DNA of 64,000 bases. It comes from Arboricoccus pini (GTDB taxonomy: Bacteria > Pseudomonadota > Alphaproteobacteria > Geminicoccales > Geminicoccaceae). This document shows, one piece after another, positions 1 to 64,000 of the stretch; the first letter of the stretch is position 1; each line of letters begins with the position of its first letter. A program made the position numbers and the translations under genes. The stretch spans positions 248,001 to 312,000 of the forward strand of contig NZ_FYEH01000005.1 of the NCBI RefSeq assembly GCF_900187945.1. The letters are read 5' to 3'. Below the pieces are notes generated by a model. It did no database searches and was not told the origin of the DNA. It worked only from the letters and a program-made list of their open reading frames with translations.

Positions 1-585
1 GTCATACCGAGCAGGGTCGCTGGCAGGTTGATCTACGGCCGGCCGTTGAGCCTCTCGAATATCGATGCGCGACTACGTCGGGGCTATTATCCCTATCATG
101 ATCGTCTGTGGCGGCTTGTTCAGGAACGTCGATCGGCAGGCGGTGGTGTAATCCTTGTGGATTGTCATTCGATGCCTTCCGAGGCGGCCTGCATGGCCGG
201 ACAACGCGGGCCGGTCGATATCGCCGTAGGCGATCGGTTCGGCACCAGTGCGCATTCTTTACTTGTGCGAAGTGTCGTCGAACTTCTCGAACACGCCGGC
301 CTTCGCGTCTCGCAGAATCGACCCTACGCGGGCGGATTCATAACGGAGCACTATGGTCGGCCTCATTGCGGTATGCATACAGTGCAATTGGAGATCCGGC
401 GCGACCTATTCTATGACCGCGATACCCGGATCTTGTCGACCAAGGCAGGGATGCTTAGCCGGGTCCTATGCGATCTGGTGGTCGAGCTTTACCGCGTGCT
501 GCAGGTCGTGCCCAGATCTGGCGAAAAAGCAGATGCGCCGATGCTGGCCAACCTCCCACGGCCCATAATGTTGGCTGCCGACTAG
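1..585 (+). CDS. N-formylglutamate amidohydrolase, 3' part
   Basis: The frame is open to base 1, so the start lies outside the window; 194 codons remain. The family hydrolyses N-formyl-L-glutamate to glutamate and formate, or related N-acyl substrates. Visible family motifs are VDCHSMP, DIAVGDRFG and RPYAGGFITEHYG, which carry the His, Asp and Glu residues expected of this zinc-dependent fold, followed by the conserved VQLEIRRDL segment. A TTG at 28 could be read as a start, but the residues before it (VIPSRVAGR) fit the family, so I treat the gene as truncated by the window edge. No hut genes are visible nearby, so a link to histidine degradation is only possible. Confidence 0.85.
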   Translation, partial: VIPSRVAGRLIYGRPLSLSNIDARLRRGYYPYHDRLWRLVQERRSAGGGVILVDCHSMPSEAACMAGQRGPVDIAVGDRFGTSAHSLLVRSVVELLEHAGLRVSQNRPYAGGFITEHYGRPHCGMHTVQLEIRRDLFYDRDTRILSTKAGMLSRVLCDLVVELYRVLQVVPRSGEKADAPMLANLPRPIMLAAD

Positions 586-1875
<1,290 letters not shown>

Positions 1876-2004
1876 GGAAAGCTTTGCTCGTTGACTGTCG
1901 AGGCCTGTCGAAGGGCGGGATCACGCACGGACATGTTATTTCTTATGCGTGTGTCTCGGGCGCTTTGGAGAGTATAATATAACCAGGTGTTGAGCGTTTT
2001 AAGT

Positions 2005-2763
2005 CTACGGGATGAACTGTTCCTTAAGGATCCGCTCTTCGAGATTGTGCTCGGGATCGAATAGAAGACGAATTGCCTTGCTTCGATCTTCCCAAACATC
2101 GACTTCGAGCACATCACGCACTTCGGTGAAGTCAGCCACCGCGCTAACTGGTCGCTTGTGCGGATCGAGGACCCGAATGGTAAAGCGCGACCGAGCAGGC
2201 AGCAAAGCACCGCGCCAGCGCCGAGGACGAAAAGGGCTGATCGGGGTGAGAGCGAGCAAATTGGCTCCCACGGGCAGGATCGGTCCGTGAGCCGATGAAT
2301 TGTAGGCTGTGCTTCCGGCTGGCGTTGCGATCAGCACGCCATCGCATGTGAGCTGCGGCAAGCGACAGACACCGTCAATGTCGATCGCGAGCGACGCAGC
2401 CTGGCGGGTTTCCCGGAAAATGTAGACGTCATTTATTCCTAGTCCATTGCGAATGGAGCCGTCGCTGAGGCGCGCGCGCATCCGCAGCGGGTAGAGATCG
2501 ATTGGCTGGGCCGTCTCAATTCGTTCCTCGAGATGGTTCGGCTCGAAGGCATTCAGCAAAAAACCTACCGTTCCCAGATTCATCCCGTAGATGGGAAGAT
2601 CATGCTCCAAGGTAGCGTGCATAGTTTCCAGCATGAAACCATCGCCGCCAAGGGCGACGATCACGTCTGCATCTTCGATCGTGCTTTGTGAGTGCTGATT
2701 TAGAAGTACGTCCAGCGCTCGTTGCGCCTCCTCGGTTTCGGCCGCTTTGAAGGCGATGTTCAT
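2005..2763 (-). CDS. nadK: NAD kinase
   Basis: 252-residue ATP-NAD kinase that makes NADP from NAD in the cytosol. The diagnostic GGDGFMLETMH motif, the NLGTVGFLLN segment, and LIATPAGSTAYNSSAHGPILP with its conserved glycine- and serine-rich nucleotide-binding turn are intact. The length is typical of the short alphaproteobacterial NadK. It is divergent from moaA, with 134 bp between the two starts that must hold promoters for both. Its 3' end lies about 130 bp beyond the aminotransferase stop on the opposite strand. Confidence 0.93.
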   Translation of the reverse strand: MNIAFKAAETEEAQRALDVLLNQHSQSTIEDADVIVALGGDGFMLETMHATLEHDLPIYGMNLGTVGFLLNAFEPNHLEERIETAQPIDLYPLRMRARLSDGSIRNGLGINDVYIFRETRQAASLAIDIDGVCRLPQLTCDGVLIATPAGSTAYNSSAHGPILPVGANLLALTPISPFRPRRWRGALLPARSRFTIRVLDPHKRPVSAVADFTEVRDVLEVDVWEDRSKAIRLLFDPEHNLEERILKEQFIP

Positions 2764-2897
2764 CGTTGCCGGATCTCACACACTGTATCGTCTGTCGATA
2801 ATCGGTCGATGCAGCCTTTGAGCGATATGGCTGCTGTGGACAGACCCTTAGCGCGCCCCACATAACAGGTCGAGGCGATTGCCGTCGTCCACTCATT

Positions 2898-3899
2898 ATG
2901 GGTAGCCCCTTGCTCATCGACCCTTTCGCTCGACATGTGTCGTATGTCCGGATCTCACTGACCGATCGTTGCGACTTTCGCTGTGTCTATTGCATGTCGG
3001 AGAACATGACGTTCCTGCCTAAGGCAGAGTTGCTGACGCTCAACGAAGTTGATCGGCTAGCCTCGGCATTTGTCCAACTGGGCGTCACGAAGCTGCGGCT
3101 GACCGGGGGCGAGCCGTTAGTCCGGCGCAACATTATGTGGCTGGTCGAGCGGCTGGGAAGGCACCTCGATCAGGGGCTCGAAGAGCTGACGATAACGACG
3201 AACGGCAGTCAACTCGCGCGCTTTGCCGACGGCTTGAAGCAGGCTGGCGTTCGGCGTGTCAATGTCTCGCTGGATACGCTGGATTCCGCGAAATTCACTT
3301 CGATCACCCGTTGGGGGCGCCTCGATCAGGTGTTGAACGGAATTCAAGCTGCGAAATCAGCCGGATTGAAAATCAAGATAAACATGGTGGCGCTCAAAGG
3401 CGTAAACGAAGATGAAATTGACAGGATGTTGGCTTGGTGCGGCGCGGAGGGCTTTGATCTCGTCCTGATCGAGACGATGCCTCTAGGAGAAATCGAGCAG
3501 GATCGAACGGACCAGTATTTGCCCCTCAGCGTCGTTCGCCGGCGTCTCGCACGCAAATGGACGATCAGCGACATTCCGCTGAGCACAGGTGGTCCCGCTC
3601 GCTATGTCCGCGTCAAGGAAACCGGTGGGCGGCTGGGGTTCATCACGCCGCTTACTCATAATTTTTGCGAGGCGTGCAACCGGGTCAGGGTGACCTGCAC
3701 CGGCATAATGTATATGTGCCTGGGACAAGAAGATCAGGTCGACCTCAGAACCCCGCTCAGGGCTTCCACTTCGGACGATATGCTGATTGAGGCCATTCGC
3801 GGTGGGATCGACCGTAAGCCCAAGGGACACGACTTCATCATTAACCGGCCGAAGGCCGCGCCGGCGCTGGCGCGGCATATGAGCATGACCGGCGGTTAG
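2898..3899 (+). CDS. moaA: GTP 3',8-cyclase MoaA, molybdenum cofactor biosynthesis
   Basis: 333-residue radical SAM enzyme for the first step of molybdopterin synthesis. The N-terminal cluster motif is the CX3CX2C in [13 protein letters not shown]. The C-terminal second 4Fe-4S site is in [15 protein letters not shown]. The protein ends in the Gly-Gly tail (SMTGG) that is essential in Moa[12 protein letters not shown] is the SAM-binding GGE motif. No other moa or moe gene is in the window. The stop interlocks with the stop of the convergent HPt gene: TTAG at 3896-3899 reads TAG on this strand and TAA on the other. Confidence 0.95.
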
Positions 3900-4285
3900 T
3901 GATCGCGCGCTTCAACTTCGTTAGCGAGGTCTGCATAGGCTGAACGGAGTATATTGAGTGTCTTGAGCGACGGAGGGGTCATTTCCGCTTCTGCGGCCAG
4001 TCGCCCGAGTTCCAGCACGCCAAGATTAATGCTGGCTCCTTTGAGGGAATGACACTCTCGCGACCAAGCATGAGGATCGTTCAAGGCGGTCGCCAAGCGG
4101 GCAAGCACCTGCTCGGCGGTTGTTTTGTAGAGTTCTATGATATCCCGTTCCGCGCCGATATCGTCGCCCGTAAAACTCCTTAGTCGGCTGTAATCAATAA
4201 CGGTGCGGGCATGTGCCTGCGATAGAGTGGAATTTCCGGACGACATTGGAGCGACACTTTCGGTTGTGTCTCTTGAATGTTTCAC
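3896..4285 (-). CDS. Orphan histidine phosphotransfer (HPt) domain protein
   Basis: 129-residue single-domain protein. The HPt helix with phospho-accepting histidine near residue 79 is visible in [16 protein letters not shown], followed by the amphipathic LGRLAAEAE helix. There is no kinase or receiver domain. HPt proteins relay phosphate between hybrid kinases and response regulators in the cytosol. No histidine kinase or response regulator lies within the window, so its partners are encoded elsewhere. It lies 42 bp downstream of pheA on the same strand and may be co-transcribed with it. A later in-frame ATG at 4246 is a possible alternative start, since the first 13 residues look unstructured. 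Confidence 0.7.
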
Positions 4286-4327
4286 AATTGACGCGAGAGG
4301 GCGACCTCGATTCCCTAGGCTTACGCT

Positions 4328-5176
4328 CTATGATATGCGCGCGCGAGACGGCGAGGCGCGATATGTGCCGAGGACGGTAACATCGCGCGCGAAGAAGCTC
4401 AGTTCCTCAAAGGCGCGCTGGACCGAAGTCTGGGCGGGGTGCCCCATGATATCGGCCAAAAAGCTTGCCTGGGTGAACGTTCCGTCGATATAACTTTCCA
4501 GCTTGACCATGTTGACCCCGTTAGTCGCAAATCCGCCCAGCGCTTTGTAAAGGGCGGCAGGGACGTTGCGAACCGTGAAGGTGAACGTCGTTAGGACTGG
4601 GGTACCGTCATCTTCGGGCGCGTCCGGTTCGGCTGCCAGAATAAGAAATCGGGTGGTGTTATGCGCCTCGTCCTCGATATCCGCGGCTAGAATATCAAGA
4701 CCGTAGATTTCGGCAGCCAGTCGTGAAGCAATTGCCGCCTTATCGCGCGCGCCGCTTTTAACCAGGTCTGCCGCAGCTCCTGCCGTATCGGCGGCCACTC
4801 GTGCCTCTAGCCTGTGATCCTTCAAAAAGCGGCGGCATTGGCCGATCGCATGGATATGGGTCTCGACGACCTTTATTTGAGCGATGGTCACGCCGGGAAG
4901 AGCCATGAGGTTGTGCCGAACGCGCTCGAAACACTCGCCTACAATGTACAGTCCCCCTTGTGGCAGTAGATGGTGGACGTCCGCCACTCGACCGGCCAGC
5001 GTGTTGTCGACCGGAATCATGGCGAGCGCGGCCCGGCCGTCTCGAACAGCCGCGAATGCGTCATCAAACGAGCGACAGGGCAGCACCGGCATGTTCGGAA
5101 ACATGTGCTGGCATGCCATGTGAGAATATGCGCCGAGTTGGCCTTGAAATGCGATGGGTCTTGCAATGGTCGACAT
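4328..5176 (-). CDS. pheA: Prephenate dehydratase
   Basis: Converts prephenate to phenylpyruvate in phenylalanine synthesis, cytosolic. The start is placed at ATG 5176, giving 282 residues beginning MSTIARPIAFQGQLGAYSH; the frame is open upstream to 5224, but those 16 residues do not look like the family. The dehydratase domain occupies roughly residues 5-185, with GAYSH and IPVDNTLAGRVADVHHLL. The C-terminal ACT domain (about 195-275) contains GVNMVKLESYIDG, the phenylalanine-binding allosteric element. There is no chorismate mutase domain, so this is the monofunctional form. It is divergent from the membrane cytochrome c gene. Confidence 0.92.
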   Translation of the reverse strand: MSTIARPIAFQGQLGAYSHMACQHMFPNMPVLPCRSFDDAFAAVRDGRAALAMIPVDNTLAGRVADVHHLLPQGGLYIVGECFERVRHNLMALPGVTIAQIKVVETHIHAIGQCRRFLKDHRLEARVAADTAGAAADLVKSGARDKAAIASRLAAEIYGLDILAADIEDEAHNTTRFLILAAEPDAPEDDGTPVLTTFTFTVRNVPAALYKALGGFATNGVNMVKLESYIDGTFTQASFLADIMGHPAQTSVQRAFEELSFFARDVTVLGTYRASPSRARIS

Positions 5177-5372
5177 GAGGAAGGGACGAAATCCGTTACA
5201 GTCGTCGGTCGTGAGTGACTGCACCCTCTTATGCCGCGCTGCTCATAAAGGCCAGCCACGCCGCTATTGGTTGGCGAGCGAGCCTGCGTGCTCCTTGGGC
5301 CCATCGAAGTGTGCCGGGCAAGGCCGTCTTCTTGACGCTATACACTTCGGCGTTTACCGACCAATCTAAAGG

Positions 5373-5388
5373 CCGCTCGATCGAGCGG
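5373..5388. repeat. Perfect 16-bp palindrome upstream of cytochrome c gene
   Basis: CCGCTCGATCGAGCGG is a perfect, uninterrupted inverted repeat centred about 57 bp before the cytochrome c start, in the divergent pheA / cytochrome region. This size and placement fit an operator for a dimeric regulator. It could also be a chance palindrome in GC-rich DNA. Confidence 0.5.
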
Positions 5389-5437
5389 AAGTGCATCGAA
5401 TAGGTATAAAAACAATCAGATCAAGGCGAGGGTCCGG

Positions 5438-6052
5438 ATGGAAGCTTCTCTCGAGGGCCAAAAATTCATAGGCGCCATCCTCACCGGCGCGATCCTGGCA
5501 ATTGGCTCGGGCGTCTTGGCAGGCATCATTTATAGTCCTCACAAACCGGAGCATAATGCCTATCAGGTTGATGTCTCGGTGCTTGCGGCCGGAGGCGGCG
5601 AATCAGCGGCTCAGTCTTTAGTGCCGATCGCCCAGCGATTGGCGGCGGCGGACGCCGGCAAAGGCGCGGCTACTGCCAAGGTCTGCCTCTCCTGCCATAC
5701 CTTTGACGAAGGAGCGCCTAATAAAATCGGACCGAATCTGTACGACACCGTGGGTGAGGAGATTGGCAAGGGCAAAGCTTCTTATCCATTTTCGCCAGCC
5801 CTTTCGGGCCATGGCGGCAAGTGGGACTATGAAAATCTCGATCGATTCCTGACGAGTCCGAAGGAGTTTGCCCCGGGCACGAAAATGAGTTTTGCTGGGC
5901 TCAGCAAACCGGACCAGCGAGCTAATGTCATTGCGTTCTTGCGGTCGCTGTCCGCCGATCCAGTTCCTCTTCCCACTAAGGACGCACCGGATAATACATC
6001 CGCAAGCGGTAGCGAGAAGAGCGGAACTACGATCTCCGCCCCCGCACCCTAA
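5438..6052 (+). CDS. Membrane-anchored c-type cytochrome (CycM-like)
   Basis: 204-residue protein with one N-terminal transmembrane anchor (about residues 10-32, FIGAILTGAILAIGSG...), a linker, then a class I cytochrome c domain. Heme attachment is at CLSCH (about 87-91), with a distal Met in the FAPGTKMSFAGL segment and the C-terminal NVIAFLRSL helix. The C-terminal tail is Ser/Pro-rich. By family it carries electrons between the bc1 complex and terminal oxidase while tethered to the periplasmic face. Its location next to pheA is common in Alphaproteobacteria. It is followed 9 bp later by the phosphatase gene and is probably co-transcribed with it. Confidence 0.88.
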   Translation: MEASLEGQKFIGAILTGAILAIGSGVLAGIIYSPHKPEHNAYQVDVSVLAAGGGESAAQSLVPIAQRLAAADAGKGAATAKVCLSCHTFDEGAPNKIGPNLYDTVGEEIGKGKASYPFSPALSGHGGKWDYENLDRFLTSPKEFAPGTKMSFAGLSKPDQRANVIAFLRSLSADPVPLPTKDAPDNTSASGSEKSGTTISAPAP

Positions 6053-6061
6053 CGAGGCACA

Positions 6062-6859
6062 ATGCCAAATTCTTCGGACCTTAGAGAGTTCTCCGCTCTG
6101 GCCCATGAATTGGCAGAGGCGGCGGGTGCCGTACAGCGGCGATATTTTCGTCGCCCCGTGGCTGTCGACAGCAAGGTGGACGATAGTCCGGTGACCGTGG
6201 CCGATCGTGAGGCCGAAGCGGTAATGCGGGATCTCATCGGTCGTCGATTTCCCTCGCATGGCATATTCGGTGAAGAATTTGGGCGCGATCGCGAGTCGGC
6301 CGAATTCGTATGGGTTTTAGACCCAATCGATGGCACGAAATCGTTCATCACCGGCAGGCCGCTGTTCGGCACATTGATCGCCCTTTTGAGAGAGGGCCGC
6401 CCCGTCCTTGGGGTAATCGACCAATCCATCCTGAAAGAGCGCTGGGTCGGTATCAAGGGCCGGCCAACCCTCCATAACGGAAGTGTTCTCCAGACGCGCG
6501 AATGCCCCGTTTTGAGCCAAGCGTCGCTATACGCGACGAGCCCCTTGATGTTTACCAGCCCGATCGATCGCCAGGGTTTTGATCGCGTGGCCAAGCGAGC
6601 GCGCTATCCCTTGTTCGGCGGTGATTGCTATGCCTATGGCTTAGTAGCGATGGGATTTGTCGATGTCGTCGTCGAGGCTGGTCTTCAGCCCTACGACTAT
6701 ATGGCGCTTATACCGGTTATCGAGGGAGCCGGAGGACATATGTCGGATTGGGCAGGGAGAGATCTCGACCTAGCGTCCGACGGACGCGTGATAGCATCGG
6801 GCGATCGACGTCTCCATGATGAGATCCTCGCTCTGTTGGACATGCGTTCCGCGGTATGA
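6062..6859 (+). CDS. hisN: Inositol monophosphatase family phosphatase, probably histidinol-phosphatase
   Basis: 265-residue Mg-dependent phosphatase. The metal-binding signatures are GEEFG (Glu), the DPIDGTKSFITGRP motif with its two Asp residues, and the C-terminal aspartate in LQPYDYMALIPVIEGAGG. The DGTKSFITG and PLFGTLIALL sequence fits the HisN-type histidinol-phosphatase branch better than SuhB or CysQ. In that role it would remove phosphate from L-histidinol phosphate. No other his gene is nearby. The substrate assignment is by family resemblance only; the fold assignment is firm. Confidence 0.8.
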   Translation: MPNSSDLREFSALAHELAEAAGAVQRRYFRRPVAVDSKVDDSPVTVADREAEAVMRDLIGRRFPSHGIFGEEFGRDRESAEFVWVLDPIDGTKSFITGRPLFGTLIALLREGRPVLGVIDQSILKERWVGIKGRPTLHNGSVLQTRECPVLSQASLYATSPLMFTSPIDRQGFDRVAKRARYPLFGGDCYAYGLVAMGFVDVVVEAGLQPYDYMALIPVIEGAGGHMSDWAGRDLDLASDGRVIASGDRRLHDEILALLDMRSAV

Positions 6860-6918
6860 TGGCAAGACGGGATTTTGTAAGGTCGTTTTCACGTCAACCA
6901 CTTTGGGGGTCGTGAAGC

Positions 6919-8814
6919 GTGAGGCAATTTGGAAGAAGGCAGTTCATCGTTCGGGCAGCGCGCTCTGTGGCAGTAACAGGAGGGCTGATTCATGCCCGTC
7001 AGGCGGAAGCAGAGACGCAAGTCGCGGAGAGGCCCGTTCTCGACGGTGTTGTTGGCGTCCATGGTTATGCGCTTTATGACGATTTAAAATACGGCCCCGA
7101 TTTCAGCGGGTTTGGCTACGTCAATCTGAAGGCTCCAAAAGGCGGCCGGCTCATCGACTCGGCGCTTGGCAGTTTTGATAGTTTCAATCCTTATATCTTG
7201 CGTGGTCGCGCCGCCGACAATGTGGATTTGATTTTTGATACCCTGACCGTCCAGTCGCAAGACGAACCGTTCTCGAGATATGGCTCCGTCGCTCAATACA
7301 TCTTCATGCCGCCCGATCGAAGCTGGGTAGCCTTCGAGGTCAATGCTGCTGCCCGTTGGCACGATGGCACGCCCATTCTGGCCAGTGACATTGCCTTTAC
7401 GTTCGAAATTCTCAAAACGAAAGGCTCCCCAGCCTACCAGTTTTATTATCGCCAAGTGGCGGGGGTGGATATTCTGGGTGAGCGACGGGTCCGGTTCAAC
7501 TTCGTACCCGATGGGTCCAATCGTGAACTCCCCCTGGTTGTTGGGCAATTGCCCGTTCTTTCGGCCGCGTATTGGTCCACACGCGACTTTGAAGCCAACT
7601 CTCTCGATAAACCGTTGGGTTCCGGCCCCTATCGCATCAGGGACGTCGATCCTGGGCGATCGGTTACCTATGAGCGGATCGATGACTATTGGGGCGCCGA
7701 TCTCCCCATAAATCGAGGTCGTTATAATTTTGCGGAGATCCGCAGCGAATATTTTCGAGATCTTGACGTTTCACTAGAGGCGTTCAAGGCTGGCCAGTAT
7801 GATTTTCGATTTGAAAATTCGGCCAAGCGCTGGGTGACTGGCTACAATGGTCCGGCGGTTGAAGAAGGCAAAATCGCGAAGCTAGACTTGATGATTCCCT
7901 CATCTGCACGCATGCAGGGTTTTGCTATGAATATTCGCCGCGCTTTTTTCGCGGATCCGCGAGTGCGCGAGGCAATCGGTTACTGCTTTGACTTTGAGTG
8001 GTCGAATAAAACGTTATTTTTTGGTCAGTATGAGCGTATCCGAAGTTATTTCCACGGTCACCTCGAGTTCATGGCCACTGGGCTACCGGGAGAGGCGGAA
8101 AGAGAAATGTTGACGCCGTTTAAAGACGTGCTCGACCCCAGACTTTTTTCCGAAGAATTCGAGCTGCCGCATACAGACGGGACGGGCAATGTTCGCGACA
8201 ATCTTCGGCACGCATTCGGCTTGCTCAAGGATGCGGGCTGGTCAGTCGAGAATGGCTCTTTGAAGCATATTCAAACAGGACAGTCGATGGCGTTTGAGAT
8301 TCTTCTCAGCCAGTCGGACCTGGAAAGAGTAGCATTGCCCTTCGTGCAAAATCTATCTCGCCTTGGAATTAAGGCGAATATCCGGACCGTCGATCCTTCG
8401 CAGTATCAAAATCGGATGAATCAATTTGACTTCGATATGACGGTTGCGTTGTGGCCGCAGAGCAGTTCGCCGGGCAACGAGCAGGCGCAATTTTGGAGCT
8501 CAAAAGCCGCCGACGTAGAAGGCAGTAAGAATTTCGTAGGGATCAAGAACCGGGCAATCGATGCGATATGTGAAAGGATCGTGCAAGCAACAAGGCGGGA
8601 CGAGTTGGAGATTGCCGTTCGAGCACTGGATCGCGTCCTTCTTTGGGGATTCTACGTCGTTCCACATTACACACTCGGACATTATTGGCTCGCGCGTTGG
8701 AAGAAGATCGCTTTCCCAGCAACGTTACCTACCCAATCTCCCGACGTGTTCAGTTGGTGGGATAGCACGGCAGGCGAGGGCGGTGACCAGGTTCTTCCCG
8801 AAGCGACGCCCTGA
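6919..8814 (+). CDS. yejA: Peptide ABC transporter substrate-binding protein YejA-like
   Basis: 631-residue family 5 extracellular solute-binding protein, periplasmic. It begins with GTG. The N-terminus has a twin-arginine-like signal (GRRQFIVRAA, then a weakly hydrophobic stretch and ARQAEAE), so Tat export is possible but not certain. The mature part has HGYALYDDLKYGPDF and the YVNLKAPKGG segment typical of YejA, and WHDGTPILASDIAFTFE from the general family. It is the first gene of a four-gene importer: binding protein, two permeases, double ATPase. YejABEF takes up oligopeptides and, in Escherichia coli, microcin C. The gap to yejB is 10 bp. Confidence 0.9.
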   Translation: MRQFGRRQFIVRAARSVAVTGGLIHARQAEAETQVAERPVLDGVVGVHGYALYDDLKYGPDFSGFGYVNLKAPKGGRLIDSALGSFDSFNPYILRGRAADNVDLIFDTLTVQSQDEPFSRYGSVAQYIFMPPDRSWVAFEVNAAARWHDGTPILASDIAFTFEILKTKGSPAYQFYYRQVAGVDILGERRVRFNFVPDGSNRELPLVVGQLPVLSAAYWSTRDFEANSLDKPLGSGPYRIRDVDPGRSVTYERIDDYWGADLPINRGRYNFAEIRSEYFRDLDVSLEAFKAGQYDFRFENSAKRWVTGYNGPAVEEGKIAKLDLMIPSSARMQGFAMNIRRAFFADPRVREAIGYCFDFEWSNKTLFFGQYERIRSYFHGHLEFMATGLPGEAEREMLTPFKDVLDPRLFSEEFELPHTDGTGNVRDNLRHAFGLLKDAGWSVENGSLKHIQTGQSMAFEILLSQSDLERVALPFVQNLSRLGIKANIRTVDPSQYQNRMNQFDFDMTVALWPQSSSPGNEQAQFWSSKAADVEGSKNFVGIKNRAIDAICERIVQATRRDELEIAVRALDRVLLWGFYVVPHYTLGHYWLARWKKIAFPATLPTQSPDVFSWWDSTAGEGGDQVLPEATP

Positions 8815-8824
8815 GTAATCCCCG

Positions 8825-9910
8825 ATGGCCTGGTATATAGCCCGTCGGCTCGTTCTTATGATTCCAACGCTTCTCGGAATAATGATCCTTAACTTTCTGA
8901 TCGTCCAGGCGGCGCCGGGAGGCCCGATCGAGCAGATCATCGCCGACTTGTCACATCAGGCTTCGGCTGGCGATAGGTTCTCCGGCGGAAGTGGTGATCT
9001 GATGGCCGGGGCGCCGAGCGTGCAGTCCAGCTATCGAGGCGCTCAAGGGCTGGATCCCCAGTTTATTGATAAACTCAAGCGACAATTCGGCTTTGACAAA
9101 CCGCTCATCGAGCGATTTTGGCAGATGATGCGTGGCTATTTGATTTTCGATTTGGGCCAAAGCTTCTATTCGAACCGGTCAGTGCAATCCTTGATAGTTG
9201 AGAAGCTTCCGGTTTCGATCAGTCTTGGGCTATGGACGACGCTTTTAGTCTACCTGGTTTCGATACCCCTTGGGATACGCAAGGCTGTCAGGGACGGCGA
9301 GCCGTTCGATCTTTGGACCAGTGTGCTTGTCGTCGTTGGCAATGCCGTGCCGAGCTTCCTCTTTGCATTGCTGTTGATCGTCATTTTTGCCGGGGGAAGC
9401 TATCTCGAATGGTTTCCTCTTCGCGGCTTGGTCTCCGATAATTGGCAGCAAATGTCCTGGCCATCTATTGTACTAGATTATTTCTGGCATATTACGCTAC
9501 CGGTTCTCGCCATGGTAATCGGCGGGTTTGCCAGCTTGACCATGTTGACGAGGAATTCATTTCTGGACCAGCTCGGCCAGCAATATGTAATGACGGCGAG
9601 AGCCAAGGGGTTGAGTGAGAACCAAGTCCTTTATCGTCATGTGTTTCGAAATGCCATGCTGATTGTCGTTGCCGGTTTTCCAGCGGCGTTCGTTAGCATT
9701 CTCTTCACAGGCTCGCTTTTGATCGAAACAATGTTTTCGCTCGATGGACTGGGCTTGCTTGGCTTCGAAGCGGCCATTCGGCGCGATTATCCCGTCATGT
9801 TCGGCACACTTTTTATTTTTACCCTGATAGGACTTATTCTGAAACTCGTCTCCGATCTGACGTATTTGGTCGTCGATCCGCGCATCGATTTTGAGGCGAG
9901 GCGTATTTGA
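8825..9910 (+). CDS. yejB: Peptide ABC transporter permease YejB
   Basis: 361-residue inner-membrane permease with about six transmembrane helices; the first is [21 protein letters not shown]. It has the family's large periplasmic loop after helix 1, including the [10 protein letters not shown] motif and a [12 protein letters not shown] segment characteristic of YejB. The cytoplasmic EAA loop is [22 protein letters not shown]. It pairs with YejE to form the channel. The stop codon overlaps the TTG start of yejE by four bases (TTGA at 9907-9910), which implies coupled translation. Confidence 0.93.
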
Positions 9911-10983
9911 GGGGCTCGTCCGGGCGGAACGGCGCGGCTCGCGCGGTAGTAGCGCGATCTTGGCTTTCTCCGCTTACATATCGCCGAGTGCGCGTCTTTT
10001 GTAAAAATAAGCGCGGGCTGGTGGCGACCTCGGTCTTTGTCGTGGCTTTCGTCATTTCCCTATTTGCGGAGTTGATAGCTAACGATCGTCCGATATTCGT
10101 CTGGTATAGCGGACATCCATACTTTCCGGTATTTCGGGATTATCCTGAAACTGCGTTCGGCGGAGATTTCCCAACATATGCCGACTATCGTGACCCCTAT
10201 GTTATCAGCTTAATTGAGGGCAAGGGCTTCGTCATATGGCCGCCAATTCCTTACAATGCGACGACGGTCATTACAGATTTGGGTGTTCCTGCGCCGTCGC
10301 CTCCCTCGAAGCGCAATTGGTTGGGCACCGATGATCAATCCCGGGATGTTTTGGCGCGAGTCATTTATGGCTTCCGAATCTCCGTCCTGTTTGGCCTGCT
10401 TCTGGCGATATCCAGCTCGGCCGTCGGGATCTTGGCTGGAGCGGTTCAAGGCTATTTCGGTGGCTGGGTTGATCTTGGAATGCAGCGTTTCATCGAGGTA
10501 TGGAGCGGATTGCCGGTACTCTATCTGCTGATCATCATGGGCTCGATATTCATTCCCGGATTCTGGACGCTGCTGATTTTGATGCTGCTATTTTCCTGGA
10601 TGACCCTGGTTGATCTTGTTCGGGCTGAGTTCTTGCGTGCGCGGTCTCTCGATTACGTCAGAGCTGCTCGCGCCCTTGGCGCGTCGCATCCTCGCATCAT
10701 GCTGCGGCACATTCTTCCCAATGCGCTCGTGGCCACGACTACGTTCCTGCCATTCATCATCAACGGGTCCATCACGACGTTGACAGCTTTGGATTTTCTC
10801 GGATTTGGCTTGCCACCGGGCTCCCCATCTCTTGGTGAACTCGCTTTGCAGGGCAAGAATAACCCGCAGGCGCCATGGCTTGGATTGACGGCGTTCCTCG
10901 TTCTCGCAGCGGCCTTGTCGCTACTGATCTTTATGGGCGAAGCGGTGCGGGACGCGTTCGATCCGCGGCGGACGCCTCCTTGA
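9907..10983 (+). CDS. yejE: Peptide ABC transporter permease YejE
   Basis: 358-residue second permease. It has the YejE signature near the N-terminus ([11 protein letters not shown]..., then [15 protein letters not shown]), a long periplasmic segment with [19 protein letters not shown], and the EAA loop [24 protein letters not shown]. The only reasonable start is TTG at 9907, inside the TTGA overlap with the yejB stop: no ATG or GTG occurs in frame before the conserved N-terminal region. The gene ends in another TTGA (10980-10983) shared with yejF. Confidence 0.92.
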
Positions 10984-12578
10984 GTTGCGCTCCTCTCCTC
11001 GAGATAGACAATCTCTGCGTAGGGTTCGGCCAAGGTGCTACGGCTGTCGCCGCCGTTCGTGGTCTAAGTTTTCACATCGACATCGGAGAAACAGTCGCTC
11101 TGGTGGGCGAAAGTGGATCGGGGAAGTCGGTGACGGCTTTGTCGATCATGCAACTCTTTCACCGGACGGGTGCGAACGTGACATGCGGCTCGATTCGACT
11201 GCGCGGCAAGGAGTTGCTGCGCAGTGGCGAGAAAAGCATGCGGCGTATCCGCGGCGATCGGATAAGCATGATCTTTCAGGAGCCAATGACGTCGCTCAAT
11301 CCGCTCCACCGTGTCGCTCGTCAGGTGGAGGAGGTCGTTCGTTTGCATGGACGCCTCTCCGGGCAGGCGGCGCGCGAGCGAGCACTCGAACTCCTCCAGT
11401 CGGTCGGGCTTGAAGATATAGCCCGTATTGCCAGCAGTTTTCCACATCAGCTTTCGGGCGGCCAACGTCAACGAGTCATGATCGCGATGGCTATTGCGAA
11501 CGAACCCGATTTGTTGATTGCCGATGAGCCGACGACGGCCTTGGATGTCACGGTGCAGTCTCAGATCCTTCGCCTTCTCAAGGATCTGCAGCAGCACTCA
11601 AAGATGGCCATTTTGCTGATCACGCATGACTTGACGCTTGTCCGACGGTTCGCTCGGCGTGTTGTGGTCATGACAGAAGGGGTCGCGGTCGAGCAAGGTG
11701 AGTCAGAGCGTGTCCTCCAACAGCCAGAGCACCCCTACACGATAAGATTGCTGTCATCGGAGCCAGGCGTCTCGCCGGCGCCCGAGGCGTGCCCGAAGCC
11801 GCTCCTTGAGGTGTACAATCTAAGCGTCAAGTATCCCGTCAAGCGGGGGCTTTTGCAGCGAACGGTCGACTGGGTCTCGGCTGTCGACGAGGTCAGCCTG
11901 CGTGTCGGTACGAGAGAGACGATCGGAATCGTCGGGGAAAGCGGGTCCGGCAAGTCAACGCTCGCCCTCTCTGTGTTACGCCTCATTCCCGCCACAGGTA
12001 CCATCCGCTTCGGCGAACTCGAGCCGCTTAAAGATAGATCTGCTCGTTGCCTCCGTGCCTATAGGCGACGGATGCAGGTCGTGTTTCAGGATCCCTATGG
12101 CAGCCTCAGCCCGCGTTTATCGATTGAACAGATCGTCCGCGAGGGGATGGATCTTCACAATATCGGCGAAGTTCGCGAACGAAGGGAAATGGCAGCGGAG
12201 ATCCTCCGTGAGGTAAGATTGGATCCGAGTTCGCTCGACCGGTATCCACATGAATTCTCTGGCGGTCAGCGTCAGCGCATTGCTATTGCTCGCGCATTGG
12301 CGGTGCGACCCCAATTGCTCGTGCTGGACGAGCCGACTTCCGCGCTCGATATTTCCGTTCAGGCACAGATCATCGAACTGCTGCGCGCGCTGCAGGAGCA
12401 ACATGGCATGGCCTACATATTCATAAGCCATGACCTGCGTGTGGTTCGGGCGATGAGCCATCGGATCGTGGTCATGAGAAGTGGCAGGATCGTGGAGCAG
12501 GGCCCAGCCTCCACGATCCTTTCCCAACCTCAGACGCCTTATACGAGGGCGCTCATGGAAGCTGCCTTCCTATCCTAG
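10980..12578 (+). CDS. yejF: Peptide ABC transporter duplicated ATPase YejF
   Basis: Fused double ATPase. The frame is open back to an ATG at 10875, but that would overlap yejE by over 100 bases. The TTG at 10980, in a four-base TTGA overlap with the yejE stop, gives 532 residues beginning [16 protein letters not shown], the expected size. Domain 1 (about 1-260) has GESGSGKS, LSGGQRQR and LIADEPTTALD. Domain 2 (about 280-530) has GESGSGKS, FSGGQRQR and LVLDEPTSALD. Both halves therefore look catalytically competent. It energises uptake through YejBE. A perfect 9-bp hairpin begins at the stop codon. Confidence 0.93.
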   Translation: MSCAPLLEIDNLCVGFGQGATAVAAVRGLSFHIDIGETVALVGESGSGKSVTALSIMQLFHRTGANVTCGSIRLRGKELLRSGEKSMRRIRGDRISMIFQEPMTSLNPLHRVARQVEEVVRLHGRLSGQAARERALELLQSVGLEDIARIASSFPHQLSGGQRQRVMIAMAIANEPDLLIADEPTTALDVTVQSQILRLLKDLQQHSKMAILLITHDLTLVRRFARRVVVMTEGVAVEQGESERVLQQPEHPYTIRLLSSEPGVSPAPEACPKPLLEVYNLSVKYPVKRGLLQRTVDWVSAVDEVSLRVGTRETIGIVGESGSGKSTLALSVLRLIPATGTIRFGELEPLKDRSARCLRAYRRRMQVVFQDPYGSLSPRLSIEQIVREGMDLHNIGEVRERREMAAEILREVRLDPSSLDRYPHEFSGGQRQRIAIARALAVRPQLLVLDEPTSALDISVQAQIIELLRALQEQHGMAYIFISHDLRVVRAMSHRIVVMRSGRIVEQGPASTILSQPQTPYTRALMEAAFLS

Positions 12579-12603
12579 GGAAGGGGTAACAGAACCTTCC
12601 CTA
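12576..12603 (+). terminator. Hairpin at the end of yejABEF
   Basis: TAGGGAAGG (12576-12584) is perfectly complementary to CCTTCCCTA (12595-12603) across a 10-nt loop. The stem starts with the yejF stop codon itself. No U-tract follows, so it may be a weak terminator or a 3'-end stabilising structure for the yej transcript. Confidence 0.5.
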
Positions 12604-12658
12604 GATGCGTTCGTCCTCGAGACGTGTATTCATTGGAGTGCAGAGGGCACGGTTGGGA

Positions 12659-14041
12659 TCAGGCGGCGATAAGAGTCGAAGTCGCGACGCCGTCAAGCGC
12701 CTTCTCGAGGCCATCGAACATCATGTCGATTTCGCTGCGCGTGATGATCAGCGGGGGGCAGATGCCGACCGAGTCGATGGGGACTGGCCTCAAAATGACC
12801 CCATGGGCCTGGGCCTGTGCGGCAACCTGGGCATTGATCTTGATCGCTGGGTCGAAATGCGTCTTCGATGCCTTGTCCTTCACGATCTCCACGGCACCGA
12901 TGAGGCCGACGCCACGGGCTTCGCCAACAAGAGGATGGCCACCCAGAGCGTCCAAACGGCGTTTGAAGTGTGGAGAAACTTCGCGAACGTGATTGAGGAT
13001 CTCGTCCTCGTCGTAAATACGCAGGGTTTCCAAGGCAACAGCGGCAGCTACAGGATGGCCGGAATAGGTGTAGCCCGTCCCAAGATTGCCGATTGCCGCC
13101 GACTGGTCGGCCAGACCTTCGTAAAATGACTGGCTCATGAGGACGCCTGCGATCGGCAGGTAGGCCGACGATAGCTGCTTGGCGATCGTCATGAGATCGG
13201 GCTCGATACCCATCGTCTCCGCCCCCCACCAGTTGCCGGTTCGGCCGAAACCGCAGATTACCTCGTCCGACACCATCAAAACGTCGTGCTTGCGTAAGAC
13301 GGCCTGGATTTTGGGGAAGTAGCTGAGCGGTGGAACGATGACGCCACCAGCACCCATCACGGGCTCGGCGAAAAACGCGGCGACCGTATCGGGGCCTAAC
13401 GTTATGATAAGCGTGTCAAGCTCGGTTGCAAGCCTGTCGGTGAACTGCTCCTCCGTCTCTCCCGGGTTGCCCTCGCTGTAGAGGCTAGGCGGCGTAACGT
13501 GGAAGAATCGATCCGACATGGGCAGATCGAAACCGGTTCGCGCGTAAGGCAGGCCTGTCAGATGCCCCGCGGCAATCGTGATGCCATGATACGCGCGCCT
13601 TCTTCCGATGATACGCTTCTTGTTCGGCTTGCCGCGCCCATTTTGATAATACCAGATGAGCTTGATTGCCGTGTCGATCGCTTCCGATCCGCTATTGACA
13701 AAAAAGGCCTTGGCAATCGATGCGGGGGCCATCGATACGACACGCTCTGCAAGCTCGATGACCGGTTCGTGACTGCGATGGCTGAAAATCTGCGAATAGG
13801 GAAGCACTTCCATTTGCTTGCGGGCGGCTTCCGCCAAGCGTTTTTCACTAAATCCCAGCGACGTGCACCAGAGGCCGGCCATGCCCTCGATATAGCTCTT
13901 GCCTTCGTCGTCGAAGACATAGACGCCATCTCCCCGCGTTATGACGAGCGGGCCCTGCTCCTCATGCGCGCGCAGATTGGTATAGGGATGGATCGTATAC
14001 TCGATGTCTCGGGCATGGAGCGAGTTGGGCGTCTGCGGCAT
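12659..14041 (-). CDS. Class III aminotransferase (omega-amino acid:pyruvate type)
   Basis: PLP enzyme of fold type I, class III. The frame is open to 14239, but the ATG at 14041, preceded by CCGGAGTTTCTC, gives 460 residues, the usual length. Visible motifs are the N-terminal HPYTNL segment, GVYVFDDEGKSYIEGMAGLWC, NSGSEAIDTAIKL for the phosphate site, DEVICGFGRTGNWW with the PLP-contacting Asp, and the Schiff-base lysine in TIAKQLSSAYLPI. The group transfers amino groups from omega-amino acids, diamines or amines to pyruvate. No catabolic neighbours identify the substrate. It is divergent from hemH. Confidence 0.85.
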   Translation of the reverse strand: MPQTPNSLHARDIEYTIHPYTNLRAHEEQGPLVITRGDGVYVFDDEGKSYIEGMAGLWCTSLGFSEKRLAEAARKQMEVLPYSQIFSHRSHEPVIELAERVVSMAPASIAKAFFVNSGSEAIDTAIKLIWYYQNGRGKPNKKRIIGRRRAYHGITIAAGHLTGLPYARTGFDLPMSDRFFHVTPPSLYSEGNPGETEEQFTDRLATELDTLIITLGPDTVAAFFAEPVMGAGGVIVPPLSYFPKIQAVLRKHDVLMVSDEVICGFGRTGNWWGAETMGIEPDLMTIAKQLSSAYLPIAGVLMSQSFYEGLADQSAAIGNLGTGYTYSGHPVAAAVALETLRIYDEDEILNHVREVSPHFKRRLDALGGHPLVGEARGVGLIGAVEIVKDKASKTHFDPAIKINAQVAAQAQAHGVILRPVPIDSVGICPPLIITRSEIDMMFDGLEKALDGVATSTLIAA

Positions 14042-14222
14042 TGTAGAGAAACTCCGGATTCCGTCGTGGGACGGCGACTGAAAGGCAGTCGTTTGTGACA
14101 CCCTCAAGCTAGTAGAGCGGAGGTTATGCGACAACATCGGTCGAGCGAATTCGTCAGCGACCCGGGTGCTGGTCAACGACAGGCCTTTGCCCATATGACA
14201 ACTGTCCTTCCAGAGGTATGCA

Positions 14223-15320
14223 ATGGGCGATTCGATCACGATGTCGGCAGGGGAACAAACGGGCCAGAGCCTATCTCATTTGAGTGAGTCTTGTAGGCCA
14301 GACGAGCATCCGCCGGTGGCAACTGGCCGATTAGGCGTCCTGCTAATGAATTTAGGCACGCCGGATGCGACGGATTATTGGTCGATGCGCCGCTACCTGC
14401 GCGAATTCCTTTCCGATCGACGAGTTATCGATTACTCGCCGTGGATATGGCAGCCAATCCTGCAAACGATGATTCTCACGAGGCGGCCATCCAAATCTGG
14501 GGCGCTTTATCGGTCCATTTGGAACAAGGAGCTCAATGAGAGTCCGTTGCGAACGGTATCGCGATCGCAAGCACAAAAGCTGGCCGATCGGCTTGCCGCG
14601 CGCGATACCAACATCATCGTCGACTGGGCCATGCGTTATGGAAACCCTTCTACCGAGAGCGCGTTCAAGCGCCTCGTGGACCAAGGGTGTCGGCGCATCG
14701 TCTTGATCGCACTTTACCCGCAATACGCGTCTCCTACGACAGCCACCGCCTACGATGCAGTCTTCGCAGTTCTCAAGAAGATGATGTGGCAGCCGTCTAT
14801 TCGTACGGCACCCCCCTACTACGATAATCCCCTTTATATTCAGGCTCTCGCCCGTAGCGTACAAGACGGAATTGCTGAGGCTGGATTCGAACCGGAGTTA
14901 TTGCTCTTTTCTTATCACGGGATGCCCAAGCGATTTCTACTGGCCGGCGACCCCTATTATTGTATGTGCATGCACACCACTCGGTTGGTTCGCGAGGCAT
15001 TGGGATGGAGCGAGGCGAAGGCCATGACCTGCTTCCAGTCTCGGTTCGGACCGGAAGAATGGCTTCAGCCCTATTTCGATCGCACCTTGGAAAATCTGCC
15101 GAGCAAAGGCGTCAAGAGAATTGCCGTCATATCGCCCGCCTTCGCTACCGATTGTCTCGAGACGCTTGAGGAGATCGCGGTGAGCGGGCGGGAGACGTTT
15201 CTGGCGCATGGTGGCGCAGATTTCGCCTATATTCGATGCCTCAACGACAGCGAAGCCCACATTGATCTGCTCGAGCAGATGGCCGTGCAGGAACTGCAGG
15301 GCTGGCTGCCGTCGCCTTAG
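14223..15320 (+). CDS. hemH: Ferrochelatase
   Basis: 365-residue enzyme inserting ferrous iron into protoporphyrin IX, the last step of heme synthesis, at the inner face of the membrane. It has a roughly 40-residue N-terminal extension before GVLLMNLGTPDA. The catalytic-site segment LLFSYHGMPKRFL with the conserved His is present, followed by GDPYYCMCMHTTRLVREALGW, the SRFGPEEWLQPY motif, and SPAFATDCLETLEEI with the conserved C-terminal Glu residues. The start ATG follows AGAGGTATGCA. It stands alone, divergent from the aminotransferase. Confidence 0.95.
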   Translation: MGDSITMSAGEQTGQSLSHLSESCRPDEHPPVATGRLGVLLMNLGTPDATDYWSMRRYLREFLSDRRVIDYSPWIWQPILQTMILTRRPSKSGALYRSIWNKELNESPLRTVSRSQAQKLADRLAARDTNIIVDWAMRYGNPSTESAFKRLVDQGCRRIVLIALYPQYASPTTATAYDAVFAVLKKMMWQPSIRTAPPYYDNPLYIQALARSVQDGIAEAGFEPELLLFSYHGMPKRFLLAGDPYYCMCMHTTRLVREALGWSEAKAMTCFQSRFGPEEWLQPYFDRTLENLPSKGVKRIAVISPAFATDCLETLEEIAVSGRETFLAHGGADFAYIRCLNDSEAHIDLLEQMAVQELQGWLPSP

Positions 15321-15473
15321 CATCCATCACCCGGCAACGACGAGAATGCCTCGGGCGGGAAGGCTGAATGTGGATGGCTCTCTTGACCTGGAGCGCGGTG
15401 GTCACCATGAAGGGGCCAATGAACATCGGTCGCGGATGTCGGCCGGTGCGATACCCCTTTTTGTGGAGCGCCA

Positions 15474-15692
15474 ATGGCGAAAGAGGATCTTATCGAATTT
15501 AGCGGTACTGTCACGGAAGTCCTGCCCAATGCGATGTTCCGCGTCAAGCTCGAGAATGAGCACGAGGTGCTGGCGCATACGTCGGGCAGAATGCGTAAAA
15601 ACCGAATCCGCGTGTTGACGGGAGACAAGGTCACCGTCGAGATGACCCCCTATGACCTGACCAAGGGACGCATTACGTACCGTTTCAAATAA
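15474..15692 (+). CDS. infA: Translation initiation factor IF-1
   Basis: 72 residues, a single S1/OB-fold, from [16 protein letters not shown] to the C-terminal GRITYRFK. It contains the conserved [12 protein letters not shown] and [14 protein letters not shown] segments. It binds the ribosomal A site during initiation. A GGAG lies just upstream of the ATG. It is the first gene of the infA-maf-RNase E/G-yacG run; maf begins one base after the stop. Confidence 0.97.
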
Positions 15693-15693
15693 T

Positions 15694-16296
15694 ATGACGG
15701 GGGCCAATGCATCCTCCATCGTTCTTGGATCGTCGTCACCCCGTCGGCTGCAGCTGCTCAGACAAGTTTTGATTGAGCCGTCGTCAATCGAAGTGCCGGA
15801 CGTTGACGAGTCCGTGTGGCGGAATGAGCAGCCGCGCAGGTATGCGGAACGCATGGCGCGCGCGAAATTGTCAGCCATACAGCAAAGATGCCCTTCAGCC
15901 GACTATATCCTGGCCGCTGACACGGTAGTTGCTTGCGGTCGCCGCATCCTTGGCAAGGCCGAAACCGAGCTAGAAGCTCGTGCTAGCCTGCAGCTTCTCT
16001 CCGGCCGCCGACATCGCGTCTATGGGGGCGTTGCCGTAGCTAGCGGCGAGCGTAGCGTGTCGCGTGTGGTGATCACGCAGGTTGGCATACGGCGCCTTTC
16101 TGACGCGGACATCGATTTTTATATCGACTCCGGCGAGTGGCGGGGCAAAGCCGGCGGATATGCCATTCAAGGCTTGGCCGCCGCCTTCGTCGCGATGATT
16201 GCCGGCTCATACACCAACGTCGTTGGCCTCCCGCTTGTGGAAACCCTGCAGCTTCTCGGCGGTCTCGGGTGGGCACGCAGCCAGGTAAATCTATGA
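15694..16296 (+). CDS. maf: Maf-like nucleoside triphosphate pyrophosphatase
   Basis: 200-residue Maf/HAM1-fold protein. The N-terminal LGSSSPRRLQLLRQ motif, ILAADTVVACGRRILGKAE, LSGRRHRVYGGVAV, and the C-terminal GEWRGKAGGYAIQGLAAAFV with SYTNVVGLPL are the family hallmarks. Members hydrolyse non-canonical or methylated nucleotides such as dTTP/UTP or m7GTP. The YAIQG and VGLPL variants do not settle which subgroup this is. The stop overlaps the RNase E/G start (ATGA at 16293-16296). Confidence 0.92.
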   Translation: MTGANASSIVLGSSSPRRLQLLRQVLIEPSSIEVPDVDESVWRNEQPRRYAERMARAKLSAIQQRCPSADYILAADTVVACGRRILGKAETELEARASLQLLSGRRHRVYGGVAVASGERSVSRVVITQVGIRRLSDADIDFYIDSGEWRGKAGGYAIQGLAAAFVAMIAGSYTNVVGLPLVETLQLLGGLGWARSQVNL

Positions 16297-17663
16297 AGCG
16301 TCTAGTCCTTGAGAAAACTCTTCCCGGAATCGCAGCGGCGCTGTTACTCGACGATCGGTTGGTCGCATTCTGGGATTTCGACGAGATTGGTGAACAGAGA
16401 GCGACCGACGCTTTTTTCCTGGGCCAGGTGTCCTCCGTCGATCATCGGCTGGGTGCGGCATTTCTTGATGTCGGAGCGGGCCGCCTGGCCTTCCTCAATG
16501 CCAAGGATGCCCGGCGAGGGCTCGCGGCCGATGATAAAGTGCCCCTCGGACGGCTATTGTCAAATGGGCAACGTCTTATCGTTCAAGGCGTCAGAGAGGC
16601 TGAAGGCGACAAGGGCCCCAGGGTAACAACCGATCTTAAGCTGATGAGCTTTCATCTCATCTACCGGCCTCGAGGCGATCCCGCAGATCGATTGCGCTCC
16701 GTACGAGGGGCTCATCGTCAGCAGTTGCAGGATCGCGCGAATGAGCTTTTTCCACAGCGTTCGGTGATATTGCGAAAGATGGCGTCCGCGGCGCCTGATG
16801 ATCTTCTTCAGGAAGAATTGCGCTGGCTTGAGCGAAAATTCGCAGCTGTGGAGAATGCCGCGTCGAAGGGTAAAGTCGGACCTCTGCAGATGATCGATCC
16901 TCTGGAGCATATTCTGCAGGCCGCACTCGAGAGTGGTCCCCTGGATTTGATCGAATCGGTCGACCCGGGCTTGTTGTCGAGAGCGAGGCGGATCTTCTCT
17001 GAACGATTGAGTTATCTGGAGCTCGAACTCGAATCATTGCCTGCCGGGCGGACCGCTTTTGAACAAGCCGGTGTTGAAGACGAAGTAGAGCGAGCGTTGG
17101 ATCGGGAGATTGCGCTAGAAAACGGCGGAAGGCTGATCATTGAGCCGACTGCGGCATTCGTGGCGATCGACGTCGATGGCGGGGGCAGGGGGGCTCTGGA
17201 CGTCAATCTTGCCGCTGCGAGTGAGATCGCGAGACTCGTGAAGCTACGAAATCTTGGTGGAACAATCGTGATCGACTTCGTCGATTTGCCGACGAAGCCA
17301 CAACGGCTGCAACTTGAAGCCCAGCTTAAGGCGGCTTTCCGGGACGATTCTGTGCCAGTAGACATCTATCCCATGTCGCCGCTCGGAATAGTTCAGATAA
17401 GCCGGGCACGACGCGGACGCTCTCTGGATGCACTGCTGACCCGCACATGTCCTTCCTGTGAGGGGAACGGGCGGATCGCCTCGTTACGCCTTCGGGCCGA
17501 GACGCTCTTCCGTAAGATGATCGAAATGCCGTCTGCCGTCGTCAAAGTATCAGAGGATATGGGCTCCTACATAGGTTCGTTGGGCACGCGCTTCCCATAT
17601 GCCTACTCGATCGATGCAACATTGCCGGATGGCGAGTGGACGATTGAAAAAGCGAACAGATGA
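16293..17663 (+). CDS. Ribonuclease E/G family protein (RNase G-like, divergent)
   Basis: 456 residues, starting at the ATG that overlaps the maf stop (ATGA), although the frame is open further upstream. An N-terminal S1 domain spans about residues 35-120. The catalytic DNase I-like part has the two metal-binding Asp segments FVAIDVDGG (about residue 290) and IVIDFVDLP (about 327). The zinc-link is CPSCEGNGRI (about 385). There is no C-terminal scaffold. Compared with the rne product at 56365, the RNase H-like and 5'-sensor regions are shortened and divergent, as is usual for the alphaproteobacterial copy in infA clusters. It probably trims RNA; the exact substrates cannot be inferred. Confidence 0.85.
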   Translation: MKRLVLEKTLPGIAAALLLDDRLVAFWDFDEIGEQRATDAFFLGQVSSVDHRLGAAFLDVGAGRLAFLNAKDARRGLAADDKVPLGRLLSNGQRLIVQGVREAEGDKGPRVTTDLKLMSFHLIYRPRGDPADRLRSVRGAHRQQLQDRANELFPQRSVILRKMASAAPDDLLQEELRWLERKFAAVENAASKGKVGPLQMIDPLEHILQAALESGPLDLIESVDPGLLSRARRIFSERLSYLELELESLPAGRTAFEQAGVEDEVERALDREIALENGGRLIIEPTAAFVAIDVDGGGRGALDVNLAAASEIARLVKLRNLGGTIVIDFVDLPTKPQRLQLEAQLKAAFRDDSVPVDIYPMSPLGIVQISRARRGRSLDALLTRTCPSCEGNGRIASLRLRAETLFRKMIEMPSAVVKVSEDMGSYIGSLGTRFPYAYSIDATLPDGEWTIEKANR

Positions 17664-17856
17664 ACCGCAGCATCGTTCGGCGGGACCTGACGGGCAACCG
17701 CTGGCGCGTTGTCCTCTTTGCGGACAAGCTCGACTGGAGAAATTTCGGCCTTTCTGTTCCCGCGAATGCCGGGACCGTGATCTGATAAATTGGCTCGATG
17801 GCACCTATGCGGTCCCCGTTGTGGGCGACGAAGAGGACGAAGATCCGGTAGAGTAG
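17629..17856 (+). CDS. yacG: YacG, zinc-binding DNA gyrase inhibitor
   Basis: Small zinc-ribbon protein. The cysteine quartet is CPLCG...FCSRECRDRD, followed by LINWLDGTYAVPV and an acidic tail. YacG binds GyrB and inhibits gyrase in Escherichia coli. The ATGA at 17660 looks like a coupled start but is out of frame with YacG. The in-frame choices are ATG 17629 (75 residues, overlapping the upstream gene by 35 bases) and TTG 17644; I chose the ATG. Confidence 0.88.
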   Translation: MASGRLKKRTDEPQHRSAGPDGQPLARCPLCGQARLEKFRPFCSRECRDRDLINWLDGTYAVPVVGDEEDEDPVE

Positions 17857-17875
17857 GTGAGGGAAAATCGTAGCC

Positions 17876-17905
17876 GGTCCGCTGCGGGCATATCGGAGGC
17901 GGACC
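17876..17905. terminator. Inverted repeat between convergent yacG and unknown gene
   Basis: GGTCCGC (17876-17882) pairs with GCGGACC (17899-17905) across a 16-nt loop. It lies in the 57-bp gap between two convergent genes and could serve both strands. There is no clear U-tract. Confidence 0.4.
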
Positions 17906-17913
17906 GGGCCGGC

Positions 17914-18402
17914 TCAGATGCGCGTCGATGGGCCAATCAGCTGGCGAAGATAATTGTAGCCCTGCTGAGAAATGCGATAGCGCCCTCGTTGAACCATAAA
18001 GAGCCTTTTTGCCATTAGCGATTGGCGCACACATTGGGATGGATTGCCGATCCGCATGCCATGATCTGCGAGATGGCGACTTGCATCCCCGGTACCAAAC
18101 GCATCATCGTTGCTGCGACGCTGTACCCAGAGACCTGCAGCCAGCATCTTGTCGACTTCGGTCGAGGCGTTTGGCAGGCTCTGAATAAATTCCCCAAATG
18201 CGCCGAGATCGTCACCGGTTAGCTGGCGAGGCCCCTCCGGTTTGTCTTCCTCGGCTTTCTGCCGCGACTCCTCGCTGTTGCCGAAGTAGCCGAGAAGTTC
18301 ATCGAGTCGGTCTGCCCAGTGGGAGACGAAGTTCTCGGCTCCCTCGATCTCAATCTCGCGCTGTGCGAGATTGATCTTGATGCGCGCATGTTGATTGGTC
18401 AT
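17914..18402 (-). CDS. Unrecognised 162-residue protein coupled to thioesterase
   Basis: I do not recognise the family. The start is ATG 18402, in a four-base ATGA overlap with the thioesterase stop, giving MTNQHARIKINLAQREIEIEG; the open frame continues upstream but inside the thioesterase gene. The N-terminal 45 residues look like two short beta strands and a helix (FVSHWADRLDELLGYF). A Lys/Glu-rich linker follows, and the C-terminal half (about 85-160) reads like a winged-helix fold ending RGRYRISQQGYNYLRQLI. There is no signal peptide or membrane segment. It is the last gene of the valS-pepA-thioesterase run, so it is probably constitutively expressed. Confidence 0.65.
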   Translation of the reverse strand: MTNQHARIKINLAQREIEIEGAENFVSHWADRLDELLGYFGNSEESRQKAEEDKPEGPRQLTGDDLGAFGEFIQSLPNASTEVDKMLAAGLWVQRRSNDDAFGTGDASRHLADHGMRIGNPSQCVRQSLMAKRLFMVQRGRYRISQQGYNYLRQLIGPSTRI

Positions 18403-18851
18403 GGATTGACCCCGCCAGCGTCGAAAATCGCTTCGAGAGCTGAGCGCCATTCCGGTGGCATGGGAATTGGTCGGCGGGTCGCCCGCTCAACAAGGACATG
18501 GACGAAATGTCCAACTGCTGATGCCAGATCGTCCGCCCCACGAAACATGCCGAGCCTCCATCGGAAGCTCGAATTCCCCAATTGCGTAATCGATAATCCG
18601 ACATCTACCGAGTCGGGAAAACTAAGTCCGTCATAGAACTTGCACCCGTTCTCGGCCGCAAAAATAAGGTAATCAGATGACGTTGGGTCGTATTTTATTT
18701 TATTAAATAAATATCTTGATATGGATGTGTCCATGTAGCTATAATATATAGCATTATTTACATGACCAAAAAGGTCGTTGTCGGAAAATCGCGTACTAAC
18801 ATTTGCGAACCATTTAAACGAATCTCGTTTAGGCGCATCGTTTCTGCTCAT
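18399..18851 (-). CDS. Acyl-CoA thioesterase, hot-dog fold (YbgC/4HBT-like)
   Basis: 150-residue single hot-dog domain. The active-site segment RFSDNDLFGHVNNAIYYSYMD carries the Asp and the GHVNN helix cap of the 4-hydroxybenzoyl-CoA thioesterase superfamily. The substrate is unknown, and members act on short or aromatic acyl-CoAs. The gene is translationally coupled at both ends by ATGA overlaps (18848-18851 with pepA, 18399-18402 with the next gene). Bases 18691-18770, which encode the catalytic region, are only about 21 percent GC (17 of 80), far below the rest of the window. Confidence 0.82.
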   Translation of the reverse strand: MSRNDAPKRDSFKWFANVSTRFSDNDLFGHVNNAIYYSYMDTSISRYLFNKIKYDPTSSDYLIFAAENGCKFYDGLSFPDSVDVGLSITQLGNSSFRWRLGMFRGADDLASAVGHFVHVLVERATRRPIPMPPEWRSALEAIFDAGGVNP

Positions 18852-20233
18852 CCGTAGCGCTCTTCAAGAAAAGACAGCAGCGCTCGGAAGGCTGTCGCTT
18901 CTCCCCCTCTGGGTCGACCCGGTCGGCTCTCGTCGTTCCAGCCGAAGATGTCAAGATGAGCCCAGTTTGGGGTATTCGTGAGAAATCGCTGAAGAAAAAG
19001 CGCCGCCGTTACCGAGCCCGCAAATGGTTTTGTCCCTGCATTGTTGAGATCGGCGACCGGGCTTTCGATGTAACGCGAATACGGAGCGTGTAGCGGTAGC
19101 CGCCAAAGTGGTTCGTTAACGTGGTTGCCATGGCGAAGGATGTCCGATGCCAGGCCATCGTTAGGGCTGAACAATGCGGGTAGGTCCGGTCCGATCGCCA
19201 CACGGGCAGCCCCGGTCAGGGTGGCGGCATCTAGAATGATGTCTGGAGTCTCGTCGTCGGCGTCGGCAAGTGCGTCCGCCAGGATCAGCCGCCCTTCAGC
19301 ATCCGTATTGCCAATCTCGACGCTCAGCCCTTTGCGCGTAGTTAAGATGTCGCCCGGCCGAAAGGCATTTCCTGCTATGCTGTTCTCGACGGCGGGAATC
19401 AGCAAACGTAGCCGGACCTTGAGCGCCAACGCCATGATCGATCTAGCGAGCGCCAGCATGAGTGCAGCGCCCGCCATGTCCTTGCGCATGAGGAGCATTG
19501 AGCTGGATGGCTTGATATCCAAACCGCCAGTATCGAAGCAAACGCCCTTGCCGATCAGCGTGACCTTCGGCGCATCGGGGGCGCCCCATGTGAGATCAAG
19601 CAAGCGTGGCGGAGATGGGCTTGCCCGACCTACCGCATGAATCGTTGGATAGTTCTGGACGATCAATTCCTCGCCGACGACCGCACGGATTTTTGCCCCG
19701 CCCTCCTTGGCTACAAATTCGACGGCGGCCTGCAGTTGTTCGGGGCCAAGGTCATTCGTGGGCGTATTGACCAGGTCGCGCGCCATGTAGATGGACTTGG
19801 CAAGTATCCTGGCGCGTTGGCGGGCGGCGGCGTCACCAATGACGAGCATTGGCTGTTGAGTGTTGTCGTTCCGGTACCGCGTAAAGCGATAGGACTGCAT
19901 CGCAAAGGCCAGCGCCGCCTCAGCCGCTTCCAGGTCATCGCCTTTGATCAGCCAGGGACCGGACGGAAGGGCGGGAATGGCCGCGGCGACATCCCAAAGC
20001 TCGGCCGGTTCATGGGTGACAACGACGGCGGCCTCAAGCTCTCCATCGGTGTCCGGAAACAGGCCGACATTGTTTGGTCGGGGCTCGAAGCCGGTCGAGG
20101 CTAGCCAGCGTCGCCCTCGCTCCCCGATTTCGGTCAGCCACTGCCCATACATGTTCGGGCGTACGAGATGGAGGGTTCGTGCATTGTCCTGGCGATCGAC
20201 GAGCGATGCCAGCGGCGTCAGATAGGGCAACAT
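18848..20233 (-). CDS. pepA: Leucyl aminopeptidase family M17
   Basis: Cytosolic two-metal aminopeptidase. ATG 20233 gives 461 residues (MLPYLTPLASLVDRQ...) and begins five bases after the valS stop; a TTG at 20245 in the same frame would overlap valS by eight bases. The C-terminal catalytic domain has IGKGVCFDTGGLDIKPS with the metal-binding Asp and Lys positions, the MRKDMAGAA segment, and the family signature NTDAEGRLILADAL. The N-terminal domain is the divergent macro-like domain. It removes N-terminal residues from peptides. Coupled to valS upstream and the thioesterase downstream. Confidence 0.9.
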   Translation of the reverse strand: MLPYLTPLASLVDRQDNARTLHLVRPNMYGQWLTEIGERGRRWLASTGFEPRPNNVGLFPDTDGELEAAVVVTHEPAELWDVAAAIPALPSGPWLIKGDDLEAAEAALAFAMQSYRFTRYRNDNTQQPMLVIGDAAARQRARILAKSIYMARDLVNTPTNDLGPEQLQAAVEFVAKEGGAKIRAVVGEELIVQNYPTIHAVGRASPSPPRLLDLTWGAPDAPKVTLIGKGVCFDTGGLDIKPSSSMLLMRKDMAGAALMLALARSIMALALKVRLRLLIPAVENSIAGNAFRPGDILTTRKGLSVEIGNTDAEGRLILADALADADDETPDIILDAATLTGAARVAIGPDLPALFSPNDGLASDILRHGNHVNEPLWRLPLHAPYSRYIESPVADLNNAGTKPFAGSVTAALFLQRFLTNTPNWAHLDIFGWNDESRPGRPRGGEATAFRALLSFLEERYG

Positions 20234-20237
20234 AATA

Positions 20238-22889
20238 CTAGGCAATCCTTCTTTCCGCCTCGCTCAGGCGCTCGAAGGTCGCTTGCATGTCATCGAGGCG
20301 CCGTCTCTGCTCCTCAATCGTATCCGCTGACGCCTTGGCGAGAAAGCCCTCGTTGGCTAGGCGGCCCTTGAGCTTTGTTATCTCGATGACGAGTTTCTCT
20401 TTTTCCTTGGCGAGACGACTACGCTCCCGGTCCAGATCGACGACGTCGCCGACAGGCAGTGCGAAGCTCGCATCGTCAACGACGACGACCAGCGCACGCT
20501 CTGGCAATATCTGAACGTTCGCTTCAATGGATTCGATGCGGGCCAGGCGAAAAATCGCATCCTGGTTTGCTTCAAGCCACAAACGTGTTTTTTCGTCGGT
20601 GCCGATGGCCAGCAGTCTCAATCGAGCCCCTGCCGGCACGTTCATCTCTGTTCGCGCAGAGCGGATCGCGCTGACTAAACGCACGACCCAGTTCAGCTCG
20701 CGAGAAGCCTCCGGGTCGACAAGCGAGGCACTGGCGCTCGGCCATTCCGACTGAATGAGCATACCGCCGGGAGCGCCAAAAAGGCGATCCCAAAGCTCTT
20801 CCGTTACGTAGGGGGCGAACGGGTGCATGCATCTTAGAGTGAGTGCCAGTACCCATGAAGCGGTAGCGCGCGTCTCTGCTTTGATCTCGTCATTGTCACC
20901 AGCCAGGAGAGGTTTTGCGAGTTCGACATACCAGTCGCAGAACGTGTCCCATACGAAATGATAGAGACTCAACGTCGCGTCATTGAAGCGGTAATCCGAG
21001 ATCGACGCCGTAACCTTGTCGACCATCTCCATGGTTTCGCCGACGATCCAGCGATTGATGGCACTTTGATTGGCGGTCAAGTCGACCTGCTCATTGAGCT
21101 TGGCGCCGTTCAGCTCCAGGAAGCGGGCAGCGTTCCAGAGCTTGGTTACGAAATTGCGGTAGCCTTCGACGCGGCTCGGCGCAAAATTTACGTCGCGGCC
21201 TTGGACGGTACTGGCAAGCAGCGCCAGCCGTAACGCATCCGCGCCGAATTCATCGGCGAGTTCGAGAGGGTCGACGACATTGCCGCGCGTCTTCGACATT
21301 TTTTGACCGCGTTCGTCGCGGACGAGCCCGTGCATGTAGACGGTGCGAAAGGGAACTTGTCGCGTGAATTTCAGCCCTAGCATCATCATGCGGGCCACCC
21401 AGAAAAAGATGATGTCGAATCCGGTGACCAAAACATTCGTGGGATAAAATTGCGCAAGCTCGGCAGTCTGCTCGGGCCAGCCAAGCGTCGAGAATGGCCA
21501 GAGGCCACTCGAGAACCACGTATCGAGGACATCTTCGTCGCGCTTGAGCTTCACATCCGGGCCGAGTTGTCGACGCGCCTCTGCGAATGCCTCCTCTTCA
21601 CTCTCTGCGACGAAGATTTGACCGTCTGGGGCAAACCAGGCGGGAATCTGGTGGCCCCACCAGAGTTGTCGCGATATGCACCATGGCTGGATGTTGCGCA
21701 TCCATTCGAAGTAGGTGTTTTCCCACGCGCGTGGAACAAACACCGTACGCCCGTCTTCGACAGCAGCAATGGCTTCGACCGCCAGCTTGGCAGCGTCGCA
21801 ATACCACTGATCGGTAAGATATGGCTCAAGCGGCGTACCCGAGCGATCTCCATGCGGCACGACATGCCGATGCCGCTCGATTTTGACGAGGAGCCCCAAC
21901 TCGTCGAGGTCTTGGACAATCCTCTTGCGCGCCTCAAAACGATCCAGATCCCTATAATTATCGGGTCCGTTTTCGTTAACGCGCCCCATGCCATCCAATA
22001 TTGGGATGAGTTCAAGCTTGTGTCGGCGACCGACCTCGAAATCGTTGAAGTCGTGAGCCGGCGTGATCTTCACCGCGCCAGTTCCTTTTTCGGGATCCGA
22101 ATAGGCGTCCGCGACGATCGGGATCCGGCGACCCACAAGCGGAAGGTCGACGTGCAAGCCGATCAGGTCGCGGTAGCGTTCATCATCGGGATGGACTGCC
22201 ACGCCTGAATCGCCGAGCATGGTCTCCGGACGCGTCGTGGCAACCGTGACATACGTTCCCGGGAGTTCGATGATCGGATAATTGAGATACCAAAGCTTTC
22301 CGTCCACCTCTGTCTGTTGGACCTCGATGTCGGACACGGCGGTCTGGAGTTGGCAATCCCAATTGACTAGGCGTTTGTCCCGGTAGATCAGCCCTTCGCG
22401 ATAGAGCGTAACGAAAGCGCGCCGAACCGCGGCCGAAAGGCCGTCGTCCATGGTAAAACGCTCTCGGCTCCAGTCGGCCGACTGGCCAAGTCGCCGCATT
22501 TGTCGAACGATCGTGCCGCCCGACTGCGATTTCCAGTTCCAGACCCTCTCGACGAATGCTTCTCGGCCGATCTCTCGACGGGACAGATTTGTCCCTGATT
22601 TCGCGAGCTCACGTTCAACTACCATCTGCGTGGCGATGCCGGCATGGTCGGTGCCCGGCTGCCACAGCGTATTGAACCCACGCATCCTGTGGAAGCGGAT
22701 CAAGACATCCTGGATCGTGTGGTCGAGAGCATGCCCCATATGCAAGCTGCCGGTAACGTTGGGCGGCGGCAATGCTATGCAGAAAGTCGGAGCTCCCGGC
22801 TTGCCGGAAGGACGAAAATAGCCCTTCCGTTCCCAGGAGTCATAGATCCGGTTTTCGACCTCGCTTGGCCTATAGGTTTTATCGAGCAT
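20238..22889 (-). CDS. valS: Valine-tRNA ligase
   Basis: Class I aminoacyl-tRNA synthetase. Start ATG 22889 gives 883 residues beginning MLDKTYRPSEVENRIYDSWE; the frame is open to 23003 but those residues are not family-like. The HIGH-type motif is NVTGSLHMGHAL, the KMSKS-type loop is KMSKTRGNVVDP, and the CP1 editing domain includes TTRPETMLGDSGVAVHPDDERY. The C-terminal coiled coil (about 815-883, from DLDRERSRLAKEKEKL) that contacts tRNA is complete. It is the first gene of the valS-pepA-thioesterase-unknown run. The 288 bp upstream to the fhuB end show no gene. Confidence 0.96.
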   Translation of the reverse strand: MLDKTYRPSEVENRIYDSWERKGYFRPSGKPGAPTFCIALPPPNVTGSLHMGHALDHTIQDVLIRFHRMRGFNTLWQPGTDHAGIATQMVVERELAKSGTNLSRREIGREAFVERVWNWKSQSGGTIVRQMRRLGQSADWSRERFTMDDGLSAAVRRAFVTLYREGLIYRDKRLVNWDCQLQTAVSDIEVQQTEVDGKLWYLNYPIIELPGTYVTVATTRPETMLGDSGVAVHPDDERYRDLIGLHVDLPLVGRRIPIVADAYSDPEKGTGAVKITPAHDFNDFEVGRRHKLELIPILDGMGRVNENGPDNYRDLDRFEARKRIVQDLDELGLLVKIERHRHVVPHGDRSGTPLEPYLTDQWYCDAAKLAVEAIAAVEDGRTVFVPRAWENTYFEWMRNIQPWCISRQLWWGHQIPAWFAPDGQIFVAESEEEAFAEARRQLGPDVKLKRDEDVLDTWFSSGLWPFSTLGWPEQTAELAQFYPTNVLVTGFDIIFFWVARMMMLGLKFTRQVPFRTVYMHGLVRDERGQKMSKTRGNVVDPLELADEFGADALRLALLASTVQGRDVNFAPSRVEGYRNFVTKLWNAARFLELNGAKLNEQVDLTANQSAINRWIVGETMEMVDKVTASISDYRFNDATLSLYHFVWDTFCDWYVELAKPLLAGDNDEIKAETRATASWVLALTLRCMHPFAPYVTEELWDRLFGAPGGMLIQSEWPSASASLVDPEASRELNWVVRLVSAIRSARTEMNVPAGARLRLLAIGTDEKTRLWLEANQDAIFRLARIESIEANVQILPERALVVVVDDASFALPVGDVVDLDRERSRLAKEKEKLVIEITKLKGRLANEGFLAKASADTIEEQRRRLDDMQATFERLSEAERRIA

Positions 22890-23177
22890 GAGAGGATGAT
22901 CCGAGAATTTCGGCGCCAATGACGGCTCCAGGGGCTGGCGGCGAGATTTACGAGATGGCCGGCATAGCGGCAACCCGATCCGACGTCTCGTGGTTTCGCG
23001 CACAAGGGGTGGGATGGCGATGCTCGACGAGCGCGGATGGGCGCGTCAATCATCGTCAGCCGTCGACCTTCTCGTCGAGACTCCGACTCTTATTTGAGCG
23101 ACGGGCGCAGGATGATGGCTTCGCGGGGCCGTCCAAAGGTCGAGGGCGGTGCTGGCCGTGCCCTACAGCGGGTGACC

Positions 23178-25184
23178 TTAACGCTGTCGAAGTAGCCATA
23201 GCAGGTACGGCGTGCCGATAAGGGTAGCGACGAGTCCGGCTGGAATTTCATAAGGAAAAAGGATCATCCGCCCGAGCCAATCGGCCGCTACCATGATGGC
23301 AGCACCGAGCAGGCCAGCCATACAGAGATGGCGCCAAGCCAATCGGCCGCCCAGAAAGCGGGCCATGTGCGGTGCCATCAGGCCGACGAAGCTCAAGGGG
23401 CCGACCAGCAGCGTCGCCGTCGCCGTCAGCAATGCGGCAAGAGCGACGAGGAGGAGGCGTGCGCGCACAAGTGGCAAACCGAGCGTTTGCGCGGTCGCTG
23501 GCCCGAGCGGCAGAATGTCGAGCCAGCGGCACATTCCTAACGCCCCAACCGTTCCGACCACGCCGGCGATGATTGCGAGCAGCGCTGTTTGCGGATCCAC
23601 GCTCCAGGTCGAGCCGGCGAGCCAGGTGAGAAGACCGCTCATACGCGGGTCGCCTGACGCCATGGCGATGGAGGTCAGCGCACTCATCGCGGTGCCTATG
23701 GCAACGCCGCCCAGGAGCATTTGCTCGGGTGCAAGGTCCGACCGCCGGCCCAGAAGCAAGAGCAAGAGCATGGCGAGGCAGCCGCCGAGCGCTCCCGCGC
23801 CGAGTTGGGCAGGGCGCGAGGGAACAATTGGCAGGGTAAGAAGAACGACGATGCCGATGGCGACGCCCGAGGATAAACCCAGTACTTCCGGAGAAGCCAT
23901 GGGATTGCCGGTTAGCCGTTGCAGAAGGGCGCCGGTTACGCCCAGCATCAGTCCCGCGGCGAGGGCCGCTGTCACCCTCGGCCAGCGCCATGGCAGAAGC
24001 GTCTCAATTTGGCCCGATGATGCCCAGTGCCAACCCGAGCTGTCGCGTCCGACAAGAAGAGCGATGAGAAGCAGCACCAGTAGAAAGCTGGCGAGCCAAA
24101 GAAGTGGGCGCCCGTACACACGATAGCTTTGCGCGGTCGAGGCCGCGTTCGTCAGATTTATGTCGACGGTTTTTAGGCGGTGCATCAGGTAGATCAGCAG
24201 TGGACCGCCAAGGAGTGCCGTCATTGCCCCGGTTGGAACAAGTTCGCGCGCACTGCCGAAAGCCGCTTGCACGATCTGATCGCTGAGCCACAGCAGTACA
24301 CAGCCTACGATCGCCGACCAAACCAGCCGGGCGCTGAAGCGACGAATGCCCGTTTGCCGGACGAGAGCCGGCGCGGCCAGGCCGACAAAGCCCACAACCC
24401 CAACGGCGCTGACCGTAAGGGAGGCTAGTATTGTCGCCAGAACCAAACCCAGCAATCGCATCCGGCCGACGTGCAGTCCAAGGCCTCGTGCTGCTTCCTC
24501 ACCGAGATCGAGAAGGGCGAGCGAACGGTGCATCAACGCGATCAGTCCAATGATGCCGGCGATGCTCGGGAGAAGATAGAGGACGTTATCCCAGCCATTC
24601 TGGACTAGCGATCCTGAGCCCCAAATGAAAATCGTCTGGAGATAATCATGATTGAAGATCACCAGTAGCGACGACAGCGAGCCGGCATAGAAGGTTACAA
24701 TCAGCCCGGCCAGAACAAGCGTCGTCGTAGCGAGAAGGCGTGCTCTCACCAGGGATAGCACCAGCAAGAGTGCTAAAGCCGCACCGGCAAATGCGGTCAC
24801 CTCGCGACCCCAAGGATTCATGAGGTTGGGAGCGAGCAGGGTGCCGACGACCAGGGCCAGTTGGGCGCCGGCTGAGACACCGAGTGTCGATGGTTCGGCT
24901 AGCGGATTGCGCAGGACCTGCTGAAAGAGCGCTCCGGCTACGCCAAGAGCGAGTCCGGCCAGCCATGAGACGGCTAGTCTCGGTAATGCTCCTTCGCGCC
25001 AGACGATCGAGGCTATGTCAGGGTCACTGCCGCCGAGGGCATCCGGCCATTGACGAATCGGCAACTGGACTGAGAGCGACCAGAGGGTGAGGACGAGCGC
25101 CGATGCAAAGAGAAGGGCCGTCAGCAGCAGCGTGGGACCCTTACCGGAAGGGGCAGCGCCGTTGTGCGTTCGAACGTCTTTCAT
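23178..25184 (-). CDS. fhuB: Ferric-siderophore ABC transporter permease, duplicated (FhuB)
   Basis: 668-residue protein made of two FecCD-type permease halves of about 330 residues each, roughly twenty hydrophobic segments in all. Both halves carry the family GxxxQxxxxNPLAxPxxLGxSxGA region: QQVLRNPLAEPSTLGVSAGA in the first and QRLTGNPMASPEVLGLSSGV in the second. Both end with the GFVGLAAP or SFVGLMAPH motif. The fused form is typical of FhuB, which forms the whole channel for hydroxamate siderophores. The start abuts the fhuC stop with no gap. Order on the minus strand is fhuD, fhuC, fhuB. Confidence 0.92.
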   Translation of the reverse strand: MKDVRTHNGAAPSGKGPTLLLTALLFASALVLTLWSLSVQLPIRQWPDALGGSDPDIASIVWREGALPRLAVSWLAGLALGVAGALFQQVLRNPLAEPSTLGVSAGAQLALVVGTLLAPNLMNPWGREVTAFAGAALALLLVLSLVRARLLATTTLVLAGLIVTFYAGSLSSLLVIFNHDYLQTIFIWGSGSLVQNGWDNVLYLLPSIAGIIGLIALMHRSLALLDLGEEAARGLGLHVGRMRLLGLVLATILASLTVSAVGVVGFVGLAAPALVRQTGIRRFSARLVWSAIVGCVLLWLSDQIVQAAFGSARELVPTGAMTALLGGPLLIYLMHRLKTVDINLTNAASTAQSYRVYGRPLLWLASFLLVLLLIALLVGRDSSGWHWASSGQIETLLPWRWPRVTAALAAGLMLGVTGALLQRLTGNPMASPEVLGLSSGVAIGIVVLLTLPIVPSRPAQLGAGALGGCLAMLLLLLLGRRSDLAPEQMLLGGVAIGTAMSALTSIAMASGDPRMSGLLTWLAGSTWSVDPQTALLAIIAGVVGTVGALGMCRWLDILPLGPATAQTLGLPLVRARLLLVALAALLTATATLLVGPLSFVGLMAPHMARFLGGRLAWRHLCMAGLLGAAIMVAADWLGRMILFPYEIPAGLVATLIGTPYLLWLLRQR

Positions 25185-26009
25185 CTAGCGGACGTACGCA
25201 ATCGGATGGCCGCCTTCTGGATGTGAAATTATGCCCATGGGCAAGCCGAAGACTCGCTCCAGCGTGACCGAGCGCATAAGGCGCTGAGGGGTGTCGTCCT
25301 CGATGATTCGACCGGCTCGGAGTGCTACCAAGCGGTCGCAGAATCGAGCCGCCATGTTAATTTCGTGTAGAACCACGATGATCGTAAGGCCACGCTCGCG
25401 CGCAAGACGCTGCACAAGCGTAAGCACGTCGACCTGATGGGCAAGATCGAGCGCGGATGTCGGCTCGTCCAAAAGGAGCACCGAGGCATTCTGTGCCATC
25501 AGCATGGCCAGCCACACGCGTTGTCGCTCACCACCGGAGAGAGTGTCGACAGCGCGATCGGCGAATATCGCCGTATCCGTCATCGCCAGTGCGTCCTCCA
25601 CGTGGCGATGATCGTCCAGCGTAAAGCGCCCGAGCGCTCCATGCCAGGGAAAGCGACCGAGGGCCACGAGTTCCCGTCCGAGCAGGCCTCCGGCTGCCGG
25701 CGGTAGCTGCGGCAGGTAGGCTACCTGGCGAGCGAAGTCACGATGACCCCAGGCGTCGAGCGTTCGATTGAGAAAATGTATGCTTCCAGCGGTGGGCCGT
25801 GATTGGCGGGCAAGCAGACGGATGAGTGTCGATTTACCGGATCCGTTATGGCCAATTAGTCCTAAAACCTGGCCACGCTTGATCGCAAGCGAAACCGACG
25901 ACAGGATGGTCCGTCGTTCGAGCACGACGTTCACGCGCTCGATATCGAACAGGATTCCAGGACCAGTGCGATCTTCGGCTGCATATGGGGCCATCGGCGG
26001 TGCGCTCAT
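25185..26009 (-). CDS. fhuC: Ferric-siderophore ABC transporter ATPase (FhuC)
   Basis: 274 residues from ATG 26009, which overlaps the fhuD stop (ATGA at 26006-26009); the frame is open to 26087 but inside fhuD. Walker A is GHNGSGKSTL, the signature is LSGGERQRVWLAMLMAQ, Walker B is VLLLDEPTSALDL, and the switch His is in VVLHEINMAARFCDRL. The FepC/FhuC type of importer ATPase is clear from the sequence and from fhuB downstream. Confidence 0.93.
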   Translation of the reverse strand: MSAPPMAPYAAEDRTGPGILFDIERVNVVLERRTILSSVSLAIKRGQVLGLIGHNGSGKSTLIRLLARQSRPTAGSIHFLNRTLDAWGHRDFARQVAYLPQLPPAAGGLLGRELVALGRFPWHGALGRFTLDDHRHVEDALAMTDTAIFADRAVDTLSGGERQRVWLAMLMAQNASVLLLDEPTSALDLAHQVDVLTLVQRLARERGLTIIVVLHEINMAARFCDRLVALRAGRIIEDDTPQRLMRSVTLERVFGLPMGIISHPEGGHPIAYVR

Positions 26010-26884
26010 CCTCGTCTCGCGGAAAGAGTGCCGTCGGTAATAAGCGGCATAAGGCGCATCGCAGTTGGGATGGCGCCAAAATACCAAAAACGCGGCAGGC
26101 TGGCGGTGCGACCAGCACGCACGGGCGGCAATGCCCGCCAGATCGGTGAAGAGTCGATCTCATCGGCGCTCTTCGATGTGAATCGGCCGATCAACATGAG
26201 CGCGTCCTCATAGGCTGCCAGCGCTTCGATGCCGACCTGCGTGAACCCCCAAAGGCTGGATGAGCCGTGCCATGCGTTTTTAAGGCCCAGGCGCTCGATG
26301 ACGTTCGACACGAGGCCATTTCGGTCGGCGATCCAGACGTGGCGCTCATCCTGCGGAATGACACAAAGGACTTTTTGTCCAGTAGCGCTGTCCAATCGGG
26401 CTCGACAGCCCGCCGCCATGTCATGCACATCCGCGAGAAGCGCTTGTGCTGCCGTCTCGGCGCCAAGGAGACCGCCCAGTGTCCGCGTCGCCTCTTCAGC
26501 GGCGGCTAAGGGCTGACCATCACCGTTATAGACGGTGATCGATACGACCTTGGCGATTCGATCGAGGCGGTGGCGAAGGTTGGCTGATTGCCTCTCATCG
26601 AGGAGAATGAGATCAGGCTCCAGACTCTGCATGAATTCGAGATTTGGCTGCGTTGCCAGGCCCACGTCCAGGATTGCCGAAGGCAGCTGTGGCACATTTT
26701 CCCAATGGCTGTATTCGGCCGGCTGCGCCATCCCAAGCGGCAGGCGGCCTAGGGCCAGGATGGTCTCGGCGAGAGACCAATCCAACACGACGATCCGCTC
26801 GGGCGTCGCGGATCTCCCAAGCTCCGGCAGCAAGGTCACGAGTGATCCTGCGAGGACGGCTCGTCGATAAAAACGCACGGTCAC
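26006..26884 (-). CDS. fhuD: Ferric-siderophore periplasmic binding protein (FhuD-like)
   Basis: 292-residue class III binding protein. The N-terminal signal region has two arginines before a hydrophobic stretch (FYRRAVLAGSLVTLLP), compatible with Tat or Sec export, and the mature part begins near ATPERIVVLDWSLAETILALG. The NLEFMQSLEPDLILLDERQ and GLKNAWHGSSSLWGFTQVGIEALAAYED segments match FhuD. The substrate is inferred to be a hydroxamate siderophore. No TonB-dependent receptor, reductase or siderophore synthesis gene is visible nearby, and I found no convincing Fur box just upstream. Confidence 0.85.
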   Translation of the reverse strand: MTVRFYRRAVLAGSLVTLLPELGRSATPERIVVLDWSLAETILALGRLPLGMAQPAEYSHWENVPQLPSAILDVGLATQPNLEFMQSLEPDLILLDERQSANLRHRLDRIAKVVSITVYNGDGQPLAAAEEATRTLGGLLGAETAAQALLADVHDMAAGCRARLDSATGQKVLCVIPQDERHVWIADRNGLVSNVIERLGLKNAWHGSSSLWGFTQVGIEALAAYEDALMLIGRFTSKSADEIDSSPIWRALPPVRAGRTASLPRFWYFGAIPTAMRLMPLITDGTLSARRG

Positions 26885-27429
26885 GATCCGATACTCATAG
26901 CAGGGACAACCGCGTGCGACCTGCGCCGATGATTCACCTTATCCAGGGTGCTGACGTGATCTTTGAAAGGCGCGGTCGGTCGGGCAGATGCGTTCGGCTG
27001 CGCAGGATCCTCAGTGGCGCAAAAGCAAAGATCCTTATCGAAACAGCCGGAACGGTCGACGGTGTTTGTTGCCATCATCTTTTTGCGATCTGGGATGAGG
27101 GGCTAAACGCACTTGGCAACCGCCGGCCCTAGAGCGCAAGTCACGTCCTGGCCGCGGTCGAAGCAACGCTCGAGTTCGTCGCCGCTGCCGCGCCACCCGC
27201 GAAATAGGCCTGTAAAGTCGGTATGGTCCGTCCACGAACCGCGCAGCTTGCCGTACCGGAATTTGCGCGTCTTGCCCGCGAGTATCGCTATGAAATGTAG
27301 TGCTGCAGCCAAGATCGTCAGATCCGACTTCTCGTTCGGTCGTCACGACAGTACGTGCTTGTGTGGCGCCAGATGATCGTAAATGCAGAGTGGTCGAGTA
27401 AAGTGAGAAATGCCGGGGGTCAATGAAGC

Positions 27430-27711
27430 GTGCTCGCGCTATTTTTTGATGCGATCTTCGGTGCCCTACTTTCAGGCATTGTAAGCTATGACCCAGAAGA
27501 TCTCATCCTCGTAAAGGCCCTTACGAAACTAATTGTCGATTATGTCAAGTATCTCGGAGAGATTAATAGAATCTTTAAAGGAGTTATTGTATATATAATT
27601 ATTATGTTTCTGGATTTGATCGCCCGTCGTTTCGGCATCGGCTGGTGTGAAGAGGTTAGCTCGATGGAGAGTGAAATCGACTCGTACCCCTGGCGGCTTG
27701 GGTGTGCGTGA
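27430..27711 (+). CDS. Possible small membrane protein in AT-rich pocket
   Basis: 93-codon frame with a GTG start shortly after a GGGGG run. Two hydrophobic segments are visible (LALFFDAIFGALLSGIVS near the start and VIVYIIIMFLDLIARRFG in the middle), then a polar tail. I do not recognise it. The AT-rich stretch it occupies is unlike the surrounding DNA, so it may be acquired or merely non-coding. Confidence 0.2.
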   Translation: MLALFFDAIFGALLSGIVSYDPEDLILVKALTKLIVDYVKYLGEINRIFKGVIVYIIIMFLDLIARRFGIGWCEEVSSMESEIDSYPWRLGCA

Positions 27712-28271
27712 GGGTCTTTCCGGGTCACTGCGCATCGTGTTGAACACGACTTGATCGATCCGGGTACCGCGACCGTGACCGGTGCAATGAGGCCGCTGCC
27801 ATTGCCCTCGTCGCCGCCCTCCTTCTTGCTTTCGGCCTGAACGCGTCGCCGCCCTCTCAAAATCGTCCGCGGCGCCGGCTGTACCAGCGGCGGCATAAAC
27901 GGTGCGACGGTCATCTTGATACGGAAATCTGCATCATGCGGATGGGTTGGCCGAACCACTGATCGCCGCGACGGATGCATGGCGACCAGACTTCTCCATT
28001 CCTCGTAGAGCATCTGGACAGACAAAGCGTAGGCTGGTCGGTCGTCATCCTTCTTCCGCTGTGGATGCGCTGACAACAGCCACAGCTTTAGTTGGCATGG
28101 CATCGGCCATCGCCCACTGACTGTTTCGGCCTGTCTAGCGGACAATGAGGAAATAGCAGATGACATGGGCGTAGCCGATTGTTCATCCGAATCGACAGAG
28201 TCATTCTGGGATGACAGCCGCGAAAATGACCGAGCTCATTCGCGCACGACGCGACGAATAGGCAATCGCGA

Positions 28272-28295
28272 AAAGGGATGCGGCTTATCCCCTTT
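28272..28295. terminator. Hairpin in the gene-poor region
   Basis: AAAGGGAT pairs with ATCCC-C-TTT with one bulged C, across a 7-nt loop (28280-28286). The A-rich left arm and T-rich right arm make it terminator-like on either strand, but no gene clearly feeds it. Confidence 0.3.
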
Positions 28296-28881
28296 ATTGG
28301 TGGAGCTGCGTTCCGCAGGGCCGCTTGTTCGACCACTGCGGGCCTGCGGCTCCAGGTCCACGTTCGCCTCAGGCCAGATAGGAATGGATGATGCCAACGC
28401 CAGCGGTCAGCGACAGTGACCAGACTGCCTAGCTTAAGACCACGATGGCCTCGTTGCAGGCAGATGCGCTCAAGCGGCGACGCGTGCCACGCTCTCCATC
28501 GAAGCCGAGGTGCACATCCCTGGTGATCGAGTAAGAGCCTTCGTTCCTGTGTATTTGATCGGATGGCAGACGCATTGATGCCTCCAGCCCACCGTGAGGC
28601 CGGTGATATGCGCGTGTCGTTAGCCCAAGATACCGTAGTTATCGAACCACAATAATCTCACAAGACGCGATCCGGGCAATCGATATCGATCTGAAGCTGC
28701 CCTGATCAATATTGGCACTCTGAAGCATCGTAAGACTTACGCGCCTAGCATCATTGTCGCCTCGGCTCAGCTTTCTCGGCAGGCTCTTTGCTAGCTACGT
28801 CGCCGAAGATGCAAGCGGTTGCGCGCCTGAGAAGGTGATGCCAATGCTTACTCCATCATCGTCACGAGGGGGAAGGTCCAG

Positions 28882-30111
28882 ATGAGGTTGCGCCAAGGTT
28901 GGCTGCTAGCGGGAATCTGCGCGTTGGCGCTCTCCGCCGGAACCGCGCATGCCGCCACCGAGATCAGGGTCGTTGTCGCGCACTATAGTGACGCCACGGC
29001 GCCGATCTTCGAAGGAATGGCCAAAGACTTCGAGCATGCGCATCCCGACGTGAAAATTAGAGTTGAAGACGTTTCTTGGGACAATCTCCAGCAGCGGCTG
29101 ACGACAGATATCGCGGGCGGCACGCCACCTGACCTCGCCATCGTTGGCACGCGCTGGCTCCTCGACTATGCGAGTCAGGATGTGGCCGAACCCCTCGATT
29201 CCTATATGACCCAAGAATTCAAGGATCGCTTCATCGGCGATTTTCTCAAGCCTTCCGTCATCAATGGCAAGACCTATGGGCTGCCGGTGGCGGCGTCCGT
29301 CAGATCGATGTTCTACAATAAGGATCTTCTGGCCAAGGCAGGCGTCAATGGGCCACCCGCAACCTGGGACGATTTTCTCGCCGCTGCCAAGAGCGTCAAG
29401 GCCAAGAGCGGCGGCGCGTACGCTTTCGGACTACAAGGAAAGGAACTCGAGACCGACGTCTATTGGTACTATGCCCTCTGGACGATGGGCGGCAATCTGA
29501 TCGAAAATGGGAAGAGTGGCATAGCCAGCCCAGCGGGGATCAAGGCTGCGACGCTCTACAAGGAACTGATCGACGAAGGTTTAACTCAGCCTGAGCCCAC
29601 AGGCGCCAACCGCCAGGACGTCGAATCACTTTTTAAGCAGGGCCGGGCGGCCATGATCTTCACAGGGCCCTATATGCGAGGCCAGATCGCCAAAGAAGCG
29701 CCCACGCTCAACTATGGCATTGCTCCTATCCCCAAAGGGACGACCGCGGCGACCTACGGTGTTACCGACAGCATCGTTCTCTTTAAGGATTCTTCGCACA
29801 AGGACGTCGCCTGGAAGTTTCTCGAGGAACAGGCATTCAGCCCCAAATGGCGGACTGAGTTCACGCTCAAAGAGGGATTTCTGCCTATCACTAAGGCCGA
29901 AGCCGCCGATCCGACATTTGCAAATGATCCAGGGCTGAAGGCACTGACTGCTCTTTTGCCCAGCGCACGGTTCGCTCCATTGATTCCCAACTGGGAGGAG
30001 ATGGCGGATGCGACCATGGCCGCTTTGCAGCAAATCTACCTGGGTGACGCTAAGCCGGAGGACGCACTCAAGTCGGCGGCAGACAAGATCGATGGATTGA
30101 TCAAGCCCTAG
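28882..30111 (+). CDS. Carbohydrate/polyol ABC transporter substrate-binding protein
   Basis: 409-residue family 1 extracellular solute-binding protein. A clear Sec signal peptide (WLLAGICALALSAGTAHA) ends at about residue 25. The mature part has the family features: FEHAHPDVKIRVEDVSWDNL, GGTPPDLAIVGTRWL, and YGLPVAASVRSMFYNKDLL. It heads an operon with two permeases and lies immediately before glpK, glpR and glpD, so glycerol or a glycerol-containing compound is the likely ligand; the sequence alone does not prove this. The first permease follows after 22 bp. No ATPase gene is present in the cluster. Confidence 0.82.
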   Translation: MRLRQGWLLAGICALALSAGTAHAATEIRVVVAHYSDATAPIFEGMAKDFEHAHPDVKIRVEDVSWDNLQQRLTTDIAGGTPPDLAIVGTRWLLDYASQDVAEPLDSYMTQEFKDRFIGDFLKPSVINGKTYGLPVAASVRSMFYNKDLLAKAGVNGPPATWDDFLAAAKSVKAKSGGAYAFGLQGKELETDVYWYYALWTMGGNLIENGKSGIASPAGIKAATLYKELIDEGLTQPEPTGANRQDVESLFKQGRAAMIFTGPYMRGQIAKEAPTLNYGIAPIPKGTTAATYGVTDSIVLFKDSSHKDVAWKFLEEQAFSPKWRTEFTLKEGFLPITKAEAADPTFANDPGLKALTALLPSARFAPLIPNWEEMADATMAALQQIYLGDAKPEDALKSAADKIDGLIKP

Positions 30112-30133
30112 CGCTAAAGGATGTGATCCTCTG

Positions 30134-31021
30134 ATGAGACGCCATACCGGTGTAAGCGGATTCTTGGCCTTCGTCATGATCCTGCCGAGCATAGTGCTGA
30201 CCCTTTGGACAGTCGGCTATCCGGTCGTCGATATCGCCGTCACGTCGATTCACAGCGTCAATCGCTTCGGGCGGACGACCGGCTTTGTCGGTCTCGCCAA
30301 CTTTGCGGCATTGTTGGCAGACCCGATCTTTGTTGCCAGCTTCTGGCGTACCTTGATTTGGACGGCCTCCGTCGTCGCCGGCACGATTTTGGTATCCTTA
30401 CCGATAGCGCTGGTCCTCCAGGAGGACTTCGCCGGCAGAGGCTTGGCCCGGGTAATTATTATGCTGCCCTGGGCCATTTCGCTCACCATGAACGCCGTCG
30501 TCTGGCGCTGGATCCTGAACGGCCAATACGGGATGCTGAATGCGCTGCTTTTCGATCTTGGCCTGATCGATGGGCCGGTTGAGTGGTTGGCCCAGGCAAG
30601 GCCTGCATTCATGATCGAAATCGCTATTGGCATATTTGTCTCGATGCCCTTTACGGTGACCATCCTTTTGGGCGGTCTCGCTTCCCTGCCGAGCGAGATT
30701 TACGAAGCCGCGCGCGTTGACGGCGCCAGCGCAATTATGCGCTTTCGTGCGCTCACGCTGCCGTTGCTCAAGCCTTTCATCAACATGGCCATCGTTTTGA
30801 ATATCATCTACGTCTTCAACTCGTTTCCGATCATCTGGGTCTTGACGCAGGGAGATCCGGCCAACTCGACCGACATCCTCGTCACTTATCTTTATAAACT
30901 CGCCTTTCGATATGGCCGCCTCGACCTCGCCGCTGCCATGTCGATCGTCATGCTGCTGATTCTACTCGTCTTTTCGGTTGCTTACGCCAGCATGGCGATG
31001 CGGAGCCAATCTGCAGAATGA
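30134..31021 (+). CDS. Carbohydrate ABC transporter permease, MalF/UgpA type
   Basis: 295 residues with six predicted transmembrane segments, the first being FLAFVMILPSIVLTLWTVGY. The cytoplasmic EAA loop that docks the ATPase is YEAARVDGASAIMRFRALTLPLLKP. The second half includes the family's FNSFPIIWVLTQGDPANSTDILVTYLYK stretch (only its start, FNSFPIIWVLTQGDP, is strictly conserved). The stop overlaps the next permease start by four bases (ATGA at 31018-31021). Confidence 0.87.
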   Translation: MRRHTGVSGFLAFVMILPSIVLTLWTVGYPVVDIAVTSIHSVNRFGRTTGFVGLANFAALLADPIFVASFWRTLIWTASVVAGTILVSLPIALVLQEDFAGRGLARVIIMLPWAISLTMNAVVWRWILNGQYGMLNALLFDLGLIDGPVEWLAQARPAFMIEIAIGIFVSMPFTVTILLGGLASLPSEIYEAARVDGASAIMRFRALTLPLLKPFINMAIVLNIIYVFNSFPIIWVLTQGDPANSTDILVTYLYKLAFRYGRLDLAAAMSIVMLLILLVFSVAYASMAMRSQSAE

Positions 31022-31848
31022 CTTCACGCCAACGTCGTACCGTGCTGAGCTGGCTGTTCTTGGCGCCTGTGGTCATTGTCATATTGTTTCCCTATGTGGT
31101 GATGGTTTCCACGGCACTAAAGCCATCGGACGAAATCTTCGTCTTTCCGCCACGCTGGCTACCATCAAGACTGGCGTTCGAGAATCTTTCGGCCATGTGG
31201 GTCTCGACAGGCTTTGGTCGTGCCCTCCTGAACAGTCTGATCGTTGGTTTTGGTCAGACGTTGCTTTGCATTATCTTTGCCATCCCCGCGGCCTATGCTA
31301 CCGCCCGTCTGACATTCACGGGTTCCAAGCTTTATCGTCAGTTTCTGTTGGTCACGCAGATGCTCTCGCCGATCGTCCTGGTGATCGGCCTCTTTCGATT
31401 TATTGCAGGGCTAGGTCTCATCGATTCCCTGCTCGCGCTCATCTTGACCGGTGCTGCATTCAATCTCGCCTTCGCCATCTGGATGCTGCAATCTTTTATG
31501 GCGACCATCCCTCGTGAGATCGAAGAGGCTGCCTGGATCGATGGGGCCAGCCGCATCCAGAGTCTTGTGTTGGTCTTCTTGCCTCTGGCTGCACCGGCCC
31601 TCGCAGTGACCTGCATCTTCACTTTCATCGCCAGTTGGAATGAATTTGCGCTCGCGCTCACTTTGTTGCGCTCAGGGGATCAGGCAACCTTGCCGCTTCG
31701 CATCTTCACGCTGGTCGGTGGAGCGTATCGAATTGAATGGCAGCAGGTCATGGCGGCGACTACGCTCTCGACCCTTCCGGTCGCATTGATCTTCGCCTTC
31801 CTGCAAAGACGATTGGTCAGCGGTCTGGCTCTCGGTGCTGTAAAGTAG
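31018..31848 (+). CDS. Carbohydrate ABC transporter permease, MalG/UgpE type
   Basis: 276 residues, six transmembrane segments. It opens with the MalG-type LFLAPVVIVILFPYVVMVSTALKP and has the EAA loop IEEAAWIDGASRIQSLVLVFLPL and the FIASWNEFALALTLL segment. It pairs with the permease upstream. A 123-bp gap carrying the inverted 16-mer at 31931-31946 separates it from glpK, so glpK may have its own promoter in addition to read-through. Confidence 0.87.
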   Translation: MTSRQRRTVLSWLFLAPVVIVILFPYVVMVSTALKPSDEIFVFPPRWLPSRLAFENLSAMWVSTGFGRALLNSLIVGFGQTLLCIIFAIPAAYATARLTFTGSKLYRQFLLVTQMLSPIVLVIGLFRFIAGLGLIDSLLALILTGAAFNLAFAIWMLQSFMATIPREIEEAAWIDGASRIQSLVLVFLPLAAPALAVTCIFTFIASWNEFALALTLLRSGDQATLPLRIFTLVGGAYRIEWQQVMAATTLSTLPVALIFAFLQRRLVSGLALGAVK

Positions 31849-31930
31849 AGGGTCTGGGATGGATCGTCGTGCGGCTGACGGAGAGTCGCCCCAAGTATCT
31901 GGCCTTTGCGTTCGGGTCGTGCCAAAAAAA

Positions 31931-31946
31931 ATTCGAAAACGAAAAT
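31931..31946. promoter_or_regulatory. Probable GlpR operator upstream of glpK
   Basis: ATTCGAAAACGAAAAT, containing the inverted half-sites TTCG-AAAA-CGAA, lies 25 bp before the glpK ATG. Its reverse complement shares 15 consecutive bases with the element at 34304-34318 before glpD. Escherichia coli GlpR operators also use TTCG/CGAA half-sites. That the local GlpR binds here is inferred from the paired placement. Confidence 0.65.
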
Positions 31947-31971
31947 CAATCGCAGTCAGGGAGCTTGGTGG

Positions 31972-33516
31972 ATGACGGCGACCGCAATGCGCGGGCCATA
32001 CCTCTTGGCGCTTGACCAAGGTACGACTAGCACTCGAGCCATCATTTTCGATCGCGCGGCCAGGCTGGTAGGCAGCGCACAGCGGGAACTGCAGCAGTTC
32101 TATCCGCATGACGGCATGGTTGAGCACGATCCCGAGCATATCTGGGCGGACACTGTCGCCGTCATCCGCAAGGCCATCCAGCGTGCGGGTCTGGAGGCCG
32201 CCGACATTACGGCAATCGGCATCACCAATCAGCGCGAAACAACTCTGGTCTGGGACAGGCGGACAGGTGAGCCTGTGCACAAGGCCATTGTATGGCAGGA
32301 TCGGCGAACAGCAGCGTTCTGTCGGCAATTGCAGCGGTCGGGACTGGAACCTCTGGTCCAAGAGCGTACTGGTCTGCTGATCGACCCTTATTTCTGCGCC
32401 ACCAAGCTTGTCTGGATCCTCGATCATGTCGAAGGCACCAGAGCTCGTGCAGAACGGGGCGAGTTGGCCTTTGGCACCGTCGACAGCTTCCTTCTTTGGC
32501 GCTTCACTAGCGGTCGCGTGCACAAGACCGATGCCACCAACGCCTCCCGGACAATGCTTTTCGATATCGAGCGGCAGTGCTGGGACGACGACCTGCTCGA
32601 GGCTTTCAACATTCCGCCCTCGCTCCTGCCGGAGGTGGTGGACTGCGCCGGTGAATTCGGCCTTACCCAGCGCGAACTCTTTGGCAGCGCCATTGCCATT
32701 GCTGGGGTGGCTGGCGATCAGCAGGCGGCGACTTTTGGTCAGGCATGCTTCGAGCCCGGCATGCTCAAGAGCACGTACGGGACGGGATGTTTCGCGCTCC
32801 TTAATACCGGCGACAAGGCCGTTAGGTCGACCAATCGATTGTTGACGACCGTCGCCTATCGCCTCGACGGTCGGCCGACCTTCGCTATTGAGGGTTCGAT
32901 CTTCGTTGCAGGCGCGGCTTTGCAATGGCTGCGCGACGAATTGCGGATGATCTGGACCGCAGCCGAATCGGAGGCCATCGCCGGGAGCCTGCCAGATAGC
33001 GGCGGGGTCTACATGGTTCCGGCCTTCACGGGGCTTGGGGCGCCTTACTGGGACCCCGATGCGCGCGGCGCCATCTTTGGTCTGACGCGCGATACGAACG
33101 GAAGGCACCTCGTGCGTGCTGCTTTGGATGCCGTGGCCTATCAGACCGCCGATCTTACGGCGGCATTCGCGGAAGATCTCCGGCACGCCGGGCTCGAGCG
33201 ACAACGGGCAGATGCGCCTCTTGTCATCCGTGTGGATGGGGGCATGGTCGCTAATAATCGCCTCTGCCAATCCTTGGCCGATTATTGCGCCTGCACGATC
33301 GAACGCCCGGCGGTCACCGAGACGACGGCGCTGGGTGCGGCTTTTCTGGCCGGCCTTGCGACGGGTGTCTATGAGACGAAGGCCGACATTGCCGCGATCT
33401 GGCAGCGAGGCGCTCAGTTCAATCCCGAACTCGATACGGACCTGCGAGTCGCCCATCTCAAGGGATGGCACGACGCGGTCAGCCGAGTACGGAGCAATTC
33501 CGCAGAGGGCTTGTGA
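31972..33516 (+). CDS. glpK: Glycerol kinase
   Basis: 514-residue FGGY-family kinase making sn-glycerol 3-phosphate from glycerol and ATP. ATG 31972 follows CAGGGAG; the frame is open upstream to 31906 but through the operator. Motifs: YLLALDQGTTSTRAIIFD (phosphate-1 loop), GITNQRETTLVWDRRTG, KSTYGTGCFALLNTG, GAPYWDPDARGAIFGLTR, and the C-terminal RVDGGMVANNRLCQSLADY. Overlaps glpR by four bases (GTGA at 33513-33516). Confidence 0.95.
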   Translation: MTATAMRGPYLLALDQGTTSTRAIIFDRAARLVGSAQRELQQFYPHDGMVEHDPEHIWADTVAVIRKAIQRAGLEAADITAIGITNQRETTLVWDRRTGEPVHKAIVWQDRRTAAFCRQLQRSGLEPLVQERTGLLIDPYFCATKLVWILDHVEGTRARAERGELAFGTVDSFLLWRFTSGRVHKTDATNASRTMLFDIERQCWDDDLLEAFNIPPSLLPEVVDCAGEFGLTQRELFGSAIAIAGVAGDQQAATFGQACFEPGMLKSTYGTGCFALLNTGDKAVRSTNRLLTTVAYRLDGRPTFAIEGSIFVAGAALQWLRDELRMIWTAAESEAIAGSLPDSGGVYMVPAFTGLGAPYWDPDARGAIFGLTRDTNGRHLVRAALDAVAYQTADLTAAFAEDLRHAGLERQRADAPLVIRVDGGMVANNRLCQSLADYCACTIERPAVTETTALGAAFLAGLATGVYETKADIAAIWQRGAQFNPELDTDLRVAHLKGWHDAVSRVRSNSAEGL

Positions 33517-34292
33517 CGAGAGCTGGCAATCGTGAGGCGGAGCGGCATCGCGCCATTGTCGATCTGGTCCAGCGAGACGGATTCGCCGCGATCGAGAACT
33601 TATCGCAGCAATTTGCGGTAACGCCGCAGACTATTCGCCGAGACATCAATGCGCTTGTCGGGCAGGGACTGCTGCGTCGCTATCACGGTGGCGCAGGGTT
33701 GCCTTCCTCGATCGAGAACATTGCCTATCCGGCTCGACAGATTCTGCATTTAAAAGAAAAGCAGGCGATCGCTCGCTTGGCCGCGACGCAGATTCCAGAC
33801 GCCGCGTCGCTCTTCATAAACATCGGCACGACGACGGAAGAAGTCGCCAAGGCGCTCCTCGGTCATCGTCAGTTGCGGGTGATAACAAACAACCTGAACG
33901 TGGCGGCTCTCCTGGCGCAAAAGGAAGATTTCGAGGTCATTGTCGCGGGGGGTGTCGTGCGCACACGCGACCGCGGCATCGTCGGGGAAGCGACGCTTGA
34001 TCTCATCCGCCAGTTCAAGGTGGATTTCGGCATCATCGGCATCAGTGGAATCGATTTCGACGGCACTCTCTTGGATTATGATTATCGAGAGGTGCGCGTC
34101 ACTCAGGCAATTATCGTGAACTCGCGGCGCGTCCTCATGGTTTCGGACCATACTAAGTTCGGTCGTGCCGCCATGGTGCGTGTCGGAAGCATTGCCGAGA
34201 TCGACTTGCTCTTTACCGACCGTGAGCCCCCGGCGGCAATGACCACCTTGCTTCGCGAGGCAGGTGGCCAGCTTTTCGTCGCCGATTCCTAA
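33513..34292 (+). CDS. glpR: DeoR-family glycerol-3-phosphate regulon repressor
   Basis: 259 residues from GTG 33513, which overlaps the glpK stop (GTGA); the frame continues upstream but inside glpK. The N-terminal DeoR winged helix-turn-helix (about 8-60) includes VTPQTIRRDINALVGQGLLRRYHGGA. The C-terminal sensor domain (about 75-255) has FINIGTTTEEVAKAL, NNLNVAALLA and DHTKFGRAAMVRVGSI, the sugar-phosphate-binding isomerase-like fold. By family it should release DNA when glycerol 3-phosphate binds. Its placement between glpK and glpD and the two matching operator-like elements support the GlpR role. Confidence 0.88.
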   Translation: MTRAGNREAERHRAIVDLVQRDGFAAIENLSQQFAVTPQTIRRDINALVGQGLLRRYHGGAGLPSSIENIAYPARQILHLKEKQAIARLAATQIPDAASLFINIGTTTEEVAKALLGHRQLRVITNNLNVAALLAQKEDFEVIVAGGVVRTRDRGIVGEATLDLIRQFKVDFGIIGISGIDFDGTLLDYDYREVRVTQAIIVNSRRVLMVSDHTKFGRAAMVRVGSIAEIDLLFTDREPPAAMTTLLREAGGQLFVADS

Positions 34293-34303
34293 GGAGCATA
34301 ATT

Positions 34304-34319
34304 ATTTTCGTTTTCGAAA
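34304..34319. promoter_or_regulatory. Probable GlpR operator upstream of glpD
   Basis: ATTTTCGTTTTCGAAA, an inverted repeat TTTCG-TTTT-CGAAA, sits 12 bp after the glpR stop and about 70 bp before the glpD start. It is the same element, in the opposite orientation, as at 31931-31946. Confidence 0.65.
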
Positions 34320-34322
34320 GGC

Positions 34323-34334
34323 AAATGATCATTT
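34323..34334. repeat. 12-bp perfect palindrome next to the glpD operator
   Basis: AAATGATCATTT is a perfect palindrome three bases after the TTTCG/CGAAA element and 55 bp before the glpD start. It could be a second regulator site or part of the promoter region. Confidence 0.4.
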
Positions 34335-34389
34335 AAAGACATTAAATGAGATGGTGGCGTATCTGCCATGAGTGGGGAGCAGGAATATC

Positions 34390-35937
34390 GTGGGCTCAAG
34401 GGGTACGCCGACCTCAACGAGTACCGACGACGCCTCAATCGACGATTTGCTGATCGTCGGCGGGGGGATCAACGGCGTCGGCATTGCCCGTGATGCGGCG
34501 GGTCGTGGCCTGAAGGTTACGCTCGTCGAACAGGACGATCTGGCGCGCCACACATCCTCTTGGTCTTCCAAGCTCATTCATGGCGGCCTTCGTTATCTCG
34601 AGCACCGTGAGTTTCGACTGGTGCGCGAGGCGTTGCAGGAGCGGCTCGTGTTGCTTCGTCTGGCACCGCATCTGGTGTCCCCCCTCCGCTTTGTCCTGCC
34701 GCATAGTCCGGAGCAGCGCCCCGCCTGGATAATCCGGCTTGGCCTCTTCCTCTATGATCATCTAAGCAGCCGCGGCTGCCTGCCGGGCTCTGGTCCCGTC
34801 TGCCTGGAGGATACGCCTGAGGGCGCGCCTTTGCGCCCCTGGGTCAAGCGGGCTTTCACCTATGCCGATTGCGCCGTCGACGATAGCCGGCTGGTGGTCG
34901 TCAACGCGATCGACGCCCGTGAGCGCGGTGCCAGGATCAGGACGCGTACGCGGTGCCTAGGGGCGGTTCGCGAGGCCGATCATTGGCGCGTGACTTTGGA
35001 GGACCGGGCAAGCGGCCGGAAGGAAGAACGCTTCTGCCGCATTCTCGTGAACGCGGCCGGCCCCTGGGTGTCCGCCTTCCTTCAGTCGGGACTGGGGTTT
35101 AATGGCCCCTCGCGCGTCCGCTTGGTCAAGGGCAGTCACATCGTCGTGCGGAGACTCTATGAGGGCGACCACGCCTACATCCTCCAGAACGACGACCGGC
35201 GTATCGTCTTCGTGATCCCTTATCGCGATCACTACAGCCTGATCGGCACGACCGATGTTTCGGAGGAGGGGCCACCAAGAGAAGTTGCGATCAGCGATGC
35301 GGAAATCGACTATCTTTGCGGCGTCGTGAACCGATATTTGGCCCAGCCCATCACGGCCGACGCCATTGTCTGGTCCTTTGCGGGCATCCGCCCGCTCTAT
35401 GATGATGCAAGTTCCAATCCTTCCGCTGTTACACGGGATTACGTCTTCGATCTGGATGCCCCTGGCGGCCGGGCACCGCTGCTGTCGATTTTCGGTGGTA
35501 AGTTGACGACCTACCGTCGTCTGGCTGAGCACGCGCTGGCCAAACTCGAGCCGTTGATCCCCGGGCTGGCGCCTCCCTGGACGGCAAATGCCTGTTTGCC
35601 GGGCGGGGACATGCCCAATGGCGACCTCCTCACATTCGCCAGCGGATTTGCGCAAAGACACCGATGGCTGCCAGCGCCGGTCGCATTGCGGCTAGCCCGT
35701 GCCTATGGCACGCGGGCCGATCGTATCGTGGGCAAGGCTCGCTCCGTTGACGACATGGGTGGTGACATAGGCTCGGGCCTAACACCAGCGGAGATAGACT
35801 ATCTCGTCCGCGAGGAGTGGGTCTGCACGGCCGACGATGTGCTCTGGCGACGAACCAAGCTCGGTCTGGAGGCACCCCCGTCTCTGGTCGATGCGATTGA
35901 TGCTCACATCCATCCACTTTTGCGAGAGAGCGCCTGA
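34390..35937 (+). CDS. glpD: Glycerol-3-phosphate dehydrogenase, FAD-dependent, aerobic
   Basis: Membrane-associated flavoenzyme oxidising glycerol 3-phosphate to dihydroxyacetone phosphate and passing electrons to quinone. Motifs: DDLLIVGGGINGVGIARDAAG (Rossmann FAD site), HTSSWSSKLIHGGLRYLEH, DDSRLVVVNAIDARERGA, NAAGPWVSAFL and IGTTDVSEEGPP. The C-terminal domain includes GKLTTYRRLAEHAL. GTG 34390, nine bases after GGGGAG, gives 515 residues; another GTG at 34372 lacks a good ribosome-binding site. ATG 34368 is out of frame. The gene has its own operator-like region. Confidence 0.93.
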   Translation: MGSRGTPTSTSTDDASIDDLLIVGGGINGVGIARDAAGRGLKVTLVEQDDLARHTSSWSSKLIHGGLRYLEHREFRLVREALQERLVLLRLAPHLVSPLRFVLPHSPEQRPAWIIRLGLFLYDHLSSRGCLPGSGPVCLEDTPEGAPLRPWVKRAFTYADCAVDDSRLVVVNAIDARERGARIRTRTRCLGAVREADHWRVTLEDRASGRKEERFCRILVNAAGPWVSAFLQSGLGFNGPSRVRLVKGSHIVVRRLYEGDHAYILQNDDRRIVFVIPYRDHYSLIGTTDVSEEGPPREVAISDAEIDYLCGVVNRYLAQPITADAIVWSFAGIRPLYDDASSNPSAVTRDYVFDLDAPGGRAPLLSIFGGKLTTYRRLAEHALAKLEPLIPGLAPPWTANACLPGGDMPNGDLLTFASGFAQRHRWLPAPVALRLARAYGTRADRIVGKARSVDDMGGDIGSGLTPAEIDYLVREEWVCTADDVLWRRTKLGLEAPPSLVDAIDAHIHPLLRESA

Positions 35938-35940
35938 CGC

Positions 35941-36215
35941 TTGCAGCTGATCACGGCGATGGCGCCAAAGCTGAGCTATAACGTGCCTGATTATGCCAAG
36001 CTGACGCAGCTTTGGTCGGCGAATGTCGCCGAGGCTGTCACCGACAAAAAGCCGCCGCCAAGCAGCAAGATCAGGTCGTAGCCCGTCTTGTGCAGGCCAA
36101 GATTGCCGGGGAGCGTGCGGCCAAGCTCAACAAGGAAAAAGATGCGAAGGTCTTGGTATGGCAAGCCGGGCGACCTTAAGCCAAGCTCATCATGCCGGAC
36201 GACGTCCGGCGTTAA
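35941..36215 (+). pseudogene. Remnant of a second carbohydrate ABC substrate-binding protein (C-terminus)
   Basis: Right after glpD, the frame from 35941 reads KLSYNVPDYAKLTQLWSANV, then breaks at the A5 run 36046-36050. In the shifted frame it continues AAKQQDQVVARL and later AAKLNKEKDAKV. An in-frame TAA at 36177 is followed, in the same frame, by AKLIMPDDVRR and a final TAA at 36213. This matches the C-terminal end, with its Lys/Asn/Glu-rich tail and a PKAKL-like motif, of polyol-type solute-binding proteins. The front of the gene is missing. The intact binding protein at 28882 lacks this tail, so this is a different subfamily. Confidence 0.6.
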
Positions 36216-36311
36216 AGGGACTCCTGACCGCGATCAGCCGGCCGGGCGCGCTCTTGGTTGGCCGGCTGCGGGCATTCGCTTAAAAGGCATCGCGATGCGT
36301 CGCAATGGCTA

Positions 36312-37613
36312 TCAGATACGTGACTGTTCGGCTGGATCCGCAGCCGAATCCCAGATCAGGCGCGGATCGAAAGTCTCTGCCGCCAGCATGGTCAAGACGA
36401 CGACGGCGGCAAAGCAGAGCGCTCCCAGGCCCGGCTGGATGGTCGATAAAGAGCCGAAATTGACGAGGGCGACCAGCAGGGAGATCATGAAGATGTCAAC
36501 CATCGACCAGCGGCCGATCATTTCGATCACCGTATAAGCGAAGGTCCGCGTGCGACGTCGGTTGAGCCAGCCGCGCTGCACGCTGATCAAGAGCCAGGCA
36601 AGACCACACAGTTTGAGGATCGGCACCATGAGGCTGGCGCAGAAAACCAGGAGTGCGATCGGGAATTGCTTAGCGGCCACGAGTGCCAGGATGCCGCTAA
36701 AAATGGTGTCCGGCCAATTCTCGCCAAGATAGACCCAGTTCATGATCGGCAGCAAATTAGCCGGAATGTAGAGAATGGCAGCGGCGACGACGAGAGCCCA
36801 GGTGCGGGCAATCGAGGCCGGCTTTCGAATATGTAGAGGAGCAGCACAGCGCGAGCAGAAGGCGCTTAGGCGCGGCTTGCGCTCAGGTACCTCGTTCAAT
36901 TGGCGGCAGCTTTCGCAGGCGACAAGCCGATCGATTGGTGTCCCGGTGAGCTCGAATCGGTTCTGCCGCCTTATCCGTTCCCAGACCGCACGCTGCTCGT
37001 ACATCGCGTCCGCTGCCGCGAGGAGAATGATGACGATGGCGAGCGCGTAAATGCCTGGCTGCAGCGTGATCGAGACCCAGGTCGACATTTTCACATACGC
37101 AACCAGCACGCCCAAAAAGAGGATCTCCAGCATCGCCCACCGGCGCAGAGCGTGCATCAGTCGCAGCATGAAAAGCCCGCCTGGCAGAATATAACCGCAC
37201 GAGAGCGGCCCTAGGACCCAGATCGTAGCCAGCATGCGACCGGCAGGGAAAATCAGTGCGGCTGCACAGACCAGCAGGCCAAGTGGCCACATGCCTTCCT
37301 TTGCCAGCATGATGGGCCCGGTGAAGAGCGTTGCTGTGTGCGTGTTGCCAGCATAGGTGATCGACATGAATGGATAGAGATAGGCGGCGATAAAGGCCAC
37401 AAGTGCTGCGATATTCAGCGCAAGCACAGCCTGCAGGCTGCCGCGACGATCGCCGAAGAGCTTCGTGCGGCAGGCGCGGCAGGTAGCAACGCTGCCTCTA
37501 GGAATGCCGCGCGCACGATGGAGTGTGCCGCAGGCGGGACAGGCAAGGAGGGCTACAGGCCTTAGTCGCGAGACCAATCTTTCGGCTTCTGGCTGTCCGA
37601 CCAGATCATCCAT
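36312..37613 (-). CDS. Paraquat-inducible protein A-like membrane protein
   Basis: 433-residue inner-membrane protein built of two PqiA repeats. Each repeat opens with a zinc-ribbon: CPACGTLHRARG...CRAC near residue 24, and CESCRQLNEV...CSRC near 230. Each is followed by about four transmembrane segments; PFMSITYAGN and LLPIMNWVYLGE are the paired loops. In Escherichia coli PqiA works with the MCE protein PqiB in transport between the membranes, but no pqiB or MCE gene follows here. Downstream lies only the decayed binding-protein tail. Confidence 0.85.
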   Translation of the reverse strand: MDDLVGQPEAERLVSRLRPVALLACPACGTLHRARGIPRGSVATCRACRTKLFGDRRGSLQAVLALNIAALVAFIAAYLYPFMSITYAGNTHTATLFTGPIMLAKEGMWPLGLLVCAAALIFPAGRMLATIWVLGPLSCGYILPGGLFMLRLMHALRRWAMLEILFLGVLVAYVKMSTWVSITLQPGIYALAIVIILLAAADAMYEQRAVWERIRRQNRFELTGTPIDRLVACESCRQLNEVPERKPRLSAFCSRCAAPLHIRKPASIARTWALVVAAAILYIPANLLPIMNWVYLGENWPDTIFSGILALVAAKQFPIALLVFCASLMVPILKLCGLAWLLISVQRGWLNRRRTRTFAYTVIEMIGRWSMVDIFMISLLVALVNFGSLSTIQPGLGALCFAAVVVLTMLAAETFDPRLIWDSAADPAEQSRI

Positions 37614-37737
37614 GCCTGTAAACCCGTCGCATTCGATAGGCGCCTTCCGTCATTGAAATAGCGGCGCCACGCGCCGCGTTACCATAACATCGACGTCGAT
37701 GCCGCGGGCCCGCTCTTTGTCAAGAAGTCGCCCCTTC

Positions 37738-38442
37738 TTAGATCCCGACGCCCGACGTAGCCAGCGGATCGACGAATGTCAGTTTGTCGTTGACCGACTT
37801 CACCCCTGGAACATTCTCTGCCGCGACCCAAAGTGCCAGCCTGGTCCGTTGGTCGATAACGATGCCCTCGAGTGTGACGACACCATCTCGCACCTCGAAA
37901 CGGACATCACGGTCATTATACCATACCTGCCCATCCAGCGCCTCCGCCAATCTTTTCTTGATTTCGGCATCGGCGAGCGGCGTTTCACGATCCTCGCCCT
38001 GCAGCCTTCGGCCGAGCGCGCGGATCAGATCCGAGCGGCTTAGGATGCCGACGAGTTGGCCATCCTTCACGACGGGCAGCCGTTTTACGTGCTTCTTCTC
38101 CATCAAGTTCACGGCAGTCTCAAGGTCGGCATCCGGCGCGACGCTCTCGACTTCCTCGGTCATTATGTCTCGTACGCGACGGCTATGCGTGCGGACGAAT
38201 TCCTCCGCCTGACTGCCAGTACTGCGCAGGAAGGACATGAGACGCGACGTTTGTGGTTCGGTCGACGTCTCGATGCGTCTCAACATATCGCCTTCGGTAA
38301 GGATACCTACCAGCTTGCCGTCATCATCGACGACCGGCACGCCGCTTATCCCATTGCTCAGAAGCTTGGCGATTGCCTGCGTCAGGGTGCTGGACGGCTT
38401 CACGCTCACAACCGCGCGGGTCATGATGTCTTGAACCTGCAT
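37738..38442 (-). CDS. CBS-CBS-BON domain protein
   Basis: 234 residues from ATG 38442, preceded by AAGGGAAGACATC; the frame is open to 38601 without family-like sequence. Two CBS domains (about 7-60 and 95-150) begin MQVQDIMTRAVVSVKPSSTL and VRDIMTEEVESVAPDADL, each with the GVPVVDDDGKLVGILTEGD-type core. A BON domain follows (about 160-225; VRFEVRDGVVTLEGIV). CBS pairs bind adenosyl nucleotides, and BON domains are usually linked to membranes or lipids. There is no signal peptide. It probably senses energy state or stress; the target is unknown. Confidence 0.85.
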   Translation of the reverse strand: MQVQDIMTRAVVSVKPSSTLTQAIAKLLSNGISGVPVVDDDGKLVGILTEGDMLRRIETSTEPQTSRLMSFLRSTGSQAEEFVRTHSRRVRDIMTEEVESVAPDADLETAVNLMEKKHVKRLPVVKDGQLVGILSRSDLIRALGRRLQGEDRETPLADAEIKKRLAEALDGQVWYNDRDVRFEVRDGVVTLEGIVIDQRTRLALWVAAENVPGVKSVNDKLTFVDPLATSGVGI

Positions 38443-38664
38443 GATGTCTTCCCTTTCTCGCGTCCAGCGGCGGCTTGACCGCTGACTTCTCTTTAAATCT
38501 ACATCTTCCGCAAGGCCCTCGACAGGTGGTGAGGCCCCGGGATCGTGACACTGTCGTGCGAAGGTATCTCGTATTCTCCATCTGTGTTTGATTTGGCTCA
38601 ACGCTCGGATGTGTTTTATGAAGCGCGCGGCTTAGAAGGCGGCGGAGGCAAGGCAACGGTGACA

Positions 38665-40308
38665 ATGGACGAAGTCGAGCGCGATTCGATGGCTTTCGAT
38701 GTGCTGATCATCGGGGCAGGGCCCGCCGGTCTCGCCGCCGCCATCCGGTTGCGGCAGCTTGCCATCGAAGCCGAGCGTGAGCTTACCGTGTGCGTGATTG
38801 AAAAGGGCTCAGAGGTTGGCGCCCATACGCTCTCGGGCGCAGTGATCGAACCACGGGCGTTGAACGAACTCATCCCCGACTGGCAGGCGAAGGGAGCTCC
38901 CCTCGATACACCCGCCAAGGAAGATCGATTCCTCTTCTTGACGGCGAGCCGGGCCTACCAGCTGCCGACGCCCCCGCAGATGCACAATAAGGGTAATTAC
39001 ATAGCCAGCCTCGGCGACTTTGTCCGTTGGTTAGGAGTTCAAGCCGAGGAGCTAGGCGTCGAGATCTATCCCGGCTTCGCCGCAGCCGACGTGCTCTACG
39101 ACGCCGATGGCAGGGTGAAAGGTGTCCAAACCGGCGACATGGGCGTGCACAAGGACGGTACGCCCGGTCCGAACTTTCAGCCGGGCATGGAACTGCACGG
39201 ACGCCTGACGATCTTCGCCGAAGGCTGTCGCGGCTCGCTGACCAAACGGTTGATGGAACGCTATGACCTGCGGCAGGGGGTGTCACCTCAGACCTACGGC
39301 CTTGGAATCAAGGAGCTGTGGGAGATCGATCCTGCGCTGCATGCGCCGGGGCGGATTGTCCATACGGTAGGCTGGCCCGTCGATCATTCCACTTATGGCG
39401 GCTCGTGGATGTACATGTTCGGCGAGAATCTGCTCTCGGTCGGCTATGTCGTTGGCCTCGACTACTCCAATCCCTGGCTTTCTCCCTTCGAGGAGATGCA
39501 GCGCTTCAAAACTCATCCATCGATTAGCCCGATCTTCAAAGGCGGCAGACGCATCGCCTATGGCGCTCGCGCTCTATCGGAGGGGGGATTCCAGGCTATA
39601 CCCAAATTGGTTTTTCCCGGCGGTGCCCTCGTCGGTGATACGGCCGGCTTCCTGAACGTGCCCAAGATCAAGGGCACGCATACGGCGATGAAATCCGGCA
39701 TGGTCTGCGCCGAGGCCGCCTTCGCAGCATTGGCTGACGATGCCGTCGGCCCGTCGCTGGAGGCTTATCCAAGGTTACTCGAGGCCAGCTGGTTGTGGGA
39801 CGAATTACGTGCCGTGCGTAATATCAGGCCTGCTTTTCGCTGGGGCCTCCTGCCGGCCATGGCCTATGGGGCGTTTGACACCTACGTCCTGCGCGGCAAG
39901 GCACCTTGGACTTTCGGGCATCATCCGGACCATACCTCGCTTCGCAAAGCCGCCGATGCACCTCGGATCGACTATCCCAAGCCCGATGGCCAACTGACGT
40001 TCGATCGGTTGTCCTCGGTTTTCATCTCCAACACGAATCACGAGGAAGACCAGCCCGTTCATCTCCGTTTGAAGGACGATGCCCGCTGGCTGAACATTAA
40101 TCTCGATCTTTATAGCTCGCCGGAAAGCCGATACTGCCCTGCTGGCGTCTACGAAGCGGTCGGCGCGGAGGATGGGCGGCCACTCCTGCAGATCAATGCC
40201 CAAAATTGCGTCCACTGCAAAACCTGCGACATCAAGGACCCCACTCAGAACATCGACTGGGTGACGCCGGAGGGCGGTGGCGGTCCGAATTATCCTGGCG
40301 GCATGTAG
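38665..40308 (+). CDS. Electron transfer flavoprotein-ubiquinone oxidoreductase
   Basis: 547 residues from ATG 38665 (MDEVERDSMAFDVLIIGAG...); 40 earlier codons in frame are not family-like. It has the FAD site DVLIIGAGPAGLAAAIRLRQL (first eighteen residues typical), the HTLSGAVIEPRAL segment, the ubiquinone-binding middle part with GWPVDHSTYGGSWMY, and the C-terminal 4Fe-4S site with cysteines in RYCPAGVYE and NCVHCKTCDIKDP. It passes electrons from ETF, reduced by acyl-CoA and other dehydrogenases, into the quinone pool. etfAB are not in the window. Confidence 0.95.
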   Translation: MDEVERDSMAFDVLIIGAGPAGLAAAIRLRQLAIEAERELTVCVIEKGSEVGAHTLSGAVIEPRALNELIPDWQAKGAPLDTPAKEDRFLFLTASRAYQLPTPPQMHNKGNYIASLGDFVRWLGVQAEELGVEIYPGFAAADVLYDADGRVKGVQTGDMGVHKDGTPGPNFQPGMELHGRLTIFAEGCRGSLTKRLMERYDLRQGVSPQTYGLGIKELWEIDPALHAPGRIVHTVGWPVDHSTYGGSWMYMFGENLLSVGYVVGLDYSNPWLSPFEEMQRFKTHPSISPIFKGGRRIAYGARALSEGGFQAIPKLVFPGGALVGDTAGFLNVPKIKGTHTAMKSGMVCAEAAFAALADDAVGPSLEAYPRLLEASWLWDELRAVRNIRPAFRWGLLPAMAYGAFDTYVLRGKAPWTFGHHPDHTSLRKAADAPRIDYPKPDGQLTFDRLSSVFISNTNHEEDQPVHLRLKDDARWLNINLDLYSSPESRYCPAGVYEAVGAEDGRPLLQINAQNCVHCKTCDIKDPTQNIDWVTPEGGGGPNYPGGM

Positions 40309-40598
40309 GCGGAGGCAGTGTTCTCCATTTTCACGTTTTTTTTGCGCGCTCGCTCACCTTTCGATCGCTAGCTTGAGCGGAGTTGGGGATGGAGAGGCGA
40401 TCAAATGAGCGATTATGACCGCTGCGTAAGGCGCAACGGCATTGGCCGGACGGTTCGACGCATTTACTATTCGGTCCGCCATGTCTCGATTCTCGGCTCT
40501 ACCGTTGAGGCAGGGTGATGCAGTTGCAGCGCCACGCGAGGCGCGCTTCGTTTCGCAACCGCGTACCTTACAAGCCGCTTGGATGCGAGCGGAAGGTT

Positions 40599-40811
40599 AT
40601 GGAAGGAACGGAGCCGTTCGTTGAGGAGCCCGCGCCCACGCGCGATGCCTCAACGCGAGAGCATGTCGATATTCACTATGAGCAGATGCGCGTGCTGCTC
40701 AACGACGTCGTCCGCGCGATTGATTGTTCGTCGACATCCTCGGATCGCGATGTGTTTATCGACGCTCGGAACCGCTTGCTCCGCCGGCTTGAGGCGTTGG
40801 CCAGGCTCTAG
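40599..40811 (+). CDS. Possible small unrecognised protein, 70 residues
   Basis: ATG 40599 follows GGAAGG closely; the frame gives MEGTEPFVEEPAPTRDA, then a helix-rich part ending RNRLLRRLEALARL. It is acidic at the front and basic at the end, with no signal or membrane segment. I do not recognise it. The frame also extends upstream to 40515. The remaining 290 bp after the ETF-QO gene show no feature. Confidence 0.35.
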   Translation: MEGTEPFVEEPAPTRDASTREHVDIHYEQMRVLLNDVVRAIDCSSTSSDRDVFIDARNRLLRRLEALARL

Positions 40812-40919
40812 CACATCGGCATTCAGCTTGACCTCGCCAAGCAAGCCGAAACCTTGGAGCAAATCCACTGTTTGAACGCTCATGTGGCACCTCATGATCC
40901 GAACGGTGGGATCCAGCGG

Positions 40920-41987
40920 ATGAATGGGCGGATCTGTAAGGCGATCAGTCTGACGGCGATGCTTGGGATCGGCGCGCTTTATTGCTGCGGCCTGCTCGCA
41001 ACTGACGTGCCTTCGCAGAAGGTAAGTGTTGACCCTCCCCAAGATGAAATTCGAGGCCGAGAAGCACGCAATCCCCTCGAAATTCCACCGCGCGGTTGGT
41101 TGGATATCGCTTGGCGAACGGTCAGGGAGATCCAGGATGATCGCGTGCTCGCGGTCGGAGCGGGCGTCGCCTTTTTCAGTCTGCTGGCACTCTTCCCGAC
41201 CATCACAGCGCTCGTCTCGATCTATGGTCTGTTCACTGATGCCGGGGCAATGGCCCAGCATCTCAATTTGGTGGGCGGCTTTCTCCCCGCCGGGGCTACG
41301 GACATTCTCGCCGACCAGATGCGTCGGATCAGCAGTCAGCCAACTGACCATCTGAGTTTCGCTTTTGCCTTCGGCCTTCTCCTTGCCCTTTGGAGCGCCA
41401 ATGCAGGCACGAAGGCGATCTTCGACGGATTGAACGTCACTTATGGGGAAATGGAGAAGCGCGGTTTTTTCAAGCTCAACCTCCTCACTCTCTTTTTCAC
41501 CATCGCGGGTCTGGCCTTCGTCCTGGTGGCGTTGGCAGTGATTGTTGGGCTGCCTATTGCGCTCGACTTTGTCGGCCTGCGCAATTCGAACGATCTCCTA
41601 TTACGCATTGGCCGATGGCCGCTCCTCTTCGTCGTGATCGTCTTCGTCCTGGCTGTCATCTATCGCTATGGACCAAGTCGCAATCATGCCACATGGCGCT
41701 GGATCACCCCAGGCAGCGTTCTGGCAGCCTCGGCCTGGATCCTCGTCTCGATCGGCTTCTCATGGTACGTGAGTAAGTTTGGCACCTATGATCGGACCTA
41801 CGGCTCCCTGGGGACGGTGATCGGCTTCATGACTTGGATGTGGATTTCATCGGTGATTGTCTTGACCGGTGCCGAACTTAATGCGGAGATCGAGCATCAG
41901 ACGGCTCGCGATTCGACGAAGCCACCGGCAAAACCGATGGGTGCCCGGGGGGCGGTCGTGGCCGACAACGTCGCAATCGAACCCTGA
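40920..41987 (+). CDS. YihY/BrkB-family inner-membrane protein
   Basis: 355 residues from ATG 40920; the frame also has a TTG at 40854, which is less likely. After a polar N-terminal segment with one hydrophobic stretch comes the family core: DDRVLAVGAGVAFFSLLALFP, the SANAGTKAIFDGLNVTY motif, several transmembrane helices and GTYDRTYGSLGTVIGFMTWM near the end, then GAELNAEIEHQ. Six transmembrane helices are expected. These proteins were once misnamed ribonuclease BN; their function is unsettled. Confidence 0.87.
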   Translation: MNGRICKAISLTAMLGIGALYCCGLLATDVPSQKVSVDPPQDEIRGREARNPLEIPPRGWLDIAWRTVREIQDDRVLAVGAGVAFFSLLALFPTITALVSIYGLFTDAGAMAQHLNLVGGFLPAGATDILADQMRRISSQPTDHLSFAFAFGLLLALWSANAGTKAIFDGLNVTYGEMEKRGFFKLNLLTLFFTIAGLAFVLVALAVIVGLPIALDFVGLRNSNDLLLRIGRWPLLFVVIVFVLAVIYRYGPSRNHATWRWITPGSVLAASAWILVSIGFSWYVSKFGTYDRTYGSLGTVIGFMTWMWISSVIVLTGAELNAEIEHQTARDSTKPPAKPMGARGAVVADNVAIEP

Positions 41988-42080
41988 GGACTGAGGAAGC
42001 CGCATGGCGCGTCATGTTGAGAGCGCGCTCCGGGGCGCCTAGACCCATTGTCTAGTCAATCACGAGCGACGGATCATGCA

Positions 42081-42680
42081 ATGGTAGGGCAGGATGTGCT
42101 CTTTGCCGCCCAGATTGTTGATCGACACGGGGGCCAGGCCTCCCTGGCTTTACGCTCGGGCAGTTGCCTAGCGATTACAGGTGCTTCCGGCAGCGGCAAA
42201 TCGACATTGCTGCGTCGGCTAGCCGATCTCGACCCTTATGAGGGCCAGATTCATCTGGCGGGGCGCGAGGCCCGGACCTACGCGCCGTGCAAATGGCGTT
42301 CGAGCGTGGTCTATTGTCCAGCCGAGCCTGCGTGGTGGGCAGAGACCGTGGCAGCACATTTCGTAGAATATCCGGGCGATCTGGCGGACCGGCTGGGGTT
42401 GTCGCCGGACTTGGCCGGGCGGACGGCGGAGCGATGCTCGACGGGTGAGCGACAGCGGCTTGCTCTGCTTCGCGCGTTGTCGCGTAAGCCGGCGGTCCTC
42501 CTTTTGGACGAGCCCACGGCGGCCCTCGATCCGGAGAGCACGGCTAAGGTCGAGGGCCTCCTGCGTGACAACCTGACAGCAGGCTTGGGGATCATCCTAG
42601 TGACACATGACAGCGCCTTGGCCGATCGCCTGGGTGACTGCAGGCTTGTCTTGACGGCAGCCGGGCTGCAGCCAGCGTGA
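42081..42680 (+). CDS. ABC transporter ATPase, FetA/YbbL-like
   Basis: 199 residues from ATG 42081; a TTG at 42048 in frame is less likely. Walker A is TGASGSGKSTLLRRL, the signature is STGERQRLALLRAL, Walker B is VLLLDEPTAALDP, and the switch His lies in LVTHDSALADRLGD. The short ATPase followed by an overlapping UPF0014 permease is the FetAB (YbbLM) arrangement, reported in Escherichia coli as an iron exporter that protects against oxidative stress. The stop overlaps the permease start (GTGA at 42677-42680). Confidence 0.83.
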   Translation: MVGQDVLFAAQIVDRHGGQASLALRSGSCLAITGASGSGKSTLLRRLADLDPYEGQIHLAGREARTYAPCKWRSSVVYCPAEPAWWAETVAAHFVEYPGDLADRLGLSPDLAGRTAERCSTGERQRLALLRALSRKPAVLLLDEPTAALDPESTAKVEGLLRDNLTAGLGIILVTHDSALADRLGDCRLVLTAAGLQPA

Positions 42681-43477
42681 CACCTATCTCGCTCACACCG
42701 TTCGATCTGGCCGCGGCTTCCCTCCTCATCGTCGTGGACGGACTGTTGTCGGTGGTGCTGGGCCTGGGGCTGCACAAGCAGATCGTCGTTGCCGCCAGCC
42801 GCATGGTCATTCAGCTCCTCCTGGTCGGTTACATTCTCAAGTCCGTCTTTGCCCTTGCGTCACCCGCCCTGACGCTGGCCGTGCTTGTCGTCATGGCCTT
42901 GAGCGCGGCACGCGAAGTGGCGGTCCGGCCGGAACGTCGCCTGAGCCGAGGTGGGAACCTGTTGATCGGCACGATCTCGGTGTTCGTCGCCACATCGCTG
43001 ACCAGCATGCTGGCTCTCCTCACCGCCATCCGTCCCGAGCCGATACTCGACGCGCGCTACGTCATTCCACTCACCGGGATCATCATGGGCAGTGTGCTTA
43101 ACGCTGCCAGCCTGTCCATGGACAGCCTGCTCGACGCTGCTGTTCAGAGGGCAGCCGCAATCGAGGCGCAGCTCTGCCTGGGGATCCGATTTAAGACGGC
43201 CATGGGTCCCCTTCTTCGCCAGGCCCTCCGGCGAGGCATGGTCCCAATCATCAATCAGATGGCGGCCGCTGGCCTCGTCACGCTTCCCGGGACCATGACC
43301 GGTCAGATTCTGGCCGGGCTGGATCCTGTTGAAGCCGTAAAATACCAGATCTTGCTGATGTTTTTGCTGGGTGGCAGCAGCGGCATCGCCGCGCTGGTGA
43401 CGACGTTGCTGACGATGCGCTGGCTCACTGACGACCGGGAACGCCTCCGTCTCGACCGACTGAAGTCGCATAAGTAA
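42677..43477 (+). CDS. ABC transporter permease, FetB/YbbM-like (UPF0014)
   Basis: 266 residues, GTG start within the GTGA overlap. About seven hydrophobic segments. Family-like segments include LGLGLHKQIVVAASRMVIQLLL near the start (first half conserved), PLTGIIMGSVLNAASLSMD in the middle, and GLVTLPGTMTGQILAGLDP, the motif of the UPF0014 family. It should form the membrane pore for the ATPase upstream. The next 213 bp to the aldehyde dehydrogenase hold no evident gene. Confidence 0.85.
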   Translation: MTPISLTPFDLAAASLLIVVDGLLSVVLGLGLHKQIVVAASRMVIQLLLVGYILKSVFALASPALTLAVLVVMALSAAREVAVRPERRLSRGGNLLIGTISVFVATSLTSMLALLTAIRPEPILDARYVIPLTGIIMGSVLNAASLSMDSLLDAAVQRAAAIEAQLCLGIRFKTAMGPLLRQALRRGMVPIINQMAAAGLVTLPGTMTGQILAGLDPVEAVKYQILLMFLLGGSSGIAALVTTLLTMRWLTDDRERLRLDRLKSHK

Positions 43478-43690
43478 GCCGCCGAGGTGCGAAGGTCGCC
43501 CGCGGCCCGTTTTCTGTGCTTGCCGACGGGCGGTGCAGCAGAAAGCCGGAATTCGCTGCGGCCAAGGTTACCGTAGCATGTCAGGCTCTAGCCCATATTG
43601 CCGGCCCGGGTGTATCAGCTTTGACGTCCCTACCGGCCAGCGGCCACGTCGCAGGTGACCGCACCACCCTCATTGTCCGGAGCCTTGCTC

Positions 43691-45130
43691 ATGTATGCCG
43701 ACGTTCTCTTGTTCATCGATGGCCAATGGACGAAGGCGGAGGCCGGCGAGACGCTACCTGTCCTCAACCCGGCCACGGGTGAGGAACTGGGACGCCTGGC
43801 CCATGCCAGGATCGCCGATCTGGACAAGGCATTGGTCTCGACGAGCCGCGGCTTTGAGGCGTGGCGACGGGTATCGGCGTATGAGCGCTCCAAGATATTG
43901 CGCAAGGCAGCTGATCTCATGCGCGAGCGAGCGAACGACATCGCCCGACTGATGACGCAAGAGCAGGGCAAGCCGTTCGCCGAGGCCAGGCTCGAGACGA
44001 TGGCCAGCGGCGACATCATTGACTGGTTCGCCGAGGAGGGCCGGCGTGCCTATGGTCGCGTGGTGCCCGCGCGGGCACCGGGGATTTATCAGCTCGTCGT
44101 CAAGGAGCCAGTCGGTCCTGTGGCGGCATTCACACCGTGGAATTTTCCCATCAGCCAGGCGGTCCGCAAGGCGGCCGCCGCGCTCGCGGCAGGTTGCTCC
44201 GTCATTCTGAAAGGTCCCGAGGAGGCGCCGGCATCCTGTGCCGCGCTGGTTCAGGCCTTTACCGATGCGGGCGTGCCGGCGGGCGTTCTCAACCTCGTTT
44301 TCGGGACGCCGGCGGAGATTTCGGGCTACCTGATCCCGCATCCGATCATCCGCAAGATTTCGTTCACGGGCAGCACTGCAGTTGGCAAAAAGCTGGCGGC
44401 GCTCGCTGGCGAGCATATGAAGCGCGTGACCATGGAGCTTGGGGGCCACGCACCCGCCATCGTCTTCGACGACGCGGATATCGATGCCGCCGTCTCGATC
44501 CTGGCCGCCAACAAGTTCCGCAACGCCGGCCAAGTGTGCATCGCACCGACCCGCTTTCTCATTCAAGAGAAGGTCTACGAGACTTTCGTCGACCGTTTCA
44601 CTCAGGCTGCTGAAGCGCTCAAGGTCGGCAATGGGCTAGTCGAGGGAACGACAATGGGACCGCTTGCCCATGCGCGCCGTGTCGATGCCGTGGAGGGCTT
44701 GGTCGAAGACGCACGCGGCAAAGGCGGCAAGGTTCGCACCGGCGGCCGGCGTATCGGCAATGAGGGATATTTTTATGCGCCGACCGTCATCACGGACGTG
44801 CCGCTGGATGCACGGGCGATGAACGAGGAGCCCTTCGGTCCCGTTGCCCTTATCCGGCCGTTCAAGGCGTTCGAAGACGCCGTGGAGGAGGCCAATCGGC
44901 TTCCTTATGGCCTCGCTGCCTATGCTTATACGCGCTCGGCCTCGATTGCGCAGGGGCTGGGTGCATCGATCGAGAGTGGCATGATATCCATTAACCACCA
45001 CGGCTTGGCCCTGCCGGAAAATCCGTTCGGCGGCGTCAAGGATTCGGGTTACGGCTCTGAGGGGGGCCTGGAAGCGATGGAGGCTTATCTTGCCACCAAG
45101 TTTGTGAGCCAGGCCAACGTATTGGGCTAG
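43691..45130 (+). CDS. NAD(P)-dependent succinate-semialdehyde-type dehydrogenase
   Basis: 479 residues from ATG 43691; the frame is open to a GTG at 43655. Aldehyde dehydrogenase superfamily: [19 protein letters not shown] for cofactor binding, [11 protein letters not shown], the general-base Glu in [16 protein letters not shown], and the catalytic Cys in [11 protein letters not shown]. The C-terminal [19 protein letters not shown] is typical of the GabD/SSADH branch. It would oxidise succinic or a similar semialdehyde. It is 21 bp upstream of the split nitrile hydratase-like genes and may belong to the same operon. Confidence 0.85.
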
Positions 45131-45151
45131 GAGCAGTCCGGGAGGCCGACG

Positions 45152-45469
45152 ATGGACGAGGATGGCAAGAGGCCGGCCCGCCACGATATGGGGGGCGTGA
45201 AGCAGTTCTACTGCGACGACATTGACCTGAGCGACCACGAATTGACCGATTTCGATAGGCAGGTCGACGCTCTTCGGCAGATCTTGGCCGTCAAAGGGTT
45301 ATTGACGGTCGATGAATTGCGGCGTGGCATCGAGGCATTGCCGGCCGATCAATACGATCGGCTTGGTTATTACCAACGGTGGATCCGGTCGATCGCCGTC
45401 ACGCTGATCCGGCGAGGGGTGATCAGTGAAGCGGAACTCGAGGAGCGCTTGAGGACGCAGGGCCCATGA
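45152..45469 (+). CDS. Nitrile hydratase family, beta-subunit N-terminal half as a separate small protein
   Basis: 105 residues. The HDMGG motif near the start, the helix ALRQILAVKGLLTVDELRR, the YYQRWIRSIAVTLI segment and the end RGVISEAELEERL match the N-terminal half of nitrile hydratase beta. The C-terminal SH3-like half is absent here and encoded by the next gene, overlapping by four bases (ATGA at 45466-45469). The activator protein of cobalt nitrile hydratases also resembles this half, so a chaperone role is an alternative, but HDMGG and YYxRW favour a true subunit. Confidence 0.75.
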   Translation: MDEDGKRPARHDMGGVKQFYCDDIDLSDHELTDFDRQVDALRQILAVKGLLTVDELRRGIEALPADQYDRLGYYQRWIRSIAVTLIRRGVISEAELEERLRTQGP

Positions 45470-45747
45470 CTCTAGACGTCGGCTCACGCGTTCGCGTCGA
45501 CGATCGCTGGCCGGAGAGGCAGGGACCCGCGCATATTCGCACCCCGCATTATCTTCGCGGGCGTAGGGGGAAGATCGTCCGCTATCTCGGCGAGTTCGCC
45601 GATCCGGAGCAACTGGCTTTCAACCGTCCTGCCCAGCGGCGCGCACTCTATCATGTGATGTTTGCCAGCGCCGATCTATGGGTGGATGCCGAGCCGGCCG
45701 ATATCCTGGTCGAGATCTTTGATCATTGGCTTGTCGAGGAGGCGTGA
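45466..45747 (+). CDS. Nitrile hydratase family, beta-subunit C-terminal half as a separate small protein
   Basis: 93 residues. It begins with the family segment GSRVRVDDRWPERQGPAHIR, then TPHYLRGRRGKIVRYLGEF, and later YHVMFASADLWVD and DILVEIFDHWL. This is the SH3-like barrel of nitrile hydratase beta, normally fused to the preceding half. ATG 45466 overlaps the previous stop; the stop TGA overlaps the next ATG by one base (TGATG). No frameshift that would rejoin the halves is evident: each has its own proper start and stop. Confidence 0.8.
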   Translation: MTLDVGSRVRVDDRWPERQGPAHIRTPHYLRGRRGKIVRYLGEFADPEQLAFNRPAQRRALYHVMFASADLWVDAEPADILVEIFDHWLVEEA

Positions 45748-46331
45748 TGCAGTCTTTCGAAGAGGAACGGCTGTTAACCGCTGTGGTCGAGCTCCTGGCG
45801 GAAAAGGGTCACGTCAGTGCAAGTGAGATCGCAGAGCGTATCGCGATCACCGACGAGGCCTCGCCGCGGCTTGGCGCACGGCTGGTTGCCAAGGCCTGGC
45901 TTGATCCGGCCTTTCGTCAATTGCTGCTGGCGGATGGATCGAAGGCTGCCGAATCGATCGGCATCATGATGCGCGGAGTGCCCCCCCTCGGCGTCCTCGA
46001 GAACACGTCGGACCTGCACCATCTGGTGGTCTGCACGCTCTGCTCCTGTTATCCGCGTGCCGTCCTGGGCTATCCGCCATTCTGGTTCAAATCCCCGGCT
46101 TACAGGGCGAGGGCGGTACGCGAGCCACGCGCCGTGCTCAAGAGTTGGGGAACAGCACTGCCGTCGACGACGCGTATCCGCGTTGTCGACAGCACGGCCG
46201 ACTATCGCTGGATGGTCCTTCCCGTCCGACCGGCGGGGACAGACGGGCTTAACGAGGACGCCTTGGCGGCGCTTGTAGACGAGGGCGATCTCATCGGCGT
46301 GACCATTCCCTCTTTCGACGTCGCGAATTAG
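45747..46331 (+). CDS. Nitrile hydratase family, alpha (metal-binding) subunit
   Basis: 194 residues from ATG 45747. The metal centre is VCTLCSCYPR, the Cys-Thr-Leu-Cys-Ser-Cys form associated with cobalt rather than iron; in known members two of the cysteines are oxidised. Following family segments are LGYPPFWFKSPAYRARAVRE, PRAVLKSWGT, IRVVDSTADYRWMVLPVRP and the C-terminal DLIGVTIP. It lies directly behind the two beta halves. The total of about 390 residues is small for the superfamily. The substrate could be a nitrile, thiocyanate or something else. Confidence 0.85.
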   Translation: MQSFEEERLLTAVVELLAEKGHVSASEIAERIAITDEASPRLGARLVAKAWLDPAFRQLLLADGSKAAESIGIMMRGVPPLGVLENTSDLHHLVVCTLCSCYPRAVLGYPPFWFKSPAYRARAVREPRAVLKSWGTALPSTTRIRVVDSTADYRWMVLPVRPAGTDGLNEDALAALVDEGDLIGVTIPSFDVAN

Positions 46332-46375
46332 GCCGGATTGTCCGACAAGGCGATCGGATATTCCGGCCAAGGCTG

Positions 46376-46624
46376 CTACCGCTTTTGGATCTGGTCGTAG
46401 ATGAAGCCGCCGGCGGCGCCCGCGGCGGCGCCCGTTGCTGCCTTGCCGAGGAAATCGCCGGTAATGAGGCCGGTGACCGCACCAGCGCCAGCGCCGACGG
46501 CGGCGCCGGTCAGTGTTCGGCTGCCCGTCTCTCGGTTGACCTCGCAAGCGCTCAGTCCCAGCGTCGCCACGAGGACGAGAGCTCCCAGGGCGCGAGGTAT
46601 TGAGCGACACATCTGGGTTTTCAT
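46376..46624 (-). CDS. Glycine-zipper outer-membrane lipoprotein
   Basis: 82 residues from ATG 46624, preceded by GGAGAAATCG; an ATG at 46636 is in frame but its ribosome-binding site is less good. The signal peptide ends in the lipobox LGLSAC, so the mature protein starts at a lipidated Cys. The mature part is a glycine zipper (TGAAVGAGAGAVTGLITGD, then GKAATGAAAGAAGGFIYDQ). Such proteins usually sit in the outer membrane and help with envelope integrity; no specific role is evident. Confidence 0.8.
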   Translation of the reverse strand: MKTQMCRSIPRALGALVLVATLGLSACEVNRETGSRTLTGAAVGAGAGAVTGLITGDFLGKAATGAAAGAAGGFIYDQIQKR

Positions 46625-46702
46625 CGATTTCTCCATTCGAGAAGGAGCTGCCCGGTTTTCACTCGAAAACGGGTAGTCGTTGGGGACGTTCCGGGCGCGC
46701 GA

Positions 46703-47146
46703 TCAGGGTTTCACCGTTTTGTGCTTAACGATGGATGACGGCGCGGGAACGATGGGCCCGTCGGCTTTGGGACAGGGCCAGGTGGCGTTTAACGCGCGCC
46801 AAAGCCCATCCGTTGCCGTCTCGCTAGCATATTGGGGATTGGCCTGGGCCCACGTGACGAACACGCGCCGCGCATCGTCGAGGGATGCATTCGCCGGCGC
46901 GCACGACCAATTGGCCACTAGCTTGTTCTCTACGAGCCTTACGTAAAGAGAGCCGCTTCCACCGATGAAACCATCGCAGGCGCCGCGCTGATAACTATAG
47001 GTTGGACCTTGTGCAGCATCGCAAACGCGAGCCAGATCGGCCGTTGTCGAGATCTGAACCGGTCCCGCCGCCTCCTGTGACATCGCCGCTACCGGAGCCA
47101 GGAGAGAGGCTGCGGCTAGAGCTGCGGCGCATAACGTTCGTTGCAT
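46703..47146 (-). CDS. Secreted Rap1a/Tai-like small protein
   Basis: 147 residues from ATG 47146 with AGGA upstream. The signal peptide is CAAALAAASLLAPVAAMSQ. The mature part has the four-cysteine pattern (RVCDAAQG..., GACDGFIGG, WSCAPANASL, TWPCPK) and the helix FVTWAQANPQYASETA typical of the Rap1a/Tai fold, known from type VI secretion immunity proteins but also common as a stand-alone periplasmic protein. No secretion-system gene is nearby, so immunity is not implied. The frame is open far upstream on this strand, antisense to the ArgE gene; that part is a shadow. Confidence 0.65.
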   Translation of the reverse strand: MQRTLCAAALAAASLLAPVAAMSQEAAGPVQISTTADLARVCDAAQGPTYSYQRGACDGFIGGSGSLYVRLVENKLVANWSCAPANASLDDARRVFVTWAQANPQYASETATDGLWRALNATWPCPKADGPIVPAPSSIVKHKTVKP

Positions 47147-47321
47147 GTTCGTTGTCCTTTTTTGCCATTCCTTGCATCGAACTAGCATGCCAGTTCGATG
47201 CAAAAACGCGCTGACCCCCTTTGTGGTTAGCGAGAGTGGCGCAATTTGACCATGTTTCGTCAATAGTCCGACCATCCGTGACAGGAGGCCCGAGAGACGC
47301 CTATAGTAGGTTTTTCGCTGT

Positions 47322-48488
47322 ATGGGGCTAAGGCGCGTGACGGTTACGATCGAGTTGCTTGAACAACTCGTGGGCTTCGAGACGGTCAGCGGCAACTCCA
47401 ATCTCGACCTCGTCGAGTTCGTGGCCGGGCGGTTGCGCGCGGCTGGCGCGGAGTGCCGTGTCCTTCCCGACCCACAGGGGCAAAAGGCTAATCTCCTCGC
47501 TTGGATCGGGCCGACCGATAGGCCTGGGCTCGTTCTTTCCGGGCATAGCGACGTCGTTCCTGTCACCGGGCAGCGCTGGAGTGGCAATCCTTTCGCTCTT
47601 CGCCGGCAGGACGATCGCCTGATCGCGCGCGGCGCTGCCGACATGAAGGGCTTCGACGCGGCGGCGATCGCCCTCTTCGAGCGAATCGATCCCACATCAC
47701 TTCGCCATCCCCTTATCCTCGCGCTTTCATTCGACGAAGAGGTGGGCTGTAAAGGCGCCCCACCTCTTATCCACGCGCTTCTCGAAACGCTTCCAGCACC
47801 GCTTGGCTGCATTGTCGGTGAACCGACCATGATGGAGCCGGTCGATGGCCATAAGGGCAAAGTTGCCATGGCCGTTGAGATCAAGGGACGCGCCGGCCAT
47901 TCGGCCTTGCCCCACAAAGCCGCCAATGCGGTTTTTGCAGCCGCGCAGCTGATTGCCGCCCTCGCATCGCGGGCGGCCGAGCTCCAGGCGGAAGGACCCT
48001 TCGCCGCTGGCTTCGAACCGGCTTGGACCACCCTCAATGTCGGGCGCATCGAGGGCGGCTCACAGATCAATATCGTGCCGGATCGTTGCAGGTTCGAATT
48101 CGAGGTGCGGGCACTCCCCGGCACTGACCCGCGCGATGAGGTTGCCCGCGTGCAACGGTTAGTCAGTGAGCAGGTTCTTCCTGCGATGAGCGCCCAGGCC
48201 GAAGAGTGCGATATTCGGTTCACCGAACTCCTGCGCTATCCTGGTTTCCAGGCGCCTGAGCAGAGCATGATTGTGCGTACGGTCCGCGACCTGACCGGTG
48301 GCGACGAGCCCGCCAAGGTCTCTTATGGCACCGAGGCGGGACTTTTTGCGCAAAGTGGCATTGACGTCTGCGTCTGCGGGCCGGGAAGCATTGATGTCGC
48401 CCACAAGCCGGATGAGTGGATCACTGTCGGGCAGCTCGGGCGTTGCGATCACTTTCTCGACGAACTGGTCCAAAGGCTGTGCCGGTGA
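47322..48488 (+). CDS. argE: M20-family deacetylase, acetylornithine deacetylase (ArgE) type
   Basis: 388 residues; GTG at 47337 is another possible start. Zinc-ligand motifs LSGHSDVVPVTG and RGAADMKGFDAA, the FDEEVGCKGA pair of Glu residues, VGEPTMMEPVDGHKG, and the dimerisation domain with GRAGHSALPHKAANAV. The C-terminal CGPGSIDVAHKPDEWI provides the last metal-binding His. It should remove an acyl group from an N-acyl amino acid, probably N-acetylornithine. The stop overlaps the aspartoacylase-like start by four bases (GTGA at 48485-48488), so the two are coupled. Confidence 0.85.
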   Translation: MGLRRVTVTIELLEQLVGFETVSGNSNLDLVEFVAGRLRAAGAECRVLPDPQGQKANLLAWIGPTDRPGLVLSGHSDVVPVTGQRWSGNPFALRRQDDRLIARGAADMKGFDAAAIALFERIDPTSLRHPLILALSFDEEVGCKGAPPLIHALLETLPAPLGCIVGEPTMMEPVDGHKGKVAMAVEIKGRAGHSALPHKAANAVFAAAQLIAALASRAAELQAEGPFAAGFEPAWTTLNVGRIEGGSQINIVPDRCRFEFEVRALPGTDPRDEVARVQRLVSEQVLPAMSAQAEECDIRFTELLRYPGFQAPEQSMIVRTVRDLTGGDEPAKVSYGTEAGLFAQSGIDVCVCGPGSIDVAHKPDEWITVGQLGRCDHFLDELVQRLCR

Positions 48489-49450
48489 ATGTCGCCCCGC
48501 CGATCGAGCTCGCACCACCCGATCTGCGACCATGGCGGACCGGCAATACGGGTATTCCCCATGTATGGACATTCACCGGCGCGTTAGAGGGGCCGGATGT
48601 CGTGATCTTGTCCCTTCTTCACGGCAACGAGATTTCCGGTGCCCTTGCTTTGACCCGCATGCTCGAGGGTGGACTTCGCCCAAACGCAGGCAGTCTCTCG
48701 CTCATCTTTGCTAACGTGGCTGCATTTGAACGCTTCGATCCGGCGCGGCCGAGAAACTCACGGTTCGTTGATGAGGATATGAACAGGCTCTGGGATGATC
48801 GGCTATATCAACGGCCAGCATTGACATGTGAGCGTCGGCGAGCCCGCGAATTGTTGCCGATCCTCGAGCGTGCCGACTTCGTCCTGGACCTCCATTCCAT
48901 GTACTCAGGTACGGTGCCGCTCATGCTTTCTGGTTGGGGCGCTGCGGGTCGGGAACTCGCCGCGCGCGTGGGGGCCCCGTCCGTCGTCGTCGCTGATCGG
49001 GGCCATGAAGACGGCCGGCGTCTCATCGACTGGGCCAACTCGGCAGAAGGGGAGGGACGGCCGGCCGCTGTCCTCCTTGAGGCCGGGCAGCATTGGGCGC
49101 GATCGACCGCACGCACCGCTTTCGACATCTCGATCCGCTTTCTGCAAGTCGTGGGGTCGATCGACGATGAGAGTGCCGGGGCATTTTCGGGCAGCGTGCC
49201 GCCGGGGCAAAATCAGCGCCTTGTCGAGGTGACGGACGTCGTCACAGTGACCTCGACCGACTTTGCCTTCGTGCGCCCCTTTGGCGATTTGGAAGTTATC
49301 GACGAGTCGGGGACCGTCATCGCCCACGAGGCCGGTCGTATGATCCGGACGCCATACGATGCATGTGTGCTGGTTATGCCGACCAATCTGCCCCGCCCAG
49401 GGCTGACGGCAGTCCGTCTCGGCCGGTTCGTCTCGCTGCCCGTCTTTTAA
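48485..49450 (+). CDS. Succinylglutamate desuccinylase / aspartoacylase family protein
   Basis: 321 residues from GTG 48485; the frame is open to 48416 but inside argE. Zinc-ligand motif LLHGNEISGALALTRML with His and Glu, the FVDEDMNRLWDD segment, DLHSMYSG for the third ligand, and the catalytic Glu in AVLLEAGQHW. The C-terminal domain is beta-rich (VVTVTSTDFAFVRPFGD). Members deacylate N-acyl amino acids. The coupling to an ArgE-like enzyme suggests two steps or two specificities in N-acyl amino acid breakdown. It cannot be assigned to AstE: no ast genes are present. Confidence 0.82.
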   Translation: MNVAPPIELAPPDLRPWRTGNTGIPHVWTFTGALEGPDVVILSLLHGNEISGALALTRMLEGGLRPNAGSLSLIFANVAAFERFDPARPRNSRFVDEDMNRLWDDRLYQRPALTCERRRARELLPILERADFVLDLHSMYSGTVPLMLSGWGAAGRELAARVGAPSVVVADRGHEDGRRLIDWANSAEGEGRPAAVLLEAGQHWARSTARTAFDISIRFLQVVGSIDDESAGAFSGSVPPGQNQRLVEVTDVVTVTSTDFAFVRPFGDLEVIDESGTVIAHEAGRMIRTPYDACVLVMPTNLPRPGLTAVRLGRFVSLPVF

Positions 49451-49465
49451 GTCTGCCCACTGCCT

Positions 49466-50572
49466 TCAGGCCGGGGGTTCGCCATTGATCATGTCCGGCA
49501 TAGGCGCGAGTGGGAGCGTATAGGCCTGATCCGCCTGGATATGCTTTCGACGCGCAAGGGGTTCGAGAGACTGGGTTTCGCCGGTTGAGAGCGCGCGTTC
49601 GATGGCCGCGATGACGCGTACATCGAGCATTCCGTCCTCGCCATCCGGTTCAGGATCCCGGCCTTCAATGATGCAGGAGGAGAAATAGGCCGTCTCGCCG
49701 CCGAACTGATCGGTGATGGGATGGTTGTGACGCCGGATGTCGCCTCCTAGCGTCGCCGTATAGCCGAGGCCGCTCGCCGCGCCGAAGGCATAGCCCGGTT
49801 GCATGTGGATATCGCCCTTCGTACCGATGAGGCGATAATCGTTGTAGGCTGGGCCACTATAATCGAGGGTGAACTGGGCGATCTCGCCGGGTCCGAACTT
49901 GAGCGCCACCTGCACAATGTCGTCAAAACCGAGATCGCGCGTCCGCGCGCCGATCGCTCGCACCTCGATAGGCTCCTTGCCAAAGAAATGGCGGGCGGCA
50001 TTGATCGGATAGGGACCGAGATCGGCGACAGGGCCTGCCCAGTAGCCGCTCGACGCCCGATGATTGGAGGCCTTGATGTACTGGCCGAAGGTTGAGCTAA
50101 AGATGCGGGGGGCACCGAATTCGCCGGATCTTATCCGGGTAAACGCCTCCACGGTCGCCGGTTCGAAGTGGAGACGATAGGCGATCATGAGCCGCGCGCC
50201 GGACCGCTCCGCTGCCTCGATCATCAAGCGGCAATCGGCCTCGCTCGTCGCCATGGGCTTCTCGAGCAGCACATGAACGCCTGCCTCGAGCGCGGGCACG
50301 ACGAATTCGGTATGGCGGAAATTCGGCGTAGCGACATAGAGCGCATCGACAGCGTCGCTAGCTAAGCATTCCGCGAACTGATCGTAGCTGAAGCTCTTAA
50401 GTCCGTAGCGTTTCGCGAGCCGGTCGGCCTTCTCCGGATCGCCCGTGATAAGGGCTGTCATCTCGGAATTGTCCGTCTGACCCACGCCCGGCATGAACGC
50501 TTGCTGCGAGATCCAGCCTCCACCGACAACCCCGTAGCGGACTTTCCGGCCAGTCACCGTGCGCGCCGCCAT
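49466..50572 (-). CDS. Gfo/Idh/MocA-family oxidoreductase
   Basis: 368 residues. N-terminal NAD(P)-binding Rossmann fold with VRYGVVGGGWISQQAFMPG (only GVVGGGWI is strict), ALYVATPNFRHTEFVVPAL, and the family EKP motif HVLLEKPMATSEADC. The C-terminal alpha/beta domain has GPVADLGPYPINAARHFFG. Members oxidise or reduce sugars, inositols or related carbonyls; no nearby gene indicates the substrate. It is convergent with the aspartoacylase gene, 15 bp apart. Confidence 0.86.
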   Translation of the reverse strand: MAARTVTGRKVRYGVVGGGWISQQAFMPGVGQTDNSEMTALITGDPEKADRLAKRYGLKSFSYDQFAECLASDAVDALYVATPNFRHTEFVVPALEAGVHVLLEKPMATSEADCRLMIEAAERSGARLMIAYRLHFEPATVEAFTRIRSGEFGAPRIFSSTFGQYIKASNHRASSGYWAGPVADLGPYPINAARHFFGKEPIEVRAIGARTRDLGFDDIVQVALKFGPGEIAQFTLDYSGPAYNDYRLIGTKGDIHMQPGYAFGAASGLGYTATLGGDIRRHNHPITDQFGGETAYFSSCIIEGRDPEPDGEDGMLDVRVIAAIERALSTGETQSLEPLARRKHIQADQAYTLPLAPMPDMINGEPPA

Positions 50573-50670
50573 CCAATGCCCTCCTTACCGTGTCAATCGT
50601 CGCTAGTCCGAACCGGACGGACGGAGCATGGTTGCATGGCCGGGGGGTAAAGCCCCAGGCGTACATTTGC

Positions 50671-51793
50671 TCAAGCGTCCTCCTCGACGCGCTTGCTGCC
50701 GGCATCCAGTGCCAATGAGGCTTCGAGGAAGCGGTCGAGATCGCCGTCGAGAACGCCTTGGGTGTCGCTGGTTTCCACGCTCGTGCGCAGATCCTTCACC
50801 ATCTTGTAGGGATGCAGGACGTAGGAGCGGATCTGATGCCCCCAGCCGATATCGGTCTTGGTGGCCTCGATCGCATCGCTTTCGGCGCGGCGGATCTGCA
50901 GTTCGCGCTCATAGAGTCGCGCCCGGAGCATGTCCATGGCCTGAGCACGATTGCGATGCTGCGAGCGGTCGTTCTGGCAGGCAACGACGATGCCCGTCGG
51001 CATATGCGTGATACGTACGGCGGAGTCGGTCCGATTCACGTGCTGGCCACCGGCGCCCGAAGCTCGGTAAGTGTCGATTTTCAGGTCCTTCTCGTCGATC
51101 GTGACCTCGATGCGGTCATCAATGACGGGGAAAACCCAGACCGAGGCAAAGCTGGTATGGCGCCTTGCCTGACTGTCGAACGGCGAGATGCGAACGAGTC
51201 GATGGACGCCGGCCTCGGTCTTCAGCCAGCCATAGGCATTTGGCCCGATGATCTTGATCGTTGCCGACTTGATGCCGGCGCCCTCGCCCTCGCTCTCCTC
51301 GACCCATTCAATCTTGCAACCATGCTGCTCGGCCCAGCGCAGATACATGCGCAACAGCATTTCGGCCCAGTCGCAGGATTCCGTGCCGCCGGCGCCGGCA
51401 TTGACCTCGAGAAAGCAGTCATTGCCGTCGGCCTCACCCGAGAGCAGACTCTGCAATTGCAGCTTCTCGATTTGCGCTTTCAAATCCTCGAGGTCGGCGA
51501 CGATCTCGCGCACGGTCGCGTCGTCGCCCTCTTCCTCAGCCATTTCGGTGAGGGAGATGGCGTCCTGCAGGCGCTGCTCCATGGCGCGCTGCCGATCCAC
51601 GGCATCGGCAAGCTGCGTGCGTTCGCGCATCAGGTTCTGCGCGCGCTCCGTGTCGTCCCAGAGCTTCGGATCCTCGATCAGGCTGTTCAGCTCATCGAGC
51701 TTTAGAAGGGCAGGTTCCCAGTCAAAGATGCCTCCGGAGTAAGAGGAGCCCATCTTCGATGGGAGCCACCAAGTTCGATACTTCGGCGCGCAT
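50671..51793 (-). CDS. prfB: Peptide chain release factor 2, with programmed +1 frameshift
   Basis: Recognises UGA and UAA stop codons. Two frames must be joined. Frame 0 runs from ATG 51793 for 23 codons to TGA at 51724-51722; frame +1 resumes at GAC 51723 and continues to the stop at 50671, giving about 373 residues. The junction reads CGG AGG CAT CTT TGA C. Functional motifs are the anticodon-like SPF (RISPFDSQ) and the peptidyl-hydrolase GGQ ([13 protein letters not shown]). Without frameshifting only a 23-residue peptide is made, so the gene autoregulates. It is downstream of PBP1A on the same strand. Confidence 0.95.
51721..51736 (-). promoter_or_regulatory. prfB programmed +1 frameshift site
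   Basis: On the minus strand: CGGAGG (51736-51731), CAT, CTT, TGA, C. This has the Shine-Dalgarno-like element, three-base spacer, CUU slippery codon and in-frame UGA followed by C known from prfB in Escherichia coli. Low RF2 makes the ribosome pause at UGA and slip forward one base. Confidence 0.93.
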
Positions 51794-51882
51794 GTCGATA
51801 GATCCTCAATCGCGTTCTAGGAGTTAAGGCGCAAGTAAGCCCTCTGGCCTTGCGCCTCAATAGGGACAGGCCGTCGCAAGTC

Positions 51883-54417
51883 TCAGTAAAGCCCGCCGAT
51901 CGAGGGGGCGTGAGGATCGCTCGCGGCGCCCCCATTACCGCCGCTGCCAACCCCGCCATCGCCACCGTCGGTGCCGTCGGCGTCGCCACTGCCCTGATTT
52001 ACATCTGGCCCGCCGTCGCCTGTGGTTGTCGTGAAGTTACCGACGATCGGCTGGCTGTGATGACCTGGATCGGTGCCAGGCAGAAAGGCCTCGCGAATGA
52101 TGTTCTGCGTGTTGTCACCGGGTAACCGGCCTGTCGTTGCATCGACATTGACGAACTGCAGGCCGGGCGGCGTGCGGAAGGGCGCCGGCGGCACGTCCTT
52201 GAGGGCGTTCCCCATGAAATCCATCCAGATAGGCAGCGCCACGGTAGCGCCCTGGGCTCGACTGCCGAGGCTGCGGGGCTGGTCGTAGCCGACATAGACC
52301 GCGGCTACGAGGTCAGGCGAAAAGCCAACGAACCACCCGTCCTTGCTGTCATTCGTCGTGCCGGTCTTGCCACCCAGCGGGCGGCCCAACGCATTTGCGG
52401 CACGACCCGTTCCGCGTTCGATCACACCTTGAAGGAGTGAGACCATCTGGTAGGCGATGCGCGGATCTTCGACCTGCGGGCGGTCATCGGGGACGTCGGG
52501 CGGCAAACCGTTATCCCAACTGGCCGCAAGACATTGTTCGCAGGTGCGATGGTCGCGCTTCATGATCGTGCGCCCATGCCGGTCCTGGATACGCTCGATT
52601 AGATAGGGTTCGATCTTGTGGCCACCATTGACGATCATTCCGTAGGCCGCCGCCATCGAGAGCGGGGTTACCTCGTTCGAGCCTAGTGCGGCTGCGAGGT
52701 TGAGGCCCAGTTTGTGATCGACGCCGAAGCGATGGGCGACGTCGCGGACCTTCTCCATTCCTATCTGCTGTGCCAGGCGGACGGTCATCAGGTTGCGCGA
52801 CTTCTCGAGTCCGAGGCGCAACGTCGCCGGGCCGTAGAAACTGCGCTCGAAGTTCTCAGGCTGCCAGAGTGGAAGTCCCGGACCCTGGTAGACTGAGACT
52901 GGTGCATCCAAAATGATCGTCGATGGCGTCATGCCCGATTCGAGGCCCGCCAGATAGACGAAAGGCTTGAAGGAGGAGCCAGGCTGGCGCCAGGCTTGGG
53001 TTGCCCGGTTGAACCAGCTTTGGCGAAAGCTGAAGCCGCCCGTGAGCGCCAGGACTTGGCCCGTGTTGGGATCGAGTGCGACCAACGCACCTTCGATCAA
53101 TGGTCGTTGCCGGAGCGACCAATGAGCATTTGCACCTTCGCCCTCGTGCTCCACGACGATAAGATCGCCAACCTTGAGAACGTCGCGCACGCTCCGGGGT
53201 GATGCGCCGAGATGGCCATTATCGTCGCGGGGGCGTGCCCAGCGCATGTCCGCAAAGGACAGCGAGGATTTGGAACCGTCCTCCAGCCCGATCGTGGCAG
53301 CATCGCCCTTCGTGTCCAGGACGACGGCGGCCTGCCAGTCCATCAGCTCGAACCCTGCATCAAAGCTGTCGACAGCGGCCGCCCAGTCGGGCGTCGATCC
53401 CAGATCGAGATGTCCCACGGGCCCGCGCCAGCCATTGGCTCGCGTGTCGAGGGTGAACAAGCCGTCCCTGAGAGCGTGGTCGGCCATGCGTTGCACCTTC
53501 GGCTGCACCGTCGTGCGGACCGACAGTCCGCCCTCGTAGAATCCGGCTTCGCCGTAGATGCCGACGAGTTGGCGGCGCACCTCCTCTGTAAAGAAATCGG
53601 CGCGCGCGCCCTCTCGGCTGCGTCGCGGCCGGAGGTTGAGGGGCTCCTTGGCGGCTTCCTCGGCCTGAGCCTTCGTGATGTAACCGTCTTCCAACATGCG
53701 GCCGATCACATAGGTGCGCCGGTTGAGCGCCGCGTCGGGGTTCCTGGTCGGATCATAGCGCGAGGGTGCCTGGGGAAGACCGCCGAGGAAGGCGGCCTCG
53801 GCCACGGTGAGCTCGTCCAAGGATTTGTCGAAATAGTTGAGGGCCGCTGCGGCTACGCCGTAGGATCTATTGCCTAAATAAATCTCATTCAAATAAAGCT
53901 CAAGGATATGATCCTTGGAATAGACCCGTTCCATCCGTAGAGCGAGGATGGCTTCCTTGATCTTGCGGGAGATCGAGAGCTCGTTGCTCAGGAGGAAATT
54001 CTTCGCCACCTGCTGCGTGATCGTTGACGCGCCTTGTGGCCGGCGGCCGGACATCAGCCGTTCGACATTGGTGATCGACGCCCTGACCATACCTGTCAGG
54101 TCGATCCCGTAATTGCTGTAAAAGTTCTGGTCCTCGGCGGCAACGAAGGCTTCTTTCACGTAAGCCGGCATTGCGTCGGCTGGCACATAGATGCGCCGTT
54201 CCCGGGCATATTCGGCCAGCAGGCGGCCATCGCCCGCGTGAACGCGGGTGACCGTGGGCGGTTCATAGGAGGCCAGGGACTGAAGATCCGGGAGATCCTT
54301 GCCGTAATAATAGATGACGTAGGCAAGGATTCCCGCACCCACAAGCGCGAGGCCGAAACAGCCAAGAGCCAAGCGGCTCAGCCAGAGAATGAGAAATCGC
54401 ACTACGGGGGCCATCAA
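51883..54417 (-). CDS. mrcA: Penicillin-binding protein 1A (bifunctional)
   Basis: 844-residue class A PBP, inner-membrane anchored (first 35 residues hydrophobic). The glycosyltransferase domain (about 60-240) has AAEDQNFYSNYGID with the catalytic Glu, and GASTITQQVAKNFLLS. The transpeptidase domain has the active-site SSFK (PGSSFKPFVYLAG, about residue 479), SRN (KSRNLMTVRLA, about 541) and KTG (GGKTGTTNDSKDGW, about 684). The C-terminus is an unusual Gly/Asp-rich low-complexity tail. It polymerises and cross-links peptidoglycan. It lies downstream of amiC and upstream of prfB. Confidence 0.94.
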   Translation of the reverse strand: MMAPVVRFLILWLSRLALGCFGLALVGAGILAYVIYYYGKDLPDLQSLASYEPPTVTRVHAGDGRLLAEYARERRIYVPADAMPAYVKEAFVAAEDQNFYSNYGIDLTGMVRASITNVERLMSGRRPQGASTITQQVAKNFLLSNELSISRKIKEAILALRMERVYSKDHILELYLNEIYLGNRSYGVAAAALNYFDKSLDELTVAEAAFLGGLPQAPSRYDPTRNPDAALNRRTYVIGRMLEDGYITKAQAEEAAKEPLNLRPRRSREGARADFFTEEVRRQLVGIYGEAGFYEGGLSVRTTVQPKVQRMADHALRDGLFTLDTRANGWRGPVGHLDLGSTPDWAAAVDSFDAGFELMDWQAAVVLDTKGDAATIGLEDGSKSSLSFADMRWARPRDDNGHLGASPRSVRDVLKVGDLIVVEHEGEGANAHWSLRQRPLIEGALVALDPNTGQVLALTGGFSFRQSWFNRATQAWRQPGSSFKPFVYLAGLESGMTPSTIILDAPVSVYQGPGLPLWQPENFERSFYGPATLRLGLEKSRNLMTVRLAQQIGMEKVRDVAHRFGVDHKLGLNLAAALGSNEVTPLSMAAAYGMIVNGGHKIEPYLIERIQDRHGRTIMKRDHRTCEQCLAASWDNGLPPDVPDDRPQVEDPRIAYQMVSLLQGVIERGTGRAANALGRPLGGKTGTTNDSKDGWFVGFSPDLVAAVYVGYDQPRSLGSRAQGATVALPIWMDFMGNALKDVPPAPFRTPPGLQFVNVDATTGRLPGDNTQNIIREAFLPGTDPGHHSQPIVGNFTTTTGDGGPDVNQGSGDADGTDGGDGGVGSGGNGGAASDPHAPSIGGLY

Positions 54418-54484
54418 GCTGTTCGGGAGGAAAAGCGGATGCCCCCTTTAGCCGACAGATGCTCCCGGGTCATCCAAACATGCG

Positions 54485-55771
54485 TTAATTAGTAAAACCG
54501 AAATGATGATCAACGCCCTTGAGGATGGCATTGCAGAGTCGGGCGCGGTGGTTGGTCTCCGTGAGGTGGCGGGCATCATCGCGGTTTGAAAGATAGCCAA
54601 GCTCGATCAGCACCGACGGAATTTCCGGCGATTTCAAGACAACGAAGCCGGCGAAGCGACGCGTGCGGCGCAAGAGATTGGTGACCTTCCCCAATTCCTG
54701 GACCAGCCGATCGGCGAAATCGATGGAAGCGTTCATCGTCCCGCGTTGCGAGAGCTCCAGGAGGATGCCGGCCACAATGGGATCTTGATAGGAGAGATCG
54801 GCGCCCGCCAGAATGTCGGCCTGGTTTTCGTTGGCGGCCAGCTTTGCTGCCTCCGCATCCGAACTCTTGTCGGAGAGGGTATAGACCGAAAGACCGCGTG
54901 TGGCCGGATTGGCGATACTGTCGGCATGCAGCGAAATGAAGAGATCGCCGCCCTTCTGCCGGGCAATCTTCAAGCGGTCGCGCAGCGGCACGTACACATC
55001 CTTGTCTCGGGTCATCGCCACACGATAGCGTCCGGTCGCCAGGAGTGTACGGCGAAGCTCGAGGCCCATTTTAAGGGTTAGGATCTTTTCATCGACTCCA
55101 TTGACGCCGGCCGTTCCGGGATCAACGCCGCCATGTCCGGGATCGATGACAACGAGGGGCTTCTTGCGGGGCTTTGGCTGGACAGGCGTGTGTGGCAGGG
55201 GTGTCTTTGCTTCGCCCTGCACGGCGGGCGCATCGTCGTGTCGGTCGGGCGGCGTCAATGCCGCCACGGGAGGGCCCCCGGGGCTGCCGGTGGCCGGCAT
55301 GTCGCGGACGTCCTCGACGTCGATGACGATACGAAAGACATGCCCCCCGTCGGTGGGCGGCAGCATGAAGCTTTGCACCACGCGAAAGGGCCTCGTCATG
55401 TCGACGACCAGACGCGAGCGTGAGGTGTCGAACCGACCAAAACGAAAGCCTTTGGCCAGCTTGGGCGCGTTCGGAATCCATTGCGGCAGCTGGAAATCGG
55501 TAACGGGCAGATCGACGATGAGACGAGGCGGACCGTTGACCGCATCGACCTTGAAGGTCGTTGGGCGGTCTACCTCGATGACGATCCGCACGCCGCTGGC
55601 CCCGTGGTTGCCCAACCTGAAGCCGTTAGCGGTCAGCGCTCGCGCCGATGGCCCGGCCCCGATCAGGATAAGGGCGGTCAACAGGCACAGGATTAAACGC
55701 CACGGCACGATGCGGGCAGGACGCACGCTAGCCGCAGCGACGGCAAGGTTCGCCGTCGGCTCCAATGGCAA
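54485..55771 (-). CDS. amiC: N-acetylmuramoyl-L-alanine amidase AmiC-type
   Basis: 428 residues. A signal peptide (WRLILCLLTALILIGAGPSARA) directs export to the periplasm. An AMIN domain (about 50-145) for septal targeting is followed by a Pro-rich linker and a C-terminal Amidase_3 catalytic domain (about 205-425). Zinc ligands are visible in VIDPGHGGVDPGT, NGVDEKILTL, FISLHADS and VLIELGYLSN. It cleaves the peptide stem from the glycan during cell separation. It is divergent from rne, and PBP1A follows 67 bp downstream. Confidence 0.93.
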   Translation of the reverse strand: MPLEPTANLAVAAASVRPARIVPWRLILCLLTALILIGAGPSARALTANGFRLGNHGASGVRIVIEVDRPTTFKVDAVNGPPRLIVDLPVTDFQLPQWIPNAPKLAKGFRFGRFDTSRSRLVVDMTRPFRVVQSFMLPPTDGGHVFRIVIDVEDVRDMPATGSPGGPPVAALTPPDRHDDAPAVQGEAKTPLPHTPVQPKPRKKPLVVIDPGHGGVDPGTAGVNGVDEKILTLKMGLELRRTLLATGRYRVAMTRDKDVYVPLRDRLKIARQKGGDLFISLHADSIANPATRGLSVYTLSDKSSDAEAAKLAANENQADILAGADLSYQDPIVAGILLELSQRGTMNASIDFADRLVQELGKVTNLLRRTRRFAGFVVLKSPEIPSVLIELGYLSNRDDARHLTETNHRARLCNAILKGVDHHFGFTN

Positions 55772-56364
55772 TCTCTCCTCCGACCGCCGTTTGGCTTGTC
55801 CTTCCGCCGCACGGGCAATGCGTCGGGAACGGTTACGTACTGGCTGTACGCATGAAGGATTGTGGCAGTCTTGTGTCTTGCTCTATAACGTCCCGCGTGA
55901 TGGGTCTAGCACGACAGTTCAAAATCGCGTCATTCGCGTGGAGATGCGGCCGCCAGGCGCCCGAGGGCGCCTCGGACATGTACTCGCGCTGTAGCGCCTT
56001 TCCGGCCGGAAAGGGTCAGGCCAAGCCGTTCGCGCGCCGGTCTGACATGTCGTGGAAGACTTTACCGCAGGATCTTGCGGATCGTGGACGGGGTTTTCCG
56101 ACATCAGGGGCGCTTGCTCAGGCGAGTTTGCTTGAACTGACGTCATATCGCCCTCCCACAACCCCGTTTCGACCTATGTTGACGGCCCGATTTGCCCGAT
56201 CCGACCTTCATGCGTTCGCATGGGCTGGATCGCCGGCGCAGTCGGCCTTCGCGCGCCGTTCTTGAGAATGGCGCCTGTCCGGCCGGCTTGGCTGCCGGCT
56301 TCCCTTATGAATGGTCGTTCAGCACCGCAGCACACCTGCGGCGGGCGGCCGGAGAGTTTATTTG
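55772..56364. other. Long divergent region between amiC and rne (rne leader)
   Basis: 593 bp without a convincing gene. Small frames exist but match nothing I know. It must carry promoters for amiC and rne. A hairpin with arms GCCGGC at 56282-56287 and 56294-56299, loop of six, lies about 65 bp before the rne start. A TTGACG at 56179-56184 could be a -35 hexamer, but no good -10 follows. A long structured leader would fit feedback control of rne, as known in Escherichia coli; this is inference. Confidence 0.4.
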
Positions 56365-58836
56365 ATGACGAAGCGTATGTTGATCGATGCGGCACATCCC
56401 GAAGAGACGCGGGTGGTCGTCATGCAGGACAACCAGCTACTCGATGTTGATTTCGAGAGTTCGACCAAGCGGCAACTCAAGGGTAATATCTATCTCGCAA
56501 AGATCACGCGGGTAGAGCCCTCGCTTCAGGCCGCCTTTGTCGAATATGGCGGAAACCGCCACGGGTTTCTCGCATTCAGCGAGATTCATCACGATTATTA
56601 TCAGATCCCCGCCGCCGATCGTAAGCTGATCGAGGAGAATGAGCGCAAGGCCGCAGCCGAGAGCGAGTCCGAGGACGAAAGCGAGAACGACGACGATATC
56701 GGCGATCTCGATGATCAGGCGCGCCGCCGCTCTCGCTTGATGCGGAGTTACAAGATCCAGGAGGTAATCAAGCGACGGCAGATTTTGCTCGTGCAGGTCG
56801 TCAAGGAGGAGCGCGGGAACAAAGGTGCCGCTCTCACGACCTATCTCTCGCTGGCGGGCCGCTATTGCGTCTTGATGCCGAACACGCCCCGGGGAGGCGG
56901 CATCAGCCGAAAGATCGCCGTTGCGGAGGATCGTCGACGACTGAAGGAGATAGCGAGCGAGCTCGACGTCCCTGCCGGCATGGGGCTGATCATTCGCACC
57001 GCCGGTGCGGAACGGACCAAGCCTGAGATCAAGCGAGACTATGAGTATCTGATCCGCCTTTGGGACGAAATCCGCGAGACGACGCTTAAGAGCATCGCGC
57101 CGGCGTTGATTTACGAGGAAGGCGATCTCATTAAGCGTGCGCTGCGTGACCTCTACTCGCGCGATATCGAGGAAGTCGTCATCGAGGGTGAAGAGGGCTT
57201 TCGGAACGCGCGCCGTCTTATGCAGATGCTGATGCCGTCGCGTGCCAAGATGATCACGCAGTACCAGGAAGAGGTGCCGCTGTTCTTCAAGCATCAGGTC
57301 GAGGATCAGCTCGACCTGATTTACCAGCCGACGGTGCAATTGCCCTCAGGTGGCTCCATTGTGATCCACACGACGGAGGCCCTGACCGCGATCGACGTCA
57401 ATTCGGGACGCTCGACGCGTGAGCGCCACATCGACGAGACGGCAAGCAAGACAAATCTCGAAGCTGCCGATGAGGTCGCCCGGCAGTTGCGGCTGCGTGA
57501 TCTCGCCGGCCTCATCGTCATCGATTTCATCGACATGGCGGAGGGTCGGCATCAGCGGGCTGTGGAAAAGCGGCTGCGTGATGCGCTCAAGGCGGACCGA
57601 GCCCGCATTCAGATCGGCCGGATCAGCATGTTCGGCCTGATGGAGCTCTCGCGCCAGCGACTCCGGCCGAGCATTCTCGAGCTGAGCACGCAGGTCTGCC
57701 CTGTCTGCCAGGGCACCGGCGTCGTCCGCTCCACCGAGAGTTGCGCGCTCCAGGCGCTTCGCACAGTGCAGGAGATCGGCATCAAGGGCGAGGCGACCGT
57801 TCTCAAAATCTCGATTCCGTCCGCCGTCGCGCTCTATCTCCTCAATCACAAACGTGAGTCGCTGGTTCGTCTCGAACAGCGCTATCAGATGCGCGTCTAT
57901 GTCGCGACGGACGACCACGTGGTGCCCGGCACGATCGATGTCGAGATTGTGGAGAAGCGCGAGCCGTCGACGGGTGAAGGCGATACGCGGCCGGCAACGC
58001 CCGCTCGCACCACTCCTCACGTCGTTCATGAAGTCGAATATGTCGACGAGGAACCGGAAGAGGAAGTGCAAGCAGCCGAGGCAACTGATAGTGCCGAGAC
58101 GGCGGAAGCCGCACGCCCGAGTGAGGGTGAGAGCGAAGAGGGCGGCCGTCGCCGTCGCCGTCGCCGCCGTCGTCGTCGTCGCGGCGGCGAGGGTGTGGGT
58201 GGCGAAGCAGCCTCGATGCAGTCCGAAGCTGATTTGTCGTTCGACGAGGACCAGAACGAGGATCAGGCGCCCGCGTTCTTCTCAGCCAAATTGCCGGACG
58301 GACTCTCGCCGAGCGAGGGGGAGGATGAAGACGCCGATGCGCCGCCACCGCCACCCCCAGCGGAGATCATCGAGGTGACCGCCGGCAGCGAACCTGTCGA
58401 GATCCTGTCCGAGTTGCCCGTTGCGGCGGCAGCCGTGACCGACGAGGTCGAAGCCCAGTCGGTCGAGGAGCCCGCTCCCAAGCCCAAGCGGGCCCGGCCG
58501 TCGCGAGCTCGCGCTCGCAAGCCGGCGGCAGAGCCCGCAGTCGAAGCGCCGGCGACAATTGTTGCCACCGACGCGGCGGCTACGGGCGAGGAAGCAGCTG
58601 CGCCGAAGCGGCGCGTCCGCACGCGGACGCCGGCTGTCAAACCGGAAGAGGCCAGTAAGAAAGTGCCGGCCAAGGCCAAGGCGTCTCGTCCCTCCAGGGC
58701 CAAGGCGACGCAGGCCGCGGACAAGCCGGCAGCGCCCGCGGAACCTCAGGTGGCCCTGTCCGTGGTCGAGGCGCCTGCCGGCGAGGTAAAGGCACCTGGA
58801 CGCCGTGCGGGCTGGTGGAGCCGAGCACGCGCCTGA
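56365..58836 (+). CDS. rne: Ribonuclease E
   Basis: 823 residues from ATG 56365 with GGAGAG upstream; the frame is open to 56311. An S1 domain at about 35-150 is interrupted by an acidic insert (ESESEDESENDDDIGDLDD) common in Alphaproteobacteria. The catalytic part includes GGISRKI, the metal-binding Asp residues of TAIDVNSGRST and IVIDFIDMAE, and the zinc-link CPVCQGTG. The C-terminal 290 residues are low-complexity: acidic stretches, a run of twelve Arg (58147-58182), then Ala/Pro/Lys-rich sequence, the degradosome scaffold and RNA-binding region. It starts mRNA decay and processes rRNA. Confidence 0.95.
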   Translation: MTKRMLIDAAHPEETRVVVMQDNQLLDVDFESSTKRQLKGNIYLAKITRVEPSLQAAFVEYGGNRHGFLAFSEIHHDYYQIPAADRKLIEENERKAAAESESEDESENDDDIGDLDDQARRRSRLMRSYKIQEVIKRRQILLVQVVKEERGNKGAALTTYLSLAGRYCVLMPNTPRGGGISRKIAVAEDRRRLKEIASELDVPAGMGLIIRTAGAERTKPEIKRDYEYLIRLWDEIRETTLKSIAPALIYEEGDLIKRALRDLYSRDIEEVVIEGEEGFRNARRLMQMLMPSRAKMITQYQEEVPLFFKHQVEDQLDLIYQPTVQLPSGGSIVIHTTEALTAIDVNSGRSTRERHIDETASKTNLEAADEVARQLRLRDLAGLIVIDFIDMAEGRHQRAVEKRLRDALKADRARIQIGRISMFGLMELSRQRLRPSILELSTQVCPVCQGTGVVRSTESCALQALRTVQEIGIKGEATVLKISIPSAVALYLLNHKRESLVRLEQRYQMRVYVATDDHVVPGTIDVEIVEKREPSTGEGDTRPATPARTTPHVVHEVEYVDEEPEEEVQAAEATDSAETAEAARPSEGESEEGGRRRRRRRRRRRRGGEGVGGEAASMQSEADLSFDEDQNEDQAPAFFSAKLPDGLSPSEGEDEDADAPPPPPPAEIIEVTAGSEPVEILSELPVAAAAVTDEVEAQSVEEPAPKPKRARPSRARARKPAAEPAVEAPATIVATDAAATGEEAAAPKRRVRTRTPAVKPEEASKKVPAKAKASRPSRAKATQAADKPAAPAEPQVALSVVEAPAGEVKAPGRRAGWWSRARA

Positions 58837-58857
58837 GCTAGGCTCATCTTTGATAGG

Positions 58858-58895
58858 AGGCCGTCTGAGAAGAACTTAATCTTTTCGGACGGCCT
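58858..58895 (+). terminator. Terminator hairpin after rne
   Basis: AGGCCGTC (58858-58865) pairs perfectly with GACGGCCT (58888-58895). The 22-nt interior can extend the stem through GAGAAGA with TCTTTTC. A short T-rich stretch follows (cctttctgcc). It lies between the rne stop and the protease gene. Confidence 0.6.
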
Positions 58896-58974
58896 CGTGC
58901 CTTTCTGCCGGCTGTTGCCGTTAAGTTGATGATGCTAGCCTGACTGCGGTCGCACACTGCTGGATGACCTCGCC

Positions 58975-60339
58975 TTGGCCAGCCGCTTGATCGGTCTATT
59001 GCGCCGCTTCTCCTGGACGCCGCTCTTCCTTGCCTTTCTCGTCGTGTCCGCTCCCGCGAATGCGGCGTCGGTCATTCGTGACACGGAAGTGGAGGCGCTC
59101 CTTCACAATCTGATGGCGCCGGTATTCAAGGTTGCTGGCCTCGATCCGGACGATGTCCGGATCTATATCGTCAACAACCAGCAGCTGAACGCCTTCGTCG
59201 CGGGCGGCCAGAATATTTTTGTCAATACGGGATTGTTCATCACTGCGGAGACGCCTGAACAGCTTCAAGCCGTGTTGGCACATGAAACCGGCCATATCGC
59301 TGGCGGTCATTTGGCGCGTGGCTCCCAGGCGATGGATCGCGCCGGAACGCAAATGATCATCGGCTCGATCCTGGGATTGGCTGCCGCCGTGGTCGGGGCC
59401 CCCGAGGTTGGGATGGCGATGCTCGCTGGCGGCATGACGGTCGCGCAGGGTGAATTTCTAGCCTTCACGCGCACACAGGAGCAGTCCGCCGACCAGGCGG
59501 CGGTTACATTTCTCGGTCGTCTGCATCTGCCGCCCGACGGTCTTTTGCAGTTCTTTCAGATCTTGAACACGCAGAACAATCTTTTGGGTGGCGAGCGTGG
59601 AAATCCTTTCCTGCGATCGCATCCCCTAACGCAGGAACGTATCGATTTTCTGCGGACCCAGGTCGCCCGCTCGCCTTATGAAGGGCGGCAGCTGCCATCC
59701 TCTGACCACGTGGCATTCGATCGCAGCAGAGCCAAGCTCGACGCCTATCTCTCGCCGCCGAACCAGACTTTGAAGAAATATGCCGGGAATAGTCTGGTAG
59801 ATCGTTACGCTCAGGCGATCGCCTATTATAAGATACCGGATGTGAAAAAATCGCTCAGCCTCATCGACGAGCTCATCAAGGAGAACCCCAGCGATCCCTA
59901 TTTCCCAGAGTTCAAGGGGCAAATGCTTTTTGAGAATGGCCACGTAGCTGAGTCGGTTCAGCCCTTTCGTGACGCGTTGCGCCTGAAGGTCGACGCACCT
60001 TTGATCCGGTATGCCTTGGCTCGGGCCCTTCTCGAGGAGCAAGGTGGCAATAATGCGCCGGAGGCCGCAGCCCTGTTGCGCGACGTCACCCGCGTCGACC
60101 CAAGAAACGCCAGTGCGTGGCGATCCCTGGGGGTGGCCGAGGGCCAGATCGGAAATCGAGGCGAATCGGCAATGGCGCTTGCCGAATATGCGCTGCTTAT
60201 TCGGAATTATGACGATGCCAGGCTTTATGTCAGCCGAGCCAAGGCCGCTGTTCCGCCCGAGAGTGCTAGTTATTATCGCGTCGAAGATCTGGAGCGGGCT
60301 GTGAATGACCTGCGCGACGATCTTAGGCGAAATCGTTGA
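58975..60339 (+). CDS. M48 family periplasmic metalloprotease with TPR repeats (BepA-like)
   Basis: 454 residues with a TTG start at 58975 (another TTG at 58987). A signal peptide (FLAFLVVSAPANA) indicates export. The M48 domain has HETGHIAGGH (about 103-112) and the third ligand region EQSADQAAVTFL (about 169). The C-terminal half (about 265-450) is helical and reads as TPR repeats. BepA in Escherichia coli degrades or helps assemble outer-membrane proteins such as LptD; the same architecture suggests a similar role here. It is 34 bp before the DsbA-like gene and probably co-transcribed with it. Confidence 0.87.
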   Translation: MASRLIGLLRRFSWTPLFLAFLVVSAPANAASVIRDTEVEALLHNLMAPVFKVAGLDPDDVRIYIVNNQQLNAFVAGGQNIFVNTGLFITAETPEQLQAVLAHETGHIAGGHLARGSQAMDRAGTQMIIGSILGLAAAVVGAPEVGMAMLAGGMTVAQGEFLAFTRTQEQSADQAAVTFLGRLHLPPDGLLQFFQILNTQNNLLGGERGNPFLRSHPLTQERIDFLRTQVARSPYEGRQLPSSDHVAFDRSRAKLDAYLSPPNQTLKKYAGNSLVDRYAQAIAYYKIPDVKKSLSLIDELIKENPSDPYFPEFKGQMLFENGHVAESVQPFRDALRLKVDAPLIRYALARALLEEQGGNNAPEAAALLRDVTRVDPRNASAWRSLGVAEGQIGNRGESAMALAEYALLIRNYDDARLYVSRAKAAVPPESASYYRVEDLERAVNDLRDDLRRNR

Positions 60340-60373
60340 TCGATCTCATCTGGCCGGCCGAGCCTGAAGGACA

Positions 60374-61126
60374 ATGTACCCTGTGCGTAAGATTTACCTG
60401 CTCCTCTTCTTCGCTCTCGTTTCGCTGACGACGACCTCGGCGGGTCACGCGGACGAGGCCCTGCCGGCCTCGCTCTCTCGTGAGCAGGTCGAACAGATCG
60501 TTAAGGACTACCTGATGCGTGAGCCGGAGGTGATCTATCAAGCGCTGGCGGAACTGCAAAAAAAGCATGAGCAGGCCGCTACCGATCAACGGCAGCAGGC
60601 GATCGGCCAGTATCGTGATGCAATTTTCGCGCAGCCCACCGATCCCGTAGCCGGCAACGCCAATGGCGACGTCACGCTGGTCGAGTTCTTCGATTTCCGC
60701 TGTGGCTACTGCCGTGGCATGGCCGATGATCTTTGGAAGATGATGGACAAGGACAAGTCGCTGCGTGTCGTCTTCAAGGACATCCCCATTCTCGGGCCGG
60801 ATTCGAAAGTGGCGGCGCAAGCGGCCCTGGCGGCGCAAAAGCAGGGTAAATATCTTGAGATGCACAAAGATTTGATGGTCGCCACCGACTTTTCGAAGAC
60901 CTCCCTGCACGCCATGGCAAAGAAGCACGGTCTCGACTTGGCGCGATTCGACAGCGATATGGCTGGCCCCGATGTCGCCGAGCTGATCGATCAGAACCTT
61001 CAGCTGGCAAGTGCCCTCGGCATCAACGGGACACCCAGCTTCATCGTCGGCGACACGCTGGTCCCTGGGGCGGTGCCGATAGCCTCGCTGGAGGAATTAG
61101 TCACCAAGCAGCGGCCCCAGCCTTAG
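60374..61126 (+). CDS. DsbA-family thiol:disulfide oxidoreductase (ScsC/Com1-like)
   Basis: 250 residues. A signal peptide (LLLFFALVSLTTTSAGHA) is followed by an N-terminal helical segment (LSREQVEQIVKDYLM...), which in ScsC-type proteins mediates oligomerisation. The thioredoxin domain has the active-site CGYC in EFFDFRCGYCRGMADDL and the cis-Pro loop GINGTPSFIVGD. It may form or isomerise disulfides in periplasmic proteins. Its stop interlocks with the stop of the convergent methyltransferase gene (TTAG at 61123-61126). Confidence 0.88.
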   Translation: MYPVRKIYLLLFFALVSLTTTSAGHADEALPASLSREQVEQIVKDYLMREPEVIYQALAELQKKHEQAATDQRQQAIGQYRDAIFAQPTDPVAGNANGDVTLVEFFDFRCGYCRGMADDLWKMMDKDKSLRVVFKDIPILGPDSKVAAQAALAAQKQGKYLEMHKDLMVATDFSKTSLHAMAKKHGLDLARFDSDMAGPDVAELIDQNLQLASALGINGTPSFIVGDTLVPGAVPIASLEELVTKQRPQP

Positions 61127-61794
61127 GCGCTTGAGGGTATTCGCTTTCTAACGAGCATGAGCCCATCGCCAACAGGTGTGAGGCACATCGCTACGGCCGG
61201 ATCCTCCCGGATCGACGCCGTCAATTCCCGAATGGCCGCCGTCTGACGGGTGGTGTCGTCGGGGTCGGCCACGCCGCCGTTCCGCAGCATGTTGTCGAGC
61301 GCAACGATGCCACCTTGACGCACAAGCTTGAGGGCGCGGGCGTAATAGGCGGGATAGGACTTTTTGTCCGCATCCACATAGACGAGGTCGAATAGCCGAC
61401 CCTCGTCCAAGAGGCGATCCATGCTTTCGAGTGCCAGGCCCGCTCGGAACTCTATCCGTTCAGCGACCCCGGCCTCCTCCCAGTAGCGCCGACCGATGGC
61501 GGCCCAATCCTCGTTCACGTCGAGGCTGACGATCTTGCCGTCTGGCGGCACAGCCAGCGCCATTCCCAACGTACCATAGCCGGTGAAGCAGCCCACCTCG
61601 AGCACGGATCTCGCATCGATTGTCTCAATGAGGAATCCCAGGAGCGCTATTTGTTCTGCGGAGCTCCGCATATTGCCATGCAGATGGCGGTCCGACTCCT
61701 CGCGTAGCGCGCGCTGGGCTTCAACCTCCCGACTTCCTTTACTGTTCAGGTAGTCGAGGACGGGTCCGTCCAGCTTCAAGGTGCGTGGGCTCAC
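61123..61794 (-). CDS. SAM-dependent O-methyltransferase, family 3
   Basis: 223 residues from GTG 61794, preceded by CAGGGATGCCCTT; the frame is open upstream only through the bcp gene. The SAM-binding motif is VLEVGCFTGYGTLGMALA, followed by VSLDVNEDWAAIGRRYW and FDLVYVDADKKSYPAYYARA with the metal-binding Asp. This is the caffeoyl-CoA/catechol O-methyltransferase type, whose bacterial members usually have unknown small-molecule substrates. It lies downstream of bcp. Confidence 0.85.
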   Translation of the reverse strand: MSPRTLKLDGPVLDYLNSKGSREVEAQRALREESDRHLHGNMRSSAEQIALLGFLIETIDARSVLEVGCFTGYGTLGMALAVPPDGKIVSLDVNEDWAAIGRRYWEEAGVAERIEFRAGLALESMDRLLDEGRLFDLVYVDADKKSYPAYYARALKLVRQGGIVALDNMLRNGGVADPDDTTRQTAAIRELTASIREDPAVAMCLTPVGDGLMLVRKRIPSSA

Positions 61795-61828
61795 AAGGGC
61801 ATCCCTGATCGCGTTGGCAGCCTTCTTT

Positions 61829-62299
61829 TCATAGCGCCTTGGCTGCGGCCAGAACCTCGTCGACATGTCCCGGCACTTTGACGCTGCGCCAGATCTTGCG
61901 GATCTTGCCCTCACCGTCGACCAAGAACGTTGACCGGTCGATGCCCATATACGTCTTGCCGTACGTGCTTTTCTCGACCCAGGCGCCGAATGCTTCGACG
62001 ACCTGGCCACCATCATCAGCAGCGAGAGGAAAGCAAAGCCCGTATTTCTGCTTGAATTTCTGATGGCTCGAGACTGTATCCTTTGATAGCCCGATTACCT
62101 CGACGCCTGCCGCCTCGAAGGCTGGATAGGCTTCGGTAAACCCGATCGCCTCTTTGGTACAACCGGGCGTATCGTCCTTCGGATAGAAATAGAGCACGTA
62201 GGGCTTGCCTTTCAGGCTGGCGCTGGAGATCTGGCCACCGCCGTCGCTTGGCAGATCGAATGTCGGCGCGGCATCGCCTTCCTGGAGCGTCGTGCTCAT
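61829..62299 (-). CDS. bcp: Thiol peroxidase BCP/PrxQ-type peroxiredoxin
   Basis: 156 residues from ATG 62299. The peroxidatic Cys is in PKDDTPGCTKEAIGF. The common resolving Cys five residues later is absent (Ile there), so either the enzyme is one-cysteine or it uses the later Cys in YGLCFPL. It reduces hydroperoxides with thioredoxin or another thiol. The family GKTYMGIDRSTFLVDGEGKI segment is present. It is 70 bp downstream of glnE on the same strand, a common alphaproteobacterial pair. Confidence 0.92.
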   Translation of the reverse strand: MSTTLQEGDAAPTFDLPSDGGGQISSASLKGKPYVLYFYPKDDTPGCTKEAIGFTEAYPAFEAAGVEVIGLSKDTVSSHQKFKQKYGLCFPLAADDGGQVVEAFGAWVEKSTYGKTYMGIDRSTFLVDGEGKIRKIWRSVKVPGHVDEVLAAAKAL

Positions 62300-62369
62300 C
62301 GGGCTCTTCCTCATTGTTGGATCTATTCGAGCCTAGCTGGATCTCGACCCTAGCGAAATCCTCGAGCCC

Positions 62370-64000
62370 TCAGTCCGGCGGGCAAAACCGATCGAAGCTG
62401 GAGCGTGCCGTTTGTTGCAGATTGCACAGACGGCGCTCCAATCCCACGAAATCGCTGGTCGCGATGCTTCGACCCGACACGCCGGCTGCCGCCCGTAGCA
62501 GGGCCTCTTTCATTGCCGGCGGCGATTGCTCGGCATCGAACGAATCGGCAAGGGACAGTCGCAGCACCGTCTGCAAGGTCTGCTGTAGCCGTAGCGACTC
62601 GATAAGCCCGGCACTTTCCTCGACCGTCAGAATGCCGACTGTCGCGGCCGCGTCGAACACGGCAGCGGTCGCCGTCCGACGCAGCGAGGGATATTTTGCG
62701 GCGAATCCCAACTGCAGATACTGCGCGAGGAACTCGAGCTCGACCAACCCGCCGCGGACATGTTTCACCGCCCATGGGCGATCGCTGCCGTGTTGCTTGA
62801 AAACGCGCATTCGCATCGCCCGTACCGCCTGCGCAAGGGCGTTCAGGTCGCGCTGCCGGAGGATAACGGTATCGATCACGCATATGATCTGCTCGCCAAG
62901 GCCCGGATCACCAGCGATAGGACGAGCGCGCGTGAGCGCCTGCTGCTCCCAGGTTTCGGCCGTTTCTTCGTGGTAGCGGCCAAAGCTGACAAAACTGCAG
63001 GCGACCGGACCCATGGTGCCGGATGGTCGAAGTCGCGTATCAATGTCGAAAAGACGACCTTCGCCCGTGCGTGCCGTAAGCGCGCTGATGAGCCGCTGGC
63101 TCAACCGAGCGTACCATTCCCTGGCAGTCAGACTGCGTGGGCCGTCGGAACGCGCCTGATCGTCGTGGTCATAAATGAAGATCAGGTCGAGGTCGGAGCC
63201 CGTGGTGAGTTCGGCGGAGCCAAGTTTTCCCAAGCCGAGGACGACGAACCGGCCGCCGGGCAATGAGCCATGCTGAGCCTCCAGCCAGCGCTGGGCCGGC
63301 GGGATCATGGCAGCGATGATGGTCTCAGCGATCGTCGTCAAGGTCAGTGCCGCCTCTTCGAAGGCCGAGAGGCCGAGAAAGACCTGAAGGCTGGCCTGAA
63401 ACTGCCGTCCATGTGCCCAGAGCCGGCAGAGGTCCAGCACCTCTTCCAACTCGTAGGCATCTCGCATGAGGGACCTCAACTCGGCGCGCAGCGCATCAGC
63501 CGGCGGCAGTGGGTCGAAAAAATCTGGCCTGAGCAGGGCTTCGAAGAGATCGTTGTTGCGCGCGAGGTGCCGTGCCAGCCGCGGCGCCGCACCGATCAGG
63601 TCGGTGACGAGTTGGAGCAGGCTGGGGTGGGCGCGAAAAAGCGAGAAGAGCTGGATGCCCGCCGGCAGGCTGCTGACGAATTCGTCGAAGAGGACGAAGG
63701 CGGCATCAATGTCATGCTGGCGGCTCAGTGAATTCAGGATCGTTGGCAGAAGTTCGGTGAGCAGTTCCCGGGCCCGCGTGCTTCGCGTCGCGCGGATATG
63801 ACCATGATGCCAAGCTCGGATGCGGCCGGAGATCGCAGCGGGATCGCGAAATCCCATGTTTCTCAGGGTGGCGAGAGTGTCGGCCGCGTCGTCCATGCCG
63901 GTAAAGACCAGGGCGTGACCGGCCCCCAGATCGGGCTCGCGTTCAAAAAGGGCGGCATAGTGGCGTTCCACCGTCTCGAGGCAGGAACGCAGAAGGTTGG
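62370..64000 (-). CDS. glnE: Bifunctional glutamine synthetase adenylyltransferase/deadenylase, C-terminal half
   Basis: Open to base 64000, so the gene begins beyond the window; about 543 residues are present out of the usual 950 or so. The segment holds the central helical region and the C-terminal nucleotidyltransferase domain, with GLGKLGSAELTTGSDLDLIF (GSDLDLIF is the catalytic core) and FDIDTRLRPSGTMGP. This domain adenylylates glutamine synthetase in response to PII; the deadenylating N-terminal domain lies outside. An internal GTG at 63971 is not the true start. Confidence 0.93.
   Translation of the reverse strand, partial: NLLRSCLETVERHYAALFEREPDLGAGHALVFTGMDDAADTLATLRNMGFRDPAAISGRIRAWHHGHIRATRSTRARELLTELLPTILNSLSRQHDIDAAFVLFDEFVSSLPAGIQLFSLFRAHPSLLQLVTDLIGAAPRLARHLARNNDLFEALLRPDFFDPLPPADALRAELRSLMRDAYELEEVLDLCRLWAHGRQFQASLQVFLGLSAFEEAALTLTTIAETIIAAMIPPAQRWLEAQHGSLPGGRFVVLGLGKLGSAELTTGSDLDLIFIYDHDDQARSDGPRSLTAREWYARLSQRLISALTARTGEGRLFDIDTRLRPSGTMGPVACSFVSFGRYHEETAETWEQQALTRARPIAGDPGLGEQIICVIDTVILRQRDLNALAQAVRAMRMRVFKQHGSDRPWAVKHVRGGLVELEFLAQYLQLGFAAKYPSLRRTATAAVFDAAATVGILTVEESAGLIESLRLQQTLQTVLRLSLADSFDAEQSPPAMKEALLRAAAGVSGRSIATSDFVGLERRLCNLQQTARSSFDRFCPPD

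Follow-up and report, generated by a model that had tools for sequence, protein, structure and literature searches.

Three overlapping genes encoding an enzyme of the nitrile hydratase (NHase) family lie in the 64,000-nucleotide stretch of the Arboricoccus pini genome that we analysed (hereafter the window; Table 1). The first encodes the N-terminal half of an NHase beta subunit (beta_N), the second its C-terminal half (beta_C) and the third an alpha subunit, with overlaps of four bases (ATGA, 45466-45469) and of a single base (45747) between them; the number of genes, their positions, sizes and overlaps are all as the first-pass annotation had given them. The matches of the three chains to PF21006, PF02211 and PF02979 each exceed the Pfam gathering score, as expected of the NHase superfamily. 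Among PDB entries, alpha matches NHase alpha and thiocyanate hydrolase (ScNase) gamma chains, beta_N matches NHase beta chains, and beta_C matches residues 122-208 of 2ahj_B in a sequence search. Single-chain AF2 models built from alignments of the clade described below reached a pLDDT of 82 for alpha and 77 for beta_N. The alpha model matches NHase alpha and ScNase gamma at probability 1.0, the best match being the PtNHase W116R mutant 3vyh, while the beta_N model is helical and finds its closest PDB folds, with a weaker match, among NHase beta chains (best E 1.6e-3, probability 1.0). Recent foreign origin was rejected on base composition, since the GC content of the cassette (0.617) is not unusual against that of the window (0.594).

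Table 1. Features of the three-gene NHase cassette and the gene directly upstream, by position in the window.
Feature	Position	Strand	Evidence
Aldehyde dehydrogenase, ends 21 bases upstream of beta_N	43655-45130	+	Closest NCBIfam models of succinate-semialdehyde type, below cut-off
beta_N subunit, N-terminal half of NHase beta, 105 aa	45152-45469	+	PF21006 NHase_beta_N, E 4.4e-15
beta_N Arg57, equivalent of Fe-NHase beta Arg56	45320-45322	+	Alignment
beta_C subunit, C-terminal half of NHase beta, 93 aa	45466-45747	+	PF02211 NHase_beta_C, E 6.9e-16
beta_C Arg25, equivalent of Fe-NHase beta Arg141	45538-45540	+	Alignment with 2ahj_B
Alpha subunit, 194 aa, VCTLCSC-YPR	45747-46331	+	PF02979 NHase_alpha, E 4.2e-72
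Alpha metal site, Cys96-Thr-Leu-Cys99-Ser-Cys101 (CTLCSC)	46032-46049	+	Invariant in 81/81 clade alpha chains
Alpha Arg104, equivalent of ScNase gamma Arg136 and PtNHase alpha Trp116	46056-46058	+	Numbered alignment

Both the CxxCSC metal site and the two beta arginines that mark the superfamily are present in the cassette. Cys96, Cys99, Ser100 and Cys101 are unchanged in the aligned alpha chains of the clade, and the Thr of CTLCSC is the cobalt-type signature. NHase beta arginines 56 and 141 (Fe enzyme numbering) contact the oxidized cysteines. The position of the first, beta_N Arg57, is invariant across the clade (77/77), other split enzymes (23/23), fused enzymes (26/26) and ScNases (3/3), and that of the second, beta_C Arg25, is invariant in 79/79 clade members. 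Given this conservation of the metal ligands and both beta arginines, the enzyme is probably active.

The residue that follows CSC-YP, Arg104 in the window, is Arg in all 107 rows of split-type enzymes or ScNases and Trp, His or Phe in all 26 rows of fused NHases. The change between Arg and non-Arg occurs once on a 72-row alpha tree, which groups the fused non-Arg enzymes together at 100/99. Within the sets examined, Arg versus Trp at this position gives a clean division of the superfamily that coincides almost perfectly with subunit architecture; two plasmid-borne ScNases with a fused beta still keep Arg, so what the residue tracks is the branch and not the split as such. The CSC-YPR sequence, at first taken as distinguishing this enzyme, also occurs in ScNase (2dd4_C) and in all the split-beta enzymes that we examined. 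Mutants with the two residues swapped are available in the PDB (3vyg, ScNase R136W; 3vyh, PtNHase W116R).

Since beta is usually described as fused, a split one might reflect an artefact or a decaying gene. A pattern search of GTDB genomes with the alpha chain found 243 relatives, of which we retained the best 80 (65-77% identity). Among these best 80 of 243, the order beta_N, beta_C, alpha is kept as three genes at 77 loci, the other three being cut by contig ends, and it recurs at 29 of 30 sampled Arg-type alphaproteobacterial loci found by the CTLCSC-YPR DNA pattern alone (one is truncated). With the split and the conserved residues of both halves maintained in both sets, the artefact or decay reading, to which we give virtually no chance, is already refuted: the sequencing error that the first-pass annotation had kept in view, one whose correction fuses the two halves, was not found, and its description of a split-beta, cobalt-type NHase-family enzyme rather than a broken fused gene is borne out. 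The fused beta of classical two-subunit cobalt NHases is thus replaced in the window by two separate genes; at the Trp-type loci sampled, beta is fused and alpha comes first (10/10). In some loci alpha seemed to carry an additional, fused beta_N domain; this reading was rejected, as the N-terminus of alpha gave no more than a weak match. One locus (L086:1477-2430, minus strand) combines alpha and a beta_N match in a single open frame, and the stretch examined there contains no beta_C.

On the 72-row tree the window alpha falls in a long-stemmed clade (100/100, stem about 1.0) that is found in many acetic-acid-type and lichen-associated bacteria, includes Acetobacteraceae, Acidisoma, Acidiphilium, Lichenibacterium, Enterovirga, Methylorubrum and others and carries its own signature (MRGxPPLG, GYPPFW[FY]KS, VVDSTADYRWM). 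ScNase (2dd4_C and two scnC) forms a separate 100/100 group, so the phylogeny suggested as a check, here drawn without S. canus AnhA and ToyJ, places the window alpha outside ScNase. This clade is absent from the characterizations that we found in the literature. An activity like that of ScNase, in which thiocyanate (or a small anion such as cyanate) would be hydrolysed to carbonyl sulfide and ammonia, draws on the split beta and the Arg136 equivalent common to both enzymes, and on a constrained tree, with the whole clade joined to ScNase as its sister, that does as well as the unconstrained one (p-AU 0.50). We consider such an activity unlikely, however, because the clade is separate from ScNase at 100/100 and lacks the ScNase-specific QSP/HSP and Trp158 residues, because forcing the window alpha by itself into the ScNase group lowers the log-likelihood by 41 units (p-AU 0.041, a marginal rejection), and because the window alpha scores 175.7 bits against a TIGR03887 cut-off of 291.45 that a genuine scnC, the positive control, passes (356.8). 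Nor were sulfur or thiocyanate genes recognized near the cassette. Against the NHase alpha equivalog TIGR01323 (cut-off 249.85) the window alpha also falls short, at 221.1 bits, as do the beta halves (52.5 and 57.4 bits) against TIGR03888 (152.2), while the alpha of a three-piece homologue on a Streptomyces plasmid (L125, 55.6% identity), likewise on the Arg side of the tree, passes the alpha cut-off with 267.5 bits.

Directly upstream of the cassette, the aldehyde dehydrogenase gene is so close to beta_N that the two are possibly co-transcribed; we rejected it as a functional partner, the pairing being absent next to the cassette in relatives. Positions 42048-43477 hold an ABC ATPase and a UPF0014/FetB-type permease, a pair resembling an iron-efflux transporter at scores below equivalog cut-offs, and at 47322-49450 an acetylornithine deacetylase gene (above cut-off) precedes one resembling aspartoacylase/succinylglutamate desuccinylase, the overlap of the two frames depending on the choice of start. 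In agreement with the first-pass annotation, no antibiotic or thiocyanate genes were recognized among those identified around the cassette. No activator gene lies next to the cassette or in the region inspected. The initial remark that none was visible holds to this extent, but an accessory protein exceeding the TIGR03889 cut-off does exist in the same genome, at a second, classical NHase on contig C27 (71.1-72.8 kb; L001:692-2412) with a fused beta of 245 aa and an alpha carrying CTLCSCYPW. Matches to beta_N in the genome comprise the cassette itself and two at this second locus. A membrane-protein-like ORF, resembling CbtA by eye, follows the C27 locus.

In the relatives, a gamma-glutamyltransferase gene lies directly downstream of alpha, mostly overlapping it or nearly so, at 22 of the 73 loci with enough sequence (e.g. 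L058:8558-10390). This linkage, an additional Arg in the pocket region and the strong conservation of the alpha chain would all suit an enzyme of cyanide assimilation that hydrates a specific endogenous amino-acid-type nitrile (beta-cyanoalanine, for instance, or a gamma-cyano amino acid), with the transferase as its partner in some genomes. That role strikes us as quite improbable, because the linkage is limited to a few subclades (five changes on the tree, with 0/500 shuffles as low), a clustering that indicates one or a few origins, because the transferase looks exported (its N-terminus is signal-peptide-like by eye), and because it is absent from the window locus, three copies lying elsewhere in the genome. 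A second neighbour, queC, is found about 2.5-3.5 kb upstream at 20 of the 60 loci whose flanks are long enough, each time within a queC-MoeB-DsrE-SH3 block. We rejected a queuosine/preQ0 link because queC-MoeB-DsrE stands intact without NHase in 8 of the 18 genomes whose NHase is elsewhere, and the queC neighbourhood is therefore positional. Also set aside was a cluster of minus-strand ORFs, N-formylglutamate amidohydrolase by eye, which has no NCBIfam match and whose BLAST counts were inflated, probably by beta_N antisense. Cobalt-uptake-type genes (NixA or CbtA/B) beside Arg-branch plasmid cassettes in Streptomyces, Polymorphobacter, Microvirga and Rhizobium are consistent with the use of cobalt.

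A close parallel to the cassette has been described in Streptomyces canus CGMCC 13662, whose cobalt NHase was purified from anhD-anhE-anhA (Guo et al., 2020; PMC7329996). AnhD corresponds to the N-terminal part of beta and AnhE to its C-terminal part, the AnhD, AnhE and AnhA subunits are of 10.41, 11.35 and 21.33 kDa, the authors found no activator gene in the genome and inferred an AnhD2E2A2 assembly, AnhD is a metal and subunit-swapping chaperone, and the substrates assayed include acetamiprid, thiacloprid and BN (the paper's abbreviation) (PMC7329996). Likened by description, the two systems have their genes in the order beta_N, beta_C, alpha, lack an activator gene and are both of the cobalt type, and in each the subunits measure about 10, 11 and 21 kDa; they differ in organism and in that the S. 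canus enzyme has assayed substrates. The minimal three pieces and the absent activator, both flagged as unusual in the first-pass annotation, were thus already on record (PMC7329996). Its proposal of a new branch stands in so far as the clade is distinct, but not as a new kind of enzyme, a three-piece, activator-less cobalt NHase having been purified before; a special substrate, as it also proposed, is possible, but nothing that we found points to one. Judged from its sequence, the cassette is a real and probably active NHase of an already known three-subunit kind.

Other three-subunit members already known are ToyJKL and ScNase (PMC7329996, PMC12648386, PMC7193024). ToyJKL of Streptomyces rimosus, whose alpha chain is active on its own (as cited in PMC7329996), is set apart from the window cassette by genomic setting rather than by sequence, as it sits in an antibiotic cluster (PMC12648386). 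Among the genes identified around the cassette there are no deazapurine antibiotic genes of the ToyJKL kind, and the queC of the genome is on another contig. The ScNase of Thiobacillus thioparus (2dd4) has the split beta, CTLCSC-YPR with Arg136 and a homologous fold in common with the window, but differs in the separate 100/100 clade of its gamma chain and in its substrate, thiocyanate; its operon includes an activator (PMC7193024). It is encoded by three genes, unlike the plasmid-borne ScNases of Azospirillum and Roseomonas (L126:3024-4666 and L127:3017-4666), in which the ScNase beta and alpha subunits are fused (283 aa). Classical cobalt NHases (Pseudonocardia thermophila, 1ire; R. rhodochrous) share the fold, metal ligands and both beta arginines with the window, but have a fused beta, a separate activator and Trp in place of Arg after CSC-YP.

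We think it likely, taking these lines together, that the cassette encodes a cobalt NHase with a heterotrimeric protomer, of the split-beta Arg-type branch, that works like AnhD-AnhE-AnhA of S. canus. In such an enzyme beta_N and beta_C would jointly stand in for the fused beta within a putative (beta_N beta_C alpha)2 complex. By analogy with the family, Co(III) would be bound in alpha by Cys96, Cys99, Cys101 and backbone, with Cys99 oxidized to the sulfinate, Cys101 to the sulfenate, and the oxidized cysteines clamped by both beta arginines. If beta_N doubles as a maturation and subunit-swapping chaperone, a separate activator would not be needed. A nitrile at the cobalt would then be hydrated to the amide, and Arg104 in place of Trp may give a more polar, positive pocket suited to small polar or anionic nitriles. 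The most likely substrate is an organic nitrile, polar ones included, with thiocyanate ranked next and then cyano-amino acids. Three observations count against this best explanation: the long stem and private signature, which mean that the chemistry of the clade could have shifted; the alpha score below a cut-off that the Streptomyces plasmid homologue passes; and the failure to recognize an amidase or cobalt transporter among the adjacent genes examined.

Split-beta cassettes are not unusual but common in Alphaproteobacteria. Across 385 sampled genomes of this group, CTLCSC-YPR is present in 63 and CTLCSC-YPW in 72, and the Arg type is thus about as common as the Trp type. Hardly any members of the Arg side have been characterized, while the Trp side is the industrial one. 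Further afield, a plasmid of Planktothrix agardhii (L133:397-3582) carries a three-piece Arg-type NHase right after asnB (asparagine synthase) and near a glutathione S-transferase gene, a setting that could place this NHase in a natural-product or amide pathway. An NHase alpha homologue is present in 27 of the 31 genomes of the family to which the window genome belongs. The split-type members examined from that family do not join the clade of the window alpha, so the window genome has an Acetobacteraceae-type version instead, and no conserved functional neighbour was found in the family, where housekeeping contexts vary (e.g. L148, L149, L154 and L155).

The presence of an NHase in 27 of 31 family genomes hints at a standing physiological role, as near-universality within a family is unexpected for a pollutant-degrading enzyme. 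We see a modest chance that the split-beta enzymes of Arg type make up a half of the NHase superfamily set apart by function, one that serves a conserved physiological reaction, with a small polar or anionic nitrile as substrate, instead of pollutant breakdown, and that the window's clade has a dedicated substrate of its own. The Arg/Trp rule is useful for annotation, and the Arg side offers a pool of small, activator-free cobalt enzymes for testing.
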